64,000 nt of DNA from a bacterium (lineage in GTDB: Bacteria > Bacteroidota > Ignavibacteria > Kapaibacteriales > UBA2268), in contig JANJTB010000036.1 in assembly GCA_024711295.1 (NCBI GenBank), forward strand, positions 1 to 64,000. Reading direction: 5' to 3'. A program made the translations under genes and the position numbers. Positions 1 through 64,000 of the stretch are shown here, piece by piece (positions within the stretch are counted from its first letter, which is position 1; every line of letters begins with the position of its first letter). The notes beneath the pieces were generated by a model. It had not been told where the DNA came from and made no database searches. It saw nothing but the letters and a program-made list of their open reading frames with translations.

Positions 1-313
1 TTAAATCACCCGGAGCACTGCCTTCATTTCCATCCCTACTACCTGAATTGGATGTTTGATTTTTACTACTATTTTTTATTTCATTTTGCTTTCGATCTAA
101 TATTTCATAACCGCATTCAGCTCTCTCTTCTTCAATTTCAAGATTCAACAACTTCTCTCTATCCCTTTCTTTCTCCGGTGCTAAGCCGCTGGGGTCACTC
201 CATATCAATGGTGAGTTGTAAGCATATTGGTAAGGAGTATGTGACGGAAAGGCAGCCCAGAGCAGGTCAGGGGTGGTGAAGCGAGCAAATAAATGGTTAA
301 TATACCTCATCAT
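1..313 (-). pseudogene. 3' fragment of an RHS-repeat (Rhs/YD) toxin-type gene, open at the left edge
   Basis: On the minus strand an open frame runs from about 300 to position 1 without a stop and is cut by the window edge. It reads RFTTPDLLWAAFPSHTPYQY, then AYNSPLIWSDPSG, which is the conserved end of the RHS-associated core domain (consensus like GRF..PDPL...YAYNNPL...DPSG). After the DPSG come about 65 residues rich in Glu, Lys, Asn and Ser, presumably the start of a variable C-terminal tip. The long RHS shell that should precede this block is missing, because upstream lies a toxin-antitoxin pair in another frame. ATG codons at 313 and 310 could start a short product, but I see no reason to think so. 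RHS tips are known to be displaced as orphan toxin ends; that this is such an orphan is inference. Confidence 0.66.
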
Positions 314-593
314 GAGTGCCAATAGTTTCAAGAAAAATTATGTTCCGATTTGTGCCTTCGATACTAAAATTCAATAAAATCTTAAAAATTATTCTGTAAT
401 CATAATTGATGCTACAAGCATAAGAATCTTTTAGTTTGCCTTTAAGTTTGTGTGATTTCAATGATAAATCGTAAGGATTATCTTTAAGTTTTATTAAAAC
501 ATTCTTTATTATTGGGATTAATTCAGGTTGCTTTTTAAGCAATTTACCTGCTTTTCTTGTGAAAACCTCTGATTTTACAATATCAAAACTCAT
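297..593 (-). CDS. RelE/YafQ-type mRNA-interferase toxin
   Basis: This 98-residue basic protein has the length and pattern of the RelE/ParE superfamily: an N-terminal helical hairpin (EVFTRKAGKLLKKQPELI), then HKLKGKLKDSYACSINYDYR, where an Arg-containing strand is expected, and a C-terminal strand IIFLETIGTHDEVY. That final block (G-T/S-H-D-x-V-Y) is typical of the YafQ/RelE-StbE subgroup, in which the C-terminal His/Tyr act in ribosome-dependent mRNA cleavage. It sits 3' of its antitoxin gene and overlaps it by 11 nt (ATG inside the antitoxin 3' end), the usual antitoxin-first order. The 3' end abuts the RHS fragment. Activity is inferred from family and arrangement only. Confidence 0.82.
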   Translation of the reverse strand: MSFDIVKSEVFTRKAGKLLKKQPELIPIIKNVLIKLKDNPYDLSLKSHKLKGKLKDSYACSINYDYRIIFKILLNFSIEGTNRNIIFLETIGTHDEVY

Positions 594-792
594 TTAATAT
601 ATCATCCATAATGCTATCAACAGACTGAATCTTTAAATTTCCACTCAATAATTCATTATCTGCTTGAACTACTTCTTCAAAGAGAATTTCACGCTTTTGT
701 TCTATAGCACGCATTTTTATAAGATATGACAATTCAATCTGCTCATTATAGGGCAACACCTCAACAGCATCCAATATTTCAGAGAAACTCAT
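583..792 (-). CDS. Antitoxin partner of the RelE-type toxin
   Basis: A 69-residue acidic protein directly upstream of and overlapping the toxin gene. The N-terminal half (ILDAVEVLPYNEQIELSYLI) resembles short antitoxins in which a VE.LP..EQ..L..L segment forms a small helical dimerisation unit. The C-terminal half is charged, ending in DSIMDDILNEF, and would wrap the toxin. I cannot see a clear DNA-binding motif, so it may autoregulate through an unrecognised fold. Size, order and overlap support the role; sequence similarity is only general. Confidence 0.76.
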   Translation of the reverse strand: MSFSEILDAVEVLPYNEQIELSYLIKMRAIEQKREILFEEVVQADNELLSGNLKIQSVDSIMDDILNEF

Positions 793-994
793 TGAAACCT
801 CAATATTTTATAACACAATCATTGACGAAAATTATTATGAGTGTATTTTAAAATGTTATGATTTTTAGGAAAACATTATTTGAGTGCAGAAAGTAATTCG
901 TTGTTACACACGCACTCTGGTTTGATTGTAAATATAGGAATAAGAGCATTTGTCATAGCTATATGATTCATCCTGAGTAAGTACCCTAAGTTCA

Positions 995-1585
995 CTACTT
1001 AAAATCATTTGACTCATTTATCCATTTTAGATAAATTCTTTGCTTGTCCAAATCATAATGAAAAAATCTTTTATAATAAATGCTTATAATAAAATTGTAG
1101 TTTTCCAATTCCCAAATAAATTCTGAGAACTTTGTTCCGAATCTTGTTTTATACTTTTTACCATTATCGCTAATAGCTTTTTCTAACAAATAATTCGTTA
1201 ATTTTTTGAAGCATTGTACGTCAGAATCAGCATGTATTAATATATCAAACTCAATCAATTTTTGATTCCAAGAGAAAAGTCCATCAGAAAAAATGAATAG
1301 TCCCCGTGAATCCTTCATTTGTTTACAACCCAAAAGTGATTCATATTTATTCAAAATATTAGAATCAATAATTTGATTAGTCCATGAAAATTCACTTTCA
1401 TTTATCAATTTATAACGTTTGCTAATTTCATTGTATGAATCTCCCAACTGTAGTTTTTTATCCATGATTAACTCATGTTTAATCGGATTCTTATTAGGCA
1501 TAAATATCAAATATATAATAAAAAAACATAGTATAAATAAAATACTGATAATTAGATTCCATTTTATTTTTTTTGTTACTATCAT
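995..1585 (-). CDS. Hypothetical membrane-anchored protein
   Basis: I do not recognise this 196-residue protein. It has one hydrophobic segment near the N terminus (about residues 10-29, LIISILFILCFFIIYLIF) after a basic stretch, so it is probably anchored in the inner membrane with the rest outside the cytoplasm. The remainder is Lys/Asn/Phe/Tyr-rich with no repeats. Its ATG lies 2 nt after the stop of an apparently frameshifted coding remnant. It is also in the same orientation as the RHS and toxin-antitoxin genes. A membrane immunity protein for a lost toxin tip is therefore possible, but this rests on position alone. Confidence 0.6.
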   Translation of the reverse strand: MIVTKKIKWNLIISILFILCFFIIYLIFMPNKNPIKHELIMDKKLQLGDSYNEISKRYKLINESEFSWTNQIIDSNILNKYESLLGCKQMKDSRGLFIFSDGLFSWNQKLIEFDILIHADSDVQCFKKLTNYLLEKAISDNGKKYKTRFGTKFSEFIWELENYNFIISIYYKRFFHYDLDKQRIYLKWINESNDFK

Positions 1586-1587
1586 AA

Positions 1588-1783
1588 TTATCTCTTTTTA
1601 ATTGGTGTATTTACTGTAGCATTTCCAGAATTGATAATACTTTTCGCTGTTGGATATATTACTCTTAAAGCATCCACGTAATTATTTACATAAGTATTTC
1701 TTAAACTTTTTTATTATAATCAAGCCTATTTCATCATTATTAAAACCTAATTTTTTTTCAGCATTTTTATATTCAAACAAAAT
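1588..1783 (-). pseudogene. Frame-disrupted coding remnant
   Basis: Two reading frames on the minus strand look coding but do not join. From 1783 downwards one reads LFEYKNAEKKLGFNNDEIG and then hits stops. From about 1700 to the TAA at 1588-1590 a second reads LRNTYVNNYVDALRVIYPTA and continues to KKR. The switch is near the run of six T at about 1706-1711 (A on the coding strand), a typical slip site. No start codon is evident. It ends immediately before the ATG at 1585, as toxin tips do before immunity genes. It could also be non-coding AT-rich sequence; confidence is low. Confidence 0.33.
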
Positions 1784-1806
1784 TTATGAATTGATATAGC
1801 ATTAAA

Positions 1807-3063
1807 TTAAGTTTTTTGCTTTTTCTTTTTAGCTGCAGGGAAAAGAATATTATTCAGTATAAGTCTGTAACCGGGAGAATTTTTGAACAAATTCAAATCA
1901 GTTGGCGGGTCACCAATTCTATGAACATAGTCTTCGGGATCGTGACCACCATACCAAGTAAATGTGCCTCTACCCACATTACCGTGTATATAGCGTACTT
2001 CCGATGAGCCATCTTTTAGAGCCAGAATTGTAACTGAGTTTTTTATAAACTGCTTATCAAATGCTGTGGTCTGTCCTAAAAAACCTTTTAAAACGTTTAC
2101 GTGGCATTGAGTAAGCATAGTAGGTACGGGGTCGTATTTGGCAGAGAAGTCAAATAAAGTGAAATAGTCAGCATCAGGATTGTTAATATTCTGAGCACCA
2201 ACGTCAATATTAGAAAACTCAACTTCGGTTGGGTCCATAATTAATTTGAAGTTTTCGAATGCAAAAGTATGAACGTAATTGAGCTTGTTGTTGGCATTAT
2301 AGTCAGCAGGAGTACCATCGAACATAGCATCACAGATATCTACGCCTGCCGCAGCCAGAGCTATGTCGAAAGAGTCGGTAGCCGTACACATAGCGAACAA
2401 AAAGCCACCGCCTGCTACATATTGCTTAATTTTTTCGGCTACAGCTTTTTTTAGTGCGCACACGTCAGCATAACCCATTTTTTTTGCCATACTTTCGCTG
2501 AGTGATACTTGTTGGATATACCAGGGAGCATTGCGATAGCTCACCCAAAATTTTCCGTGCTGACCTGTAAAATCTTCGTGATGCAAGTGCAACCAGTCGT
2601 AATCTTTAAGTTTGTCGGTTAGCACTTCTTCGTCCCAAATTATATCATGCTTTACTTCGGCATATTCCATAGCCATTCTAACGGCATCATCCCAGGGCTG
2701 TACACCGGGCGGTGCATAAACAGCAACTTTGGGTGCTTTTTCCAATTTTATTGCATCCATGTTTACACCCTCTCGGCGAACCTCCTCCAAAATGGACTCC
2801 CCCGAAGAGTTGCTTATTCTCTCAAAAAACACGCCCCTTATCCTGCATTCTGTAGCCAAATTATCGGTGTAGTCAAACATAAAAGAACCACCACGATAAT
2901 TCAAAAGCCACTCTGCATTACCTCCGTTATTCAAATGCCAGTATGTTATCCCGTATGCCTTGAGATGGTCTGTCTGTGACAAATCCATTGGTATCAAAAT
3001 CTTTTGTGAATATGCTGTGGAACTGAATATTATAAATATAATTATTACAAAGTACTTTATCAT
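1807..3063 (-). CDS. Exported protein of the family often labelled asparagine synthetase B-like
   Basis: A 418-residue protein with a signal peptide (MIKYFVIIIFIIFSSTAYSQ, cleavage likely before or after the Gln), so it acts in the periplasm or outside. Recognisable conserved stretches are ILIPMDLSQTDHLKAYG, APPGVQPWDDAVRMAMEYAE, YDWLHLHHEDFTGQHGKFW, GGFLFAMCTATDSFDIALAA and the end FKNSPGYRLILNNILFPAAK. In my memory this family is common in Bacteroidota and often auto-named asparagine synthetase B. The layout instead resembles a class I glutamine-amidotransferase-like/ThuA-like fold (FAMCTA could be the nucleophile-elbow Cys). The substrate is unknown. It stands alone between accessory genes and an unknown gene. 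Family recognition is good; function is not. Confidence 0.82.
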   Translation of the reverse strand: MIKYFVIIIFIIFSSTAYSQKILIPMDLSQTDHLKAYGITYWHLNNGGNAEWLLNYRGGSFMFDYTDNLATECRIRGVFFERISNSSGESILEEVRREGVNMDAIKLEKAPKVAVYAPPGVQPWDDAVRMAMEYAEVKHDIIWDEEVLTDKLKDYDWLHLHHEDFTGQHGKFWVSYRNAPWYIQQVSLSESMAKKMGYADVCALKKAVAEKIKQYVAGGGFLFAMCTATDSFDIALAAAGVDICDAMFDGTPADYNANNKLNYVHTFAFENFKLIMDPTEVEFSNIDVGAQNINNPDADYFTLFDFSAKYDPVPTMLTQCHVNVLKGFLGQTTAFDKQFIKNSVTILALKDGSSEVRYIHGNVGRGTFTWYGGHDPEDYVHRIGDPPTDLNLFKNSPGYRLILNNILFPAAKKKKQKT

Positions 3064-3185
3064 CTCAATGCTTAGATAATTTGGTTTAAAATCACTATTC
3101 TAAGTAACGAATAATCTGTTCAAAAATTCTATTTTCGGGTAAGGTTATTATTATTTAGCAAACATCCCTATCTATTGTTTGATAA

Positions 3186-3692
3186 CTATAATGCTTTCTG
3201 ACTAAAATACTTAACCAATATTTGTCTGTAGAATTCCGGTTTGTTGTCCATCAGGGTATTGCCGTTAATACCATGCAAACTTATGCTGTCGCAAATACAC
3301 ATTTTTTTGTAGTAATCGAGCTTTTTTTTAGTCTTTTGGGATAATTCAGAGTATTTTTTATTGAAATAGTTACTTACAATCTTATGTTTGATTACCGGAG
3401 TATAATCTGTTCCAAACCACCTTTTACAAAGAACAAATCTAATCCACTCTATGCCAATTCTCAAAGCTTTGGCAGTATCTGCACGAGCACCGTAGTCATA
3501 AATCACACATTCATATCCAAGTGCCAGATACATCAACAGATTATGATCGAGTTCGTATATTACTTCATCATATTTATGTGCTTCGAAGTAACTAGACTGA
3601 ATCCTGACAAAAGAGATATCTTCAATCTTTAAATTATATTCCTGTATGGCTTCAATACCATTTGTAAGATTTAAGAACAGCTTTGTTTTCAT
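3186..3692 (-). CDS. Hypothetical cytoplasmic protein
   Basis: I do not recognise this protein of 168 residues. I chose the ATG at 3692 (MKTKLFLNLTNGIEAI). A longer reading with a TTG start at 3743 would translate straight through a perfect terminator hairpin of the upstream gene. The protein has no signal peptide or membrane segment. It contains a Tyr-rich middle (ALGYECVIYDYGARADTAKA) and a very basic helix (KKYSELSQKTKKKLDYYKK). It lies alone, downstream of a terminator, so it is probably transcribed from its own promoter in the 3693-3704 region or by read-through. Confidence 0.62.
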   Translation of the reverse strand: MKTKLFLNLTNGIEAIQEYNLKIEDISFVRIQSSYFEAHKYDEVIYELDHNLLMYLALGYECVIYDYGARADTAKALRIGIEWIRFVLCKRWFGTDYTPVIKHKIVSNYFNKKYSELSQKTKKKLDYYKKMCICDSISLHGINGNTLMDNKPEFYRQILVKYFSQKAL

Positions 3693-3704
3693 AACACTTA
3701 ATCC

Positions 3705-3741
3705 CAAAAAAACAATGCCCGAATGAACGAATCCGGGCATC
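3705..3741 (-). terminator. Rho-independent terminator after the GT2 gene
   Basis: Arms ATGCCCG (3715-3721) and CGGGCAT (3734-3740) form a GC-rich stem with a 12-nt loop. On the minus strand they are followed by a T tract (A-run 3705-3712 on the plus strand). It ends the transcript of the glycosyltransferase operon at 3811-6458 and lies upstream of the next gene's ATG at 3692. Confidence 0.8.
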
Positions 3742-3810
3742 AAAAAATCAAATTTTTTAATTATTAGTCAAGTATAGTATGTAAAATATCAAATGTGTAT
3801 CAAGCTACCA

Positions 3811-5271
3811 TTACTTACCCATTGCATGACGTAAAGACATATAACCCACAGTACCGAAACCAAGTAAGAAAAGAAGTTGGAAAGGTATCGCGGCTATTTC
3901 GACATAAATGAGAGAAATAGTAATACCTACCACAAAATAAAGTGCCAATAATAATTCGAAAACTACAACTGCAGAAATTTTTCTTTGCTTGTATGCCGGT
4001 TTCATTTGAACACGTTGAGTACCTACACTGCCATCTTTGGGGGTACGTGCAAATCCTGTTTTTTTACCAATCAAAGCTTCGAGAACCGCTTTAGTGTTAT
4101 TAACAGCAAATCCCATACTTCCGGCAAGGAATAACGGGAACAAAAGCAGTCTTTTTCGCCAGTCGAGATGAATTGCTTTCTGTGCGAAAGAGTAGAATAA
4201 AAAGGTTGAAACTGATGCTAACACGAAAACAGACATTAATGAATAATATTGATCGAATCCACCGACAGTATTTTTGATAACTACCAAAGGAACGTTAAGA
4301 AGTGCAACAATAATAATAAATGGAAATACAATATTACTTGTAAGGTGCACAAAAGATTCCAGTTTCATTTTGAGAGGTAGATTTGATCTCATAACCAAAG
4401 GCAAAATCTTTTTAGCAGTTTCTACCGCACCTTTAGTCCAGCGAAACTGTTGAGTCTTAAGTGCATTAATATCCGCAGGCAATTCTGCAGGTGAAGTAAC
4501 ATCATTAAGATACATAAACTTCCAACCACGAAGCTGTGCACGATAGCTAAGGTCGAGGTCTTCGGTCAGAGTATCACTATGCCAGTTTCCTGCATCAAGA
4601 ATAGTCTCTTTACGCCAGATACCTGCAGTACCATTAAAATTAATGAAGAACCCTGCTTTGTTACGAACTTGCTGTTCGAGAACAAAGTGCCCGTCGAGAG
4701 CCAATGCCTGAGCTTTTGTAAGATATGAATACTCTTCATTGAGGTGTTCCCATCTGGTCTGAACCATACCAACATTTGGATTATTAAAGTGAGGTACAGT
4801 TTTCTTCAAAAAATCAGGATTAGGTACAAAATCAGCATCAAAAATTGCAACGAATTCACCTTCGGCAATCTCTAAACCGTACTTAAGAGCACCTGCTTTG
4901 TAGCCACTGCGGTCAGTTCTATGGATATATTTAATATTAAAACCAAGATTCTTGTACTTTTCGACAGTATTCTGAGCGATCTTTACTGTTTCGTCGGTAG
5001 AGTCGTCGAGCACTTGAATTTCTAATCTTTCTGTTGGATAGTCAATTTCGCATACAGATTGAATAAGCCTCTCCACAACGAACATCTCATTATACATTGG
5101 GAGCTGCACAGTAACCATGGGTGCATTTTTTGCTAATTCCACATCAGGAAGTTTCAGATTGTGCGTTTTGCGATAATAGTACAAAAGCACAAGTCCGTGA
5201 ATACCGAACCCGAAGAGTACGGAAAGTGACAAGAAATATACAATCATTATTATATTTTCTATCGGGAGCAT
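3811..5271 (-). CDS. Processive family 2 glycosyltransferase, membrane-bound (cellulose/glucomannan synthase-like)
   Basis: A 486-residue membrane glycosyltransferase. Residues 8-32 form a first membrane segment. The catalytic GT-A domain (about 50-290) shows DDST at 89-92, the metal/nucleotide-binding DAD at 145-147, the acceptor/base motif TEDLD at 236-240 and QQFRW at 274-278 (the QxxRW of processive beta-glycosyltransferases). Four or more hydrophobic segments follow (about 310-370, 385-400, 430-480). No PilZ domain is present. It would transfer sugar from a nucleotide donor at the cytoplasmic face and may extrude a polymer or modify a lipid. It is last in an operon with LptE and a metallo-hydrolase, 33 nt after LptE, and is followed by a clear terminator. 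The substrate cannot be read from sequence. Confidence 0.9.
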   Translation of the reverse strand: MLPIENIIMIVYFLSLSVLFGFGIHGLVLLYYYRKTHNLKLPDVELAKNAPMVTVQLPMYNEMFVVERLIQSVCEIDYPTERLEIQVLDDSTDETVKIAQNTVEKYKNLGFNIKYIHRTDRSGYKAGALKYGLEIAEGEFVAIFDADFVPNPDFLKKTVPHFNNPNVGMVQTRWEHLNEEYSYLTKAQALALDGHFVLEQQVRNKAGFFINFNGTAGIWRKETILDAGNWHSDTLTEDLDLSYRAQLRGWKFMYLNDVTSPAELPADINALKTQQFRWTKGAVETAKKILPLVMRSNLPLKMKLESFVHLTSNIVFPFIIIVALLNVPLVVIKNTVGGFDQYYSLMSVFVLASVSTFLFYSFAQKAIHLDWRKRLLLFPLFLAGSMGFAVNNTKAVLEALIGKKTGFARTPKDGSVGTQRVQMKPAYKQRKISAVVVFELLLALYFVVGITISLIYVEIAAIPFQLLFLLGFGTVGYMSLRHAMGK

Positions 5272-5304
5272 GATTTGCCCTTAAATTGTTTACACATTTG
5301 TTAA

Positions 5305-5832
5305 TTACCACCCTGAAATAACAGCCAATAAAACGTCGTCAGCAAGCTGACTGAGAGCTACTCTGAGAGAATTCTCCCTACCTTGCTGTGATTCTGCTAC
5401 GGGATAAATGTCGTAGCTGGATATTGTTTTTTTCAGGATTTGATTTTTTTTAACATTATCATAAAATTCCACCTCACAAATTACTTCAACTTTTCTTTCT
5501 GTTTCTAATTCCCCGGGATTAATCGAAACGGGGTTTTCTCTAATTGAATTAATTACAACAGTTAGCCTTGCATCACCGGCTAAATCTACTATTTCGTATG
5601 TATTGTCGTTAAGGAATAAATCAATAATATTCTGGGTAAGTTGTTCTCTGTACTGAGGATTTCCAAAGCCACTGTTATCAACGACATTAGTGATTGTAAG
5701 AGTCTTGAGATGCTCAGGTGCCGAGCCGCCCGTAAAAGAATAGCAGGCACTTACGCTAAGTGATAATAGTATAAATAAAATAAAGCTCAATATATTTCCT
5801 GAATACATTTTCATCTTGATTAAATTTATCAC
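5305..5832 (-). CDS. lptE: LptE-like LPS-assembly lipoprotein
   Basis: A 175-residue lipoprotein with a hydrophobic signal ending in LSVSAC (lipidated Cys 30). A beta-rich domain follows, beginning YSFTGGSAPEHLKTLTITNV, with YREQLTQNIIDLF and a VICEVEFYD strand. This matches the LptE family of Bacteroidota (small lipoprotein plugging LptD to deliver LPS to the outer leaflet). The first in-frame start is a GTG at 5832, overlapping the TGA of the upstream gene. ATG codons at 5814 and 5808 give a more usual 22-24-residue signal and may be the true start. It sits between a metallo-hydrolase and a glycosyltransferase. The gene name rests on size, lipobox and the short TG-rich N terminus. Confidence 0.75.
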   Translation of the reverse strand: MINLIKMKMYSGNILSFILFILLSLSVSACYSFTGGSAPEHLKTLTITNVVDNSGFGNPQYREQLTQNIIDLFLNDNTYEIVDLAGDARLTVVINSIRENPVSINPGELETERKVEVICEVEFYDNVKKNQILKKTISSYDIYPVAESQQGRENSLRVALSQLADDVLLAVISGW

Positions 5833-6458
5833 ACAAGAAACGGGTTATGCTTTTTTTCCCAGCCAATAGTTGTAGCCGGTCCATGACCGGAGTAAACCCT
5901 GAATTTATCAGGCAGTGGCATAAGAACATTATTTATTGAGTCTAAAAGAATACTCATAGAGCCTCCCGGCAAGTCAACTCTGCCAATACTTTCGTTAAAA
6001 AGTGTATCACCTGCAAATATTACACCTTCAGAATGATTAACATAGCATACTCCACCTTCGGTATGGCCCGGAGTATGATAAACCGTAAACTCTGAATCTC
6101 CGAATGCTATTTTGCTGCCGGTAGAAACTGTAACTACATTTTCTACGGCTTCAATCTTGAATGGTAATGGAATTATCGTATGCTTCATTGGTTCGGTAAG
6201 TCTATATAAATCATCTTCGTGTGCATATACAGGTGCCTTAGTTAGTCTGGCAAGTTTGTTGCAATCCGCTATATGGTCCCAGTGTGTATGCGTAAGTAAA
6301 ATCCCGTCTATTTTTAACTGCTTTTCTTCTATTAATGAGTTGAAGTAGGTAGTACTCTCAAGCGGAGTATCAATAATAACAGCATGACGGGTATCTGTAT
6401 CTATTACCAGATATCCTATCGTTGCAACCGGACCTGCTTCTATCTCTATAATTTCCAA
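5829..6458 (-). CDS. Metallo-beta-lactamase-fold hydrolase (glyoxalase II-like)
   Basis: A 209-residue cytoplasmic hydrolase. It has the full binuclear zinc set: THTHWDH at 56-62, GHTEGG at 131-136 (His 132), Asp 151 in FAGDTLF and His 192 in SGHGP. The length and the GHTPGG-like/AGDTLF spacing fit the YcbL/glyoxalase II-like group that hydrolyses thioesters, but the exact substrate is unknown. It probably starts with TTG at 6458 (MEIIEIEAG); no ATG is available upstream. It is first in the operon with LptE and the GT2 enzyme. The 184-bp AT-rich gap to the divergent thiolase gene must hold both promoters. Confidence 0.9.
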   Translation of the reverse strand: MEIIEIEAGPVATIGYLVIDTDTRHAVIIDTPLESTTYFNSLIEEKQLKIDGILLTHTHWDHIADCNKLARLTKAPVYAHEDDLYRLTEPMKHTIIPLPFKIEAVENVVTVSTGSKIAFGDSEFTVYHTPGHTEGGVCYVNHSEGVIFAGDTLFNESIGRVDLPGGSMSILLDSINNVLMPLPDKFRVYSGHGPATTIGWEKKHNPFLV

Positions 6459-6642
6459 ATTACTTTTTCAAAAGTTACAAAAAAGTTTAACACAAAAATA
6501 AGGTATATTTTAGTATAAAAGTCAAGTTTTTTTTTTAATTCATAAAATACTGTTTTTTCAATATATTTTAATTCAAAAATAATCAGTAAATAACAACGTT
6601 TTGAATGTTTTGGTTAATTAACTACTGGAAATAAAATAAACT

Positions 6643-7815
6643 ATGAAATCAGTAATTTTATCAGCTGCCCGTACACCAATCGGTGCTTTTATGGGCTCAT
6701 TAAGTAAATTCTCTGCCCCAAAACTTGGTGCCATTGCTATCAGTGAAGCAGTAAAGAGATCCGGCGTTGCGGCCGAAGATATTCAGGAAGTAATAATGGG
6801 CAATGTTCTGACAGCTGGAGTGGGTCAGGCACCTGCACGGCAGGCAGCAATATATGCCGGTTTACCGACAAGTGTTGAATGTATGACAATCAACAAAGTA
6901 TGCGGCAGCGGGCTGAAAGCTGTTATGCTTGCCGACCAGGCAATTCGATGCGGTGATTTACAACTTGCGGTTGTGGGTGGGCAGGAGTCAATGACAAATT
7001 CACCTTATATTTTGCAGAAAGCACGCGATGGTTACAGAATGGGTAATGGCGAGCTTATAGACTCCATGATACACGACGGTTTGTGGGATGTTTATAATCA
7101 ATTACACATGGGAATGGCAGGTGAATTATGCTCATCTGAATGTTCGTTCCCACGTGAGTCGCAGGATGAATATGCAACAGAAAGCTACAAGAGAGCCATT
7201 GCGGCTCAGAAAGAGGGCAAGTTTGCTTCCGAAATAGTTCCAGTAGTTATAGAAGATAAAAAGGGAAACATTGTAATTGATACTGACGAAGAGCCAGGCA
7301 AGGTAAGATTTGACAAAATTCCCGAGTTAAGACCTGTATTCAAAAAAGATGGTACTATCACAGCTGCAAACGCATCATCAATTGACGACGGAGCCGCAGC
7401 TATTGTGATTGCATCTGAAGAATATGCAGCATCTAAAGGGCTAAAACCACTTGCAACGGTAATTTCTCATAATTCACACGCCCAGAAACCGGAGTGGTTT
7501 ACAACTGCCCCAACAGCTGCAATCAAAAAATTGCTCGACAAAACAGGGTATTCTGTTGATGATATTGATTTGTTTGAGATTAACGAGGCATTTTCTGTAG
7601 TGCCAATGCATACCATACGTGAGCTTGGAATTCCGCACTCAAAAGTTAATATTCATGGCGGGGCAGTATCATTAGGCCATCCTATTGGTGCCTCGGGTGC
7701 AAGAATTCTCACAACATTAATCTATGCTCTTAAACAGAACAATCTAAAGCGTGGAATTGCATCTTTATGTATTGGCGGTGGCGAAGCAAATGCCCTTTTA
7801 ATTGAAATATTGTAA
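6643..7815 (+). CDS. Acetyl-CoA C-acetyltransferase (thiolase)
   Basis: A 390-residue thiolase of standard length. It condenses or cleaves acetyl-CoA/acetoacetyl-CoA in the cytoplasm. The nucleophile Cys 87 is in NKVCGSG, the active-site His 346 in GGAVSLGHPIGASGAR and the acid/base Cys 376 in CIGGGEAN. The NEAF motif and N-terminal AARTPIG are also intact. It is a single-gene unit with its own terminator. The degradative or biosynthetic direction cannot be decided here; no beta-oxidation partner is adjacent. Confidence 0.95.
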   Translation: MKSVILSAARTPIGAFMGSLSKFSAPKLGAIAISEAVKRSGVAAEDIQEVIMGNVLTAGVGQAPARQAAIYAGLPTSVECMTINKVCGSGLKAVMLADQAIRCGDLQLAVVGGQESMTNSPYILQKARDGYRMGNGELIDSMIHDGLWDVYNQLHMGMAGELCSSECSFPRESQDEYATESYKRAIAAQKEGKFASEIVPVVIEDKKGNIVIDTDEEPGKVRFDKIPELRPVFKKDGTITAANASSIDDGAAAIVIASEEYAASKGLKPLATVISHNSHAQKPEWFTTAPTAAIKKLLDKTGYSVDDIDLFEINEAFSVVPMHTIRELGIPHSKVNIHGGAVSLGHPIGASGARILTTLIYALKQNNLKRGIASLCIGGGEANALLIEIL

Positions 7816-7836
7816 CATTTGGCTTATTTAATAAAG

Positions 7837-7872
7837 AAAAAGTGGTTGATAAGATATTTCAACCACTTTTTT
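7837..7872 (+). terminator. Rho-independent terminator of the thiolase gene
   Basis: AAAAGTGGTTGA and TCAACCACTTTTTT form a near-perfect stem of about 12 bp with a short loop (TAAGATAT). A T-run follows on the plus strand. The A-run on its left could also stop minus-strand transcription. Confidence 0.85.
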
Positions 7873-7905
7873 GATTTTTAAAAAACTCCCGAAAAATGTT
7901 TGAGC

Positions 7906-8868
7906 TTAATTGCCCCTGTAAACTTTGACTTTCATTTCTGTAATATTGCCAATTTCTTTCTTATCATATATACTTATGATTTTTCCGCTGGCACTAATTT
8001 CAAAATAATCACCGGCTTTTTGTCCAACTCTGTCAATTTTAATCTTTCCTGAAATTGTTGACAGAACATCCTTGGTCTGAAACATTATAAATGACTTATT
8101 TTCTGCCGGGTCTGTAGCATCAACTTCATTACCTACTACAAATGAATCCATTAAAATTGAAAACAATGCAGTATGGTGGTTATCTTCTTCAAGACTGCCT
8201 GATGCAAAGTCAAGTCTTTGCTTACCTTCGCTATTTGTAATTATTGCATACCCTGGAGACTTATTATACGAAAAATTCAAATCCTGACCATTCAAAGTGC
8301 CTTTAATAGATATCGAACCATAGAGTTCGTCATCATCATTATCGTCGTCATCGTTATCATCATCATCATCGTCATCATCATACACTTCGTCTTCGAGTCT
8401 CTTGGCAGAAAAATCAGCTTTCGAAACTACGATTTTTTCTCCTGAATCAGGCGTTTCGAAAGTGCCGCTGAATGAACCTTTGATTTGCCCACCAACATTG
8501 CCGTAAGATGTAATTTTTATGCTACCGCTGTTTTCTTTAGATAAGTATATTTTGCTGTCAATAGATAAAACAACAACATTATCAAGGTCATCATCGTAAT
8601 TAAAAGTACCTGTAGATTTGCCTACAAATTTGATTGATACAACTCCGTTAGAGCCGGAACCATTTGTTGTAGTTATTGTAAGACTGCTGTGATTTTCGTC
8701 TGTAAAATATTTTCCGATACCGAAAGTTACAGAATATGTACCTTTGTCAGTTACAATATTTCCACCTGAACCTGTATTGGAATTGTCAATAGGATTACTG
8801 CTGTCTTTGCTGCATGACATAATAAATGCTGCAATTGTAAGTAAAATAAAGTATTTAATAAATTTCAC
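7906..8868 (-). CDS. Lipoprotein with an Asp-rich tract
   Basis: A 320-residue lipoprotein. The signal ends FIMSC with the lipidated Cys at 19, followed by a Ser/Asn/Gly linker. Two beta-rich halves (about 40-155 and 183-320) flank an acidic run at residues 159-181, almost purely Asp with a few Asn (nucleotides 8326-8379 encode 15 Asp, 2 Asn and 1 Glu). The two halves have similar wording (VSIKFVGKSTGTF / ISIKGTLNGQDLNF; GQIKGSFSG / SGKIKID), suggesting a duplicated fold. Asp-rich tracts of this sort bind calcium in known proteins; that is inference here. The start is GTG at 8868, supported by an AGAGG about 9 nt upstream. No family is recognised. Confidence 0.72.
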   Translation of the reverse strand: MKFIKYFILLTIAAFIMSCSKDSSNPIDNSNTGSGGNIVTDKGTYSVTFGIGKYFTDENHSSLTITTTNGSGSNGVVSIKFVGKSTGTFNYDDDLDNVVVLSIDSKIYLSKENSGSIKITSYGNVGGQIKGSFSGTFETPDSGEKIVVSKADFSAKRLEDEVYDDDDDDDDNDDDDNDDDELYGSISIKGTLNGQDLNFSYNKSPGYAIITNSEGKQRLDFASGSLEEDNHHTALFSILMDSFVVGNEVDATDPAENKSFIMFQTKDVLSTISGKIKIDRVGQKAGDYFEISASGKIISIYDKKEIGNITEMKVKVYRGN

Positions 8869-9044
8869 CTTATTTACCTCTCAGATTTGTTAATAATACA
8901 CATGCAATATAAGTAAATTAATTTGATAAATCAATATAATATTTAGTTTATTTTAATTTTATTTTTCTGGCTACTTAATATTTGATTGGATATTTAGGGG
9001 CTTAGATACACTTTTTATCAAAAGAATTCACATAATGTTATGGG

Positions 9045-9084
9045 AAAAAATAATGGGATGTGACTTTGTAAATCACATCCCATT
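9045..9084 (-). terminator. Rho-independent terminator after the beta-barrel gene
   Basis: Perfect 12-bp arms AATGGGATGTGA (9052-9063) and TCACATCCCATT (9073-9084) with a 9-nt loop. On the minus strand they are followed by a T-run (plus-strand A6 at 9045-9050). It closes the 9111-9656 transcript. Confidence 0.9.
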
Positions 9085-9110
9085 CCAAAAAAAGTAAAAC
9101 AAATGCTGGA

Positions 9111-9656
9111 TTACAGATGATACATCACACCGGCATTGATGCCAAGGAATGATAAATTACCACCGCTATTGAAAATGATGTTGTACTTAGCATTAATTCT
9201 CCAGCTTAAGTTCTGGTTTAATCTCTGCTCAACACCACCAAGGAAATTAATACCCAATTCAGTACTTGAAGATGAATAGCTGCCAAAGAATGGTGCTTCT
9301 ACTGTAACTGAAAGCATATTCAACCCAAACTCAGCACCAACAAATGGAATTAATCCGTCTGGATTAAATTTGTAATTAACCAAGCCCATGATTGGAATAT
9401 TTGACCATGAGTAACCATCGCTCTTACCGCCAAATGATTGATAGCCGATAGTACCACCAATAATTAAGTTAGGATTTAACTCATATTGAAAAATACCTGC
9501 CAATGCAAAACCTGTACCGGCAGCATCGCCAAAATCACCCATAGGCAATTGCAAACCGAGCTCACCGCCAATTCTCATTGGATTAGGCTGTTGTGAAAAT
9601 GTTTCAGTAGCAAAAAACATCATTGCTGCTGCTAAAAAAATCGCAAATACCTTCAT
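9111..9656 (-). CDS. Small outer-membrane beta-barrel protein
   Basis: A 181-residue protein with a cleavable signal (MKVFAIFLAAAMMFFATETFSQ). Alternating hydrophobic strands separated by Gly/Asn turns follow (GGELGLQLPMGDF, FQYELNPNLIIGGTIGYQSFG, WRINAKYNIIF, LGINAGVMYHL). This pattern and length fit an eight-stranded outer-membrane barrel of the OmpX/OmpW-like beta-barrel family. The good RBS (AGGAG about 7 nt before ATG) supports the start. It is monocistronic with a strong terminator. The role (porin, adhesion, structural) is not known. Confidence 0.8.
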   Translation of the reverse strand: MKVFAIFLAAAMMFFATETFSQQPNPMRIGGELGLQLPMGDFGDAAGTGFALAGIFQYELNPNLIIGGTIGYQSFGGKSDGYSWSNIPIMGLVNYKFNPDGLIPFVGAEFGLNMLSVTVEAPFFGSYSSSSTELGINFLGGVEQRLNQNLSWRINAKYNIIFNSGGNLSFLGINAGVMYHL

Positions 9657-9767
9657 AAAACACTCCTAAATGTTTAAAAAAATGATTATTGATTTACAAA
9701 AGTAACAAATAAATTAGTTTATAAAAACTTTTTTTTAGTTTTCAATTATTAATTTTACTTAGTAAAG

Positions 9768-11117
9768 CTATAATCCAAGCACATAAATAGACAGATTAAA
9801 GTAAATAATAATACCTGTAAAATCAATCAAAGTTGCCATAAATGGACTTGAGATTACAGCCGGGTCGAACTTTAACTTATTGAGAATTAATGGTAATAAG
9901 CCACCTACAAGATTTGCCCAGGTTACCATTACCAGCATTGACATACCTACAACAACAGCAATTTTATTGCCCGGATCATCTACCAAAAATCCCCTTACAA
10001 AGGCTATTATACCAAGTGTGAGCCCGAGCATTATTCCTACTAAAATTTCTTTTTTCATCACAGTAAACCACCTGTCGAAGTTTAATCCCTCAACAGCTAT
10101 CGAGCGAATTATCAGTGTCGCTGATTGAGTTCCGGAGTTGCCTGCAGTACCAATCAGCATTGTAGGAAATATTGCCAGAGCGACAACTTTGATGTAAATC
10201 CAGTCGAAATGCTCTATTGCCTGTACAGTCATAAAATTTGCAAAAAGTAGTGCAATGAGCCATGGAATACGCTTTGACCACAGTTTGAAAACGCTAGCAG
10301 AAACGTAACTCTGCTCAACGGGATTAATCGCACCAATTTTCTGAAAGTCTTCTGTTGTCTCTTCCTCAGAGATATCCATTACATCGTCGAATGTAACGAT
10401 ACCAACCAGAACACCCATCGAATCCACAACAGGTATAGCAACTAAGTCATATTTTTCCAAAGTCTTAACTGCTTTTTCCTGGTCCTCGAATGCTGACACC
10501 GATACTACATTATAGTCCATAAGGTCTGATATTATCGCATCTTCATCAGCCAGGATTATCGAACGTAATTTGATATCATCGAGAAGTTTACCGCTTTTGT
10601 CAGTAACATAAACCCTGTTGATTGTCTCGGAATCCATACCGAATTTACGTATATGGTGCAATGCTTTGTGAATAGTCCAGTAAGATCTTACAGCCACAAA
10701 ATCCGGTGTCATTCTTCTGCCGATGCTTTCCTCGGGATATCCCAAAAGCTCTCTTGCTTCCTTTAAATCATCAGGATCGAGGAGTGCGAGCAATCGCATA
10801 GTAACCTTTCCCGGAAGCTCTTCTAGAAGCTCTGTTCTGTCATCGGGAGGTAAGTCAGCCAAAAGATTTCTTGTTTCCTGATCTGTAAGCTCGTGAAGAA
10901 AGGCGTCTTTTTGGTCACCATCAAGGTATGAAAAAACTTCAGCGGCAATTTCTCTGGGCAGGGCTCTGAAAATCAATACCCGCTCAGTTTTATCTACATC
11001 AAGGAATAAATCCACAATCTCGGGAGGAGGCCATGAGGATAGTATTTCCTTTAGGTCCAGCCAGTTCCTATGTTCAATTAATTCGTGTATTTCTGGTTTA
11101 AGCAGTTCTTTGAGCAT
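9768..11117 (-). CDS. mgtE: Magnesium transporter MgtE
   Basis: A 449-residue inner-membrane Mg2+ channel. It has the superhelical MgtE N domain (about 1-130, with LPPDDRTELLEELPGK repeats) and two CBS domains (about 135-255, with the GIVTFDDVMD signature). A plug region follows, then five membrane helices from about 285. The conserved pore region TMLIGTAGNSGTQSATLIIR is present. Length and domain order are standard. The start is an ATG preceded by GGAG. The next gene upstream, 33 bp away in the same direction, encodes an SRPBCC protein and may be co-transcribed. Cytoplasmic Mg2+ binding between the N and CBS domains gates the channel in this family. Confidence 0.95.
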   Translation of the reverse strand: MLKELLKPEIHELIEHRNWLDLKEILSSWPPPEIVDLFLDVDKTERVLIFRALPREIAAEVFSYLDGDQKDAFLHELTDQETRNLLADLPPDDRTELLEELPGKVTMRLLALLDPDDLKEARELLGYPEESIGRRMTPDFVAVRSYWTIHKALHHIRKFGMDSETINRVYVTDKSGKLLDDIKLRSIILADEDAIISDLMDYNVVSVSAFEDQEKAVKTLEKYDLVAIPVVDSMGVLVGIVTFDDVMDISEEETTEDFQKIGAINPVEQSYVSASVFKLWSKRIPWLIALLFANFMTVQAIEHFDWIYIKVVALAIFPTMLIGTAGNSGTQSATLIIRSIAVEGLNFDRWFTVMKKEILVGIMLGLTLGIIAFVRGFLVDDPGNKIAVVVGMSMLVMVTWANLVGGLLPLILNKLKFDPAVISSPFMATLIDFTGIIIYFNLSIYVLGL

Positions 11118-11150
11118 TTCTGCTACTCCGGATTATCAGTTTTCAAATTA

Positions 11151-11681
11151 TCATTTGTTCTGCTCACAGAGCTTTTTAAGATTAGAAAGGCCTTCGTTGA
11201 AGGATTTACCTAATTCACTTTCGAGTTTTACACGCATGATTCTTTCGAAAGGATAAGACAGTTTCATGTCCATACCCCAGGTTACTTCTGTAGCTTCACC
11301 GACCTGCCGAAATTTGAAATACAATTTCGACTGCGATTCCCATGGCTTGAGGAAAGTGATTTCTTGCCCGATAAAGCTATTCTCATCAATTCTCGTAACT
11401 TTTAATGAGCCCGCTCCCACAGTATCTCCATCCCAAGCAGAAACCTGTCCTACTCCGCGGGAACCTTCAACGGGCTTGTAAGCACTTGGCTCCATGGATG
11501 TCCAACTATTCCATTTGTTGAAGTTATTTAGGTCGGCTACCTGCTCAAAAACTTCTGTTATCGGTTTATTAATACTAACTGTCCTTTCCAGCAAAAATTC
11601 CGAGGGCATGAATACAGCTACTATCAGGAAAAGGGCAATCATCGAGAATGTGACTATCGAAAGCACTTTGAAGTATCTCAC
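11151..11681 (-). CDS. SRPBCC (START-like/polyketide-cyclase) family protein, membrane-anchored
   Basis: A 176-residue protein with an N-terminal hydrophobic helix (about 8-25, LSIVTFSMIALFLIVAVFM) and a START-like fold. The fold shows the marker ERTVSINKPITEVFEQVADL, then FNKWNSWTSMEP and late-strand ATEVTWGMDMKLSYPFERI. Proteins of this type bind hydrophobic ligands; no ligand can be named. The start is GTG at 11681, preceded 4 nt upstream by a full GGAGG. It lies 33 bp upstream of mgtE on the same strand. Confidence 0.83.
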   Translation of the reverse strand: MRYFKVLSIVTFSMIALFLIVAVFMPSEFLLERTVSINKPITEVFEQVADLNNFNKWNSWTSMEPSAYKPVEGSRGVGQVSAWDGDTVGAGSLKVTRIDENSFIGQEITFLKPWESQSKLYFKFRQVGEATEVTWGMDMKLSYPFERIMRVKLESELGKSFNEGLSNLKKLCEQNK

Positions 11682-11903
11682 AATTCCTCCGAAGTTTTTA
11701 TAAAATTGTCCAAAAAAAGAATTTAAATATAACTCATTTATTCATTTTATGGTTTGATTTATGCTTTTTTTTGAGCAAATTTGTTATTTAGTCTTACAAT
11801 TTCAATTTAAATTTTTTTATGTGAAAAAAATGTCATTAATTTGTAATAATAATTTGACTTTAATCCCAAAAATTATTTCAATTTGTAAAAAGGTATAATT
11901 ACT

Positions 11904-13781
11904 ATGGAAATAAAAGATTTAATCCACTTTTTGCCGAATGTGGAAATTTTTGCAGAACTCAACAATGATGAATTAAAATCCATCGCAAACATTTGTAAAA
12001 TTCATAATTATAAGACTGATGAATATCTTTTTGAAGAAAATAACTCTAGAAAAAGTTTATTCATTTTGCTAAGCGGCAGGGTTGATTTAGTAAAAAAGAC
12101 ACCTTTCGGTACTGAAAAAGTATTGAGAATATTTGATGCAGGCGAATTTATGAGTGAGGGTGCGCTAATGGACGACTATCCACACTCAACATCGGGCAAA
12201 GTAGCTGAGAATTGCGAAGTTGCAATTATCACCAAATCTGATTTTGACTTGTATTTCAAAGAGAATTATGCATCAGCTCTGAAGATTCTCTCTTCGATAT
12301 CACGATTGATTTCAAGAAGAATGAGCGTTGCAACAAGCCAGATGGTTGGCTTGCAGGCACAGTATATCTCCGGTAGAACTCGTACAGAGCATGATTTGCT
12401 CGGTGATAGGGAAGTTCCTTATGAATTTTATTATGGTGTGCAGACACTTCGCGGACTAGAAAATTTCAACATCACAGGTATTGCACTTAATCATTATCCT
12501 AATCTTATAAAAGCCCTTGCACAGGTTAAATTAGCAGCTGCCAAAGCTAACCACAAGCTCGGATTGCTCGAAGATACAGTATTTGGGGCTATTGCCCATG
12601 CATGTGATGAAATTATTAACGGCAAATACCATGTTCATTTTGTTGTTGATATGATTCAGGGCGGAGCAGGTACATCTACAAATATGAACGCAAACGAAGT
12701 AATTGCCAATCGTGCCCTCGAAATAATGGGCTATAAAAAAGGTGAATACAAGTATTGCCATCCCAATAATCATGTAAATATGTCTCAATCAACCAACGAT
12801 GTTTATCCAACTGCAATTAAGCTTGGAATAATATATGAAAATCAGCAATTACTGTTGGTACTGAAAGATTTAATTGATTCATTCTACTCAAAAGCAAAAG
12901 AGTTTGCTCATGTAATCAAAATGGGACGCACTCAGCTTCAGGACGCCGTTCCTATGACATTGGGACAAGAATTTGAAGCTTATGCTGTTACACTAGAGGA
13001 AGAGATACTTAGATTGCAGGAAAATGCTAAATTGTTTTATGAAATAAACATGGGCGGTACAGCAATCGGAACAGGAATTAATGCTGACCCGATGTATAGT
13101 GAATATTGCACACAGTTCATGTGCGAAGTTACGGATATGCCATTTGTACTCGCATCTAATCTAGTAGAAGCAACTCAGGATACCGGCGCATTCGTAATTT
13201 ATTCATCTGCAGTAAAGAGATTAGCTGTCAAGTTATCCAAGATATGTAATGACTTAAGACTACTTAGCAGCGGACCAAGAACGGGTCTAAGCGAAATCAA
13301 TTTACCACCAATGCAGCCGGGATCATCAATTATGCCAGGCAAGGTTAATCCCGTAATTCCGGAAGTAGTAAACCAAATCGCTTTCAAAGTGATTGGAAAT
13401 GACCTTACTGTTACTCTCGCCGCTGAGGCAGGCCAATTGCAACTTAATGTAATGGAACCAGTCATTACTCAATCAATTCTTGAATCAATCGAGATGTTGA
13501 AAAATGGAATGACAACTCTCAAATATCGTTGTATTGACGGCATTTCCGCAAACGAAAAACATTGCAGAAATATGGTTATGAACAGCATTGGACTTGTGAC
13601 TGCTCTTAATCCGATAATCGGTTATGAAGCATCAACACAGGTTGCAAAAAGAGCTTTGGAGGAAAATCGCGGAGTTTATGAGCTAGTACTAGAAATGAAT
13701 CTCATGACTAAAGAAGAGCTCGAAGAGGCACTTAAGCCGGAAAATATGATTAAGCCTATCGAAATGAAAAGAAAATATTAG
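11904..13781 (+). CDS. aspA: Aspartate ammonia-lyase with N-terminal cyclic-nucleotide-binding-like domain
   Basis: A 625-residue two-domain protein. Residues 1-135 look like a cNMP-binding (Crp/Fnr-type) jelly roll: IFAELNNDELKSIANICK, FILLSGRVDLV and the phosphate-cassette-like GEFMSEGALMDDYPHSTSG. From about 157 (RTEHDLLGDREVP) a complete aspartase follows, with QGGAGTSTNMNANEVIANR and the fumarase/aspartase signature GSSIMPGKVNP at 473-483 (catalytic Ser 474). The enzyme part (about 468 residues) is full length and converts aspartate to fumarate plus ammonia in the cytoplasm. In the cassette the Arg that binds cyclic-nucleotide phosphate is His (PHST), so cAMP binding is doubtful. It is a single-gene unit; a hairpin shared with the convergent regulator gene follows. 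Confidence 0.93.
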   Translation: MEIKDLIHFLPNVEIFAELNNDELKSIANICKIHNYKTDEYLFEENNSRKSLFILLSGRVDLVKKTPFGTEKVLRIFDAGEFMSEGALMDDYPHSTSGKVAENCEVAIITKSDFDLYFKENYASALKILSSISRLISRRMSVATSQMVGLQAQYISGRTRTEHDLLGDREVPYEFYYGVQTLRGLENFNITGIALNHYPNLIKALAQVKLAAAKANHKLGLLEDTVFGAIAHACDEIINGKYHVHFVVDMIQGGAGTSTNMNANEVIANRALEIMGYKKGEYKYCHPNNHVNMSQSTNDVYPTAIKLGIIYENQQLLLVLKDLIDSFYSKAKEFAHVIKMGRTQLQDAVPMTLGQEFEAYAVTLEEEILRLQENAKLFYEINMGGTAIGTGINADPMYSEYCTQFMCEVTDMPFVLASNLVEATQDTGAFVIYSSAVKRLAVKLSKICNDLRLLSSGPRTGLSEINLPPMQPGSSIMPGKVNPVIPEVVNQIAFKVIGNDLTVTLAAEAGQLQLNVMEPVITQSILESIEMLKNGMTTLKYRCIDGISANEKHCRNMVMNSIGLVTALNPIIGYEASTQVAKRALEENRGVYELVLEMNLMTKEELEEALKPENMIKPIEMKRKY

Positions 13782-13798
13782 AAATTATAAATAACATA

Positions 13799-13830
13799 TT
13801 CTCCCGTTTCATCATTTGAGGCGGGAGATA
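13799..13830. terminator. Convergent hairpin between aspA fusion and response regulator genes
   Basis: CTCCCG (13801-13806) and CGGGAG (13822-13827) form a short GC stem extended by A/T pairs, in the 58-bp gap between two convergent genes. T-runs are weak on both sides, so termination may be partial. Confidence 0.5.
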
Positions 13831-13839
13831 ATATTGTGA

Positions 13840-14571
13840 TTACAAAACGGGATGTTCCAGCAATAAGCCTTTCTCTACTACAAGTTTTATCAATCCTGCA
13901 CTTGTTTTTACCCCCAATTTAGTCATTATATTTTTCTTGTGAGTCTCAACTGTTCTTTTGCTCAAACACAAGTTTTTAGCTATTTCCGGAACATTAAGTT
14001 CATTCACTAAGAGTTCAAGTATTTCCTTTTCTCTTTCAGAAAGGGATTCCAAGCTGGAAATATAATGCTCATATTCAAAATTAGTGACTGTGTCGTCGAG
14101 CATAGCTTGCAAACATTCTTTGCAGGCATATCTCTCACCATTCAGAACAGTCTCTATTGCAACCTTAATATCATCATAGTTTGACGACTTACTCAAAAAT
14201 CCCAAAGCACCTAATTTGTAGCATGCCGAAATTACTTTTTTACTAATCATTGAAGTAAAAAAAATGATTTTTGCTTTTGGTTTAACTTTTTTGATATAAC
14301 TAATCAGTTCGAGGCCATTCATATCAGGAAGTATGATATCTAAAATTATAATATCACAATCACATTCCGATAAACTTTCCATTACCTGCTTACCAGTATG
14401 CCCAAGGTAAACTTCTCTGAATATCTGCATCTCGAGCAAATAGCTTTTAAGTAATGACGCTACTATCTTATGGTCATCAATAATCAAAGCTGTTAGCTTC
14501 TTAGAAATCAGTTTTTTATTCCTATCCACTGAATTATCTCTTGCTTTTGGAATAACACCTAAGTAAATCAT
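13840..14571 (-). CDS. NarL/FixJ-family response regulator (REC + LuxR HTH)
   Basis: A 243-residue DNA-binding response regulator. The receiver domain (about 25-145) has the acidic pair Asp32-Asp33, the phospho-acceptor Asp78 in IILDIILPD, the Thr/Ser switch at 106-107 and Lys128. The LuxR-type HTH is near 176-235, with LSEREKEILELLVNEL, IAKNLCLSKRTVETHKKNIM and KLGVKTSAGL. No histidine kinase is adjacent, so its partner is elsewhere (orphan). The N-terminal 25 residues (basic) are longer than usual. A perfect 8-4-8 dyad 84 bp upstream may be its own operator. Confidence 0.92.
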   Translation of the reverse strand: MIYLGVIPKARDNSVDRNKKLISKKLTALIIDDHKIVASLLKSYLLEMQIFREVYLGHTGKQVMESLSECDCDIIILDIILPDMNGLELISYIKKVKPKAKIIFFTSMISKKVISACYKLGALGFLSKSSNYDDIKVAIETVLNGERYACKECLQAMLDDTVTNFEYEHYISSLESLSEREKEILELLVNELNVPEIAKNLCLSKRTVETHKKNIMTKLGVKTSAGLIKLVVEKGLLLEHPVL

Positions 14572-14992
14572 TTCATAAAGAAGTATTATAAATAACTTTT
14601 TTAGAACTGACTCCTTTTAATAGGGCGAAATTATGTAATTTTTTAATTATATACAATACGTAGAATTACGTATTTTTACTTAAGTAATAATACAGGATCT
14701 AATAATAATGTTAACTGTTTACTTATCATTTATTTACAAGTGTTATTAGCAACATATTTTTGATTTTCATGAGTATATTTATTTTTGAATTGTAACCACA
14801 TTACTTATAAGATTATTACAAGTATTATCATTTATTGGTTTATAAATATGATAATATTTAGATAATTTACAGTAAATATTTCTTAACTAAGTTATTGCTA
14901 ACTATTAACAAAAATTCGAAGATTTCATTCAAATCAATTATTTTCCAATTTTTCGTCTAATATAAACTGTTTGTAAATTGTATTCCTAATAT
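14572..14992. other. Long AT-rich divergent intergenic region
   Basis: There are 421 bases without a credible gene, between the divergent response-regulator and aat genes, very AT-rich with many stops in all frames. It should carry both promoters. The only structured element I see is the dyad at 14655-14674. Short open stretches on the minus strand near 14934-15134 run into aat and look like shadows. Confidence 0.6.
14655..14674. promoter_or_regulatory. Perfect inverted repeat, candidate operator
   Basis: AATACGTA, GAAT, TACGTATT is a perfect 8-4-8 dyad 84 bp upstream of the response-regulator ATG. LuxR/NarL-type regulators bind dyads of this size, so autoregulation is a reasonable inference. 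No -10/-35 element is claimed. Confidence 0.35.
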
Positions 14993-15574
14993 ATGTCTTA
15001 TATCTTTTATCCTGATTTAGTATTAAGTGCTTACCGTGAAGGTTACTTCCCAATGGCAGAAGACCGTTACGGTCCTGTTTACTGGCATTCACCGGACCCC
15101 AGGGCAATTTTCCCGCTAAAAGAGTTGAAGCCATCGCTCAAAACACTTAAACAAATACAAAAATGCAATTTTACATATTCGATAAATAACAGATTTTTTG
15201 ATGTTATAAATGCATGCGCCGAGCGAGAAGACACATGGATTAATGAAGAGATTATAGGTGTATATACAGCATTATATGAAAGAAAATTTGCCCATTCAGT
15301 CGAAGTTTATCAGGCAGGTGAACTAGTAGGAGGACTTTACGGAGTTTCAATCAATTCAGCTTTTTTTGGGGAATCTATGTTTAACACAGTTTCGAATGCT
15401 GCAAAAGGAGCTTTCTACTTCCTGGTTGAACACCTGAAGCAAAGAGATTTTATATTGTTGGATTCACAGTATTTAAATCCATTTACACAGCAGCTTGGAG
15501 CTATAGAAATTCCAAAGAAAAAGTATTTATCAATTTTGCGTAAAGCATTAGACAAAAATTGCTCTTTCAAATGA
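14993..15574 (+). CDS. aat: Leucyl/phenylalanyl-tRNA--protein transferase
   Basis: A 193-residue cytoplasmic enzyme that adds Leu or Phe from tRNA to proteins with N-terminal Arg/Lys, marking them for ClpAP degradation (N-degron pathway). Seen: REGYFPMAE near the start, YWHSPDPRAIFPL, HSVEVYQAGELVGGLYGVS and FFGESMFN, all characteristic of the family. It is slightly shorter than the E. coli enzyme (234) but covers the whole GNAT-like catalytic part. It is followed 16 bp later by a photolyase gene in the same direction, probably one operon. No clpA/clpS gene is nearby. Confidence 0.93.
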   Translation: MSYIFYPDLVLSAYREGYFPMAEDRYGPVYWHSPDPRAIFPLKELKPSLKTLKQIQKCNFTYSINNRFFDVINACAEREDTWINEEIIGVYTALYERKFAHSVEVYQAGELVGGLYGVSINSAFFGESMFNTVSNAAKGAFYFLVEHLKQRDFILLDSQYLNPFTQQLGAIEIPKKKYLSILRKALDKNCSFK

Positions 15575-15590
15575 CTAAAGAATAATTGCA

Positions 15591-16925
15591 ATGAATGATA
15601 GAATATTTACGTTAAAAAAGTCCGAAGTTAATGGTGGAGATGTAGTTTACTGGATGAGCCGCGAGCAAAGAGTTCAGGATAATTGGTCTCTGATTGCTGC
15701 TTTTAATGAGTCAGTCAGGAGAAATTCCTCACTCTATGTAGTTTTCACTCTTGCAGATGGCTTTTTGGGGGCTACACAGCGTCATTATGCATTTATGGCA
15801 CAAGGCCTTGAATCTATTAGTGAAAAGTTGTACAAACTGAATATACACTTCACAATATTAAAAGGTAATCCACCTGTCGAAATAACAAAGTTTATAAACA
15901 GTAATAATATTGGTGCATTATATACAGATTTCGACCCATTGAGAATAAAACGCCAGTGGAAAAAGCAGGCGGCAGATAATATTAATTGTATGATTTACGA
16001 AGTTGATGCTCATAATGTTGTACCCTGCAGGATTGTATCAGCTAAAGCAGAGTTTGCTGCTTATACAATAAGACCTAAAATTAAAAAGCTGCTTGATAAA
16101 TATCTCACTAATTTTCCTGTAATTGAACAACACCCTTTCAATAATGGTGTAGTCAGATGTAATATAAAAATAGATTTGAATAATTATGCAGAATATCCCG
16201 CTAAATCTCCTTTTTTTGATGGAGGGGAAGATACTGCATATCAAAAATTCTCAAATTTCTTAAAGAATAGATTAGGTGAATATTCTGAAAAAAGGAATTA
16301 TCCTGAAGAAGAATACCAATCAGATTTATCGCCTTATTTACATTTTGGAAATATTTCAGCCCAGAGAATAGCCTTCGATGTTGGCAATACTGATGCTAAT
16401 GAAGATTCGAAAGCTGCATTTTTGGAAGAATTGATTATCAGGAAGGAGCTTTCAGATAATTTTTGTTTTTATAATGAAAATTACGATAACTATAACGGAT
16501 TTCCTGAGTGGGCTCGTAAATCTCTGGAAGAACATATAGATGACAGGAGACAGTACATATATTCTGCTGAACAGTTCGAAAACGCACTTACACACGATAA
16601 ATACTGGAATGCTGCCCAAAAGGAAATGCTGATTACGGGTAAAATGCATGGATATATGCGTATGTACTGGGCAAAAAAAATCCTGGAATGGACTGAGCAT
16701 CCTGCACAAGCTCTAGAAATCGCAATTTATCTGAATGACAAATATGAGCTGGACGGTCGGGATCCAAACGGATACACCGGAATAGCCTGGTCTATCGGTG
16801 GTCTTCACGACAGACCTTGGTTCGAGAGAGAAATTTATGGAAAAATCAGATATATGAATGATTCGGGGCTTAAGCGAAAATGTGACATCGAGGCTTATGT
16901 TCGAAAAATTCAATCTCTCAGATAA
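15591..16925 (+). CDS. phr: Class II deoxyribodipyrimidine (CPD) photolyase
   Basis: A 444-residue FAD enzyme that repairs UV cyclobutane pyrimidine dimers using light. N-terminal VVYWMSREQRVQDNW matches the class II start (YW.SRD.R..DNWAL). Near the C terminus MHGYMRMYWAKKILEWT, then DGRDPNGYTGIAWSIGG, is the FAD/DNA-binding signature of the class. Length is normal (430-480). It overlaps the 3' end of the convergent heptosyltransferase gene by 8 bp. It forms a likely operon with aat. Confidence 0.95.
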   Translation: MNDRIFTLKKSEVNGGDVVYWMSREQRVQDNWSLIAAFNESVRRNSSLYVVFTLADGFLGATQRHYAFMAQGLESISEKLYKLNIHFTILKGNPPVEITKFINSNNIGALYTDFDPLRIKRQWKKQAADNINCMIYEVDAHNVVPCRIVSAKAEFAAYTIRPKIKKLLDKYLTNFPVIEQHPFNNGVVRCNIKIDLNNYAEYPAKSPFFDGGEDTAYQKFSNFLKNRLGEYSEKRNYPEEEYQSDLSPYLHFGNISAQRIAFDVGNTDANEDSKAAFLEELIIRKELSDNFCFYNENYDNYNGFPEWARKSLEEHIDDRRQYIYSAEQFENALTHDKYWNAAQKEMLITGKMHGYMRMYWAKKILEWTEHPAQALEIAIYLNDKYELDGRDPNGYTGIAWSIGGLHDRPWFEREIYGKIRYMNDSGLKRKCDIEAYVRKIQSLR

Positions 16926-17934
16926 GCTCTTTAATCTCTTTTAGTAGTATTTCTGGTGTGATGCTTTTCATACATTCGTGAGTTCCTAAAGGACATTTAT
17001 CACCACCGTGAATTCTGCATGGAGAGCATTTGAGAGAATTGTTATATATTATCTTACTTTTCTCGGATAAAGGTCCGAAGCCAAATATCGGCGACGTAGC
17101 CCCAAATATTGTTGCAACCGGAGCATTTACCAAGCCTGCAAAATGTGTTGGAGCGCTGTCATTTGTGATTATTAATTTTGCCTTCCTAAACATTAAGATT
17201 GTTTGAGGAATGGTCATCAAACCGGCAAAACTCCTGCAAGCTGAAGCTTTGGCAATTCGCTCACAAAGGTCCCTGTCTGCATCAGAGCCACTCAAGATTA
17301 CCTCATAATCAAGTTCTTTCAGCTTAAGAGCCGTCTCGACAAAATGACTCTCTATCCATCTTTTGGTTGCCCACACTGAGCCCGGAGCCATTACAATAAA
17401 TCTATCTTCAAATCCCTTACAAATTTCATCAACAGTTTCGACATCAGAGTCGCTAAATTTCAGTTCCACATCACTTAGATTAATCTCGTTGATTCCAAGA
17501 AGCTCCGTCAATTTAAGATTTCTTTTGACTTCGTGAATGTTCCTGATATACTCAGCCCTTTTGTCGTAAATTAAGCTCATAACACTGTTATCAAAACCAA
17601 CTTTTACAGCTCTTTTTTGGAGAAATGAAATAAGTGATGAGCGAAAATATCTATGCGGAGTGATTATTAAATCGAATGCATTCTCGGATAACTCTCGTGC
17701 AAATCTTATTGTATCAAATATGCTTCTATGTTTGCCTTTCTTGTCGAGAACTGTTACTGTATTAACTGCACTAGCAATTTTCGGTAGTGACGCACTTTGC
17801 GGAGTAGTAATAAATGTGATTTTGCAATCTTTGTTATGATTTCTGATAGCCTGAGCAATAGGCATAGCCAATACCACATCTCCAATAAATGCAGTATGTA
17901 AAACAGCAATATTTTTAAAATCTGCAATATTCAT
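16918..17934 (-). CDS. Glycosyltransferase family 9 (ADP-heptose:LPS heptosyltransferase-like)
   Basis: A 338-residue GT-B enzyme of the WaaC/WaaF/WaaQ type that adds sugars (usually heptose) to the LPS core on the cytoplasmic face. Seen: the N-terminal HTAFIGDVVLAMP loop, the central VMAPGSVWATKRW phosphate-binding segment, TNDSAPTHFAG and the heptosyltransferase end with three Cys (CSPCRIHGGDKCPLG and HECM). The start directly abuts the stop of the LpxL-like gene upstream, so the two are surely co-transcribed. The C-terminal 3 codons overlap the convergent photolyase gene. Confidence 0.92.
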   Translation of the reverse strand: MNIADFKNIAVLHTAFIGDVVLAMPIAQAIRNHNKDCKITFITTPQSASLPKIASAVNTVTVLDKKGKHRSIFDTIRFARELSENAFDLIITPHRYFRSSLISFLQKRAVKVGFDNSVMSLIYDKRAEYIRNIHEVKRNLKLTELLGINEINLSDVELKFSDSDVETVDEICKGFEDRFIVMAPGSVWATKRWIESHFVETALKLKELDYEVILSGSDADRDLCERIAKASACRSFAGLMTIPQTILMFRKAKLIITNDSAPTHFAGLVNAPVATIFGATSPIFGFGPLSEKSKIIYNNSLKCSPCRIHGGDKCPLGTHECMKSITPEILLKEIKELI

Positions 17935-18831
17935 TTATTTTGGTGGTTCGTGCTTCCATCGTTTGTGTTGCCATGCCCAAAGTCCCGGGTTTAACAAAAT
18001 ATTTTCTTCCAGAATTTTGACATGTCGTCGTGTAAGCTCTATTATAGATTCAGGAGAATTGTCAAGGTCAGAATAATCAATTTCCCTAAGAGTAACTTTG
18101 TATGTGTAATCTTTTTGCCTGTGAGCAAAACCCAATATAAGAGGAGACCTGTATTTTAGTGCCAATCTTGCCGGCGCTTCGTATGTAGCAGCAGGCCTGC
18201 CGAAGAAATCAACAAAAATATCCTTTTGCCAATCTGCACTTTGGTCAGCCAGCAATGCTACAGCTTCGTGATTATTTAATGCCTGAATCATAGTTCGTGC
18301 AGCTTTACTCATCGGTACTATTTTATTACCACCGCGTGTTCTGAATTCATTAAGATATTCATCAGCGAAGTGATTACTCTGCGGCTTAACTACAATTGTT
18401 ATTGGAATTTTTGAAAATAACCCTGCTGTATAAGCCAAAAGTTCCCAGTTCCCAAAATGTCCGGACATAAAAATGATACCCTTTCCGCGACTATTGGCTT
18501 CGTTTATAAGTTCAATATTTTCGTATTTTATCAAGTCATGGATTTTATTTTCGCTCAAATATGGAAATGTCAGCAGCTCTACAAGTGTAATTCCCAAATT
18601 TCTATATGATTCATCACGCACATTTGAGCACCAGTCACCCCCTTTATCAGGGAACGCATTCTTGATATTTGTCAGGGTAATATCAGAGCGACTCTTGCTT
18701 AGTAATCTTAAAATATCGCCAATGAACCTCCCAAACATTACTCTTGACTTATTGGACATAGCCCTGGCAATTGTGCCTAAAACAAGTATAAAGCCGGTAA
18801 TTAATCTGTCTTTGGTTTTCTTTCTGCTCAT
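17935..18831 (-). CDS. Lipid A biosynthesis acyltransferase (LpxL/HtrB family)
   Basis: A 298-residue inner-membrane acyltransferase. An N-terminal hydrophobic segment (about 10-25) is followed by the HX4E catalytic motif HFGNWE at 125-130, in the usual context FMSGHFGNWELLA. Further blocks are ALLADQSADWQKDIFVDFFG and the WAWQHKRWK end. The family transfers a secondary fatty acyl chain from acyl-ACP to lipid A. It overlaps the GWxTD gene by 4 nt and touches the heptosyltransferase gene, so LPS acylation and core assembly are coupled in one operon. Confidence 0.93.
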   Translation of the reverse strand: MSRKKTKDRLITGFILVLGTIARAMSNKSRVMFGRFIGDILRLLSKSRSDITLTNIKNAFPDKGGDWCSNVRDESYRNLGITLVELLTFPYLSENKIHDLIKYENIELINEANSRGKGIIFMSGHFGNWELLAYTAGLFSKIPITIVVKPQSNHFADEYLNEFRTRGGNKIVPMSKAARTMIQALNNHEAVALLADQSADWQKDIFVDFFGRPAATYEAPARLALKYRSPLILGFAHRQKDYTYKVTLREIDYSDLDNSPESIIELTRRHVKILEENILLNPGLWAWQHKRWKHEPPK

Positions 18832-20291
18832 TGACCAAAAGGATTGACTGTGTTACGTTCTCTTCTAAGGTCATTATTCATACGTCCATCCTGTGTAGTG
18901 GGCACATATCTGTTTTGCCAGTCAGGATAATATATTTCGTCCATTGCGGTAGAATGTACAAGTATATAATTGCCAATAGCCGACATATCAACGAAGTAAA
19001 AGTGGACGCCTCCCTGAACATTTTCGTAGAACCATTCTTCGTAAGCCCTTTCCACACCGGTTCCAATTCTGATATCTCTTTGTGTAGGTACACCGTATTT
19101 CAGCAACACCCTGCCACGTTCAGTTTTCCAGCCCTGTTTATTTTTCCCGTAAGAAAAAAAGCTATTTGCAAATTCTACATTCTGCCTGAAAGTGACAAGT
19201 GTTTCATTTACAGAAGTAAGTGTATCGGTATCTCGTTTTTTCCAAAATCTGAATAAAAATCTCTGTTTTGCTTTTACATCACTTATTAGTTTAGATTGAT
19301 TAATTTCCTCTTCGGTACCAATCATCATAGCCATTCCGAGCTCAAGGTCGGTCTGCTCGGGAGTAAGAGTATTAAATTCACTTTTCTCGAACATTTCATT
19401 TTCAGTAAAATACCTTTTAGCAAGTGGTGGTTTCTTTTGATTAAAGTAAAAAAACTTTTTTACCGAACTTACAGAATCTTCAGGATTCTCCAAAGGATAT
19501 CGCACCGAAACAGTTAGAAAATATACCCCGGAATTTAAAGTGTCTAATGGGATGTCGAAAACTGTCAATATATTGTCTGAAATATCCCTGCAGGTATCAA
19601 TCGAGTAATAATCAACAAAACCTGTATTGTCTGTAATTTTGTATGTTCTGGTAAATCCGCCTGCAGAGTACTTGTCTGTATTATAAATTTCGACAGCACC
19701 AATCAGTTCTGACTCGTTGCCGTAATACTCTGCACGTGGATTCGGAACCAGATAATAATCATACTTCATATAGATAGGATCAAGATTCAGATTCGAATCC
19801 TTAATTTTGCTCAAATACGATGCAAGCTGAATCTCGCTCATGTTAATCCGGCTTTTCTCAAACTTGCTAATTATCAAATTTTTTGAATACTGCAATTTTC
19901 TCGCAGGATTCAAATTATCGAATGCATATAGATTTGCTGTATATTGCCCGGGAGGCAGAAGATAAGATTTAAGTCCGAATATATAATTATTCTTTAACTC
20001 AGATGTGGAGGTGATTCTATTCTGAACGCTCCATGTATCTTCGATAATTACTCTGTCGCCCGAAATCACTTCGAGCCGAATATTAATTTGACCAGCGAAT
20101 AAATTGTCTTCGGGAATACTGTTGTAACTGAACATATTATCAGGTATCGAGTAGTATAGTTCCCAGCGGTTCTCCATATCATCAAAGCTGAACACCGCAG
20201 CATCAAAAGCTATGTGAAGCTCTTCCTGGCTTTGGAGTGATGATAATCCAATGATAAAAATACCAAATAATATGTAAAAGTTTTTTAACAA
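18828..20291 (-). CDS. GWxTD-domain exported protein
   Basis: A 487-residue exported protein with a signal peptide ending LSSLQSQ. The start appears to be TTG at 20291 with a TAGG about 5 nt upstream; no in-frame ATG is closer. The N-terminal half is beta-rich (AFDAAVFSFDDMENRWELYYSI). The C-terminal third carries the GWxTD-type pattern: RFLFRFWKKRDTD, RGRVLLKYGVPTQRD and YEEWFYENVQGGVHFYFVD. This domain is seen in Ignavibacteria/Bacteroidota proteins linked to outer-membrane and gliding gene clusters, but its function is unknown. It is 4 nt upstream-overlapping with the LpxL-like gene. Confidence 0.85.
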   Translation of the reverse strand: MLKNFYILFGIFIIGLSSLQSQEELHIAFDAAVFSFDDMENRWELYYSIPDNMFSYNSIPEDNLFAGQINIRLEVISGDRVIIEDTWSVQNRITSTSELKNNYIFGLKSYLLPPGQYTANLYAFDNLNPARKLQYSKNLIISKFEKSRINMSEIQLASYLSKIKDSNLNLDPIYMKYDYYLVPNPRAEYYGNESELIGAVEIYNTDKYSAGGFTRTYKITDNTGFVDYYSIDTCRDISDNILTVFDIPLDTLNSGVYFLTVSVRYPLENPEDSVSSVKKFFYFNQKKPPLAKRYFTENEMFEKSEFNTLTPEQTDLELGMAMMIGTEEEINQSKLISDVKAKQRFLFRFWKKRDTDTLTSVNETLVTFRQNVEFANSFFSYGKNKQGWKTERGRVLLKYGVPTQRDIRIGTGVERAYEEWFYENVQGGVHFYFVDMSAIGNYILVHSTAMDEIYYPDWQNRYVPTTQDGRMNNDLRRERNTVNPFGQ

Positions 20292-20335
20292 TCAAACCTA
20301 CCATTTTAAAATTGTAATAACGAATAAATATAAAT

Positions 20336-20372
20336 AAAAATTGCCGCCGAACGCATAACATCCGACGGCAAT
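20336..20372 (-). terminator. Terminator after the PorV-like gene
   Basis: The stem ATTGCCG/CGGCAAT extends inward (CG with one mismatch). On the minus strand it is followed by T5 (plus-strand A5 at 20336-20340). It lies 22 bp past the stop of the 20394-21437 gene and separates it from the GWxTD operon. Confidence 0.8.
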
Positions 20373-20393
20373 TCATTATTTGACCAAATTCAA

Positions 20394-21437
20394 TTATGAA
20401 CCGAAATTCAAGCCAACTGTAATACGGTTAACCAAACCAAGATTTACAGTAGGATTAATTGAATAATCTAAACTACCGCCAAATGCACCACCAAAATACT
20501 TCAAGCCAATACCACCGCCTAAACCAAGCTGGTTTTGGCCGAACACATAACCTGCACGGAAAGATAAAAAGTCATTCCATACATATTCAGCACCTACCGA
20601 GAATTGCTCAGGAACGTCAGTCAAAGTAACAAAGTCAGCAGCTGCAAGAAGCTTATGCTCGCCCTGATTGATGATTTCCGAAGAGATACCTGCACGGAAA
20701 GTTATTGGCAGATTGAAAGGATATGCTATGTAGTTTGCATCCAAAGGCGCCATATCCAATGATTCATACAGCTTTTTGGAAGTACGCAAGTCAGTACCTT
20801 GATATTCTTGCTGAGTTGATAAATTGTGCATAGAGAAAGCCAGTTTAATTCCTTCAAGACCGGTATCATACTTAGTACCGATATCGAAAGCAAAACCACT
20901 TGCTGAAACTGATGAAAATGCATTTTGTACATATTTAACAGTAACGCCGAATGAGAATTGGTCAGTCAGGAATCCAGAGAAAGAAGCACCGATTGCAATA
21001 TCATTAATCTGATAATTCGAGCCTGTACCATCAGGACGGTCAATAGTAGTAACTTTGATATCACCACTGCTAAGACTTGTTACACTGATTGCGGCAGTAT
21101 AGCCATCACCGATAGGCATTGCTATAGCACCAAAATTATGGCTGAATGAAGCAAACCACTGGTTGTACGAAAACTCTGCAGACATTGAATTCATCTCGGC
21201 AAGCCCTGCAGGGTTCCAGAATATTGATGATAAATCGTTAGCTACTGCACCATAAGAACCTGCCATAGCGTTTGCTCTTGCACCAATTGGTATTTTCAAG
21301 AACTGCCCGCCTGCAGCACCTACTTTGCTAAACTCACCACCGGATGGTGCAAATCCGCTTAATTCATCCGCTGCCTGCGTGTTAACTACAAACAATGGAA
21401 CTGATAAAATCAAAAGTAAGATAAATATTTTTTTCAT
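20394..21437 (-). CDS. PorV/PorQ-family outer-membrane protein
   Basis: A 347-residue outer-membrane barrel with a signal peptide (cleavage after VVNTQA). The N terminus carries the family signature: GGQFLKIPIGARANAMAG, SYGAVANDLSSIFWNPAGL, AEMNSMSAEFSYNQW. It then shows regular FadL-like barrel strands, ending INPTVNLGLVNRITVGLNFGS. PorV carries T9SS cargo to the attachment complex and PorQ belongs to the same fold. Many FCB genomes have several paralogues, so this may serve a specific cargo such as the preceding 1565-residue protein. It is flanked on both sides by terminators. Confidence 0.88.
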   Translation of the reverse strand: MKKIFILLLILSVPLFVVNTQAADELSGFAPSGGEFSKVGAAGGQFLKIPIGARANAMAGSYGAVANDLSSIFWNPAGLAEMNSMSAEFSYNQWFASFSHNFGAIAMPIGDGYTAAISVTSLSSGDIKVTTIDRPDGTGSNYQINDIAIGASFSGFLTDQFSFGVTVKYVQNAFSSVSASGFAFDIGTKYDTGLEGIKLAFSMHNLSTQQEYQGTDLRTSKKLYESLDMAPLDANYIAYPFNLPITFRAGISSEIINQGEHKLLAAADFVTLTDVPEQFSVGAEYVWNDFLSFRAGYVFGQNQLGLGGGIGLKYFGGAFGGSLDYSINPTVNLGLVNRITVGLNFGS

Positions 21438-21462
21438 TTTTTATACTCCAAATTTATTGAGT

Positions 21463-21498
21463 AAAACCGCTCTGTATATACACTGCCATACAGAGCGG
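21463..21498 (-). terminator. Terminator after the 1565-residue protein gene
   Basis: Perfect 11-bp arms CCGCTCTGTAT (21467-21477) and ATACAGAGCGG (21488-21498) with a 10-nt loop. On the minus strand they are followed by TTTTAC. The T-run is short, so some read-through into the PorV-like gene is likely. Confidence 0.8.
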
Positions 21499-21507
21499 AT
21501 ATTCTCA

Positions 21508-24500
21508 TTATTGTTCAATTAAACGGAATCCACCTACTACAACACTAAATGTCTTTACTGTCTTTGCTCCATTAGGAGAAGTAATCACAGCAATCAAAGC
21601 CTGGCTTTGAACTCTCTGACGATTCTTCGACAATAAGTCCCATACCTGTACAGAGTGGCGATCTAACTCACCATCATAAGTATATTCATCATGATTGAGT
21701 GTAGTCACAAGGTCGCCTGCTATTGTATAAATCTCGATTGTAGCTCTTGGAGGCAACTTAGTAAAGAATATCTTTGAATCATAAGGAGACTTAACAGCCT
21801 GATGAGTAATATAGTATGGGTTAGGTACCACTTCAATTTTATCCATCATTTCATCTGTTAAATATGAGTCACCCTGTGATGTTGGGCTAACCACTGCCAA
21901 AATTTTAGTTTTTGGCATAGGCAATCCGAGTGCACCACCATAAGTTTTAAGATATACTTTATCACCTGCTTTAAATTCACGGGCACTGTAAAGGTTGTAA
22001 CCAGGTCTTCTTTCCCAGCTGAAACCGTTTGATATCTTTGCATTAATACCGCCCTTGTTGGCAAAGTCGAATGCAAAATGCAAACCACCACCATTGAATA
22101 CGTTAACAAAGTCAATAGTATCCTTACCATCAACTGAAACACCTGTCATAAAGTATTTGCCTTGCAATCCTGTAAATGATGGATCAGTTGACTGTGAACC
22201 AAGACCGCTTGCAGGACGAGCAACCTGACGACGTAAGTGAAGATTGTTGATAGTTGTTCTGTTTTCGACATTAGGATTGTATGCTACATAGCCATAAGCG
22301 TATATATTATATTTACCGATAAATTCATCAGTTGGAATTCCTAATTGCGGTAAACTGCGAGGATCTGGTGTATAATTTTGCAAGTATAAACCATCATAGC
22401 CGGTTACATTGATATTTGGAACTTTACGTAAGCCTGCAACCATCGGAATATCCATGTGTGTTACTTCTAAAGGATATTTAACAGCTACTGAATCAGTTCC
22501 ACCGGCAACCGGACGATTGTATTCAATTAAATTTCTTACTTTTAAGTTAAGGTAAGGTACAACAAATGTGTTCTTAGCCTTAGCTTCGTTGTAGCTCAAT
22601 TCGATTTGCTCAGTACCACCGGATAAGAATTCTACTTCATAAATGGCAGGACCATTATTAAAGCTTGCATAAACCATATCGTAGGTTGAGTAATTGAATG
22701 CTACCGGCTGAGTGACCATTACTACATCAGGTTGCCCCTCTGTAATCCTTCCTGCAACTTCAGGTACGGGAACAACAGGTACATCAGCTTGAACACCTTG
22801 AGCAAACTCAACTGTATCAGGTCTCAATCTGCCGGCAAACTGCTTCATTGTAAAGTCGAAACTGAAACCAAGCATACCATAAGCATCCTGAGTCCAGCTG
22901 TTAGCATAGCAGTAACCCGGATATGAGAAATCTCCTGAGAAGAATCTGCCTGTTCTGGTTACTTCGCCTCTTGCCTTCGACAAACCGAAATCAATATTCT
23001 TTCCACCTAAAGTATCTATTATCAAACTGTCTGACAATACATAAGTAGCGGCATTTTCGGTAAATAAGCCGTAGTAGCTGATGTTACATGGTTGATTTTC
23101 GTAACTTAGAAGTCCATAGTATAATGTATCACCGGTACGTTTGCTTGTAATTGATGCCAAAGTTCTGTATAATCCTACTCTACCTGGAGTTGTACCTGAT
23201 AAAGTAAGCTGAATCTGGAACCAGTAAGGATTAAGCATTAGTTCGAGTGTATCACCTGCAAATCTTTGCTGAACTCTGTCATTATCTATAGCAAAGAATC
23301 TAAAGTTACTCAAACCACCCACCCTTGCAGAGTCAACATAGATAACCTTAAGTTCAGGTCTGTTGTCTGTTGGAGCAGCTGAAGGAATTTTTGTAGTAAA
23401 GTTTGATAATCCCGGTGAACCAACGTTAAACTTCATTTCTGTAGGCTGGCTGTAATCACCTTCGTCAAAAGATTCGAGTTTGTAGTAATATTCAATGTTA
23501 TTAAGTAATCTTTCGGTAATCGCAGGATTCGGGTCATTCATGATATAACCATCACGGTTGTCATCACCCAAATCTGTAAATGTACGATTATTAGTTCTCC
23601 AAGCCATGAAAGGAGATATTACATTTTTACGTGTATTCTCTCTTGTTTCATAGTCAGGATATTCCATTTTTACCTGGCTTGATTGAATAAATTTGTATAG
23701 AGAGTCAGAAACTTCAACAAGGTGTAATGAATCATTCATAATCATGTTCATAGGTCTCGGAACCCATACTTCAACCAATATCATAGGTGATCCGTTAACT
23801 TCGCCGCGTTTCTTGGTTGACATAACATAAATAGAGTCAGTGGTTACTCTCAGCATAATACTGTCACGGTCTTTCTCTGACCAAACTTTTTGTCTCAGAC
23901 CTACAACACCATCAGGGAATAATGAGTCAACTACTCTAAGGTAACTTTCTGATCTGTTCAAAGTCTTACGTTGGAATAACAATGGATTAAATTTTAGTAA
24001 GCTTCGATTTAGGCGAGCAACACCAACTAATACACTATCGAAAATATCGAAATTTGTTCTGCCTGTAACATCATAAACCAAAGAAGCTTTTTGATTACCA
24101 TAGTTGGCTAAAATAGTACCATCATTAGCAATTTCAATTCTTGGGTCGGCTTTGAGGATTCTCCACCAGTCTTGACCCCAAGGCGCATTAAATAATGATG
24201 TGTCAATACGAGCTATACCACCCGGAACATTAGAAAATCCGGACATACCACGACCGCGTCTCATAACTCTGATAGCCATAGAATCAGTAATTTGGCCATT
24301 CTCCAATACAGGACCTAAAATTTCGAACTGGTCAATAAATGGCATATTCTCATTTTCCTGGTCCAGACCAGCTCTTAATTCTGTTTTGATAAATGGAGAA
24401 TTAATCGTCCAGCTTGCAATCGGTCTCCATCCTAAAGGACCGCGACCAAGCGGATATTCTGTCGAGCCGCCTTCATTGTTTGCTGAGTAGCCGCTTAGGT

Positions 24501-26205
24501 TAGCTCTTCTTGCTCTGTGTAAAGTATAACCCATGAAATCAAGACCTTGCTCATCAATATCAATTGACATTTCGGAGCTATTGTCCCATTTTAGAGTTAC
24601 ACCATTATTCAAAGGTTCTGTGCTCAAGAATACTGCTCTATCCGGAGGAGTCGGAGCACGGAAGTTATTGTCATATACTATCTGTGCAAATTTATCTTTT
24701 CTTACGAGTTCAGCCATATCGTCGCAATCGCCGGTAGCTTCGCCACCTTTTGCAGTATTTGCCAAAACCATACCAACAACTACGCGAACTGTGTCACCGG
24801 GGCGCATATTGAACTCACCGGTAGCCATCATAAATCTCTTATCACCGGGTCCAGTATCGCCTTCTTTAATTCTTGACGAAATAAACTGATACCTTTCTTC
24901 ATCTTCTTTAGGGTCAAATTCAATAGACCAGTTACGGAATGTTGTAAGACCTAACTGAGATGAGTTACTGTAAGATGTACTGTCTTTACGAACGAAATTA
25001 GGCAGGTCGAGTCCTGCATGCTTAACCGGATCGTAAGGTACAGGAGTGTAAATTGTATCAATTCGGATTAATTTACCATCTTGGTCTTTAATTTCATTAA
25101 AAGTAGTGTCATAATATTTCTGAACAGCAGGAGATTCAAGGAAGTCAAATCCAAGATAACCGAAACCATAACCAAATTCGCCGCGGTCGGTGTTTGTCCA
25201 TTGTACAGCTAAGTTTAATGAATCTTCGCAATCATAATATTTTGTTCTGTCGTTACCTGCACCAAAACCGGAGGAGATAGCTCTTGCAATATCAACGTCC
25301 ATTACAGGTGCCAACCAGCATTGCCACAATGTATCAGGAGAATAATTAGTAAGTTCGTACTTTATAAATACAAAGTCGCGATAGTCACCAAATCCCCATG
25401 AATAAATCATTTGTTCAACTTGCAGTCTGAGTGGATATCCGCGCTCACGACGAGTAGCAACACCACCTTCGTAGAAGTTAAGGTCAGTATCTTTGTATGT
25501 AGAGAAGATATCTTCGCCTGAAATAAAAGCAGGACCTTTTTTGAAATTGTTGGTATTTCTTAATTCAACCTGTGGGATGAACTGACCAAAATATCTGTTG
25601 GTTTTCAAAGTATCTTCAATTCTTGTAGAAGCATCCCAAATTGGCCATGCATGCTGATGCTCTGACAAAATAGGCTCGCCTGTTCCGGGATTAAAATCAG
25701 TAGAGAAATAAGTTCTGTATTTCAATCTTTCATCATTATTAACGGGAAAATCATCCTGAAAGTCTTTGCTGTTAGGACCACCATAATTGATTCTACCGGG
25801 TACAAACCAACCCTTACCGGAGTTTGGATTGTATGTTATTGTAACATACGAAATAGTATCGTTGTTGGCTTTACGATGCTTACGTGCACCGAACCAAAAA
25901 CCACCGGCAAAAATATATTGGTTTTGTGAACCTCTTGGCCAAAAACCACCACCTCTGCCGCGTGCAATATCAAAACCAAAAATACCATAGTTAGTAGTAT
26001 AGAATGCTATATTACTGACTGAATTTTGCTGTAGGTCGAATATACCGCCGTATGTCCTTGCCTGCAGTGTGGTATTATCTACTTCTCCCTTTTTGTCTTT
26101 ATCCTTGGAGCTATAGATAGTACCTGCCTCAAGCGTGCCTGCCAGAATTATTCCGAACACAAGCATTGCCAGCGGATACTTCACCATATTGATAAATTTA
26201 ATCAT
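21508..26205 (-). CDS. Very large exported protein of unknown function with FlgD-like C terminus
   Basis: A 1565-residue protein with a signal peptide (cleavage around TLEA-GTIYSS). The N-terminal part has Gly/aromatic blocks such as NYGIFGFDIARGRGGGFW and QYIFAGGFWFGARK. The middle is a chain of beta-rich domains with FnIII-like wording (TLKWDNSSEMSIDI, NNIEYYYKLESFDEGDY). The last about 105 residues (from VVPNPYY, with KLPPRATIEIYTIAGDLVTTL and VQVWDLLSKN) resemble a FlgD-type Ig fold common at the end of FCB secreted proteins. They lack the usual final K.i.k of a type A sorting signal. It sits 51 bp after a TonB receptor and before a PorV-like gene, so it is probably a surface or outer-membrane-associated partner of that receptor. 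No enzymatic motif is seen. Confidence 0.8.
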   Translation of the reverse strand: MIKFINMVKYPLAMLVFGIILAGTLEAGTIYSSKDKDKKGEVDNTTLQARTYGGIFDLQQNSVSNIAFYTTNYGIFGFDIARGRGGGFWPRGSQNQYIFAGGFWFGARKHRKANNDTISYVTITYNPNSGKGWFVPGRINYGGPNSKDFQDDFPVNNDERLKYRTYFSTDFNPGTGEPILSEHQHAWPIWDASTRIEDTLKTNRYFGQFIPQVELRNTNNFKKGPAFISGEDIFSTYKDTDLNFYEGGVATRRERGYPLRLQVEQMIYSWGFGDYRDFVFIKYELTNYSPDTLWQCWLAPVMDVDIARAISSGFGAGNDRTKYYDCEDSLNLAVQWTNTDRGEFGYGFGYLGFDFLESPAVQKYYDTTFNEIKDQDGKLIRIDTIYTPVPYDPVKHAGLDLPNFVRKDSTSYSNSSQLGLTTFRNWSIEFDPKEDEERYQFISSRIKEGDTGPGDKRFMMATGEFNMRPGDTVRVVVGMVLANTAKGGEATGDCDDMAELVRKDKFAQIVYDNNFRAPTPPDRAVFLSTEPLNNGVTLKWDNSSEMSIDIDEQGLDFMGYTLHRARRANLSGYSANNEGGSTEYPLGRGPLGWRPIASWTINSPFIKTELRAGLDQENENMPFIDQFEILGPVLENGQITDSMAIRVMRRGRGMSGFSNVPGGIARIDTSLFNAPWGQDWWRILKADPRIEIANDGTILANYGNQKASLVYDVTGRTNFDIFDSVLVGVARLNRSLLKFNPLLFQRKTLNRSESYLRVVDSLFPDGVVGLRQKVWSEKDRDSIMLRVTTDSIYVMSTKKRGEVNGSPMILVEVWVPRPMNMIMNDSLHLVEVSDSLYKFIQSSQVKMEYPDYETRENTRKNVISPFMAWRTNNRTFTDLGDDNRDGYIMNDPNPAITERLLNNIEYYYKLESFDEGDYSQPTEMKFNVGSPGLSNFTTKIPSAAPTDNRPELKVIYVDSARVGGLSNFRFFAIDNDRVQQRFAGDTLELMLNPYWFQIQLTLSGTTPGRVGLYRTLASITSKRTGDTLYYGLLSYENQPCNISYYGLFTENAATYVLSDSLIIDTLGGKNIDFGLSKARGEVTRTGRFFSGDFSYPGYCYANSWTQDAYGMLGFSFDFTMKQFAGRLRPDTVEFAQGVQADVPVVPVPEVAGRITEGQPDVVMVTQPVAFNYSTYDMVYASFNNGPAIYEVEFLSGGTEQIELSYNEAKAKNTFVVPYLNLKVRNLIEYNRPVAGGTDSVAVKYPLEVTHMDIPMVAGLRKVPNINVTGYDGLYLQNYTPDPRSLPQLGIPTDEFIGKYNIYAYGYVAYNPNVENRTTINNLHLRRQVARPASGLGSQSTDPSFTGLQGKYFMTGVSVDGKDTIDFVNVFNGGGLHFAFDFANKGGINAKISNGFSWERRPGYNLYSAREFKAGDKVYLKTYGGALGLPMPKTKILAVVSPTSQGDSYLTDEMMDKIEVVPNPYYITHQAVKSPYDSKIFFTKLPPRATIEIYTIAGDLVTTLNHDEYTYDGELDRHSVQVWDLLSKNRQRVQSQALIAVITSPNGAKTVKTFSVVVGGFRLIEQ

Positions 26206-26256
26206 TTTAAATCCTCAACTCTATTTTTTATAAACTTTATTTTCTTAAATAATTTA

Positions 26257-29200
26257 TTAGAATCTGAACATCATACCGAAGTAAATAGTCCGGGGTGCCT
26301 GGAAGTTACCTCTAAATGAGATTACTTTGTCAATATAGTTGAAATAGCTTTGATATACTTCGGCTTGTGTAACCAAACCATTTTTATCAAAATCTGCCAT
26401 TTCGTTATACAGACGGTCACCATAAGCATCATACTGAGTAGATGCAAAAGATGAAGGATTCTCAAATGTTGCTTCTTTATAATATGTAATACTGTTGAAG
26501 TCACCTACCTGACGGTCGAATGTACGTCCATCATCAAGCGGGTCGCCTGTAGTTGAGTATAATCCCACAACAGCAGTACGGTTCAACAAGTTGTTGATAT
26601 CCACAAAGATTTGTACAGAAGTATTGCCGGCGCTTTCACCAAAAATATCTTTCAACATTATAGTTCTCATTAATCTTGCGTCGAGACCCCAGAATGATGG
26701 CTGACGGTCAGCATTAATTTCTGAGATTGGTCTGCCGTTACGGTCTGTACGAGTATACGGACGACCTGTACGGTATGTTGAAGTGATAATGATATCTGTA
26801 TTTTCGAGCAACATCAAACCACCGATTGATGGTCCCTGACCATTTAACCAATAAAATCTGAAGTTACCTTTGAAGAAGTGACGAATATCATTAGGCATAG
26901 GATATTCTGAAAGTGGGAAAGCAGGTTTGTTTGTGAATGGGTCTATTGTAATACCATAGTTAGCTGCAGGTGTCGAAGATGTACCTGACAAATAACCAAG
27001 GTTGTAGTTTAAGTCAAAAGAGAAATTCTGAGTTGGTAATGGTTGCTTACGGAAATTGATTTCGATACCTCGCGACGAACCATATTCAGCAACGGTATAT
27101 TGCCAGTATGGATCTGGTACAGCAGGTACATAAAGCATACCTAACTGATTGTAAATATCTTTGTAGTAAGCAGTTGTAGAAAATACCAAGTCGTCAGTAA
27201 GGCCTAAGTTGTACTCAATCTCGTATTGGTTTGTTCTTTGAGCATCCATATTCGGGTCACCAAGAATGGATGAACCGCGAAGAAGGTCAACAGCAAAGTT
27301 GTCATACAAGTACTGAAGCATAGGCATCTGGAAATACATACCGTAAGATAAACGAATATTAGAAGTTTCGGTGATAGGATATGCAACGTTGATACGTGGA
27401 CTTACCTGTACCTTTACTGTTGCATCACCAAATCCAGAGTCGGCACGTATAGATACGAAAGGAATAGTTTGAGTACGATATTGAGCATTTGGATCGAAGA
27501 AGTCAAATCTCAAACCTGGGCTGAAAATGATACCTTTGTATTGAACTTGGTCTTGTACATACATACCAAATTTAATTGGTCTGAAAGGTTTGTTTGTTTT
27601 TTCTCTTACATCATCATTATCGGCATACAAGTTACCGCCAAATCTACCATCATCATACACATCAAAGAATGGGATACCGTCGTAAGGATTACCGTTTGAG
27701 TGTTTGTACATCTCAAAAATCTGTCCCTGGAAACCTGCTTTGAAGTTATGTTCAAAATCACCGGTCTTGAAATATTGGTTGAACGATCCATCTACTGTCC
27801 AGTTACTACCGTCACGATAGCTGAACCCACCCGAGCCGGAAGTGGCAAACAAGTTTGGAATACCCCAAGGATTGTTTGTGCCTGAAGCATTTGCATTACC
27901 TTCGTAATATCCTGTTATAGGATTTCTTTGTGGAAGGTTAAGACGCAAATAACCGTCTGATGTCATTGATGTTTCGATAATCGGTGTGTATTGGTCAACA
28001 ACTTTATCTTTGCCGGCAACCAATTTATTGTTTAATATAGTATATTCATCTGCAGGCATTTCCATATCCCAGCCACCAAAGAAACTTGGACCAGCTGTGC
28101 TTGTTCTTCTTGCAGAATAGTCATTATTTGTTGATTGTGATATTCTCACTTCATAAAAACTTGTTGGACTGAGTGAGTGAGTAATCAAAGCAAAATAGTT
28201 TATAACGTAGTTATCCAAAACATTTTGTTTGAATAATCTCTCTGACATACCGTTAGTCAAAGGATTACCATTTCCATCTGTTTGCAATGAAAATTCTTTG
28301 GTTACAGGGTCTTGGTTATACAAATAGCCCTCGCGGGTTGCGTAGAGCCATGACCAATTAGCAAATTCAAAACTTGACAGACCAAAACTTCCACCTAATG
28401 TAAGTGAAAGACCTTCGGCTAAAGCAAATTTTAATCTACCTGTAATATTTCTAACCCAAGAGCCATTTTCAGGTCTTTGACCGATATTATTGCCCCATGG
28501 GTCGTAAATTTCATAACTTGCATTACGATTATTTTCGTAAAAATATCTTCCTGTTAAATAAAATGTATTACCTCTGGGTAAGAAAGGAAGTGGACCACCT
28601 GTTCCAAACTCGAAAGTATGCTCATTAGTTCCTTGAAGTTGAGCACCTTCGCCTGTTTCGACAGCTTTGAATCTGGAACCGTCTCTTTCAATTCTTGTAC
28701 CTGTTGATTGGCTGCCCCACAAAGCTGGAACGTCTGTTCTCCAGCGTACCCAACCATCGTAACGGTTATCGCGGCCTGTTTGCACAATCGAGTTTACAAC
28801 ACCAGATGTTACATCACCGTATTCAGCAGAAAATCCACCCTTTAATACCTGAACTTCTTCAGTAGCGAATGATGAAACCATAGGATAATATGCAGCACCC
28901 GATACACCGAAGCCACCGCTAAAGGCGTTACCGATTGATACACCGTCAACACGTACGTCAGTTTCGGAATCACGACCACCACGGATAGAGAAACCCGAAC
29001 CGGATGTTAATACACCGGCACTTAAACTGATTACTGCTCCTAAACCTTCGCGGGCAGTATTAATAATGTCTTCGTTGGTTTTTTTGTCCATAGAGCCTTG
29101 CTTGTCGTGCTGAACAATCTTTTCGGCTGTTACTATCAGTTCTTCAGTCTTTACAGACTCGTCACGTAGTACAACATCAGCAGTTGTAGTTTGGCTCGCA

Positions 29201-29472
29201 GAAATTCTGAGCTGTTTACGAACAGTTCCCTTACCCGTAAAAGAGTATCTTACGGTATATTCGCCGGCTGTAATACCGGTTATTACATAGCTACCGTCGT
29301 TCTCGCGAACGGCAGCACCCTTTTGAGTACCTTCGACAAATACCGAGGCACCTCTCAGACCTTTGCCTTCTTCGTCAGTTACTTTGCCTTTGAGTGTTCC
29401 GTACACTTGTGCAAAACTGATAACTGAAGAGCAAATGAGCCCTATTAAAATCAGTACAAAAAATTTACGCAT
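26257..29472 (-). CDS. TonB-dependent receptor with N-terminal carboxypeptidase-regulatory-like domain
   Basis: A 1071-residue outer-membrane receptor. After the signal peptide (ending VISFAQ) residues about 24-110 form the CarboxypepD-reg-like domain (GTLKGKVTDEEGKGLRGASV). The plug follows (about 115-235: VTAEKIVQHDKQGSMDKKT, SIRGGRDSETDVRVDGVSIG, VEVLKGGFSAEYGDVTSGVV-like wording). The 22-strand barrel continues to a C-terminal Phe (IYFGMMFRF), the BAM recognition residue. It takes up a substrate with energy from TonB/ExbBD, which are not in this window. It lies 313 bp downstream of the sigma/anti-sigma pair and 51 bp upstream of the large exported protein, suggesting a regulated uptake or export complex. 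The substrate is unknown; no SusD-like gene is present. Confidence 0.93.
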   Translation of the reverse strand: MRKFFVLILIGLICSSVISFAQVYGTLKGKVTDEEGKGLRGASVFVEGTQKGAAVRENDGSYVITGITAGEYTVRYSFTGKGTVRKQLRISASQTTTADVVLRDESVKTEELIVTAEKIVQHDKQGSMDKKTNEDIINTAREGLGAVISLSAGVLTSGSGFSIRGGRDSETDVRVDGVSIGNAFSGGFGVSGAAYYPMVSSFATEEVQVLKGGFSAEYGDVTSGVVNSIVQTGRDNRYDGWVRWRTDVPALWGSQSTGTRIERDGSRFKAVETGEGAQLQGTNEHTFEFGTGGPLPFLPRGNTFYLTGRYFYENNRNASYEIYDPWGNNIGQRPENGSWVRNITGRLKFALAEGLSLTLGGSFGLSSFEFANWSWLYATREGYLYNQDPVTKEFSLQTDGNGNPLTNGMSERLFKQNVLDNYVINYFALITHSLSPTSFYEVRISQSTNNDYSARRTSTAGPSFFGGWDMEMPADEYTILNNKLVAGKDKVVDQYTPIIETSMTSDGYLRLNLPQRNPITGYYEGNANASGTNNPWGIPNLFATSGSGGFSYRDGSNWTVDGSFNQYFKTGDFEHNFKAGFQGQIFEMYKHSNGNPYDGIPFFDVYDDGRFGGNLYADNDDVREKTNKPFRPIKFGMYVQDQVQYKGIIFSPGLRFDFFDPNAQYRTQTIPFVSIRADSGFGDATVKVQVSPRINVAYPITETSNIRLSYGMYFQMPMLQYLYDNFAVDLLRGSSILGDPNMDAQRTNQYEIEYNLGLTDDLVFSTTAYYKDIYNQLGMLYVPAVPDPYWQYTVAEYGSSRGIEINFRKQPLPTQNFSFDLNYNLGYLSGTSSTPAANYGITIDPFTNKPAFPLSEYPMPNDIRHFFKGNFRFYWLNGQGPSIGGLMLLENTDIIITSTYRTGRPYTRTDRNGRPISEINADRQPSFWGLDARLMRTIMLKDIFGESAGNTSVQIFVDINNLLNRTAVVGLYSTTGDPLDDGRTFDRQVGDFNSITYYKEATFENPSSFASTQYDAYGDRLYNEMADFDKNGLVTQAEVYQSYFNYIDKVISFRGNFQAPRTIYFGMMFRF

Positions 29473-29785
29473 TTGGCAACTCCTTTTAATGAACTATTAC
29501 CTGTTTTTTATAATTATCGTAATTTATTTATTTTTTAATGAAACCTAAACATACTTTTTTCGTATTATAATTAAAATGCATACATAATGATTTTGGCTGT
29601 GGCATCTTTTGTTTTTGCCTTGGCAAGCATAGATTTTGGTGCCGGTCAAACTCTTAAAATGTGTAGCAATTCTCTATAATACTCCTATGTTTAAGTTTAT
29701 ATTAATTTTACGTTAAATAATTCGAATATTGACAAACTCAAATATAATAAGAATTTTTCAAATATTAGTTATTTTTTATTAATAT
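29473..29785 (-). other. Intergenic region upstream of the TonB receptor gene
   Basis: These 313 bases hold no convincing gene. An A/T-rich half next to the receptor ATG should hold its promoter. A 30-codon plus-strand open stretch at 29587-29679 (MILAVASFVFALAS...) looks like a signal peptide but has no ribosome-binding site and no partner. I treat it as chance or a relic. No terminator hairpin separates the anti-sigma gene from the receptor. Confidence 0.5.
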
Positions 29786-31132
29786 TTACAAATTAAATTG
29801 AATACCATATACTAATCCAAAGTTGCTAACAGTAGAAACCGGATTAATTAATTGTGGTGTTCTGAACATGAACATTCTGCCTTCGGCTCCTAATGTCAGC
29901 GATACTCCTCTGTAGAAAGAATAGCGTGCTGTCATTCTGCTTAGAGCAAGCGGTCCGCCGGTGGTTGCCCCTATACCTAACCTTCCGGTCAGGCTTAAAT
30001 CGCCGGCAGTAAATAATCTTGTTTCGTAAAATGCCATACCCCATACCAGCTGTTCCTGTCTGTCGAGTGTAACAGGTATAAACAAAGTCGTACCGTCTCC
30101 GCCGACTATCGGCTCGTTAACACCCATACCATTGTTGCTGCCTGTTTCAATTTTACCGCTGAGAGGTATATTTTTGGTATAGTCATACTGCAAATCCATC
30201 ATTCCGAACTCCATACCAAAAGTTGAGTGCTCACCGACATTGTAACCAATGCTTTGTGAAACACTTATGATAGGAGTATTCTTTGATGTATTCAATCCTA
30301 ATCTGGCAAAATCTCTTGAAATTATTGTATTAAATTGCACAGATGTCAGCTTATCGCTCATTGATGATAAACTTGCAATTTGAGTATTCCCGAGCGATAA
30401 AGCATTTGTCACCGATGTTTGCTGATTGATGGAATTATCAACAGGTAGATTTCTTTGCATCGAAATCGGTGATTCAATCTTGGTAGCTTCAGTTTTGACA
30501 CTTTCGTTAACGATAATTTTAGAATCATTTGCCGAATTGCTTAATGATATTTCTGCAACATCGATAATAGCTTTTTCAACAGCAGAATTTTCCTCAGCTA
30601 TTACAATTGCTGATGCTACTCCGGCGATATCTTCGATTTCAGAATTTCCGGATGCTTCATTTATTGTTGTTCTGCTTGTATTTTTACTGACAGCAGTATT
30701 ATTAAGCGAAGACTTTGGCAAATCATTACTTTGAATAGCACTTTCTGAATTGTTGGTAAATCCGATAAATCTTTCATTTACACTATCAGTAGTATAGAAT
30801 AATGTAGCCAAAGCAAAGAAAGTGACAACAGCAGCAAAAGAGCTGATTCTGTAAATCAAACCAGCTTTTGGGCTGACATTTACCTTAGTCATGGCTGTAG
30901 CAGGTGTCTGAGCCATTATTTTCATTAATACTGCTTCTTCAGTTTGGCGAAGAAGTTTAGAAGGTACTTTTATAGAATCTCTATCTTCTTTCAAATCTAA
31001 ATGAAGCTCGACAGACCTGTCAAATTTTTCTTTTGCGTACGAATTATCCTTAATCATCTCCCTCAGATTTTTATCATCGTTAGATGTTAATTCGCCGTCA
31101 ATGTACTTCGATATAAGATATTCAAGACTCAT
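29786..31132 (-). CDS. Anti-sigma factor-like membrane protein with a barrel-like C-terminal domain
   Basis: A 448-residue protein overlapping the sigma-factor gene by 11 nt. Residues 1-70 (SKYIDGELTSNDDKNLREMI, helical) fit a cytoplasmic anti-sigma domain lacking the zinc Cys/His. One membrane helix follows at about 90-112 (GLIYRISSFAAVVTFFALATLF). Next is a Ser/Asn/Ala-rich periplasmic linker of about 160 residues. The C-terminal about 170 residues read like outer-membrane barrel strands (SVSQSIGYNVGEHSTFGMEF, TGRLGIGATTGG, VSLTLGAEGRMFMFRT, SNFGLVYGIQFNL). This end differs from FecR and from classical RsiW-type anti-sigma proteins. It probably holds the ECF factor inactive until an envelope signal arrives; what the C-terminal domain senses is unknown. 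Confidence 0.78.
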   Translation of the reverse strand: MSLEYLISKYIDGELTSNDDKNLREMIKDNSYAKEKFDRSVELHLDLKEDRDSIKVPSKLLRQTEEAVLMKIMAQTPATAMTKVNVSPKAGLIYRISSFAAVVTFFALATLFYTTDSVNERFIGFTNNSESAIQSNDLPKSSLNNTAVSKNTSRTTINEASGNSEIEDIAGVASAIVIAEENSAVEKAIIDVAEISLSNSANDSKIIVNESVKTEATKIESPISMQRNLPVDNSINQQTSVTNALSLGNTQIASLSSMSDKLTSVQFNTIISRDFARLGLNTSKNTPIISVSQSIGYNVGEHSTFGMEFGMMDLQYDYTKNIPLSGKIETGSNNGMGVNEPIVGGDGTTLFIPVTLDRQEQLVWGMAFYETRLFTAGDLSLTGRLGIGATTGGPLALSRMTARYSFYRGVSLTLGAEGRMFMFRTPQLINPVSTVSNFGLVYGIQFNL

Positions 31133-31691
31133 TTAATTCCTGGACAATTGGTTTCAGAAGGTTACGTAAAAATAGTCTTGCCCGGTGGACTCTGACTTTA
31201 GCAAGCGAAAGCTCAATATTAAGAGTATCTGCTATCTCCTGATAGCTGAAATCTTCATATTCTCTCAGCAGTAATGCTTCTCTCAATGGCATGGGTAATA
31301 GTGCAATAGCTTTTTCGAGCTGTTCCTTAAGACCAACCTCTTCGATATTACGGTCAGTTTTGCCTAAATGAATTTCTTCATCAAACTGAAGGAGTTCCTT
31401 TTTCTCAAGGCGTATCAGGTTCAGGCAATTATTGTGGGCTATCTTAAAAACCCATGCACCAAAATTCTGTCCATTGAATGCAGTTCTGCTTTCGTAAACA
31501 CGCATAAAAGTTTCCTGAAATGCGTCCGCTGCTTTTTGTTCATCTCCGAGCATCCTCAAACAAAATCTGTATATTTTTGGAGCGTACGAATTATAAAGTA
31601 AGCTGAATGCTTCGGCACTGCCTTGCTGGAGAACCATCACTGCGTCTTCTTCATTCAACTTGCTGTTCGTTATTTGCTTCTTAAAAATCAT
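31122..31691 (-). CDS. ECF-family RNA polymerase sigma factor
   Basis: A 189-residue sigma-70 of the extracytoplasmic-function class. Region 2 (about 20-95) shows SLLYNSYAPKIYRFCLRML, DAFQETFMRVYESRTAF and FGAWVFKIAHNNCLNLIR. Region 4 (about 125-180) shows LPMPLREALLLREYEDFSYQ and EIADTLNIELSLAKVRVHRA. Length is standard. Its gene overlaps the anti-sigma gene, the usual arrangement for mutual control. The likely targets are its own operon and the TonB receptor/large-protein genes downstream on the same strand. Confidence 0.95.
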   Translation of the reverse strand: MIFKKQITNSKLNEEDAVMVLQQGSAEAFSLLYNSYAPKIYRFCLRMLGDEQKAADAFQETFMRVYESRTAFNGQNFGAWVFKIAHNNCLNLIRLEKKELLQFDEEIHLGKTDRNIEEVGLKEQLEKAIALLPMPLREALLLREYEDFSYQEIADTLNIELSLAKVRVHRARLFLRNLLKPIVQELNES

Positions 31692-32064
31692 CGCTCGTTA
31701 ATATATTTTTCGATTTTGTCATTTACTCTTATACAAAAGACAACGGAGTACCTCGAAAAGTTACAAATTATTTAAAATTTCTTATTTTTTTTTAAGATAA
31801 TTTTAAGATTAATATTGCAAAAATACACATAAATATTTTATTATTCAGCTATTTATAAAATATTTATCAATTTATTTTTTGATTACATTCGCTAGTCCTG
31901 TTTTTTGATACAGTAGAAAAATAATTTCACTTTCATAAATCCAATTTTCTAATTACCGACTAGGAAATATTTGAATAATACCTTACAATATGTTTTGATT
32001 GTCCTGATACAAAAAAACCCCATACAAAAAATATGGGGCTTTAGAGCTAAGCAAATATGAATTA
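31692..32064. other. AT-rich intergenic region upstream of the sigma factor gene
   Basis: These 373 bases contain no gene. The right end holds the katG terminator (32011-32041). The rest, highly A/T-rich with an A/T tract around 31778-31830, should carry the promoter of the sigma/anti-sigma operon. I could not identify a specific promoter motif. Confidence 0.55.
32011..32041 (-). terminator. Rho-independent terminator of katG
   Basis: CCCCATA (32018-32024) pairs with TATGGGG (32032-32038) around an A-rich loop, with flanking A/T pairs. On the minus strand a T7 tract follows. Confidence 0.85.
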
Positions 32065-34299
<2,235 letters not shown>

Positions 34300-34372
34300 T
34301 TACCTGCCAATAATATTTATTATTGCTACCAAAAAAGTGACGTTTAAGTAAGAAAAAAAATGGAGTTCTATA

Positions 34373-35008
34373 CTACTTAACAGTTTTTTCCTTTAAAAAC
34401 TTAAGCGGGTCAATGAACCTCATGTTCAGCTCTTCTTTTGTCATAGTGAGCCAGCTGGCACATCCAAAATCATCAAATTTTTTGCGGATTTCCAGATGTA
34501 AATGGTCGTATGATCCTCCAAATTTTTTGCCCTCTGCCTTAGTCAGTACACGAGCTATTTGAGAATCTTCAGTGAGCCGGTCACCATTCTTAACCTTTAT
34601 TTCCGTAATATGTTTATATACGCTGTAAATAATTTCTCCTTCTTCTGACAAATGCTTTACTACAACAGTTTGATGTGGATCACCCAGATGAACTGAAACC
34701 ACTACACCATCAGCAATTGAATAAACATTTACAGGCTCTTTATAATTTCGGGGCATAAGGTCAAGACCTGTGTGATAATGTCCTTTTCGGAAAGAGTTTC
34801 GTGCTGAGCCAAAAGTACTTATAACCGATATGCTTTTTATATTTGTGCGGTCGGTGGTTTTAAAGGGCATATACCAGTCTGAAACTTTGGCTGTAATGGG
34901 GGAATCCCTGTAGTATGGTTCCCACCTTGCTTTATCGGCAGATATATAATCCTGTGCATTTAAATATGATGTACAAACTAAAATAATCAAAAAAATAATT
35001 TTATTCAT
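34373..35008 (-). CDS. M23-family (LytM-type) zinc metallopeptidase, exported
   Basis: A 211-residue exported protein with a signal peptide (MNKIIFLIILVCTSYLNAQ). The LytM/peptidase M23 domain shows His79-x3-Asp83 in HYHTGLDLMPR and His169-x-His171 in DHLHLEIR, the full zinc set. The conserved strand GVVVSVHLGDPHQTVVVKH is also present. Such enzymes cut peptidoglycan cross-links or act as regulators. No LysM or coiled coil is present. The gene is isolated between katG and a membrane acyltransferase. Confidence 0.9.
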   Translation of the reverse strand: MNKIIFLIILVCTSYLNAQDYISADKARWEPYYRDSPITAKVSDWYMPFKTTDRTNIKSISVISTFGSARNSFRKGHYHTGLDLMPRNYKEPVNVYSIADGVVVSVHLGDPHQTVVVKHLSEEGEIIYSVYKHITEIKVKNGDRLTEDSQIARVLTKAEGKKFGGSYDHLHLEIRKKFDDFGCASWLTMTKEELNMRFIDPLKFLKEKTVK

Positions 35009-35105
35009 AACTGATTTAAATATTTTTGATAATTAATAATTAGACTGTAAACGTATATTAAATAATTTAGTAACAAAAAGACTATTTTTTCTAAATCAAC
35101 GATAG

Positions 35106-36161
35106 TTATTTGACTGTAAATTTATCTTTAAGTTTGATAAATGGTCGCTCTACAGCATAAAAGGATAAAAATGCAACAGAAAAAATCAGTAGGTAATTCC
35201 ACGGGAACAAATTCTTTCCGAAGGGTAACTCAGAGGTAAATATCTGCTGCCACAGATACAAACTATATGATATCAAGCCAATTTGCTCCATAGCTTTTAA
35301 GTTTAGCATCCTGAACCAGATATTCTCTCTGTGAAATACTGAAAAAACAACCAAAATAGAAACTGCTACACTTGTAATAGACCCGGATGAACCTGTGAGT
35401 GGACTTACAAAATATGCCTTGCTGATATTAAAATGAAGTGTTAAATCAGTGAGGTAAGGATAAGCAAGTATCCAGATAAATGACAGATAAATCAAAAACT
35501 TGTGCTTTGCAATAATTTCCTTGACTTTGTTGATATTAAGTGCAACCAAACAACCGATTACAATAGAGTCGAGTCTTTGAAAAATTGTCAGATTGTCAAG
35601 AAAGTTAATTTGGTGGAATAGTCCGTAAATTCTGAATATAGGGCAGATAATCAGGATACCTATCAAAATTATATTGTAGTTAATCTTTCTTGAACTAAAA
35701 AGCAAAGGCCAGAACAAATAAAAGTGTTCCTCAATACTCAATGACCAGGCATGGGCAGTAAGAACATCAAGTCTCCAGTTGAAATACTTAGTGTAAGTAA
35801 TTGATGTAAGCCAGGATTCAGGAGATAAGTATAATGTGCCTGTAAGCTGTAAAATAAAATAAACCAAAAGCATTAAATAGTAGGCAGGAAATATTCTTAG
35901 TGTTCGTCTGATATAGAAGTTTTTCAAAGATATTGTGTTTTTTGCTTCCTGCTCCTTAATTAATAGACTTGTAATCAAAAATCCGGAAATAACAAAAAAT
36001 ACATTTACACCTAACTGACCATCAACAAGAAATGGAAAGATATTTATAATATTTTTGATGATAGGAATTTCAGCCAACTGTGATTTGGTATGGCTGAAAA
36101 TTACAAAAAGTATGCTGATTGCCCTTAAGCCATTCAAACCCGGCAACTTCTCTTTGGTCAT
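35106..36161 (-). CDS. Membrane O-acyltransferase (acyltransferase family 3, OafA/YrhL type)
   Basis: A 351-residue polytopic protein with about ten hydrophobic segments. The family start LPGLNGLRAISILFVIFSH has the Arg and His needed for catalysis, then GQLGVNVFFVISGFLITSLL, FYIRRTLRIFPAYYLML and WSLSIEEHFYLFWPLLF. It ends with a typical SYSLYLWQQ block and VERPFIKLKDKF. These enzymes put acetyl or other acyl groups on LPS O-antigen, peptidoglycan or exopolysaccharide. No polysaccharide cluster is next to it, so the acceptor is unknown. Confidence 0.92.
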   Translation of the reverse strand: MTKEKLPGLNGLRAISILFVIFSHTKSQLAEIPIIKNIINIFPFLVDGQLGVNVFFVISGFLITSLLIKEQEAKNTISLKNFYIRRTLRIFPAYYLMLLVYFILQLTGTLYLSPESWLTSITYTKYFNWRLDVLTAHAWSLSIEEHFYLFWPLLFSSRKINYNIILIGILIICPIFRIYGLFHQINFLDNLTIFQRLDSIVIGCLVALNINKVKEIIAKHKFLIYLSFIWILAYPYLTDLTLHFNISKAYFVSPLTGSSGSITSVAVSILVVFSVFHRENIWFRMLNLKAMEQIGLISYSLYLWQQIFTSELPFGKNLFPWNYLLIFSVAFLSFYAVERPFIKLKDKFTVK

Positions 36162-36324
36162 TCTGCAGGCAATCTGAAATGATATTCGACTTGCTTCACT
36201 TTATCAATATTATCAACAAGCATGCAATAAAAATATGCTTACGTACACTCAGCACAATGCAAAATTACTTAATTTTTGCAAATCAGCAATATTTACATAG
36301 ATAAAATATTTATAAATGAAACAG

Positions 36325-36678
36325 CTACTCAGATTTTGATATTCCCCACTTGCTTTTTCTATCTTTTCTGGTGGCTTCAAATCCAAGGGGGAGCTCAGCA
36401 ATCTCCAGTACAGAAGAATCAATTGCTATGATTTCTTTTAGTGACACTACCATAGCAACATCTTCGAAGTTATCTATTTGGTCATTACTGTGAAACTGCC
36501 ATGCTCCATCGTCAGAATCATGACTTACAAAAGTTATGTCATGATTGTCTCTGACAACAAACTTAGTGGTCAATACAGCAGTATTCAGGGGTTCTGCAAA
36601 ACTCCTTTTTTCTGTTTCGAATGACACACTCAAAAAAGACATCATGCTCATAATTAACAACAATTGAATAATAATCAT
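36325..36678 (-). CDS. Small conserved protein with DDGAWQFHS block
   Basis: A 117-residue protein with a hydrophobic N terminus (IIIQLLLIMSMMSFL) that may be a signal or simply mis-started. The rest contains a striking block, DITFVSHDSDDGAWQFHS, followed by FEDVAMVVSLKEIIAID, SSVLEIAELPLGFEATRKD and KWGISK. I remember similar short proteins widespread in bacteria (wording like VYHDEDDGAWQF ... LADLP.G..A.R) without an assigned function. They sometimes lie near toxin or restriction genes, and an immunity role is a guess. Confidence that it is a real gene is good. Confidence 0.68.
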   Translation of the reverse strand: MIIIQLLLIMSMMSFLSVSFETEKRSFAEPLNTAVLTTKFVVRDNHDITFVSHDSDDGAWQFHSNDQIDNFEDVAMVVSLKEIIAIDSSVLEIAELPLGFEATRKDRKSKWGISKSE

Positions 36679-36808
36679 ACAAAAAATAATTAACTACTGA
36701 TTAATATTATATTTCTAACTATCAAATCCACTTTCATTATTTATAATATTTGGAAAACCTCATTTACAACCGTAAACAAATAATAAAATTACCTGAACGA
36801 TAACCCGC

Positions 36809-37192
36809 CTAGGAGCAAAAGTACAGATAGTATTTTTGTGCTCCGATCGGAATTTTATTTGTATCCGATGTGCTGAATTGATTCAAAAGCTTGGAATACC
36901 TGTAAATTAGGTAACTTTCCAGGTTTAATGCGTTGGGCATTGTGGTAGTTTGATAAAGCACAACCAACACATTGCAGCCTTTTTTTGATAACTCCCCGTA
37001 TTCTTTGATGTAGTCTGTAGTAATCCCAATCTTCCCGTTCTTATAAGCTTTTGTAAGCTTTATCAATCTTTTCGAAACCTTGTTCTTTAACTCCTCTCTT
37101 ACAGGTCCTCTTGCAATAAGTACATCATTGACGGGGGTAAAATTAAACAATTTCAAATTAATACCCCGTATCAATAAATTAAACTTATACAA
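36809..37192 (-). CDS. Possible GIY-YIG-like fragment, TTG start
   Basis: A 127-residue basic protein with no ATG; the only start is TTG at 37192, 24 bp after an in-frame stop. The middle, YKNGKIGITTDYIKEYGELSK, then VLVVLYQTTTMPNALNLES and YLIYRY, has the rhythm of GIY-YIG-type nuclease domains (K-I-G-x-(T/S)-x-(D/N)...lE..LI..y). The N-terminal GIY strand is missing and the Arg after the strand is Lys. It may be a 5'-truncated remnant or a different small protein. Confidence 0.45.
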   Translation of the reverse strand: MYKFNLLIRGINLKLFNFTPVNDVLIARGPVREELKNKVSKRLIKLTKAYKNGKIGITTDYIKEYGELSKKGCNVLVVLYQTTTMPNALNLESYLIYRYSKLLNQFSTSDTNKIPIGAQKYYLYFCS

Positions 37193-37328
37193 AAGTAATA
37201 ATAATTGATATTAAATCATAAGATAAAATTTACATTTGTATAAATTATCAAAAAGCTCTGTATCAATTTGTATAAATATGATTATTAGTTTTGATTGTTA
37301 AATAATTTTAAAACACCATAGATTTGCA

Positions 37329-39386
37329 TTATTTAATATTAATTAATTTATTACTTATTACACTCCATGGACTTTTCAATATAACAAAATATACTCCACT
37401 ATTAAAATTATTTAAGTTAACCAAAATGGGCTTTTCATACTCAATTCCGGAATAATTTGACCAAGTTTCAGAAAATATAACTGAACCAGTAATATCAATG
37501 ATTTCTATTTTAAACTCACCCCGTTCCTTTGATTTAACAATAATACTGCACAAATCAGAGTTAAGATTATTGATTAGGTTAAGAGTTGTTTCTTTTATCA
37601 ATTGGATATGTCTAACACTAAATGCGCAATTATCAATATTAAGTGAGCCATTTTTGGATTTATAACTTATACCTAATTCATTCCAAAAATCACTAACTGT
37701 GATTGGACTAAATTTCAAGTCACTTAATAATACTTTACCACAAAGAAAGTTAATTATTGAAGGTGTTTGACTTATTGAGCAATTTGAATTATTATCCAAT
37801 ACTTCAATTATCAAATTGTTATTTTTATTCTCAATAATTCTAAAATTGCCATATTGTGTTTTTTGAGGATAAAATATATCCTTGTCAATTGATAGATTGA
37901 TTCTATAATTTATATTGCTAATAATATTGTCACATTGAGTATATGCATAGATTGGAATACAATATTCTTCACCTATTACAACCAGAGAGTCAGGCACAGT
38001 AATAGTAATCATATTGTCATTTATAACAGAGTTAATAATTAATTCACATATATAAAAGCAAGGATCATCAATAATAATTCTAACAGTGTCCGAAAAATGC
38101 CCACTTTTTGTATGATTCAATTTAATTTTAAAATTATGAGATTGTCCAAAAGATAACTTTTTCTGTTCATAATCAGCATTAGTTATCTCAATATCATTTG
38201 ATAAAGTGATAAAATTTGAAATTTTAATTTCTTGACCTAAATTAAGAAGAGGAATTTCAATTAATGAATTTTCACCTACACATTTATTAACAACTTCAAT
38301 AGATCTTGGATAGGATAAGTTAATATTACTTCTTTCCAGTAAAATGCTCTGTTCGGAATTACATCCATTACTGTCAATTACTTTAACTTTATAAAAACCC
38401 TCACTATATACAAGAATTGACTCTCCGCGTTGACCGTCTGACCATTCATATTCTACAAAGCCCGAGGTTGCAGTTAGCTTTACCGCCGAATTACAAATGT
38501 TATTAGAAGATTTTGAAATTTCAATAAAAGGAGGCTTATTAACTATTACATAAATAGTATCATATGTAAGGCACTTTGTTTCAGTATTCATGATTTTGAC
38601 AGAATATTTCATACTATTTAATGCTTTGCAAACAGGATTACCAATATTAGGATTCGATAGAAAGTCATTAGGTGTCCATTCATATTTGTAAGTTGGTATT
38701 TTCCCATTTTGATTGCCAAGTACAACCTCTTCACCACTACAAATTGTGTATTTATCCCCAATGTCAACTTTAAATTGATCTCCACAATCAACATAAGGTG
38801 TTAAATCTAAAAACTCAATATCATCAATGGCTAAATCATTGCCGTCTGCATGCAAAGTAGTATTATAAATCTGCAAGTCTATTGGACCATTTACATCGGA
38901 AATCCAATCGATTTCCAAGTATGACCAAGTACATGATGCTTTACTCACACGAAAAAGCTTGTTTAATATTGATTTATTATTTATTTTTATATCAAGGTAT
39001 GAGTCTTCATAATATACAAGTTTAGTTGCCCACATTTTAAATCTGTAATTATTACCTTTTACGGCATTTATTTTCTGCCCCCAAACTAGTTTATCAGGTA
39101 TTGTATATGAATCAAATATCATCATTAATCCAGCGGCATCTCCGGTATGGTCAGTACAACGAGCAAAACCAGGATGAATTGACTGTGGATTTTTTGATAT
39201 TGTGTAATATCCTTGTGCGAAAGAACTTGTTGAGTATGTGTAATCAGTTTGAAAACCTTCGTTACCTAAGCTAAAATTGCCATTATATATAAGATTTTTT
39301 TCATCTGATTGCAGTTTCGGATCTTCTGCAAACAAGGTCATTCTGCAAATTAACAGAACACATAGGGTAATTATTGTTCTCATCAT
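37329..39386 (-). CDS. T9SS cargo protein with CBM-like and Ig-like domains
   Basis: A 685-residue secreted protein. After a signal peptide (ending LICRMTLFAE) residues about 30-195 form a carbohydrate-binding-like jelly roll (LIYNGNFSLGNEGFQTDY, NDLAIDDIEFLDLTP). PKD/gliding-type Ig segments follow (TICSGEEVVLG, YKYEWTPNDFLSN, FVEYEWSDGQRGESILV) with many Cys (CGDQ, CSGEE, CKAL, CLTYD). The last about 80 residues, ending GVYFVILKSPWSVISNKLI, fit a type A C-terminal sorting domain. It is AT-rich relative to its neighbours. It is monocistronic, with no enzyme motif; a surface or matrix adhesin is plausible. Confidence 0.85.
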   Translation of the reverse strand: MMRTIITLCVLLICRMTLFAEDPKLQSDEKNLIYNGNFSLGNEGFQTDYTYSTSSFAQGYYTISKNPQSIHPGFARCTDHTGDAAGLMMIFDSYTIPDKLVWGQKINAVKGNNYRFKMWATKLVYYEDSYLDIKINNKSILNKLFRVSKASCTWSYLEIDWISDVNGPIDLQIYNTTLHADGNDLAIDDIEFLDLTPYVDCGDQFKVDIGDKYTICSGEEVVLGNQNGKIPTYKYEWTPNDFLSNPNIGNPVCKALNSMKYSVKIMNTETKCLTYDTIYVIVNKPPFIEISKSSNNICNSAVKLTATSGFVEYEWSDGQRGESILVYSEGFYKVKVIDSNGCNSEQSILLERSNINLSYPRSIEVVNKCVGENSLIEIPLLNLGQEIKISNFITLSNDIEITNADYEQKKLSFGQSHNFKIKLNHTKSGHFSDTVRIIIDDPCFYICELIINSVINDNMITITVPDSLVVIGEEYCIPIYAYTQCDNIISNINYRINLSIDKDIFYPQKTQYGNFRIIENKNNNLIIEVLDNNSNCSISQTPSIINFLCGKVLLSDLKFSPITVSDFWNELGISYKSKNGSLNIDNCAFSVRHIQLIKETTLNLINNLNSDLCSIIVKSKERGEFKIEIIDITGSVIFSETWSNYSGIEYEKPILVNLNNFNSGVYFVILKSPWSVISNKLINIK

Positions 39387-39574
39387 AAAAATATCTTTTT
39401 TAGATTTATACCATTTACAAAAGTTAAATTATAAAATTTTCGAACAAATTCCAAACTTTATCGTATTTATTTATATAAAAGTGAATATTTTTTTTAATAT
39501 TTTATTGAGTTGTTACAACTTTGATTATTTTTGTTAATAAATTTTAATTTAATTATTTTCAGGATTTATTATTT

Positions 39575-41632
39575 ATGTTAAATTCATTTAAGGTATTTAG
39601 TTTATTGCTTATTACACCAATGATATTGATGACAGCGTGCAGCAACAAGAATGATGTAAAAGAACCGGAAGCAGCAGTTGAAAAAGCAATTGACTCTGCA
39701 AATTTTGATTTTACGGTCAACCCTACCGATGACTTCTTCAGATTTGTAAATGGTAATTGGATGAAGAATAATCCTATACCTGACGAAGAATCCAGATGGA
39801 GCGCTTTTAACGTTTTGAATTTAGAGAACCAGAAAAAATTGCTCACACTACTGGAAGAAGCACAAAGTGGAAAGCACAGCGAAAGTTACTGGAAACAAAT
39901 TGGAGACTTTTATGCATCCGGTATGGACACAAGCAAGATCGAATCTGATGGTATCAAACCATTAAAGCCATATTTCGACAAGATTGAAAGCATTGCCGGT
40001 AAGCAGGAATTAGTGGCTTTGGCAGGTGAATTTGCTTCGATGGGTGCAAATCCATTTTTCTATCTTTATGCCGGAGCTGATGATAAAAACAGCTCAATGA
40101 TGATTGCAAATCTGTATCAGGGTGGCTTAGGACTGCCGGATAGAGACTATTATTTCCCAAAAGATGAGCGTTCAGAAAAAATATTAGCTGAATATAAATT
40201 GCACCTGAAAAAAATGTTTGTGCTTTATGGAATGAACGAAAACGACGCCTTATCAGCAGCCGAAAAAGTACTCAGAATTGAGACTGAACTCGCTGGGGCA
40301 TCATCTACAAGATTAGAACTGCGCGACCCAGTCAAAAATTACAACAAATATCTTGTGACCGACTTTGCCAAAAGAACTGCTGATTTCGATTGGGCTGTAT
40401 TTTTTAAAAGTTTAGGTATAAACCAACCTGCTGATTTCAATGTCGGACAACCTAAATTTTTTGAAAAAGTTTCGGAATTAATCAAAAAAGTTGCTATCGA
40501 AGACTGGAAATTATTCCTGAAATGGAAAATACTGCACGAAGCAGCACCATACCTTAGCAGCGATTTTGTCAATCAGAATTTCGAATTCTACGGAAAAACT
40601 CTATCAGGAAGCAAAAAAATTCAAGACAGATGGAAACGTGTGTTGAATTCTACTAGTGGTTCGCTTGGCGAAGCTGTAGGCAAAATTTATTGCGAGAAAT
40701 ATTTCCCTTCAAGCTCGAAGGATAAAATGCTGAAACTCGTAAGTAATCTGAAAATATCACTTAACGAGCACATACGCAATCTCGACTGGATGGGTAGTGA
40801 AACAAAAGAAAAAGCTCTTGCAAAATTAGAAAAAATGAATGTTAAAATCGGTTACCCAGATAAATGGAGAGACTACTCATCACTCAAAGTCACAAGAGAT
40901 TCATATATAATAAACGTTCTCAATTCGGGTAAATTTGAGATGGCCGAAAATCTGGCAAAGATTGGTAAACCCGTTGACAAATCTGAATGGCACATGACAC
41001 CCCAAACTGTTAATGCATATTACAGTCCGAATATGAACGAAATAGTATTCCCGGCAGCTATTCTTCAGCCACCTTTCTTCTATCCTGATGCTGACGATGC
41101 TGTAAATTACGGTGCAATCGGTGTGGTAATCGGACATGAGATGACTCATGGATTCGACGATCAGGGCAGAATGTTTGATGCTGACGGTAATTTGTCTGAA
41201 TGGTGGACACCTGAAGATGCCACTAAGTTTAACGAAAAGGTTAAGCCATTAATTAATCAGGCAAATGCTTACATAATCATTAACGATATGACTGTAAACG
41301 GCGAGTTGACACTTGGCGAAAACATTGCCGACTTTGGTGGGGTTACAGTAGCATTGACTGCTTTGAGAAAAGCATCTAACAATAGCATTGAAACACCAAA
41401 AATTGATGGATTCAGCCCACTTCAACGATTCTTTATTTCTTATGCACAGGTATGGAGACAGAATATCAGAGATGAAGAAATAATCAGACGACTCAAAGAA
41501 GACGTTCACTCACCGGGTAATTACAGAGTTAACGGTACTTTGCCCAATATTCCTGAATTCTATAATGCATTCGGGATTAAAGAAGGTACCAAAATGTATT
41601 ATACTGCCGACAAAAGAGCAGTAATCTGGTAA
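39575..41632 (+). CDS. M13-family (neprilysin-like) zinc metallopeptidase, lipoprotein
   Basis: A 685-residue peptidase with lipoprotein signal MLNSFKVFSLLLITPMILMTAC. The N-terminal M13 domain begins FTVNPTDDFFRFVNGNWMK. The catalytic HEMTH is at 521-525 (GHEMTHGFDDQG), with the third zinc ligand Glu582 and Asp586 in GENIADFGG. It ends in the conserved Trp (KRAVIW). The family cleaves small peptides outside the cytoplasm. The GC content of this gene matches the window's bulk, unlike the AT-rich genes on both sides. A hairpin follows the stop. Confidence 0.96.
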   Translation: MLNSFKVFSLLLITPMILMTACSNKNDVKEPEAAVEKAIDSANFDFTVNPTDDFFRFVNGNWMKNNPIPDEESRWSAFNVLNLENQKKLLTLLEEAQSGKHSESYWKQIGDFYASGMDTSKIESDGIKPLKPYFDKIESIAGKQELVALAGEFASMGANPFFYLYAGADDKNSSMMIANLYQGGLGLPDRDYYFPKDERSEKILAEYKLHLKKMFVLYGMNENDALSAAEKVLRIETELAGASSTRLELRDPVKNYNKYLVTDFAKRTADFDWAVFFKSLGINQPADFNVGQPKFFEKVSELIKKVAIEDWKLFLKWKILHEAAPYLSSDFVNQNFEFYGKTLSGSKKIQDRWKRVLNSTSGSLGEAVGKIYCEKYFPSSSKDKMLKLVSNLKISLNEHIRNLDWMGSETKEKALAKLEKMNVKIGYPDKWRDYSSLKVTRDSYIINVLNSGKFEMAENLAKIGKPVDKSEWHMTPQTVNAYYSPNMNEIVFPAAILQPPFFYPDADDAVNYGAIGVVIGHEMTHGFDDQGRMFDADGNLSEWWTPEDATKFNEKVKPLINQANAYIIINDMTVNGELTLGENIADFGGVTVALTALRKASNNSIETPKIDGFSPLQRFFISYAQVWRQNIRDEEIIRRLKEDVHSPGNYRVNGTLPNIPEFYNAFGIKEGTKMYYTADKRAVIW

Positions 41633-42259
41633 TAAGTGAATACTAGATTCCAAACAAAAAGGAGCTATGTTGTATTGAGCCCCAAAAGTTAGACAAAAAA
41701 CTTTTGGGGTTTTTCTATGCTAGAAAAGAGAAAGAGCAGGAAGCAACTTATGCTGCAAATCAATCATTTAAATTTTAATTATCAAAAATATTTTGCAGTT
41801 TAATATATTTTTCTTAAATTGGTAATAGTGTATTGTGTTATTTTCAAATAATTATGTATCAGAAAATTACATATAGAAAAACAACAATATTGAGTAATAT
41901 AATATTTTCTCAATATCAGCACTTAATTGCATTATTTATATTAATGTTACACACCAAGTTCCGTCATCTTCCACTAAATAATTTACTAATCTCAAAGAAA
42001 TCTCAAAGAATACAATTATTTATTTATACCACAAAATTATTTTTATTTTTTGAGGAAATCAAAATACCGGGAATCAAGCTACTGTTGCAAAGGGATTAAT
42101 AAGTTACGAGTAATCCTTGTTGCAGCAATCAGATAATAAAAAACAATCAAATTTAACTTGATAGAATTTCAATATTTAAATTTACAAGTTATTCAGGCAA
42201 ACTCACAAGAATTTATATGTATTATACTTTTAATAATATTCATCAAGGAACATTGAATA
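41633..42259. other. Long AT-rich gap with hairpin and possible IS end
   Basis: These 627 bases hold no confident gene. The hairpin at 41680-41709 is described separately. A plus-strand open stretch at 41833-42099 (88 codons, basic and hydrophobic, MYQKITYRKTTILS...) has no ribosome-binding site or recognisable motif, and I did not call it. The last part should carry the promoter of the peptide gene at 42260. The composition is extremely AT-rich. Confidence 0.55.
41680..41714 (+). terminator. Hairpin after the M13 peptidase gene
   Basis: Perfect 11-bp arms CCCCAAAAGTT (41680-41690) and AACTTTTGGGG (41699-41709) with an 8-nt loop, then TTTTTC. It lies 48 bp past the stop of the peptidase gene. 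The same sequence with its left flank (TGTATTGAGCCCCAAAAGTT) also resembles the terminal inverted repeat of IS150-type elements (see findings). Confidence 0.75.
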
Positions 42260-42529
42260 ATGAAAATTAAATTATTAGCAATCATAATGATTTTATTGAT
42301 AATAACTTCATCATTATTATATTCCTTAATAGCTTATAGTGACACTGGCTGGACATCAGCTTCAGGTACTTCTGCTAAAGGTAAAGCCATCAATATTACT
42401 GATGTTGGTAATGGGTATACATTTTACTGTGTTGGCACCGGAACTTGCTTTATGATTATTGGTAATACATTGATCATTGAAGAAGGAATCGGAACAGGAG
42501 GTATTTCACATGGAGTATTTAGAAATTAA
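42260..42529 (+). CDS. Small exported Cys-pair peptide
   Basis: An 89-residue protein with a long hydrophobic leader (MKIKLLAIIMILLIITSSLL) and a short mature part rich in Gly, Ser and Thr (SDTGWTSASGTSAKGKAI). It has two Cys (57 and 63 in YTFYCVGTGTCFM) and the hydrophobic tail IIGNTLIIEEGIGTGG. I do not recognise a family, although size and context recall the small exported (NVEALA-like) proteins of Bacteroidota. A strong terminator-like hairpin follows, then a propeller-like and a thioredoxin-like gene in the same direction, so it is probably expressed above its neighbours. Confidence 0.7.
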   Translation: MKIKLLAIIMILLIITSSLLYSLIAYSDTGWTSASGTSAKGKAINITDVGNGYTFYCVGTGTCFMIIGNTLIIEEGIGTGGISHGVFRN

Positions 42530-42538
42530 ATAAGAAAG

Positions 42539-42578
42539 GTTCTGTAGTCTTTAATTAGGCTACAGAACTGATTTTTTT
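42539..42578 (+). terminator. Hairpin terminator/attenuator after the 89-residue peptide gene
   Basis: GTTCTGTAG (42539-42547) pairs perfectly with CTACAGAAC (42560-42568), then TGATTTTTTT. It sits 10 nt after the peptide's stop and 18 nt before the next ATG, so it likely acts as a partial terminator inside the unit. Confidence 0.8.
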
Positions 42579-42595
42579 ACTATATAATTAATAAT

Positions 42596-43891
42596 ATGTC
42601 AAAGTTAATAATAATATTTTTTAGTATAATGTTGATGTCAAATCAATGCACCTTGAAAACAAAAGACGCACAAAACTATAAAGCAAAGAAAATATCAATT
42701 GAGGAATATATTGCGCCCAAACAACTTAAACTGATAAATACAATTAGTTTTGAGGAAAATGACAGCATTATAATAAATCGTATAGCTGGTATTGAGTTTT
42801 GTAGTAATGGGAAAAAAATTGTTCTAACAGATGATGCAAACAGATTTATTTTGCTTATTGACAGCAAAAACGGCAAAATTCTAAAATCTGTTGACTCAAA
42901 AAAAATGAATTTCAAATGGGTTGATGATTTTTTGATGTGCAATCCAATTCCAAATCAATTGATTAGAAATGACCTTAAATATATTCCGATTACTGACTAT
43001 TTAAAGTATGGATTGACTGATGAGTCGCTCGATTTAGTCAGAATGCATTATTTTATTCCTAAGTGTGTTAATGGCAAACTTGTTATATCAAACCTAATGT
43101 ACATTTTTGCTGTATCAGACAAAGTAAAACATAATAGTATTGATAACCGATCAGGGTTTTGTTTATTTGATAGTGAACTGAATTTTGAAAAAATGATTGT
43201 TCCTGAAGTTCTGCTAAGCTCATATTTCTTGTATGATAATTATGAATTTTTAAGCAATGGCGAAATAATCGGAACAACAAGCAATTTTTCGTACAAAGAA
43301 AAAGATATAATGGACTCGATTGTTACAGTAGCCAAATATGATTCAACAGGTAATTTTCTTGGAAATATTGGATATTTACCCGATATATACACAAATAATA
43401 ATCTGGCTTACGAAGAGCATTGGAAGCCCTTAATTACTTCAATAAACGATAGTTTATTTATTTTATATCCAAGAACAAAAGATGTCTATGGACCTGGTCA
43501 AAAAATTAGATTTACTCTACAAAATATTCCATTTTCTAACGACTCAGGATTAGTTTATTTATATAATTACTATAGGTTAGCCCGCCTTCAACAAAGAACT
43601 CCTAACAGTAAGGAAATTGGAAGACTATTACCTTTTTCAATTATAAACTCATTCAACACTAATGGAAATCTAACAATAATAATTTTAGTATTTGATGAAA
43701 GTGAGAATATCGGTTTTTATTATTTAGTCCAAGAATATGATACCAAGGGAAATTTATTATCTCATTCAAAAATATATGATGAGCCTGAAAATCAAATCAG
43801 AAATTTTGTATATGACAAACATAATAATTATATGTGTATCGTAAGAAAAAGTAAATTCGGCTGGACTTTAGAAAAAAGAGAATGGAAGTAA
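42596..43891 (+). CDS. Propeller-like exported protein (6-bladed beta-propeller type)
   Basis: A 431-residue protein with a hydrophobic leader ending LMSNQC (a non-standard lipobox; Cys 18 may be lipidated). The mature part reads like a beta-propeller lipoprotein of the BF3164/6-bladed type: RIAGIEFCSNGKKIVLTDD, RFILLIDSKNGKILKSVD, VTVAKYDSTGNFLGNIG and YDTKGNLLSHSKIYDE. There is no enzyme motif. Its stop overlaps the next ATG (TAATG), so it is translationally coupled to the thioredoxin-like gene. It follows the small peptide and its hairpin. AT-rich codons. Confidence 0.75.
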   Translation: MSKLIIIFFSIMLMSNQCTLKTKDAQNYKAKKISIEEYIAPKQLKLINTISFEENDSIIINRIAGIEFCSNGKKIVLTDDANRFILLIDSKNGKILKSVDSKKMNFKWVDDFLMCNPIPNQLIRNDLKYIPITDYLKYGLTDESLDLVRMHYFIPKCVNGKLVISNLMYIFAVSDKVKHNSIDNRSGFCLFDSELNFEKMIVPEVLLSSYFLYDNYEFLSNGEIIGTTSNFSYKEKDIMDSIVTVAKYDSTGNFLGNIGYLPDIYTNNNLAYEEHWKPLITSINDSLFILYPRTKDVYGPGQKIRFTLQNIPFSNDSGLVYLYNYYRLARLQQRTPNSKEIGRLLPFSIINSFNTNGNLTIIILVFDESENIGFYYLVQEYDTKGNLLSHSKIYDEPENQIRNFVYDKHNNYMCIVRKSKFGWTLEKREWK

Positions 43892-44334
43892 TGAAAGTAA
43901 GAGGTATTACTATATATTTAACATTTTTATTATGTTCAAACATCCTTTATGGCAACATTGCTGATTCATTGAGGACTGCGACTAATACATCCAAAAGCGA
44001 GATTTTGTTGATTTTCCATTTTAATATAACTGGATGTGTAAAGTGCTATATTGAACCAAATGAGATAATTTCAAATCTTGAACGAAATAAACATACTAAG
44101 AAATGTAAAATCGTTGCTTCTGTTTTGTGTGATAGAGATATCGAATTAAAGATATTTTCAAAAAGCCAAAAATGGAAATTTGGCTTGTTAAGAAATGATG
44201 GAAATTTGTTACAACAACTAAATGCAACTAATGAACATTTCTTAACTATAATTACTACTGACAATAAACTTATAAACTTAAAACCTGGTAATCCTGAACA
44301 AAACTATAATAAAATTGTTAATATAATTAATTAA
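43891..44334 (+). CDS. Exported thioredoxin-fold-like protein with CxxC
   Basis: A 147-residue protein with a signal-like N terminus (ITIYLTFLLCSNILYG). A strand-Cys-x-x-Cys element, LLIFHFNITGCVKCYIEP (Cys 49 and 52), sits where the active site of TlpA/thioredoxin-type proteins lies. The later FLTIITTDNKLINL is a plausible last strand, but the cis-Pro segment is unclear. I chose the ATG at 43891, which forms TAATG with the upstream stop; an ATG at 43882 would overlap more. It is the third gene of the peptide/propeller module; a thiol oxidase or reductase for the Cys-pair peptide is an inference from context. Confidence 0.68.
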   Translation: MKVRGITIYLTFLLCSNILYGNIADSLRTATNTSKSEILLIFHFNITGCVKCYIEPNEIISNLERNKHTKKCKIVASVLCDRDIELKIFSKSQKWKFGLLRNDGNLLQQLNATNEHFLTIITTDNKLINLKPGNPEQNYNKIVNIIN

Positions 44335-44440
44335 TAGCCCATTGCTGTTTTTTTGTAAATCAGGAAACAGATAGTATTACCAGATGAAAATTAAAACTTA
44401 AATAAAGGCAATTGTTTAACTTAACATTTTTAGGAAGTTG

Positions 44441-44500
44441 AATCCCAAGAAAAAGGATTTTTCGCTACGCTCAATATGGTGTAATAATCATCATTTTGAA
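44441..44500. repeat. 60-bp direct repeat, copy 1
   Basis: The 60 bases 44441-44500 match 46689-46748 at 59 of 60 positions (one T/C difference at the end). The core is TTTTTCGCTACGCTCAATAT. Unlike copy 2 it lacks the inverted arm on its right. It lies between the two peptide modules. Confidence 0.95.
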
Positions 44501-44597
44501 TAATCGTTGGAAACACTTATTACAACTTAATATTGTTATTTGAAAAGTTGATTGTTTTTTCTTGATAAATTTAATCATTTTTTTAAGGAGTTTTTGT

Positions 44598-45056
44598 ATG
44601 CAAAAACTAAATAGAGTACTTTTATTCTTTTTCCTATTGCAAATTTCAAATTCATTCTCATATATTCAAACATTTAATTCTACAATTGATATGGAAGAAA
44701 GAGGCGATGGAACTCCAAATTTTGGTAGTTATTATGAGACTGTTCATATTTATTGTTTACCTGATAGATGTGAATTAGTGTGCTATCAACCTGGTGTTTC
44801 GTACGAATGTGACTGGGAATTTGCCACAACTTGCCACGATTGCGAAGATTCATGGGCTATTTATGACAACACAAATAGTAGTGAACTTTTTAATTATGCA
44901 AAAAATCAAATTGCTATAGGTACATATAATGGAACCTATACTAATAATATTTATATTATACCATTAGGTATTACTATTTATCGTAATGTCAACTGGTCAA
45001 TAGATATGAATAGCATGAAATCCTTTATCGATATAACTGTGACTGATGGTAATTAA
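44598..45056 (+). CDS. Small exported Cys-rich protein
   Basis: A 152-residue protein starting at the ATG at 44598, which has AAGGAG 7 nt upstream; a TTG start 36 nt earlier gives an unlikely leader. The signal is MQKLNRVLLFFFLLQISNSF. The mature part has six Cys within 30 residues (53, 58, 62, 71, 79, 82: YCLPDRCELVCYQ, YECDW, CHDCEDSW), so it is probably disulfide-bonded. The rest is beta-like and Asn-rich. No family is recognised. It is followed by a hairpin and then by a propeller-like gene, mirroring the 42.26-kb module. Confidence 0.72.
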   Translation: MQKLNRVLLFFFLLQISNSFSYIQTFNSTIDMEERGDGTPNFGSYYETVHIYCLPDRCELVCYQPGVSYECDWEFATTCHDCEDSWAIYDNTNSSELFNYAKNQIAIGTYNGTYTNNIYIIPLGITIYRNVNWSIDMNSMKSFIDITVTDGN

Positions 45057-45063
45057 TAATTTA

Positions 45064-45087
45064 GGGAAAGAGTTTCGGCTCTTTCCC
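45064..45087 (+). terminator. Hairpin after the Cys-rich protein gene
   Basis: GGGAAAGAG (45064-45072) pairs perfectly with CTCTTTCCC (45079-45087) around TTTCGG. It lies 7 nt after the stop and 20 nt before the next gene. There is no T-run, so it may be an mRNA-stabilising or partial terminator structure rather than a full terminator. The position matches the hairpin of the first module. Confidence 0.6.
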
Positions 45088-45106
45088 CTTAGAAAACAGA
45101 TAATAT

Positions 45107-46189
45107 ATGCATAACATTTTTATTCTTTTTTTTGCTTTTTTAGTAAACTACCAAGAGTATATAATTGAAAGTGATGATAAATATTTCAATACCTTACATA
45201 TTGATTATATCAGTATAAATGATGACATTTACTTGTACGAAACTATTATATCCAAAGACTGTAAAATATTTTTAAAGAATTTAAATGATCAAAACAAAGA
45301 ATATGTGCTTGAGCTTGATCCTGAATTTAGTAAATTCAAAACTTGCAACAAAATTCTTATATCGAACATTCAATCAATTAAAGATACATTATTATTTGTT
45401 ACTTCTGATAAAGTTTTGAAATATTATTTCGATACTGTTGGTGATAAATTCGATCTTATTGAAGTCATTAATTTAGAGGAAATTTTCAAAAAGCCAATTT
45501 TATATTATGGGACAAAGATATTTCTTGAATACCCTTACCTGTATGGTTGGAATGATTTGTATAATTCAAAAAATAGCTCCAATAATTTGTATTATTATAA
45601 AGTAGATTTGAATAATTTAAATATCAGAGAATTTATTGAATTGGATTTACCAAAAGGTTTCTACTGGACTTTGTTTCAACCAAGGAACATAATTGACTTC
45701 ACGAATGGTAAATTCTTATATACAAATGTTACAGAGTATGAAATTTACATCCATAATTTCAGTAAAGGAATTATTGACACAATCAAAAGAGATTTACCTG
45801 ATTGGCGATCTAATACTTTTAGTAACACCAAATTTAGTGGTATTCATCCGGTTCAGATTGCTGAAACTCTTCAAAAAGAATCAGAGACAAATTGTCTTAT
45901 ACATAGGGCAAGCTTTGTTAATGATAGTACAATATTAGTTTGTTATTCAGGCATTGAGAATGAGAAAAAGGGAGGTCAATTATATTCATTTTATTATGAT
46001 ATTTGGAAATACTATGATAATAAATGGTACATCAAAAATGAGCATAAAGACAAATTTTTACTAAACTCCAACAAGGAACTTTCTATCAATCAAAGTTATA
46101 GAATATTATTTAATAATATTTTTTCGATACAATTAAATGAAGATGATGAAAAATATCATGTTTACAAATTTAATCCCTTTGACTATTAG
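45107..46189 (+). CDS. Propeller-like exported protein, second module
   Basis: A 360-residue protein with a short hydrophobic N terminus (MHNIFILFFAFLVNYQ). It is a run of strand-turn repeats with Asp/Asn/Tyr bias (YISINDDIYLYETII, DTLLFVTSDKVLKYYFD, NGKFLYTNVTEYEIYIHNF, DSTILVCYSGIENEKKGG, FNNIFSIQLNEDDEKYHVYKF). This resembles a beta-propeller of the same class as the 42.6-kb protein, though the two are not close. There is no lipobox or enzyme motif. It overlaps the next gene. Confidence 0.66.
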   Translation: MHNIFILFFAFLVNYQEYIIESDDKYFNTLHIDYISINDDIYLYETIISKDCKIFLKNLNDQNKEYVLELDPEFSKFKTCNKILISNIQSIKDTLLFVTSDKVLKYYFDTVGDKFDLIEVINLEEIFKKPILYYGTKIFLEYPYLYGWNDLYNSKNSSNNLYYYKVDLNNLNIREFIELDLPKGFYWTLFQPRNIIDFTNGKFLYTNVTEYEIYIHNFSKGIIDTIKRDLPDWRSNTFSNTKFSGIHPVQIAETLQKESETNCLIHRASFVNDSTILVCYSGIENEKKGGQLYSFYYDIWKYYDNKWYIKNEHKDKFLLNSNKELSINQSYRILFNNIFSIQLNEDDEKYHVYKFNPFDY

Positions 46190-46628
46190 TTCAATATTTG
46201 TACTGTACCAGTCTATATTCTCTATTAAGCTTGAAGAAGTCAAATTAAGTAGCTTTGATAACTGTATTATTATCATTTTGAACACTCCTTATTGTAAAGA
46301 GTGTTTTGATCAATTAATTAAATATCAAGATTTATGGTCTGAGGATTATAAAACAATCTTACTGGTTAAGGCAACAAAAAGTAAAATATCTGTATTAGAA
46401 AATAAGAAATATTATAAACATAAAATTGATTTTGATGATTTGATTTTCATTGAGGAACAAAAAAATGATTTTAATATGCCTATTCATTTATTTGAATATA
46501 CAATTAAAGGATCTCCCTCGATAATTTTAATAAAGAACCAAAAAACACAATTATTTGATCATCAATACTTATATAATGGCAATTATTTATTGGAACTGAA
46601 AGAAAGGTTGAATAATATATTTAATTAA
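46137..46628 (+). CDS. Thioredoxin-like protein with CxxC, second module
   Basis: A 163-residue protein with an N-terminal hydrophobic segment (NLIPLTISSIFVLYQSIFS), so it is exported or anchored. The key element is IIIILNTPYCKECFDQLIK, with Cys 53 and 56 (YCKEC) after a strand. It is followed by KTILLVKATKSK, and SPSIILIKNQKTQ is the probable cis-Pro strand. This is a thioredoxin-type pattern. The 5' end overlaps the propeller-like gene by 53 bp; an ATG at 46158 would give a shorter, more usual overlap. It is the third gene of the second module. Confidence 0.68.
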   Translation: MKMMKNIMFTNLIPLTISSIFVLYQSIFSIKLEEVKLSSFDNCIIIILNTPYCKECFDQLIKYQDLWSEDYKTILLVKATKSKISVLENKKYYKHKIDFDDLIFIEEQKNDFNMPIHLFEYTIKGSPSIILIKNQKTQLFDHQYLYNGNYLLELKERLNNIFN

Positions 46629-46688
46629 TTTAGTAATTTGATATATTAAACATTTTTATAAATATGTAATAAATTGATCAAAGATAAT

Positions 46689-46762
46689 AATCCCAAGAAA
46701 AAGGATTTTTCGCTACGCTCAATATGGTGTAATAATCATCATTCTGAACGTAGCGAAGAATC
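46689..46762. repeat. 60-bp direct repeat, copy 2, with hairpin arm (REP-like)
   Basis: Positions 46689-46748 repeat copy 1. Here the right end continues as ATTCTGAACGTAGCGAAGAATC (46741-46762), whose reverse complement, GATTCTTCGCTACGTTCAGAAT, pairs imperfectly with GATTTTTCGCTACGCTCAATAT inside the repeat. An imperfect hairpin of about 22 bp can form. CGCTACG..CA-type elements are known as short dispersed REP-like palindromes in bacteria. This copy lies 61 nt after the second module. Confidence 0.85.
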
Positions 46763-46791
46763 AATTATATATTAATTCATAGCTTTTCGCT

Positions 46792-48888
46792 CTACATTTT
46801 CACAAATTTCTCAATAATTGAAGTTTTACCGGCAATACCTGTTACTCTTACATAGTAAACACCTGCGGGCAAACCGGAGATGTCTAATATCAGATTTCCT
46901 TCGTTTAGAGAAGTCTGCGTAGAAGGAAAGACTTCCAAACCAAGCATATTGAATATCTGTACCTCTGACGTCATATCACTCTTAGCTGATGGGTATGCAA
47001 TTGTGATATATTCGTCTGCAGGATTTGGGAATACAGTCAGAGAGTTATCCTTAAAATCTTGAACTGAGGTAGGGTCGCCAATATTGAATGTATAGTAACC
47101 TTCAGGTGCAACAATCGGTTTACTTGCATTTTTGCCGTTATTGGTCTCGAATGTTAAGTAATAATCAATATTTTTGCCATAACCGCAATTAATTTTCTGA
47201 TAATCAATATTAGCAATGAAATTATACTCGGGCGCAGTTATGCTTGCCGGAGTAAACTCCAAAGCAGCAGTTTCCCATTTTCCGGTCAAGTCATCAGCAC
47301 ATCTGTAGTTCAAAGTACCGCTCTTAAATCCTGAATGATTACGTGCAATACCTTTGATAGCTATTTGATTATTCTCGTCCAATATCTGATCCTGGTTTTG
47401 AACACCTTTTAGTTGGGAGTGTTTTACATAAACGGGATTTTCAGCCGGTATTTGCATCGTAATACAATGAATTGCACCACCACCTACTGTCAAAACTCTT
47501 GAGTCAATACCTACAACATTATATCCGGGCATATGTTTTTTAATCACATCAAGCGCTTCGTTGTCGCCGGCAGTATTTCCCGATCCTTGATTAGAATAAA
47601 TTGGCACAATGAATGTCTTGTTTATGGTAAGCCCATTGATATATGTTCTTGCATCCTGATTAAATGAATTACAAGTAGTTCGGTTGTATTTACCATCATC
47701 ATCTGTTGGTAACGGCACTTCTAGAAATCTGTACTTATTGCCGAATTGTGTCTGCAAAGCAAGGATTAATTCTCTGTTATTTTTTACAGTATTATAGTCC
47801 GGAAATGTAAACTTGTTGAAATCCTCGGGGTATTTTGTAACTAATATTTCTTCATCATTAGCCATTTTTGTATAAATGTCAATATGACCTGTACCACCGT
47901 CACATCTCAGCTGTGGCAGAATTACATTTTTCGAAAGATTAAAGATTTTAGCCATTTCATTGTTTACATCATTTGATCCCATCGGAACTTTTTCTGTATA
48001 TGCAGGACCTAAATTGTCACTATTATTGGAGTAAATTACATTACTGTAAAATCCCATGCCGTGACCATCAGTCATAAAATTTCCACCTTCGAGTTCAACC
48101 TTTGATTTATAATAGTTATAACCAAGTTCCTGAGCTAACTTTACAGGATAGTTGTCATCAATAGGGCGTCCCGGATAGTATTCGGCAATTACAAACATAA
48201 GACTATCCTTATCACCGTAATAAACGCCAAAAGGGCCAAAGTCACGCATCCAGAAAGCATTTTCACCATCTTCATCCAGTTTGAATTCATAATTTTTTAA
48301 CGGATAGCCTTTTTCAGCTGCCCATGTCTTGAGTGCAGTAGTATCGTCAGGCGCTGCAACCCTTATCCATACTTTAGCTTCTTTAGATATAGCGTCGGCA
48401 AGTTGCGACCAAATATACGGATATGGACTTTCGTCGTAAAGGTCCAAAACATATCCCGCAATATCAACATATTTATAATCCCACTCTCCATTCTCCAACT
48501 GAAACCATCTGAGACCTACACCCGGGGTAAACGGTTCGAGATAATCTCCATTTTCATCAAAAGCATACGAAGGCCATGAAATTAATACTGCCTGAACTTC
48601 TTCGAACTCTCCGGGTGTACGGAAATTTTGAGGAAGCTCATTTAACTGGTTGGGGCTTGACTGAAGTTTGGGCTGTACTTTATTTTGCTCAATTAATTTA
48701 TTATAAGCATCAATATAGAGATGTTTTTTCTCATCTGGGATTTGTTTGCCGGGCTGGATGGATATAAAATCTTTACCTTTAAACTCTGAAAATCTTTGTT
48801 TTGCTTTGCTTTTAGCATCGCTTAAATTATCTGAATAAACATTTATTGTTAATATCAATAACACCGTAAAAAATGCTGCATAACGCAT
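46792..48888 (-). CDS. Secreted peptidylarginine/agmatine deiminase family protein, T9SS cargo
   Basis: A 698-residue protein. Signal peptide, prodomain (about 20-90), then a deiminase fold (about 88-490) with Asp216 in FWMRDFGPFGVYY, His335 and Asp337 in GTGHIDIY, and nucleophile Cys475 in GGGAIHCITMQIP. The catalytic order is Asp-His-Asp-Cys, as in the Porphyromonas PPAD family and in agmatine deiminases. It ends with an Ig-like region and a type A sorting domain (LTVFPNPADEYITIAYPS ... GVYYVRVTG). Export suggests protein arginine (citrullination) rather than agmatine as substrate, but this is not proven. The start has GGAG upstream. Confidence 0.92.
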   Translation of the reverse strand: MRYAAFFTVLLILTINVYSDNLSDAKSKAKQRFSEFKGKDFISIQPGKQIPDEKKHLYIDAYNKLIEQNKVQPKLQSSPNQLNELPQNFRTPGEFEEVQAVLISWPSYAFDENGDYLEPFTPGVGLRWFQLENGEWDYKYVDIAGYVLDLYDESPYPYIWSQLADAISKEAKVWIRVAAPDDTTALKTWAAEKGYPLKNYEFKLDEDGENAFWMRDFGPFGVYYGDKDSLMFVIAEYYPGRPIDDNYPVKLAQELGYNYYKSKVELEGGNFMTDGHGMGFYSNVIYSNNSDNLGPAYTEKVPMGSNDVNNEMAKIFNLSKNVILPQLRCDGGTGHIDIYTKMANDEEILVTKYPEDFNKFTFPDYNTVKNNRELILALQTQFGNKYRFLEVPLPTDDDGKYNRTTCNSFNQDARTYINGLTINKTFIVPIYSNQGSGNTAGDNEALDVIKKHMPGYNVVGIDSRVLTVGGGAIHCITMQIPAENPVYVKHSQLKGVQNQDQILDENNQIAIKGIARNHSGFKSGTLNYRCADDLTGKWETAALEFTPASITAPEYNFIANIDYQKINCGYGKNIDYYLTFETNNGKNASKPIVAPEGYYTFNIGDPTSVQDFKDNSLTVFPNPADEYITIAYPSAKSDMTSEVQIFNMLGLEVFPSTQTSLNEGNLILDISGLPAGVYYVRVTGIAGKTSIIEKFVKM

Positions 48889-48971
48889 AAAATCTCCAAA
48901 TTGTTACAAATTCATAATCATAATACACAGAAAATCAGGAAAAGTTACAAACAGTTAATAATACTTAAATG

Positions 48972-50672
48972 TCAGTTTCCGACCACTATAATACTCTTGC
49001 TTGTAAATACACTTCCTGACTGTGTATCGGTGGCTTCGAGCAGAAATACATACTGTCCGACCTGAACGGTATTGGAATCCTTATTTTTACCATCCCATAT
49101 CAGAGAAGATTTTGCTGTTGTAAATTTATTATTAGCAAGTCTTGTCACTTCAAAACCGGAAATATCGTAAATATATGCATTAACAAATGCCGTTTCGTAT
49201 GGCAACTCAAAATATATCAATGCGTTTGCATCATTGCCCATTGAATTTGGTGCAAAAGGATTTGGATTAATACTCAGCGCTGTATTCTTAATGATTTCGC
49301 GGCTGGTACTGTTGGCAGCCAAAGGAGTTGCACCGCTTATGTCCCTGGAGCTTGTCCAGTAAGATTGCTCAGATGACTCCAACTCTTCATTTACTTTCTC
49401 TAAAGAGCGATTTTTGGTAACAACAAGTGCCTGATTGTGCCACTTATTGCTGTAAGTAAGCGAATCATAAATTTTACCGTTAAAATCTGCAACAACAATC
49501 AAATCACCTGTTTGATTGAGGTTGAAACTGCTTTTGTAGTAATAAACGGCAGGATTATTCTTATGTTCGGGATAATTTTCAAAATATAATGAATCCCAGC
49601 AAACAATACCATAACCATGAGGAGGAATTTTGAAGTTAGAAGATTTAACCTGAATATTACCCTTGCTGATGTTACCTGCAGCATCCCAAATATAGAAATT
49701 GTCAAGCAGCAAAGTATCATTGCCTCCGTTCCAAAGCTCGATAAATTCACTCCTTTCACTGTTAACATCATACATTATTTCGTTGATTTTGATTATAGGA
49801 GTTTCAACACGAAAATAGAACTCACCCCTGCAAGTGTCGTTGACAGGTTTTCTGTCATTTACCGAACTAGTAATTGCTGTAAGTTCATAAACTCCGTTTT
49901 TGGGTACTTTTTCACTAAATATGCTTAAGGGGAACTCTATTGTGGCCTCTTTGTCTTCAATCATAATGTCGTTAAGTGAAGTAAAAAGCAGATCATCATC
50001 AAAACTATCGTTATTATCAACATCACAATAGATATTCACAGCAAATTTATCAGTAGGCAAAATACCGTAATCCTTAACGTAAACCATAACTTTCGAGTAG
50101 CTTTCATTAAGCTTAATAGTTTCGCAGGCAATATCATAATCAACATTCACATTGCTGTTGATTGCACCTGGAGTAGCACCGCTTTTATCAGCTGACTTGC
50201 TCCAGTTATTATAATCAACAGCTGGGAGATGAATAGTAATTCGCTCAAGCGAGAGCCCTTGTTCGCCCCACTTCATATCATAATATACGGAGTCTGTTAC
50301 ATTACCCAGACTATCTTTAAGCATAAGTATGTCGCTTGTATTATTCATAGTAGGTGGTGTAACTATTACAAAAATTGCATCATGTGGAACATCTCGAATA
50401 GATTTCAGAGAAGTACTGTCTTTTACTAAAATAATATAAGAATCAGGCATAGCCGTAAAACTTGGGATTTTCTTTGTTGTTGCAGCATCTGATATTGTAA
50501 GCGATACGTACTCTCGTTGGATTGTACCGGAATAATACAGCTCAATCCACTCAGGCTCACCATCAATCGGAACAGGCATAATTTCATTAATAAATAGTTC
50601 AGCTTTTAGATTAAATAAGCTTGCAAAAATTATTAATAAAAGTAACTTTAAACTTCTAGTTGTAATACTCAT
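48972..50672 (-). CDS. Secreted protein with two lamin-tail domains and FlgD-like C terminus
   Basis: A 566-residue exported protein (signal ending FASLFNLKA). The first lamin-tail domain at about 24-170 starts FINEIMPVPIDGEPEWIEL. A CARDB-like linker (about 175-290) follows. The second lamin-tail domain at about 295-440 starts IKINEIMYDVNSERSEFIEL. The last 90 residues (INPNPFAPNSMG, AYIYDISGFEVTRL, IWDGKNKDSNTVQVGQYV) are the FlgD-type fold often at the end of FCB surface proteins. No catalytic residues are seen; bacterial lamin-tail domains are usually anchoring or adhesion modules. It overlaps the msrC-like gene by 17 nt. Confidence 0.86.
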   Translation of the reverse strand: MSITTRSLKLLLLIIFASLFNLKAELFINEIMPVPIDGEPEWIELYYSGTIQREYVSLTISDAATTKKIPSFTAMPDSYIILVKDSTSLKSIRDVPHDAIFVIVTPPTMNNTSDILMLKDSLGNVTDSVYYDMKWGEQGLSLERITIHLPAVDYNNWSKSADKSGATPGAINSNVNVDYDIACETIKLNESYSKVMVYVKDYGILPTDKFAVNIYCDVDNNDSFDDDLLFTSLNDIMIEDKEATIEFPLSIFSEKVPKNGVYELTAITSSVNDRKPVNDTCRGEFYFRVETPIIKINEIMYDVNSERSEFIELWNGGNDTLLLDNFYIWDAAGNISKGNIQVKSSNFKIPPHGYGIVCWDSLYFENYPEHKNNPAVYYYKSSFNLNQTGDLIVVADFNGKIYDSLTYSNKWHNQALVVTKNRSLEKVNEELESSEQSYWTSSRDISGATPLAANSTSREIIKNTALSINPNPFAPNSMGNDANALIYFELPYETAFVNAYIYDISGFEVTRLANNKFTTAKSSLIWDGKNKDSNTVQVGQYVFLLEATDTQSGSVFTSKSIIVVGN

Positions 50673-51114
50673 AAATTTTCTCCATGTCGGAGTTTTCGAT
50701 CAAAATTTCCAGCATTTTTTCGAAAAGCTCCTGCTCAAGCTTGCTAAATCTAGATTTTACAGGACTGTCTATATCCAAAACTCCGTAAAGTTTATCATTC
50801 TTGATAATTGGGATTACAATTTCAGAATTTGATGCTGAATCGCATGCGATATGCCCCGGGAATTCATGGACATCATCAACAATAATAGTTTGGCGCATTT
50901 TTGCTGAAGTGCCACATACACCTTTACCCATACTTATATGTATGCAGGCAGGTTTCCCCTGAAAAGGTCCGAGTAGCAAATTCCCTTTGGATATCATGTA
51001 GAAACCAACCCAATTTAATTCACTTAGAGAATTAAAAATCAATGCCGAGAAATTAGAGGCGTTGGTAATGAAGTCCTTTTCATCTTTGGTTAATTCAATA
51101 AGTTCTTGTATCAT
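50656..51114 (-). CDS. msrC: Free methionine-(R)-sulfoxide reductase (GAF type)
   Basis: A 152-residue GAF-domain enzyme that reduces free Met-R-sulfoxide in the cytoplasm. The catalytic cysteines are Cys57 and Cys67 in QGKPACIHISMGKGVCGTSA, and Cys91 in HIACDSASNSE. The spacings (10 and 24) match those of the E. coli enzyme (Cys84/94/118) exactly. It is co-directional with and overlapped by the lamin-tail gene. Confidence 0.93.
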   Translation of the reverse strand: MIQELIELTKDEKDFITNASNFSALIFNSLSELNWVGFYMISKGNLLLGPFQGKPACIHISMGKGVCGTSAKMRQTIIVDDVHEFPGHIACDSASNSEIVIPIIKNDKLYGVLDIDSPVKSRFSKLEQELFEKMLEILIENSDMEKIYEYYN

Positions 51115-51264
51115 AAATTTTTATTTTTTCAGTTTTACAGAATCCAAAATTATGATTTTATTTGCAATTATTTTCAATATTTTTAAATAATTTAATTATT
51201 AACTCGTTAATAATTAAATTAGTTCTTTCTAATTAATTTATTAGTGCTTTTTAAGGAAATAATT

Positions 51265-51441
51265 ATGAATACATATACACACACCTGTAATACCTGCGGG
51301 GATTCTAAAGAAATCTATCTGATGCCGAACGAATCACCTGAGGATCTCGATGGCTGCGTATGCGACAGGACAGTTGACAAAATGAGCAAGAAAATGTCGG
51401 CTGACTCATTACTCAAAAATTTGCATAAGCAAGAGAACTAA
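51265..51441 (+). CDS. Small zinc-ribbon-like protein
   Basis: A 58-residue protein starting MNTYTHTCNTCGDSKEI. The ATG at 51265 has AAGGAA upstream; a GTG at 51244 is a weaker choice. Two Cys pairs, CNTC near the N terminus and CVC at about residues 31-33, suggest a small zinc knuckle. The rest is Lys-rich and helical. It is followed by a hairpin. No family is recognised. Confidence 0.62.
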   Translation: MNTYTHTCNTCGDSKEIYLMPNESPEDLDGCVCDRTVDKMSKKMSADSLLKNLHKQEN

Positions 51442-51470
51442 AAATACCTTATACAACAAATTTATTTATT

Positions 51471-51512
51471 AACGGCTTAATCTTCAACAGATTAGGTCGT
51501 TTATTATTTTTT
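51471..51512 (+). terminator. Hairpin after the small zinc-ribbon-like gene
   Basis: AACGGCTTAATCT (51471-51483) pairs with AGATTAGGTCGTT (51489-51501) with two mismatches, then TATTATTTTTTG. It lies 30 nt past the stop and is reasonable as an intrinsic terminator. Confidence 0.65.
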
Positions 51513-51631
51513 GCTGAACTACACTTATAAACATTTTCGAAATTAATATGTTAATACATTGTTTATAAAAAACAAAATATATTTAATATATTCGAGGTTC
51601 GAAAAAATACTCAAACACAAAATAGAAATTA

Positions 51632-54600
51632 ATGTATTTATCAGAGTTAGAAATAGTTGGTTTTAAATCCTTTGCGCAAAAGACTAAATTGAAATTCGCA
51701 CAGGGTTTGTCAGCAGTTGTTGGTCCTAACGGATGTGGCAAAACAAACGTTGTTGATGCTATCAGATGGGTTCTTGGCGAAAAAAAAGCTTCGACATTAC
51801 GTTCGGATGTAATGGAAAATGTGATTTTTAACGGCACAAAAGACCGCAAGCCACTTAGTATGGCTGAGGTTTCGATTACTTTCGACAACACAAAGAAAGT
51901 CTTACCATCCGACTACAACGAAATTGTTGTGACAAGGCGTCTTTACAGGAATGGCGAGAGCGAATATCTTTTGAATAAAGCACATTGCAGACTTAAAGAC
52001 ATTTTGGATTTGTTCATGGATACCGGGATCGGTTCGGATTCATATTCTGTTATTGAGCTGAAAATGGTTGATGCAATCCTCAGCGGCAAGGTTGACGACC
52101 GCAGAGCAATGTTCGAAGAAGCTGCAGGCATAAAAAAATACAAAGCACGCAGAAAAGAATCATTGAAAAAACTCGATAACGTCAGGCAAGATATGGAGAG
52201 AATCCAGGATATTTTGCAGGAAGTCAGGAAAAATGTAAATTCCTTATCGCGGCAGGCAGCAAAAACCAAAAGATATAACCAGTATTTATCTGAACTAAAA
52301 ACACTCGAAACCGAGCTTTATGCAAGAGAATACATTCACTTTCATAATATAAAAGTTAATCTCGAAAAAAGCAGAGAAAATATCGAAAAGAGCATAATTA
52401 ATTACGAGATTAATCTTAGCGACAGGCAAAATGATATTACACGCAAAAAAGAAAATCTTAGAAACATAGAAGCTGAGTATAACACTTTAATTGAAAAAGA
52501 AAAAAAACTTATTTCGGATATCGCTGATATCAAAAGGCAAATAGCTGTTAATTCAGAAAAAATTATTTCATTCGATAAAACAAAAGAGAGAATCAGCTCC
52601 GAAATTGGAGAATCTAAAAGAGTACAACAACTACTCGAGGCTGAGTCAGGTAAACTAAAATCTGATTACGAATCCGGCATCAGTGAACTAAGCAGTATCA
52701 GAGCCAAGTTGCTTGAATTAAAACAGGATAGAGATAATTCATTGACATTGGCAAACGAACAGGAAAGAAATGTAAATAACCTGCGAAATGAGATAATCCA
52801 GCTCAAAAACAGAATTGACTCCATTAATAATTTGTTGCTAAGAAGCAAGGACAAGAAGTCCAACATCGAAAGAAAGATACAGATTCTTGCTGAAGATAAG
52901 CTGAAATTAATGAAACAGCAGGAAGATCTGGAGGACGATAAAAGGTCTGTTGACAAGCAATACCCCTTGCTAAGAGAAGAATTATCCGAAGCAGAGAAAA
53001 AACTAAATACCGAGTTAGAGAAAAAAGCCTCACTCGAAAACGAAATAGAAAAGCTCAAACTTAAAATATCAGAGTTAAAAAATCTCTCAGGAAGCAAGAA
53101 AGCATCACTTGATTTTTTGAACTCATTAGTTGATAATAGTGAATCCGTAAAGTTTTTGAGTGGAAATAATAATTGGTACGGTAGTTCCGAAAAACTAATA
53201 CTCGGAGAGGCAATAGGTACAGATGACGAATACAGAATTGCCATTCTCGCAGCTTTATCCGACAAGGCACATAGCTTTGTGGTAGATTCACATGATAATG
53301 CTTTGGATGGTATTAATCTGCTCAGATCGGCATCTAAAGGTAAATCAGGTTTTGTTACCAGCAAGCAGTTCAGAAAGTTTGACCCACCAGGAGATTTGCC
53401 TGAAATTGATGGTGTACACGGTTGGCTGACTGAATTAATCAGAGTAGATGATAATATTCGAAACATGCTCAGAGGAGTACTTGGCAAAACATTGATAGTC
53501 AGTAATACTGATGTTGCTATGAATCTTATAAAGACATCCCAGGCAGATGGCTGCGTAACTCTTGATGGAATTTTCGTTGACAAGAATGGCTTTGTATTCG
53601 GTGGCAGTGTTTCGAAACAGGAGGGCCAATGGGTTGGTAAGAAAGAGAAAATAATCAAGCTAAAAGAAGAAATCGAAAATCTCGGAAAAGAGATTGACAC
53701 CACCGAAAAGATGCTTTCAGAACTTAGTCTGGAACTTCAATCCATAGATATCAATTCTATACGCAGAGAAATTGGAAATCTCGAACTTAGAATACAGGAA
53801 AATAGAAAACTTGCCGACCAGATGGATATTAAATCTGAATCTATCTCTACTAATATCAGCATGATTGAAGAGAATACCGACAGACTTCACGATGAAATTA
53901 ATGAAATTCAATCTGACGACTCAGGTATGAATGACGAAATCAGCTCAATAAATGAAACACTTGCCACTAAGAATAATTCTCTCAATCAGCTTGTGAGACA
54001 GTTAGAAGAGATGAGAGGTCAATACAATGCAAAACAGGAAATTTTCCGTAATGCAGAAATTGACGTTATTAATAGCGAAAACAACATTAAATCCATGAAG
54101 AGCGACCTTGACCGAACCTCAAGTGAGTTGAACAGGATAATAGAAAAAATTCACAGAATGTCTAAAGAGTCTGAGGATTTTGACGGGCAAAAAGATGCTA
54201 TTCTTGACTCTCTTGAATCAGACAACCTAAAATTGGAAAATTTGAATGGAGAACTCGAAAATGTCAAGGCTGAAAGAGAAACCAAATCTGTAAACAAACA
54301 AAATCTTAGTGAAAAACTAGAACTTTTCGAATCCGAATACGAACAATTACAAAAAGAATTCGAAAAGGTCAAAGATGGTTTGCATCAGGTTCAGATTCAG
54401 GAAACAGAAGTAAATTCAAATATCAACAACATCACCGAAAGGGTTATTGAGCAGTATAATGTCGAGATTCAAACTATTCAGGTTGACGAGAACCCTGACT
54501 ACGACATCAAAATATCTCGAAACCAGATACATGAGATTAAGGAAAAACTCAGTCAGCTTGGTAATGTAAATTTTATGGCACTCGAAGAATATGAAATTCA

Positions 54601-55162
54601 GAATGAGCGACTTGAATTTTACGAAAAACAGATGAACGATTTGACTGAAGCAGAAAAAACACTTCTCGAAACAATAGAAGAAATAAACTCCACCGCTGAG
54701 AAGAATTTCAGAAATACATTCGACAGTATAAGAAATAATTTCATTATGCTGTTCAAAAAATTGTTCGGTCCCGATGGTGAATGTGACCTCCACTTAGAGA
54801 GCGACGACTTACTTGAGAGCGATATAGTGATTACTGCCAAACCACCAAACAAGCGACCTCACTCAATTGAAATGTTATCGGGTGGAGAGAAAACACTGAC
54901 AGCAATAGCCTTATTATTTGCCATATATTTGGTTAAGCCCAGCCCGTTTTGTATTCTTGATGAGGTAGATGCACCATTGGATGATGCAAACATCGACAAG
55001 TTTGTATCATTAATCAAGGACTTCAGCATTGATACACAATTCCTAATTGTATCTCACAATAAAAAGACTATGGAGAGTGCAGAAACACTTTATGGCGTAA
55101 CCATGCAGGAAGACGGAGTATCAAAAGTGGTTGCTGTACGCCTTGATAACAGTGCTGCTTAG
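51632..55162 (+). CDS. smc: Chromosome segregation protein SMC
   Basis: A 1176-residue condensin ATPase that compacts and segregates chromosomes, with ScpA/B as partners elsewhere. The N-terminal head has Walker A GPNGCGKTN (31-39). Two long coiled coils flank the hinge (about 500-660, KAHSFVVDSHDNALDGINLL, GGSVSKQEGQWVGKK). The C-terminal head has the signature LSGGEKTLTA (from 1082), Walker B CILDEVDAPLDD (Asp1110) and a QFLIVSHNKKTME switch. Length and order are standard, and the N-terminal YLSELEIVGFKSF is the usual start. It has its own upstream region. Confidence 0.97.
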   Translation: MYLSELEIVGFKSFAQKTKLKFAQGLSAVVGPNGCGKTNVVDAIRWVLGEKKASTLRSDVMENVIFNGTKDRKPLSMAEVSITFDNTKKVLPSDYNEIVVTRRLYRNGESEYLLNKAHCRLKDILDLFMDTGIGSDSYSVIELKMVDAILSGKVDDRRAMFEEAAGIKKYKARRKESLKKLDNVRQDMERIQDILQEVRKNVNSLSRQAAKTKRYNQYLSELKTLETELYAREYIHFHNIKVNLEKSRENIEKSIINYEINLSDRQNDITRKKENLRNIEAEYNTLIEKEKKLISDIADIKRQIAVNSEKIISFDKTKERISSEIGESKRVQQLLEAESGKLKSDYESGISELSSIRAKLLELKQDRDNSLTLANEQERNVNNLRNEIIQLKNRIDSINNLLLRSKDKKSNIERKIQILAEDKLKLMKQQEDLEDDKRSVDKQYPLLREELSEAEKKLNTELEKKASLENEIEKLKLKISELKNLSGSKKASLDFLNSLVDNSESVKFLSGNNNWYGSSEKLILGEAIGTDDEYRIAILAALSDKAHSFVVDSHDNALDGINLLRSASKGKSGFVTSKQFRKFDPPGDLPEIDGVHGWLTELIRVDDNIRNMLRGVLGKTLIVSNTDVAMNLIKTSQADGCVTLDGIFVDKNGFVFGGSVSKQEGQWVGKKEKIIKLKEEIENLGKEIDTTEKMLSELSLELQSIDINSIRREIGNLELRIQENRKLADQMDIKSESISTNISMIEENTDRLHDEINEIQSDDSGMNDEISSINETLATKNNSLNQLVRQLEEMRGQYNAKQEIFRNAEIDVINSENNIKSMKSDLDRTSSELNRIIEKIHRMSKESEDFDGQKDAILDSLESDNLKLENLNGELENVKAERETKSVNKQNLSEKLELFESEYEQLQKEFEKVKDGLHQVQIQETEVNSNINNITERVIEQYNVEIQTIQVDENPDYDIKISRNQIHEIKEKLSQLGNVNFMALEEYEIQNERLEFYEKQMNDLTEAEKTLLETIEEINSTAEKNFRNTFDSIRNNFIMLFKKLFGPDGECDLHLESDDLLESDIVITAKPPNKRPHSIEMLSGGEKTLTAIALLFAIYLVKPSPFCILDEVDAPLDDANIDKFVSLIKDFSIDTQFLIVSHNKKTMESAETLYGVTMQEDGVSKVVAVRLDNSAA

Positions 55163-55194
55163 TGATAATGTGATTAATTGTTGTGGATTAAATT

Positions 55195-55653
55195 CTAAAA
55201 GTTTTGCGTTGACTTTTGGCTGGGATGGATTTTTATCTTTGAATTAATTTCAATTTTTGATGGTATATGGTTGATTCCGCAACATTTGGCGATTGCCTGC
55301 TTGAGCCGTTCTTTTTCATCAGCAGACATTTCTTTCAATTTTTGGATATTACCCGTTGAATTCTTTTCGCAATATTTACACTCAGGCAGACTGCCAGGAG
55401 TGTGACTTTCGCTGTTACTAAGCTGTGATGTAATGGTATTAAAGCCAAACCTGATGCCAGAATATACTAAATAGAAAAATGCAATCATACCTACTGATTC
55501 GAGAAAAGTAATATACTCAAACCCGAATTGTACTGTTAAATAGTCATTCCAAAACCACGTCAGCAACATACCCGATAATTTCAGTATGCCTGCAAATATC
55601 AGAATGTAAAGCAGTGATTTTGATACATTATTTTTTAAAAGGTTGATTAGCAT
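55195..55653 (-). CDS. Hypothetical membrane protein
   Basis: A 152-residue protein with two membrane segments (about 14-32 and 47-68: LYILIFAGILKLSGMLLTWF and FLESVGMIAFFYLVYSG). A cytosolic or periplasmic tail follows with CKYCEKN and a CC pair (IAKCCGINH) plus basic helices. The CxxC/CC cysteines could bind a metal. It is convergent with smc, with 32 bp between stops. I do not recognise a family. Confidence 0.66.
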   Translation of the reverse strand: MLINLLKNNVSKSLLYILIFAGILKLSGMLLTWFWNDYLTVQFGFEYITFLESVGMIAFFYLVYSGIRFGFNTITSQLSNSESHTPGSLPECKYCEKNSTGNIQKLKEMSADEKERLKQAIAKCCGINHIPSKIEINSKIKIHPSQKSTQNF

Positions 55654-55809
55654 AAAAATATTAAAAATGATATAACCATATTTATTAACGTAACTTAGAA
55701 TTTATTATTTTTTTAAAATTAATTTTTGCTTTAAGTAAAACTATTTATACTTTGATTACAATATTTTTAGAATTATTCAGACGATAATAAAATTTTCTTT
55801 CCAAACATT

Positions 55810-56355
55810 ATGCCATCACAAAATCAAAAAATCAAACCGGGGAATTTGTTCAATCAGGAACATTCAGTTTTAATTTTCAGTTCGAAAAGGACTAAAATGC
55901 TTTGGTTTGTAACAGTATTGAGTTTTTTTCTTTCAGTATCCATTAATATTACACTTCTAACTATGGATATTGACAAAGAGTTGATGGAGTATAGCTCCTT
56001 ACTTTCTTTTGTAGCATTCCAAATATTCTTTGTAATTGCCGGCAACATTCTTTTGGTAGTTATGATTTGGATGAGCGGTAAGTATGCAATCAGCATCATC
56101 GTTAATCCCGGGAACAACATTTCGGTTAAGTGCTGGGGAATATTTGGTTACAGGATACACACATTCTCTGTTAATAGAATAATAAGTTCAACATATTTTG
56201 CAGGACAGTCAAATTTTACAGGAGCGCCCCGTGTTAATGCACCCTGGATCCGACTTAAGACAGACCTTGGGAAGTTGTTCATAATTGATATGCAGGGAGA
56301 AATTCATCACGGCTACGAAGTATTTAATGCTGCACTAAAGGGCATAAACAAGTAA
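55810..56355 (+). CDS. Hypothetical membrane protein with two TM segments
   Basis: A 181-residue protein. An N-terminal cytosolic stretch and two membrane helices (LWFVTVLSFFLSVSINITLL, about 30-50; FVAFQIFFVIAGNILLVVMIW, about 66-88) precede a C-terminal beta-rich domain (IIVNPGNNISVKCWGIFG, APRVNAPWIRLKTDLGKLF, IIDMQGEIHHG). The layout recalls the eukaryotic TMEM70/TMEM223-type membrane proteins, but the resemblance is by eye only. It stands alone. Confidence 0.62.
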   Translation: MPSQNQKIKPGNLFNQEHSVLIFSSKRTKMLWFVTVLSFFLSVSINITLLTMDIDKELMEYSSLLSFVAFQIFFVIAGNILLVVMIWMSGKYAISIIVNPGNNISVKCWGIFGYRIHTFSVNRIISSTYFAGQSNFTGAPRVNAPWIRLKTDLGKLFIIDMQGEIHHGYEVFNAALKGINK

Positions 56356-56478
56356 TCATTTCATTTTTCATTTCATTAATCATTTACTGATTATATATCA
56401 ATCTGCTAATTAATACGTCTTTATTTTTTCGATTAAAATGTATTTAGTATGTTAATTTAAACAGAATTGATTGAATTT

Positions 56479-59250
56479 ATGAAAAGACTTATTATTCTGA
56501 TGATTCTTACAGTTTTATCTAATGATTATGGTTTATTTGCACAATCATACTATCAACCAGCCAATTTAAACTTTGAAAAAGGTATAGCAGGTATCAAGCC
56601 ACCTTCGTGGACATTACCCCGCAAGATAGAAGAAAGCGGTGTTACTGCCGAACTCAGTAAAGATGCACCATTCGAAGGCGAATTCTGTTTATTGCTTACT
56701 AATCCCAACAAAACTACCGTTATTGACGAGAATAGTGCTGTACCTGTATATCAGGCAGTAGATAGTTATATCTACAGAGGAAAAAAAATTAGACTTTCGG
56801 CAAATGCAAGACTTGTTTCCTCAAACTTAATGTCGAGAGGTGAGTTATGGCTTATCGGAAGGTCAACAAAAGAAAAAATAACTGTCAGTAAGTATTTGGA
56901 TAATAATCCGGTGCTGAAAGATAATTGGCAAAACTTTGAAATTACGATTGATATTCCCGCAGAAACAAATGAACTGCGATTTGGAATATTACTAAAGGGT
57001 GATGGAAAGCTCTATGCCGACAACTTTAGAATTGAAATTTTGCAACCCCACGGAGCTATAGATGAACCAATCAGACAACTTAACGAAAAAGAACTCAACA
57101 ATCTGAAAACTTTTACATCAGCGTATGCATACTTAAATTTCTTTAATGCGGCAAATACACTCAACTCGGCGCAAAATGAGATTCTTACTCTCAAGACAAT
57201 CAAGGAAATTGAAAATGCTAAGACTGAAAATGATTTTCTCAACGTGATTAATACTTACGCCAAAATACTTTCACCTGTTGCACAGGTAAGTCGAAACAGT
57301 AATACTGAAATTAATTACAACAAACCGTCGAAAGCTGTCGAATATCTGGCATTTACCCGTCAAATTAATGGCGGACCTGTAGATAGACCTGATGACCTTT
57401 TCTCATCGAGCAATGTAAATGTTTTTGCATCTACTCGAAAGAGGGAATGTTCGTTTACTCAGAATATCGAAGTTCTGAAATATAAGGGCAAAACACTTAA
57501 AATCAGCAGCTCGATAAGAGTAGAGCAGGCTTCACCAGGTGCTAACGCTCAAATATGGGTGCGTGCCGATAAAATAGGCTCTAAGGAAAATATCGTTGCA
57601 ACGACTGTCGAAACACCCGCAATGTCTAAGTCATGGAAAAGGTACGAAACTAGCATCGAATTGCCTAATGATGTCTATACAATCAAGTTAGCATTGATAT
57701 TTATAGGTGAAGGAAAGGCAAATTTCGACGATGTCAAAATTGAAGTTTTCGACAAGAAAAATAAAATTGAAGAAATTCCTGTTACAAACGCAGGATTCGA
57801 GCAACTTTCCGGCAGCGGATTACTTCTTGCCTGGGAGTACGAACAGGCTGTAATACATGCCGGTTATATGCTTTATGTCGATTCTGCGAACTCCACCAAG
57901 GGACGCTACTCACTTGCAATGGAGTCTGAGCAAAGAAACAGAATCAATTTTCCGGTAATCGGCAAAATATATACATACAATATCGGTAATGGATACTATC
58001 TACATATACCTCACGCATATTATGGTGATGAAAATGGTGTATTGCCTACAGCTAAGCTACCACAAGGATTCAACTTTGCAGGTAAGCCCGATGGTTACAA
58101 CCCACATTCGAAAGACAGACTTACAAGAATGGCATCAGTAATCAAACTTTGGGGGATAATCAAGCATTTCTCACCTGATCAGCAGGATAGTAAAATTCTT
58201 GATGAATACCTTTCAACAGCACTCAAAAATGTATCTGCAAGTGAAGAAAATACAGAGCAAACCCTCGAACAGCTCCTCAAACTCACCGGTGATTTCAGAG
58301 CAAGGGTATGGCATACCGATATTGATAACGACTACACTTTACCATTTATAATCAGAAATGTAAAAGAAAAATATCTCGTAAGTACAATTGTGGATTCAAC
58401 ATTAAATATTTCACAGGGCGACGAGGTATTATCCATCAACAACATTTCGGTTAATGAATATGTAAATAAAAGATTGAACGAAATACCCGGCAGCAACGAC
58501 AAATTCAAGATTACCAAAGCACTTGCAGAATTGCGGGCAGGAAGCAAGGGCACTCAGGCAGAAGTATTGTTCAGAAAAAAAGACGGCTCGGAGCATCGTG
58601 TAAAAACTGAAAGAAAATATATGCTTCAGAGTGTTTACGAACCTAAGCCACTCGCAGTTTACGAGATTGAAGAGGGTATTGTTTATATTGACCTTACCGA
58701 TATGACCGACGGCCGCCTGAAAGAATTTATCGAGGCACTTGCCCAAAGAGAAGCATTTATTTTCGACTTACGCGGGATGACAGGTATCAGCGAACATTTC
58801 TTAGGACTGTTATCAGAGAAAGAGTTGAAAAATGCCCTGTGGGAAATTCCGGTTTATACCACTCCGGATAAATCCCAAAGCTCAAAACTTGAATTTGGTG
58901 GTGAAATAATTTTACCCAAAGGGAAACTTGCAGGCAAGAAATACGTCTTTATGATTGATGAGCGTACGACAGGTTATTCCGAAGCGATTATTTCGATTGT
59001 TAAGCATAATCAAATTGGTGAAATTATCGGAAGTCCCAGCTCCGGGAATGCCTCTGAGGTTTATCCGGTACGATTATTCGGTGGATATAGCGCTTCAATT
59101 TCGGGCTTGAATGTTTATTCACCGGATAGAAAGCGACTCTTCAATAATCCTGTGGTACCTAACATTAGCTATGAGTACGAGCTCCCGTCAAAAGGTGCAA
59201 AGTATGATTCTCTGATTGAAAAAGCTTTTGAAATTATTAAAAATCAATAA
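56479..59250 (+). CDS. S41-like peptidase-family protein, probably without the catalytic Ser
   Basis: The protein is 923 residues from the ATG at 56479 (an in-frame TTG 12 nt earlier gives 927). After a signal peptide (ending YGLFAQ) come two jelly-roll-like segments (about 25-190 and 280-530), then a helical N-terminal S41 domain (LWGIIKHFSPDQQDSK). A PDZ-like part (QGDEVLSINNISVNEYV) and the tail-specific-protease core follow (EEGIVYIDLTDMTDGRLK). In the core the loop DERTTGYSE (827-835) lies where S41 enzymes have a Ser 3 residues before the Glu; here it is Gly832, so it may be a non-catalytic relative. Substrate unknown. Confidence 0.72.
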   Translation: MKRLIILMILTVLSNDYGLFAQSYYQPANLNFEKGIAGIKPPSWTLPRKIEESGVTAELSKDAPFEGEFCLLLTNPNKTTVIDENSAVPVYQAVDSYIYRGKKIRLSANARLVSSNLMSRGELWLIGRSTKEKITVSKYLDNNPVLKDNWQNFEITIDIPAETNELRFGILLKGDGKLYADNFRIEILQPHGAIDEPIRQLNEKELNNLKTFTSAYAYLNFFNAANTLNSAQNEILTLKTIKEIENAKTENDFLNVINTYAKILSPVAQVSRNSNTEINYNKPSKAVEYLAFTRQINGGPVDRPDDLFSSSNVNVFASTRKRECSFTQNIEVLKYKGKTLKISSSIRVEQASPGANAQIWVRADKIGSKENIVATTVETPAMSKSWKRYETSIELPNDVYTIKLALIFIGEGKANFDDVKIEVFDKKNKIEEIPVTNAGFEQLSGSGLLLAWEYEQAVIHAGYMLYVDSANSTKGRYSLAMESEQRNRINFPVIGKIYTYNIGNGYYLHIPHAYYGDENGVLPTAKLPQGFNFAGKPDGYNPHSKDRLTRMASVIKLWGIIKHFSPDQQDSKILDEYLSTALKNVSASEENTEQTLEQLLKLTGDFRARVWHTDIDNDYTLPFIIRNVKEKYLVSTIVDSTLNISQGDEVLSINNISVNEYVNKRLNEIPGSNDKFKITKALAELRAGSKGTQAEVLFRKKDGSEHRVKTERKYMLQSVYEPKPLAVYEIEEGIVYIDLTDMTDGRLKEFIEALAQREAFIFDLRGMTGISEHFLGLLSEKELKNALWEIPVYTTPDKSQSSKLEFGGEIILPKGKLAGKKYVFMIDERTTGYSEAIISIVKHNQIGEIIGSPSSGNASEVYPVRLFGGYSASISGLNVYSPDRKRLFNNPVVPNISYEYELPSKGAKYDSLIEKAFEIIKNQ

Positions 59251-59284
59251 ATTATTAACATTTTTTTTAAATAGGTGAAAAATT

Positions 59285-59665
59285 ATGACAGGCAAAATTA
59301 TCAAACTCGTAATCGCTGCTTTATTTGTGGTTACATTCGTGGCAACAGCTGCAAACAACAAAGAAGTAAGCATTCAGACTAATCTTCACTGTGGCTCCTG
59401 TGCAGCCAAGATTGAAAAAGGACTTAAAAAGACTTCAGGCATTATCACCAGCAAAGCTGATGTAAGCTCGAAAGTAGTAACTATCAAATACGACGCGGAC
59501 AAAACTGATGAAAGCAAAATCAGCGCCGCAATTTCAAAAATGGGTTATACTACAGAAGTTATGAAGACTACAGCCGATTCAAAAAAATCCTGCTGTACAG
59601 ACAAAAAAGTAACTGATAAGGACTGTTGCGATACCAAAGCTACAAAGTCTGCTCCCAAAAAGTAA
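59285..59665 (+). CDS. Exported heavy-metal-associated (HMA) domain protein with CC tail
   Basis: A 126-residue protein with a signal (KIIKLVIAALFVVTFVATAA). One HMA domain (about 28-97) has the metal site LHCGSCAAKIEK; the first position of the usual MxCxxC is His-preceded (HCGSC). The tail carries CC pairs (SCCTDKKVTDKDCCDTK), which could bind copper or other soft metals. Role: periplasmic metal binding or transfer, possibly with an efflux system not in this window. A good AGGTGA RBS precedes the ATG. A convergent terminator separates it from the HD gene. Confidence 0.88.
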   Translation: MTGKIIKLVIAALFVVTFVATAANNKEVSIQTNLHCGSCAAKIEKGLKKTSGIITSKADVSSKVVTIKYDADKTDESKISAAISKMGYTTEVMKTTADSKKSCCTDKKVTDKDCCDTKATKSAPKK

Positions 59666-59692
59666 TCTTCAGGATTGCTCTAATAAGTTATA

Positions 59693-59727
59693 AAAAGGAT
59701 TGCTCCTATGGAGTAATCCTTTTTTTG
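59693..59727. terminator. Hairpin terminator between HMA and HD-domain genes
   Basis: AAAAGGATTGCTCC and GGAGTAATCCTTTT form a long stem with one mismatch around a TATG loop. The plus strand ends in T7, and the A-run on the left also serves the convergent minus-strand gene. Confidence 0.85.
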
Positions 59728-59738
59728 TAACTCATTCT

Positions 59739-60947
59739 CTAAAACACATTTCGGAAATTGGAGTAAAGATTTTTGATGTTTACATTACCGACGCGTTTGT
59801 CACTGTAGCTATCCTTGATTTTTTGTGCAGCAATCACAAGCTCTTCGGTCTTGATGCCGACACTGCATGAGTGCCACGCTTCGAGAAATGCCGCCAGATG
59901 GTCTGCTGCTCTGATTGCCTCACCATCAATAGGATTATACCGATTTTGGTTATACTTATTGTTAAGGTCGTCAATGGAAATACCATTGCTGACAATTTTG
60001 CTATCATCAATAATTTTGTTGTCGAATTCATCAATGATAAAATACTTGATTTCTTCTGTCCACTCTTGCTCAATAAGTGGGAATATCTCGTTTTCGGCAA
60101 GTTCTTCCTCAATATTCTTAATCAGCTTGTCGAACTCACTTGATGACCTCTTTATTGGCGAGATAATATCACGGGTAACAGCTTCGGGCAGGTCGTGAAA
60201 CAAACCTCCGAAAAAGTTGTTGTAAAGTCGCTTTTCGCAGGCATTATTCTCTCTTGCAAAGAAATACGAAATTATCGCTACCAAAAGTGTGTGCCCCAGA
60301 ACTGCTGTAGCGGGAACCCTCGGAACCTGAGCCCAACGAACCTGAAATCTTAATTGACCGCAGAGGTCAACAAAATTTGCAATGGTATGCCTGTTAGTAA
60401 GTTTCTGGATGCCAAGTAAATCTTTGAAATTATCAATCCTGTTGAGTAGATCGGTTTCGAGGCGTATATTCTGATAGCTGAATGGATTGCTTTGCCTGAT
60501 AATCTGGAATTCCCAATAACTTGAGTAAATATGTGCTGCTTCAAGAATTCTGTTACTTAGGTCTTCTTTGTCGGTATCATTAAAAAGGAAATCTTCGAGC
60601 TCGTTTCGAAGCAGCTCACTTTCTATTTTTGGTTCTAACTGCTTAAACACATAATTATTTAACTCCTTAAACACAGTTTTGTTCTTTTTGATTTCGGCAT
60701 AAATCGGAGATTTGATATCAGATATTACTATCCTTCGCAGCAATTCATAAATACCATTTCTGATAATATTTTGCCAGTTTATCGCGTTTCCTCTCGACTC
60801 TTCGTATTTACCCAGAGTAAATGCAATCATCATCTTGTGAGCGTGCTTATCCATCTCGATGAGGTCCATGGGACGAATTCTGTCGTTCCACCTTTGGATA
60901 TGAAAGCCGCGAAAGAACTCATTCAGCAAAGAGAAGTTAATAATCAT
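59739..60947 (-). CDS. HD-domain phosphohydrolase-like protein
   Basis: A 402-residue protein of the YfbR/HD type. An N-terminal first half contains NDRIRPMDLIEMDKHAHKM, then GKYEESRGNAINWQNIIR. The second half has the metal-site pattern GHTLLVAIISYF, then GGLFHDLPEAVTRDIISP (the HD pair), then AIRAADHLAAFLEAWHS. This fits a duplicated HD_5/YfbR family protein; the first HD appears degenerate. It would hydrolyse a phosphate ester, perhaps a nucleotide, but the substrate is unknown. It is convergent with the HMA gene. Confidence 0.86.
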   Translation of the reverse strand: MIINFSLLNEFFRGFHIQRWNDRIRPMDLIEMDKHAHKMMIAFTLGKYEESRGNAINWQNIIRNGIYELLRRIVISDIKSPIYAEIKKNKTVFKELNNYVFKQLEPKIESELLRNELEDFLFNDTDKEDLSNRILEAAHIYSSYWEFQIIRQSNPFSYQNIRLETDLLNRIDNFKDLLGIQKLTNRHTIANFVDLCGQLRFQVRWAQVPRVPATAVLGHTLLVAIISYFFARENNACEKRLYNNFFGGLFHDLPEAVTRDIISPIKRSSSEFDKLIKNIEEELAENEIFPLIEQEWTEEIKYFIIDEFDNKIIDDSKIVSNGISIDDLNNKYNQNRYNPIDGEAIRAADHLAAFLEAWHSCSVGIKTEELVIAAQKIKDSYSDKRVGNVNIKNLYSNFRNVF

Positions 60948-61006
60948 TTATTTACCTTTAGATATTTAACGATAAATAAGACGAAAATATGCTTTTAAAT
61001 TTCATT

Positions 61007-61708
61007 TCACACTTTCAATGTCGAAAGACCACCATCAACACCGATAATCTGACCTGTAATCCAAGAACTGCCATCACTTAAGAGAAATTCAACAGCTTTT
61101 GCAATATCGTCGGGTGTACCTATTCTCTTCAGAGGGTGGCGCTGAGCTGCGGCTTCCCGTTTTTCGGGTGTACTGAGTAATGCCGATGCAAGAGGTGTGT
61201 CTGTAAGCGAAGGAGCAATAGCATTGAATCTGATACCTGATGCAGCATACTCTGCTGCCAGACTACGCACCAAACCTTCGACTGCAGATTTTGCAGAAGC
61301 TATCGAAGCATGAAACGGCATACCTGTTTTAGCTGCAACAGTACTCATAAGCACCACTGAAGCGTTGCCCGATTTCTTCAGATTTGGCAATACCTTTTGG
61401 ATAATCCTTACGGCTCCTGTTACATTTTGCTTATAATCCCTAATAAAATCCTCTTCACTCAACCTGTTGAAAGGTCGCAAAAGGATGGAACCCGGGCAGT
61501 AGAGCAATCCGTCAATGACCTCTGGGAGCTCACCGAGTAAGGCTAAATCACCGCTTACAGCATCAAGTAATAAAATATTTGTATCAAGTTTTCCCAACTC
61601 AGGCGTGATGTTGCGTGTGATTGTATATACATTATAATCTTTGTGCAACAGCTCTGCCACTCTTAGCCCTATTCCCTTACCTGCACCAACTATCAGTACA
61701 TTCTTCAT
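61007..61708 (-). CDS. SDR-family oxidoreductase lacking the usual catalytic Tyr
   Basis: A 233-residue short-chain dehydrogenase with the Rossmann motif GAGKGIGLRVAELL. The Ser is in LMSTVAAKTGMPFHAS, but the expected YxxxK is IASAK (SIASAKSAVEGL), with Ile in place of Tyr. IAPSLTDTPLA and GQIIGVDGGLST complete the fold. I believe similar Tyr-less sequences occur in other bacteria, so this may be a stable subfamily rather than an inactivated gene. The reaction is unknown. It stands alone. Confidence 0.85.
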   Translation of the reverse strand: MKNVLIVGAGKGIGLRVAELLHKDYNVYTITRNITPELGKLDTNILLLDAVSGDLALLGELPEVIDGLLYCPGSILLRPFNRLSEEDFIRDYKQNVTGAVRIIQKVLPNLKKSGNASVVLMSTVAAKTGMPFHASIASAKSAVEGLVRSLAAEYAASGIRFNAIAPSLTDTPLASALLSTPEKREAAAQRHPLKRIGTPDDIAKAVEFLLSDGSSWITGQIIGVDGGLSTLKV

Positions 61709-61949
61709 CTCATTATTCCGTCAAAATATTAATAATTCGTAACACACTATTAACGATTATTTCCGATATTTTGTGCTGTGGCTGATAATTACAATAAATA
61801 TAAATTTGGAAATCATTTTTAATGAGTGAGCCCTCTACCTGCTAACAAAGAAAATTTACATATATTAACACCAGAGAAATAAAATAAATTTAAAATAAAA
61901 GCAGTCTGTGATTGTATAATGTAATTTTTAGGAAAGAAATCCAAAAATA

Positions 61950-62729
61950 ATGCTCAATCTCATAGCTGCAATAGGACGAAAAGTAACAAATTTTTTCAGA
62001 GAATTTGGTCAGATAGTAATTCTTTTGGTACGAGTAACCCGATATTTCCCTCGTGCAGTCAAAGACCATAGATTGGTAATAGACCAGATGGCAATAGTGG
62101 GCTCGGACTCGCTGCCTCTGGTAATTCTGATTGGTTCATTTACCGGTGCAATAGCGGCACTCCAAGCAACCAATCTATTCGATAAATTCAATCTCGTAGC
62201 TATAGCAAAGCCCTTCATCGGCTCTTCGATTGCTACAGTAGTATTCACCGAGCTGACACCTGTACTCACAGCTCTTGTAATTGCAGGCAGGGTAGGTGCC
62301 TCGATGGCTGCACAGCTTGGTACTATGCAGGTAACAGAGCAAATTGATGCCCTCGAGATGATGGCTATTGACAAAAACAGATACCTCGGTATGCCTCGCG
62401 CCATTGCAACATTGGTGATGATGCCGGTACTTGCGGTCTTCTCCAACGTTGTAGCTCTCATCGGAGGATATATACTTACATCTGTAAAGTTCGACTTCAG
62501 CTTTTTTATTTTCTTTGATTCGGTTCAGAGGTTCTTTGCCATACCCGAAATAATGCTCGGCTTGACTAAGTCACTTGTATTTGGTGGCGTTACGGCATTA
62601 ATAGGTGTACATGTCGGATTTTCAACCACAGGCGGTGCCGAGGGTGTTGGCAGGAGTACGGTTCGTTCGTTCACTCTCTCTGCAGCGGCTATTCTTATAA
62701 TAGATGCACTTTTTGGATATATTTGGTAA
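61950..62729 (+). CDS. MlaE-family ABC transporter permease
   Basis: A 259-residue inner-membrane permease with five hydrophobic segments. The family's GSDSLPLVILIGSFTGAIAA stretch is followed by VAIAKPFIGSSIATVVFTEL and GRVGASMAAQLGTMQVTEQIDALEMMAI, the classical MlaE (YrbE) signature. Such permeases move phospholipids between the inner and outer membranes with an ATPase (MlaF) and an MCE protein (MlaD), but neither gene is adjacent in this window. The stop is 20 nt before the riboflavin synthase gene. Confidence 0.95.
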   Translation: MLNLIAAIGRKVTNFFREFGQIVILLVRVTRYFPRAVKDHRLVIDQMAIVGSDSLPLVILIGSFTGAIAALQATNLFDKFNLVAIAKPFIGSSIATVVFTELTPVLTALVIAGRVGASMAAQLGTMQVTEQIDALEMMAIDKNRYLGMPRAIATLVMMPVLAVFSNVVALIGGYILTSVKFDFSFFIFFDSVQRFFAIPEIMLGLTKSLVFGGVTALIGVHVGFSTTGGAEGVGRSTVRSFTLSAAAILIIDALFGYIW

Positions 62730-62748
62730 ATTATCGTACAGGAAAAAA

Positions 62749-63390
62749 ATGTTTACCGGCTTAATAGAAGAAATTGGAGTAATCAAGCAAATTAAAAATC
62801 TCGGCGGTGGAAAGAGAATCAGCGTTGAGGCATACAAGATTTTGGACGACCTGAAAATAGATGATTCAGTATCAATAAATGGAGTTTGTCAGACAGTAGT
62901 TCATATTTCTTCTAATACCTTCGAAGTAGAGGCTGTAGAAGAAACACTTCGCAAAACAACCTTCAAGACGCTGCGAACCGGCAAAAAAGTTAATCTCGAA
63001 CGGGCGGCTATGGTTGGTGCAAGACTCGGCGGTCATATTGTTCAGGGGCATACAGATATTACCGGATATGTGAAATCAATTGAAAAGCAGCTGACAGGTA
63101 TCTTGTTGTGGGTTGAATTTCCTGTAAATTATCGTAAATATGTAGTAGAGCACGGCTCAATCTGTATTGATGGAGTTAGTCTGACCATAGCAAGACTAAG
63201 CGGAAGTATGCTTATGGTATCGGTTATACCACATACCTGGAAAAATACAACATTAGCAGAGTTAAGCAATGGCAGCGAAGTAAATTTAGAATTTGATATA
63301 ATCGGGAAATATATTGAGAATTTTACGAATTACGGCAAAAGTAATTCCAATTCATCTCTCGATAAATATATTGACCAACCGGATTATTAA
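62749..63390 (+). CDS. ribE: Riboflavin synthase, alpha chain
   Basis: A 213-residue enzyme that dismutates two lumazines to riboflavin. The start is the ATG at 62749 (MFTGLIEEIGVIKQIKNL), the family's conserved N terminus, with AGGAAA upstream; an ATG 45 nt earlier would add a non-conserved leader inside the MlaE gene. The internal duplication is visible: SVSINGVCQTVV / SICIDGVSLTI and VNLERAAMVGARLGGHIVQG / VNLEFDIIGKYIENF. GHIVQGHTD is the trimer/active-site motif. It lies 20 nt after the MlaE permease gene, probably co-transcribed. Confidence 0.96.
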   Translation: MFTGLIEEIGVIKQIKNLGGGKRISVEAYKILDDLKIDDSVSINGVCQTVVHISSNTFEVEAVEETLRKTTFKTLRTGKKVNLERAAMVGARLGGHIVQGHTDITGYVKSIEKQLTGILLWVEFPVNYRKYVVEHGSICIDGVSLTIARLSGSMLMVSVIPHTWKNTTLAELSNGSEVNLEFDIIGKYIENFTNYGKSNSNSSLDKYIDQPDY

Positions 63391-63401
63391 AAAATAAAAA
63401 A

Positions 63402-63435
63402 AGCCCGGAGCAAATCTAGTTTACTCCGAGCTATT
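63402..63435. terminator. Bidirectional hairpin between ribE and the T9SS cargo gene
   Basis: AGCCCGGAG (63402-63410) and CTCCGAGCT (63424-63432) pair with one mismatch. An A-run on the left serves the minus strand, and the plus-strand T-run on the right is short. It sits in the gap between convergent genes. Confidence 0.75.
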
Positions 63436-63461
63436 TCCTCTGAATCCCGTTGAGAATAATT

Positions 63462-64000
63462 TTATTTGTTAATTACAAATCTGCTGAACTTCACTGATTT
63501 GCCATTATAAATCTTTACTATATACTGGCCTGCAGGGAGTGATTCAAGACTTATATTCTTGAAATTGTCGCCGCTTACAGTATTCATATCTGTGCTGTAT
63601 AATTTGCTTCCAAGAATGTCGTACACTTCGATAAGCGAATTACCTGCATCAGCTGCAAATGACACATTTATGTTGTCAGTAGCAGGATTTGGGTACAGAC
63701 TTACACCTTCTGATGTGATTATATCATCAACAGATGTAACATTTTCAGGAATAAGTTCAATATTATGACCGCTGATAACACCATCTTCGCCAACTTCAAC
63801 AAATTCCCTGTGTGTGCGGTATCCAACCTTGTCAACAATAAACTCATATCTGCCCGGAGCAACACTATTGAGTTTGTATTCTCCATTATTTGCACTCTTG
63901 TTGTATTTATTAGTAACGCCCTGTTGATTGACAAGAAATATTGAGGCACCCGAAATTTCTGTTCCACGCTCTTCGTTTTTGATACCTCCTCCGTGCGATG
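63462..64000 (-). CDS. T9SS cargo protein, C-terminal part (cut by the right edge)
   Basis: On the minus strand the frame is open from the right edge to the stop at 63462. There is no start inside the window, so this is the last about 179 residues. It reads HGGGIKNEERGTEISGASIF, a carboxypeptidase-regulatory/CNA-B-like domain (GEYKLNSVAPGRYEFIVDK) to about residue 95. After a linker it ends with a classical type A sorting domain: VSLYPNPATDNINVSFAA, LIEVYDILGSKLYSTDMN, LPAGQYIVKIYNGKSVKFS, RFVINK. It is secreted by T9SS; the catalytic or binding part lies outside the window. Confidence 0.88.
   Translation of the reverse strand, partial: SHGGGIKNEERGTEISGASIFLVNQQGVTNKYNKSANNGEYKLNSVAPGRYEFIVDKVGYRTHREFVEVGEDGVISGHNIELIPENVTSVDDIITSEGVSLYPNPATDNINVSFAADAGNSLIEVYDILGSKLYSTDMNTVSGDNFKNISLESLPAGQYIVKIYNGKSVKFSRFVINK

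Follow-up and report, generated by a model that had tools for sequence, protein, structure and literature searches.

What do two look-alike groups of three genes, lying side by side on one strand of a bacterial contig, do for the cell, and do the two belong together? The window (the whole stretch of 64,000 nucleotides that was analysed) carries two adjacent three-gene sets, which by ORF reading are S1-P1-T1 (42260-44334) and S2-P2-T2 (44598-46628), each consisting of a small exported disulfide protein (S), a beta-propeller (P) and a thioredoxin-like protein (T). ORF calls, their translations and a hairpin scan show the six genes, both hairpins and the Cys counts of S1 (two) and S2 (six) to be as a first-pass annotation of this DNA had described them. 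We conclude that the sets are a real but functionally uncharacterised system, real because dozens of related bacterial genomes have the same set, and that its role is probably the making and handling of a secreted disulfide-bonded protein.

Folds and selection in the two sets

Table 1. Genes and stem-loops of the two sets, with positions in the window.
Feature	Description	Position	Strand	Basis
S1	small exported protein, 89 aa, one Cys pair (CVGTGTC)	42260..42529	+	ORF
Stem-loop after S1	13 bp, z -5.2, followed by T7; intrinsic-terminator/attenuator-like	42538..42569	+	hairpin scan
P1	exported beta-propeller, 431 aa	42596..43891	+	AlphaFold model
T1	thioredoxin-fold CxxC protein (CVKC), overlaps P1	43882..44334	+	AlphaFold, Foldseek
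S2	small exported protein, 152 aa from ATG, six Cys including CYQPGVSYEC	44598..45056	+	ORF
Stem-loop after S2	10 bp, z -3.5, without T-run	45064..45087	+	hairpin scan
P2	exported propeller of a second family (predicted), 360 aa	45107..46189	+	profile-profile comparison
T2	CxxC protein (CKEC), cis-Pro-type SPSII, 53-nt overlap with P2	46137..46628	+	alignment A3, motif scan

All six genes are under purifying selection relative to the sister genome G002 (dN/dS roughly 0.1-0.27, with some dS values near saturation), and most of their differences from it are at third positions of codons. Scans of the six proteins against Pfam and NCBIfam gave no family match, the same scans of the family alignments gave no usable name, and scans of viral contigs found no relatives of the set proteins.

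The suggestion that the larger proteins are propellers was borne out for set 1 by structure prediction, and for set 2 it rests on profile comparison. From seven-sequence alignments of the window proteins and proteins of related loci, AlphaFold models were made for P1 and T1. The P1 model is a beta-propeller (pLDDT 78.5, pTM 0.80) with a DUF4221-type fold; its best structural match by VIA is 3s9j, a Bacteroides DUF4221 protein (Z 21.8, rmsd 3.9, 319 aligned), and other matches are NHL propellers and 4raa, which is BF0058 of B. fragilis (Z 19.2). In profile-profile comparison both propeller families, that of P1 and that of P2, match the DUF4221 profile with a probability of 95%, and P2 is predicted to be a propeller as well, although neither of the two proteins nor any of their relatives reaches the gathering threshold of DUF4221 (PF13970).

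A similar division applies to the CxxC proteins, for which a thioredoxin fold had been proposed: in set 1 the proposal agrees with the predicted structure, and in set 2 with profile comparisons and the cis-Pro motif. The T1 model has thioredoxin topology (pLDDT 82), and the nearest structures found by Foldseek are ResA/DsbF/TlpA-like (TM 0.55-0.61). The CxxC stands at the start of helix 1, its C52 and C55 being invariant across 21 sequences, and these two residues and C83 are invariant in close relatives. For the T family as a whole, four members of alignment A3 weakly match AhpC-TSA, the profile weakly matches StoA in the PDB, and its comparison with five DUF4221-linked CxxC proteins gave 68%. 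Exported, CxxC-bearing and thioredoxin-folded (in the T1 model), the T proteins are like extracytoplasmic thioredoxins of the TlpA/ResA/DsbE type, ResA and DsbF being the top Foldseek matches. They are unlike them in that identity is 10-19% and in that the cis-Pro before strand 4 is absent from the T1 type, while alignment A3 and a motif scan show it in the T2 type, which retains a cis-Pro-like SPSII. T is predicted to be a redox-active thiol-disulfide partner. The start of T1 had been placed at the stop codon of P1 (TAATG); a second in-frame ATG is present there, and the start is at either 43882 or 43891.

Recurrence of the gene order and independence of the sets

Related loci were found by protein searches and then by alignment searches, their neighbourhoods were read, and the families were gathered iteratively through P or T. 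The gene order had been expected to recur in related genomes, and it does so throughout the order and in two further orders of the class, each with a complete S-P-T set (L175, L176). Among about 54 propeller genes read in order, at loci that were seeded by P or T and are not an unbiased survey, T lies directly downstream in 36 (overlapping in 30) and S directly upstream in 26. The simple arrangement SPT occurs alone 16 times, alongside variants that include SPPT, SPSPT, PPPT and TSP. Distribution is patchy, with the P1 type in 14 and the P2 type (alignment A2) in 28 of the 123 genomes of the order, and the types are never mixed, each kind of S keeping to its own kind of P (S1 to P1, S2 to P2). 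A third S-P-T set, encoding proteins of 147, 413 and 176 aa, lies elsewhere in the window's own genome (L071, G000:C14). At L020 (G005:C42) three tandem propeller genes with 4-nt overlaps are followed by one CxxC gene, with no S detected.

Comparison with the sister genome separates the two sets. There the orthologues of the two sets are on separate contigs and share no flanking genes with the window; set 1 of the window is preceded by an M13 peptidase, and behind this peptidase in G002 no set is present. Their side-by-side position in the window is therefore local, and the two sets are independent units. The shared architecture, noted at first, stands, with proteins that are only remotely related, but the two sets do not form a single unit. 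Recent duplication of one set is likewise rejected, since the profile similarity of P1 and P2 is weak and the profile alignment of S1 with S2 is confined to the signal peptide. A further set in the sister genome (L072, G002:C317) has an in-frame stop in its propeller gene, a sign of decay.

Repeats also surround the sets. A near-identical 60-nt repeat stands behind each of them (44441-44500 and 46689-46748), the second copy extending into a strong palindrome (46703-46763, z -7.5), and we regard it as likely to be a dispersed palindromic element. Upstream of S1, the AT-rich stretch 41985-42105 has copies of 71-83% identity elsewhere in the same genome and in the sister genome, among them copies ahead of the third set and ahead of set 2 in G002. 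We rejected this element as a shared regulator of the modules, as it is a dispersed repeat with other copies. Rfam gave a sub-threshold match on the dispersed repeat and nothing else.

A second feature that had been said to repeat is the stem-loop between S and P, and here the comparison with control gaps is in favour. Among S-P gaps of 30-130 nt, 11 of 18 have a hairpin of z<=-3, versus 12 of 69 other same-strand gaps, similar in length and taken from the same loci (Fisher p=5e-4; Mann-Whitney p 7e-5). The distance first given from the S stop codon is right for set 2 (7 nt), but in set 1 the exact stem begins at 8 nt rather than 10. The hairpin after S1 is the sole terminator-like match in the region, where about one such match is expected by chance. 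What recurs in most S-P gaps is the position: stem sequences are not conserved and a T-run follows in some only, so that termination may not be the sole role, and the hairpin may instead protect the S message. In one S-P gap (L144, 3780-3976) there is an imperfect hairpin of great length (mfe -63 kcal/mol), which may be an inserted element.

The small protein as the likely client

The N-termini of S1 and S2 are hydrophobic and of Sec type, without a double-Gly leader, and downstream of its N-terminus S1 has exactly two Cys residues. Homologues of S1 occur in L017, L018, L019, L131 and other loci, with both Cys invariant in alignment A4, and its dN/dS relative to the sister genome is about 0.17; S2 has its orthologue in L060. 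Identity to the sister genome is 56% for S1, about 56-57% for P1 (57% over the orthologue) and 44% for T1, and 74%, 61% and 60% for S2, P2 and T2 respectively; in this comparison S evolves at no higher rate than its two partners.

A new finding of this analysis is that both S families share a short Cys loop, C-x(2,3)-G-x(1,4)-C. It is found in 26 of 32 S proteins and in 7 of 286 non-S ORFs from the same size range (shuffle mean 1.9), a within-family count that is inflated by common descent and by collection, the S profiles themselves including the motif. The key point is that, at the level of sequence, two separately seeded and otherwise dissimilar S families have it in common. The exceptions are one S relative with a single Cys and a second S copy in L067 without Cys after residue 18. 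Another S relative (L066, 8029-8592) has been called with a His-Ser repeat before its signal peptide, probably through a wrong start codon.

The propellers differ from S in this respect. In the P alignments the fullest Cys columns are occupied in 7 of 12 members (A1) and 6 of 14 (A2), and one of these columns lies in the signal peptide. As P offers no conserved disulfide and S keeps its Cys pair, it is S rather than P that is likely to be the client of T. We propose, with confidence that we would put at about one half, that the sets are accessory operons, independent of each other and each serving a single secreted disulfide-containing small protein; S would be the client, T its thiol-disulfide partner and P its binder. 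S, encoded first, would be exported by Sec and made in excess through a stem-loop that attenuates or protects the transcript; T, in the same exported compartment, would form, shuffle or reduce the S disulfide; and P, whose gene overlaps that of T, may bind S or an S-T complex as carrier, anchor or protector.

Support for such a module comes from the export-type N-termini, the P1 and T1 folds, the gene order, the P-T overlap, the position of the hairpin and the Cys motif of S. Order, folds, Cys pair and hairpins count in its favour together with the lack of mixing between types, purifying selection and the parallel layouts in distant Bacteroidota described below. Our confidence stops at about one half because P-T loci without a detected S exist, because T1 is missing the cis-Pro and because the steps of the mechanism are inferred.

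As to the first of these reservations, T accompanies P at 13 loci in which no S was detected, and at one more that has three P genes. What T serves may thus be P or some other client, although S genes may in some cases have decayed or been overlooked (L078 holds an S-like fragment). Given such loci, the more constant linkage and overlap of T with P than of S with P (36 versus 26), and the resemblance of T1 to ResA-type proteins, P and T could be a functional periplasmic pair, delivering for example redox equivalents to a propeller-bound target, with S a structural or redox accessory rather than an excess client. We consider this unlikely, as the conserved disulfide candidate lies in S and none is present in P, and as S and its hairpin recur with P. 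Less probable still is a surface or matrix system in which the propeller holds S as a building block that is abundant outside the cell. S is small, first in the operon and presumably overexpressed through its hairpin, and some P relatives have a lipobox-like Cys, but no sorting signal or repeat architecture was seen in the S proteins.

Relation to known systems in Bacteroidota

The layout of the sets invites comparison with the loci of Bacteroides in which NVEALA peptides (PF14055) accompany six-bladed propellers (DUF4221, PF13970; DUF5128, PF17170; TolB_like, PF15869), a kinship that the first-pass annotation had guessed and that the shared layout, propeller fold and hairpins support. In both, a small exported Cys peptide is followed by a stem-loop and, directly downstream, a propeller. 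The Bacteroides-type genome G342 has six NVEALA peptide genes, each followed by a propeller-type gene and in four of the six cases with a strong hairpin between; those of its propellers that were tested match DUF4221, DUF5128 or TolB_like, and one of its NVEALA clusters includes genes for a signal peptidase and for a CxxC protein as well. The structural match 4raa is related in sequence to a DUF5128 propeller that adjoins an NVEALA gene. Elsewhere in the phylum, DUF4221 genes are often preceded by a small Cys peptide and sometimes followed by a CxxC lipoprotein (L195, L196, L200, L201).

The differences are equally clear. Neither S1 nor S2 matches the NVEALA model at E<=10 or has an NVEALA leader, NVEALA was not found in the sampled genomes of the order, the P proteins lie below detection by the Pfam propeller models, and the CxxC gene is far more constant in window-type sets than in NVEALA/propeller loci. 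The relation to the NVEALA and DUF4221 families is thus a kinship of layout and propeller fold, not membership by sequence, and the architecture is wider than the window's lineage, with differing leaders.

Operons for double-glycine-leader bacteriocins or RiPPs with C39 exporters offer a second comparison, as they too place the precursor gene first, then a hairpin, then partner genes. Unlike them, the sets have a Sec-type signal and no C39 protease, ABC transporter or modifying enzyme; reading the genes of the sets and the neighbouring ORFs revealed no C39/ABC exporter or modifying-enzyme gene, in keeping with the earlier remark that the module has no dedicated transporter. At L215 (G302:C20) tandem double-glycine-leader Cys peptides stand with DUF4221-type propellers and with short C39-peptidase fragments between them.

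That S might be a secreted antagonistic or signalling peptide, bacteriocin-like, with P as immunity or receptor protein and T maturing S, seems to us doubtful. The patchy, accessory distribution, the differing positions of the sets in the sister genomes, the disrupted copy in G002 and, in G302, the adjoining of DUF4221 propellers to double-glycine-leader Cys peptides and fragments of a bacteriocin-exporter peptidase would all fit. However, that S evolves no faster than its partners speaks against a simple toxin arms race, the module is without an exporter, and the C39 link belongs to another lineage, in which the C39 genes are fragments.

Returning to the proposal of S as a disulfide client handled by T and P, we suggest tentatively, with somewhat less than even confidence, that an undescribed class of peptide-propeller-thioredoxin operons extends across the phylum Bacteroidota and has the sets as one of its branches. 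Such operons would combine a disulfide-containing secreted peptide, a dedicated beta-propeller and a CxxC partner with a leader that varies (Sec, NVEALA or double-glycine). The literature searched on NVEALA, DUF4221, BF3164 and related terms contained nothing on function and, as had been anticipated, no described system of this exact make-up. The constant thioredoxin partner, the shared Cys motif and the recurring hairpin lead to a concrete, testable proposal, in which S is the disulfide client and is bound by P. Should this hold, it would account for a large number of the unknown genes that gut and environmental bacteria carry.
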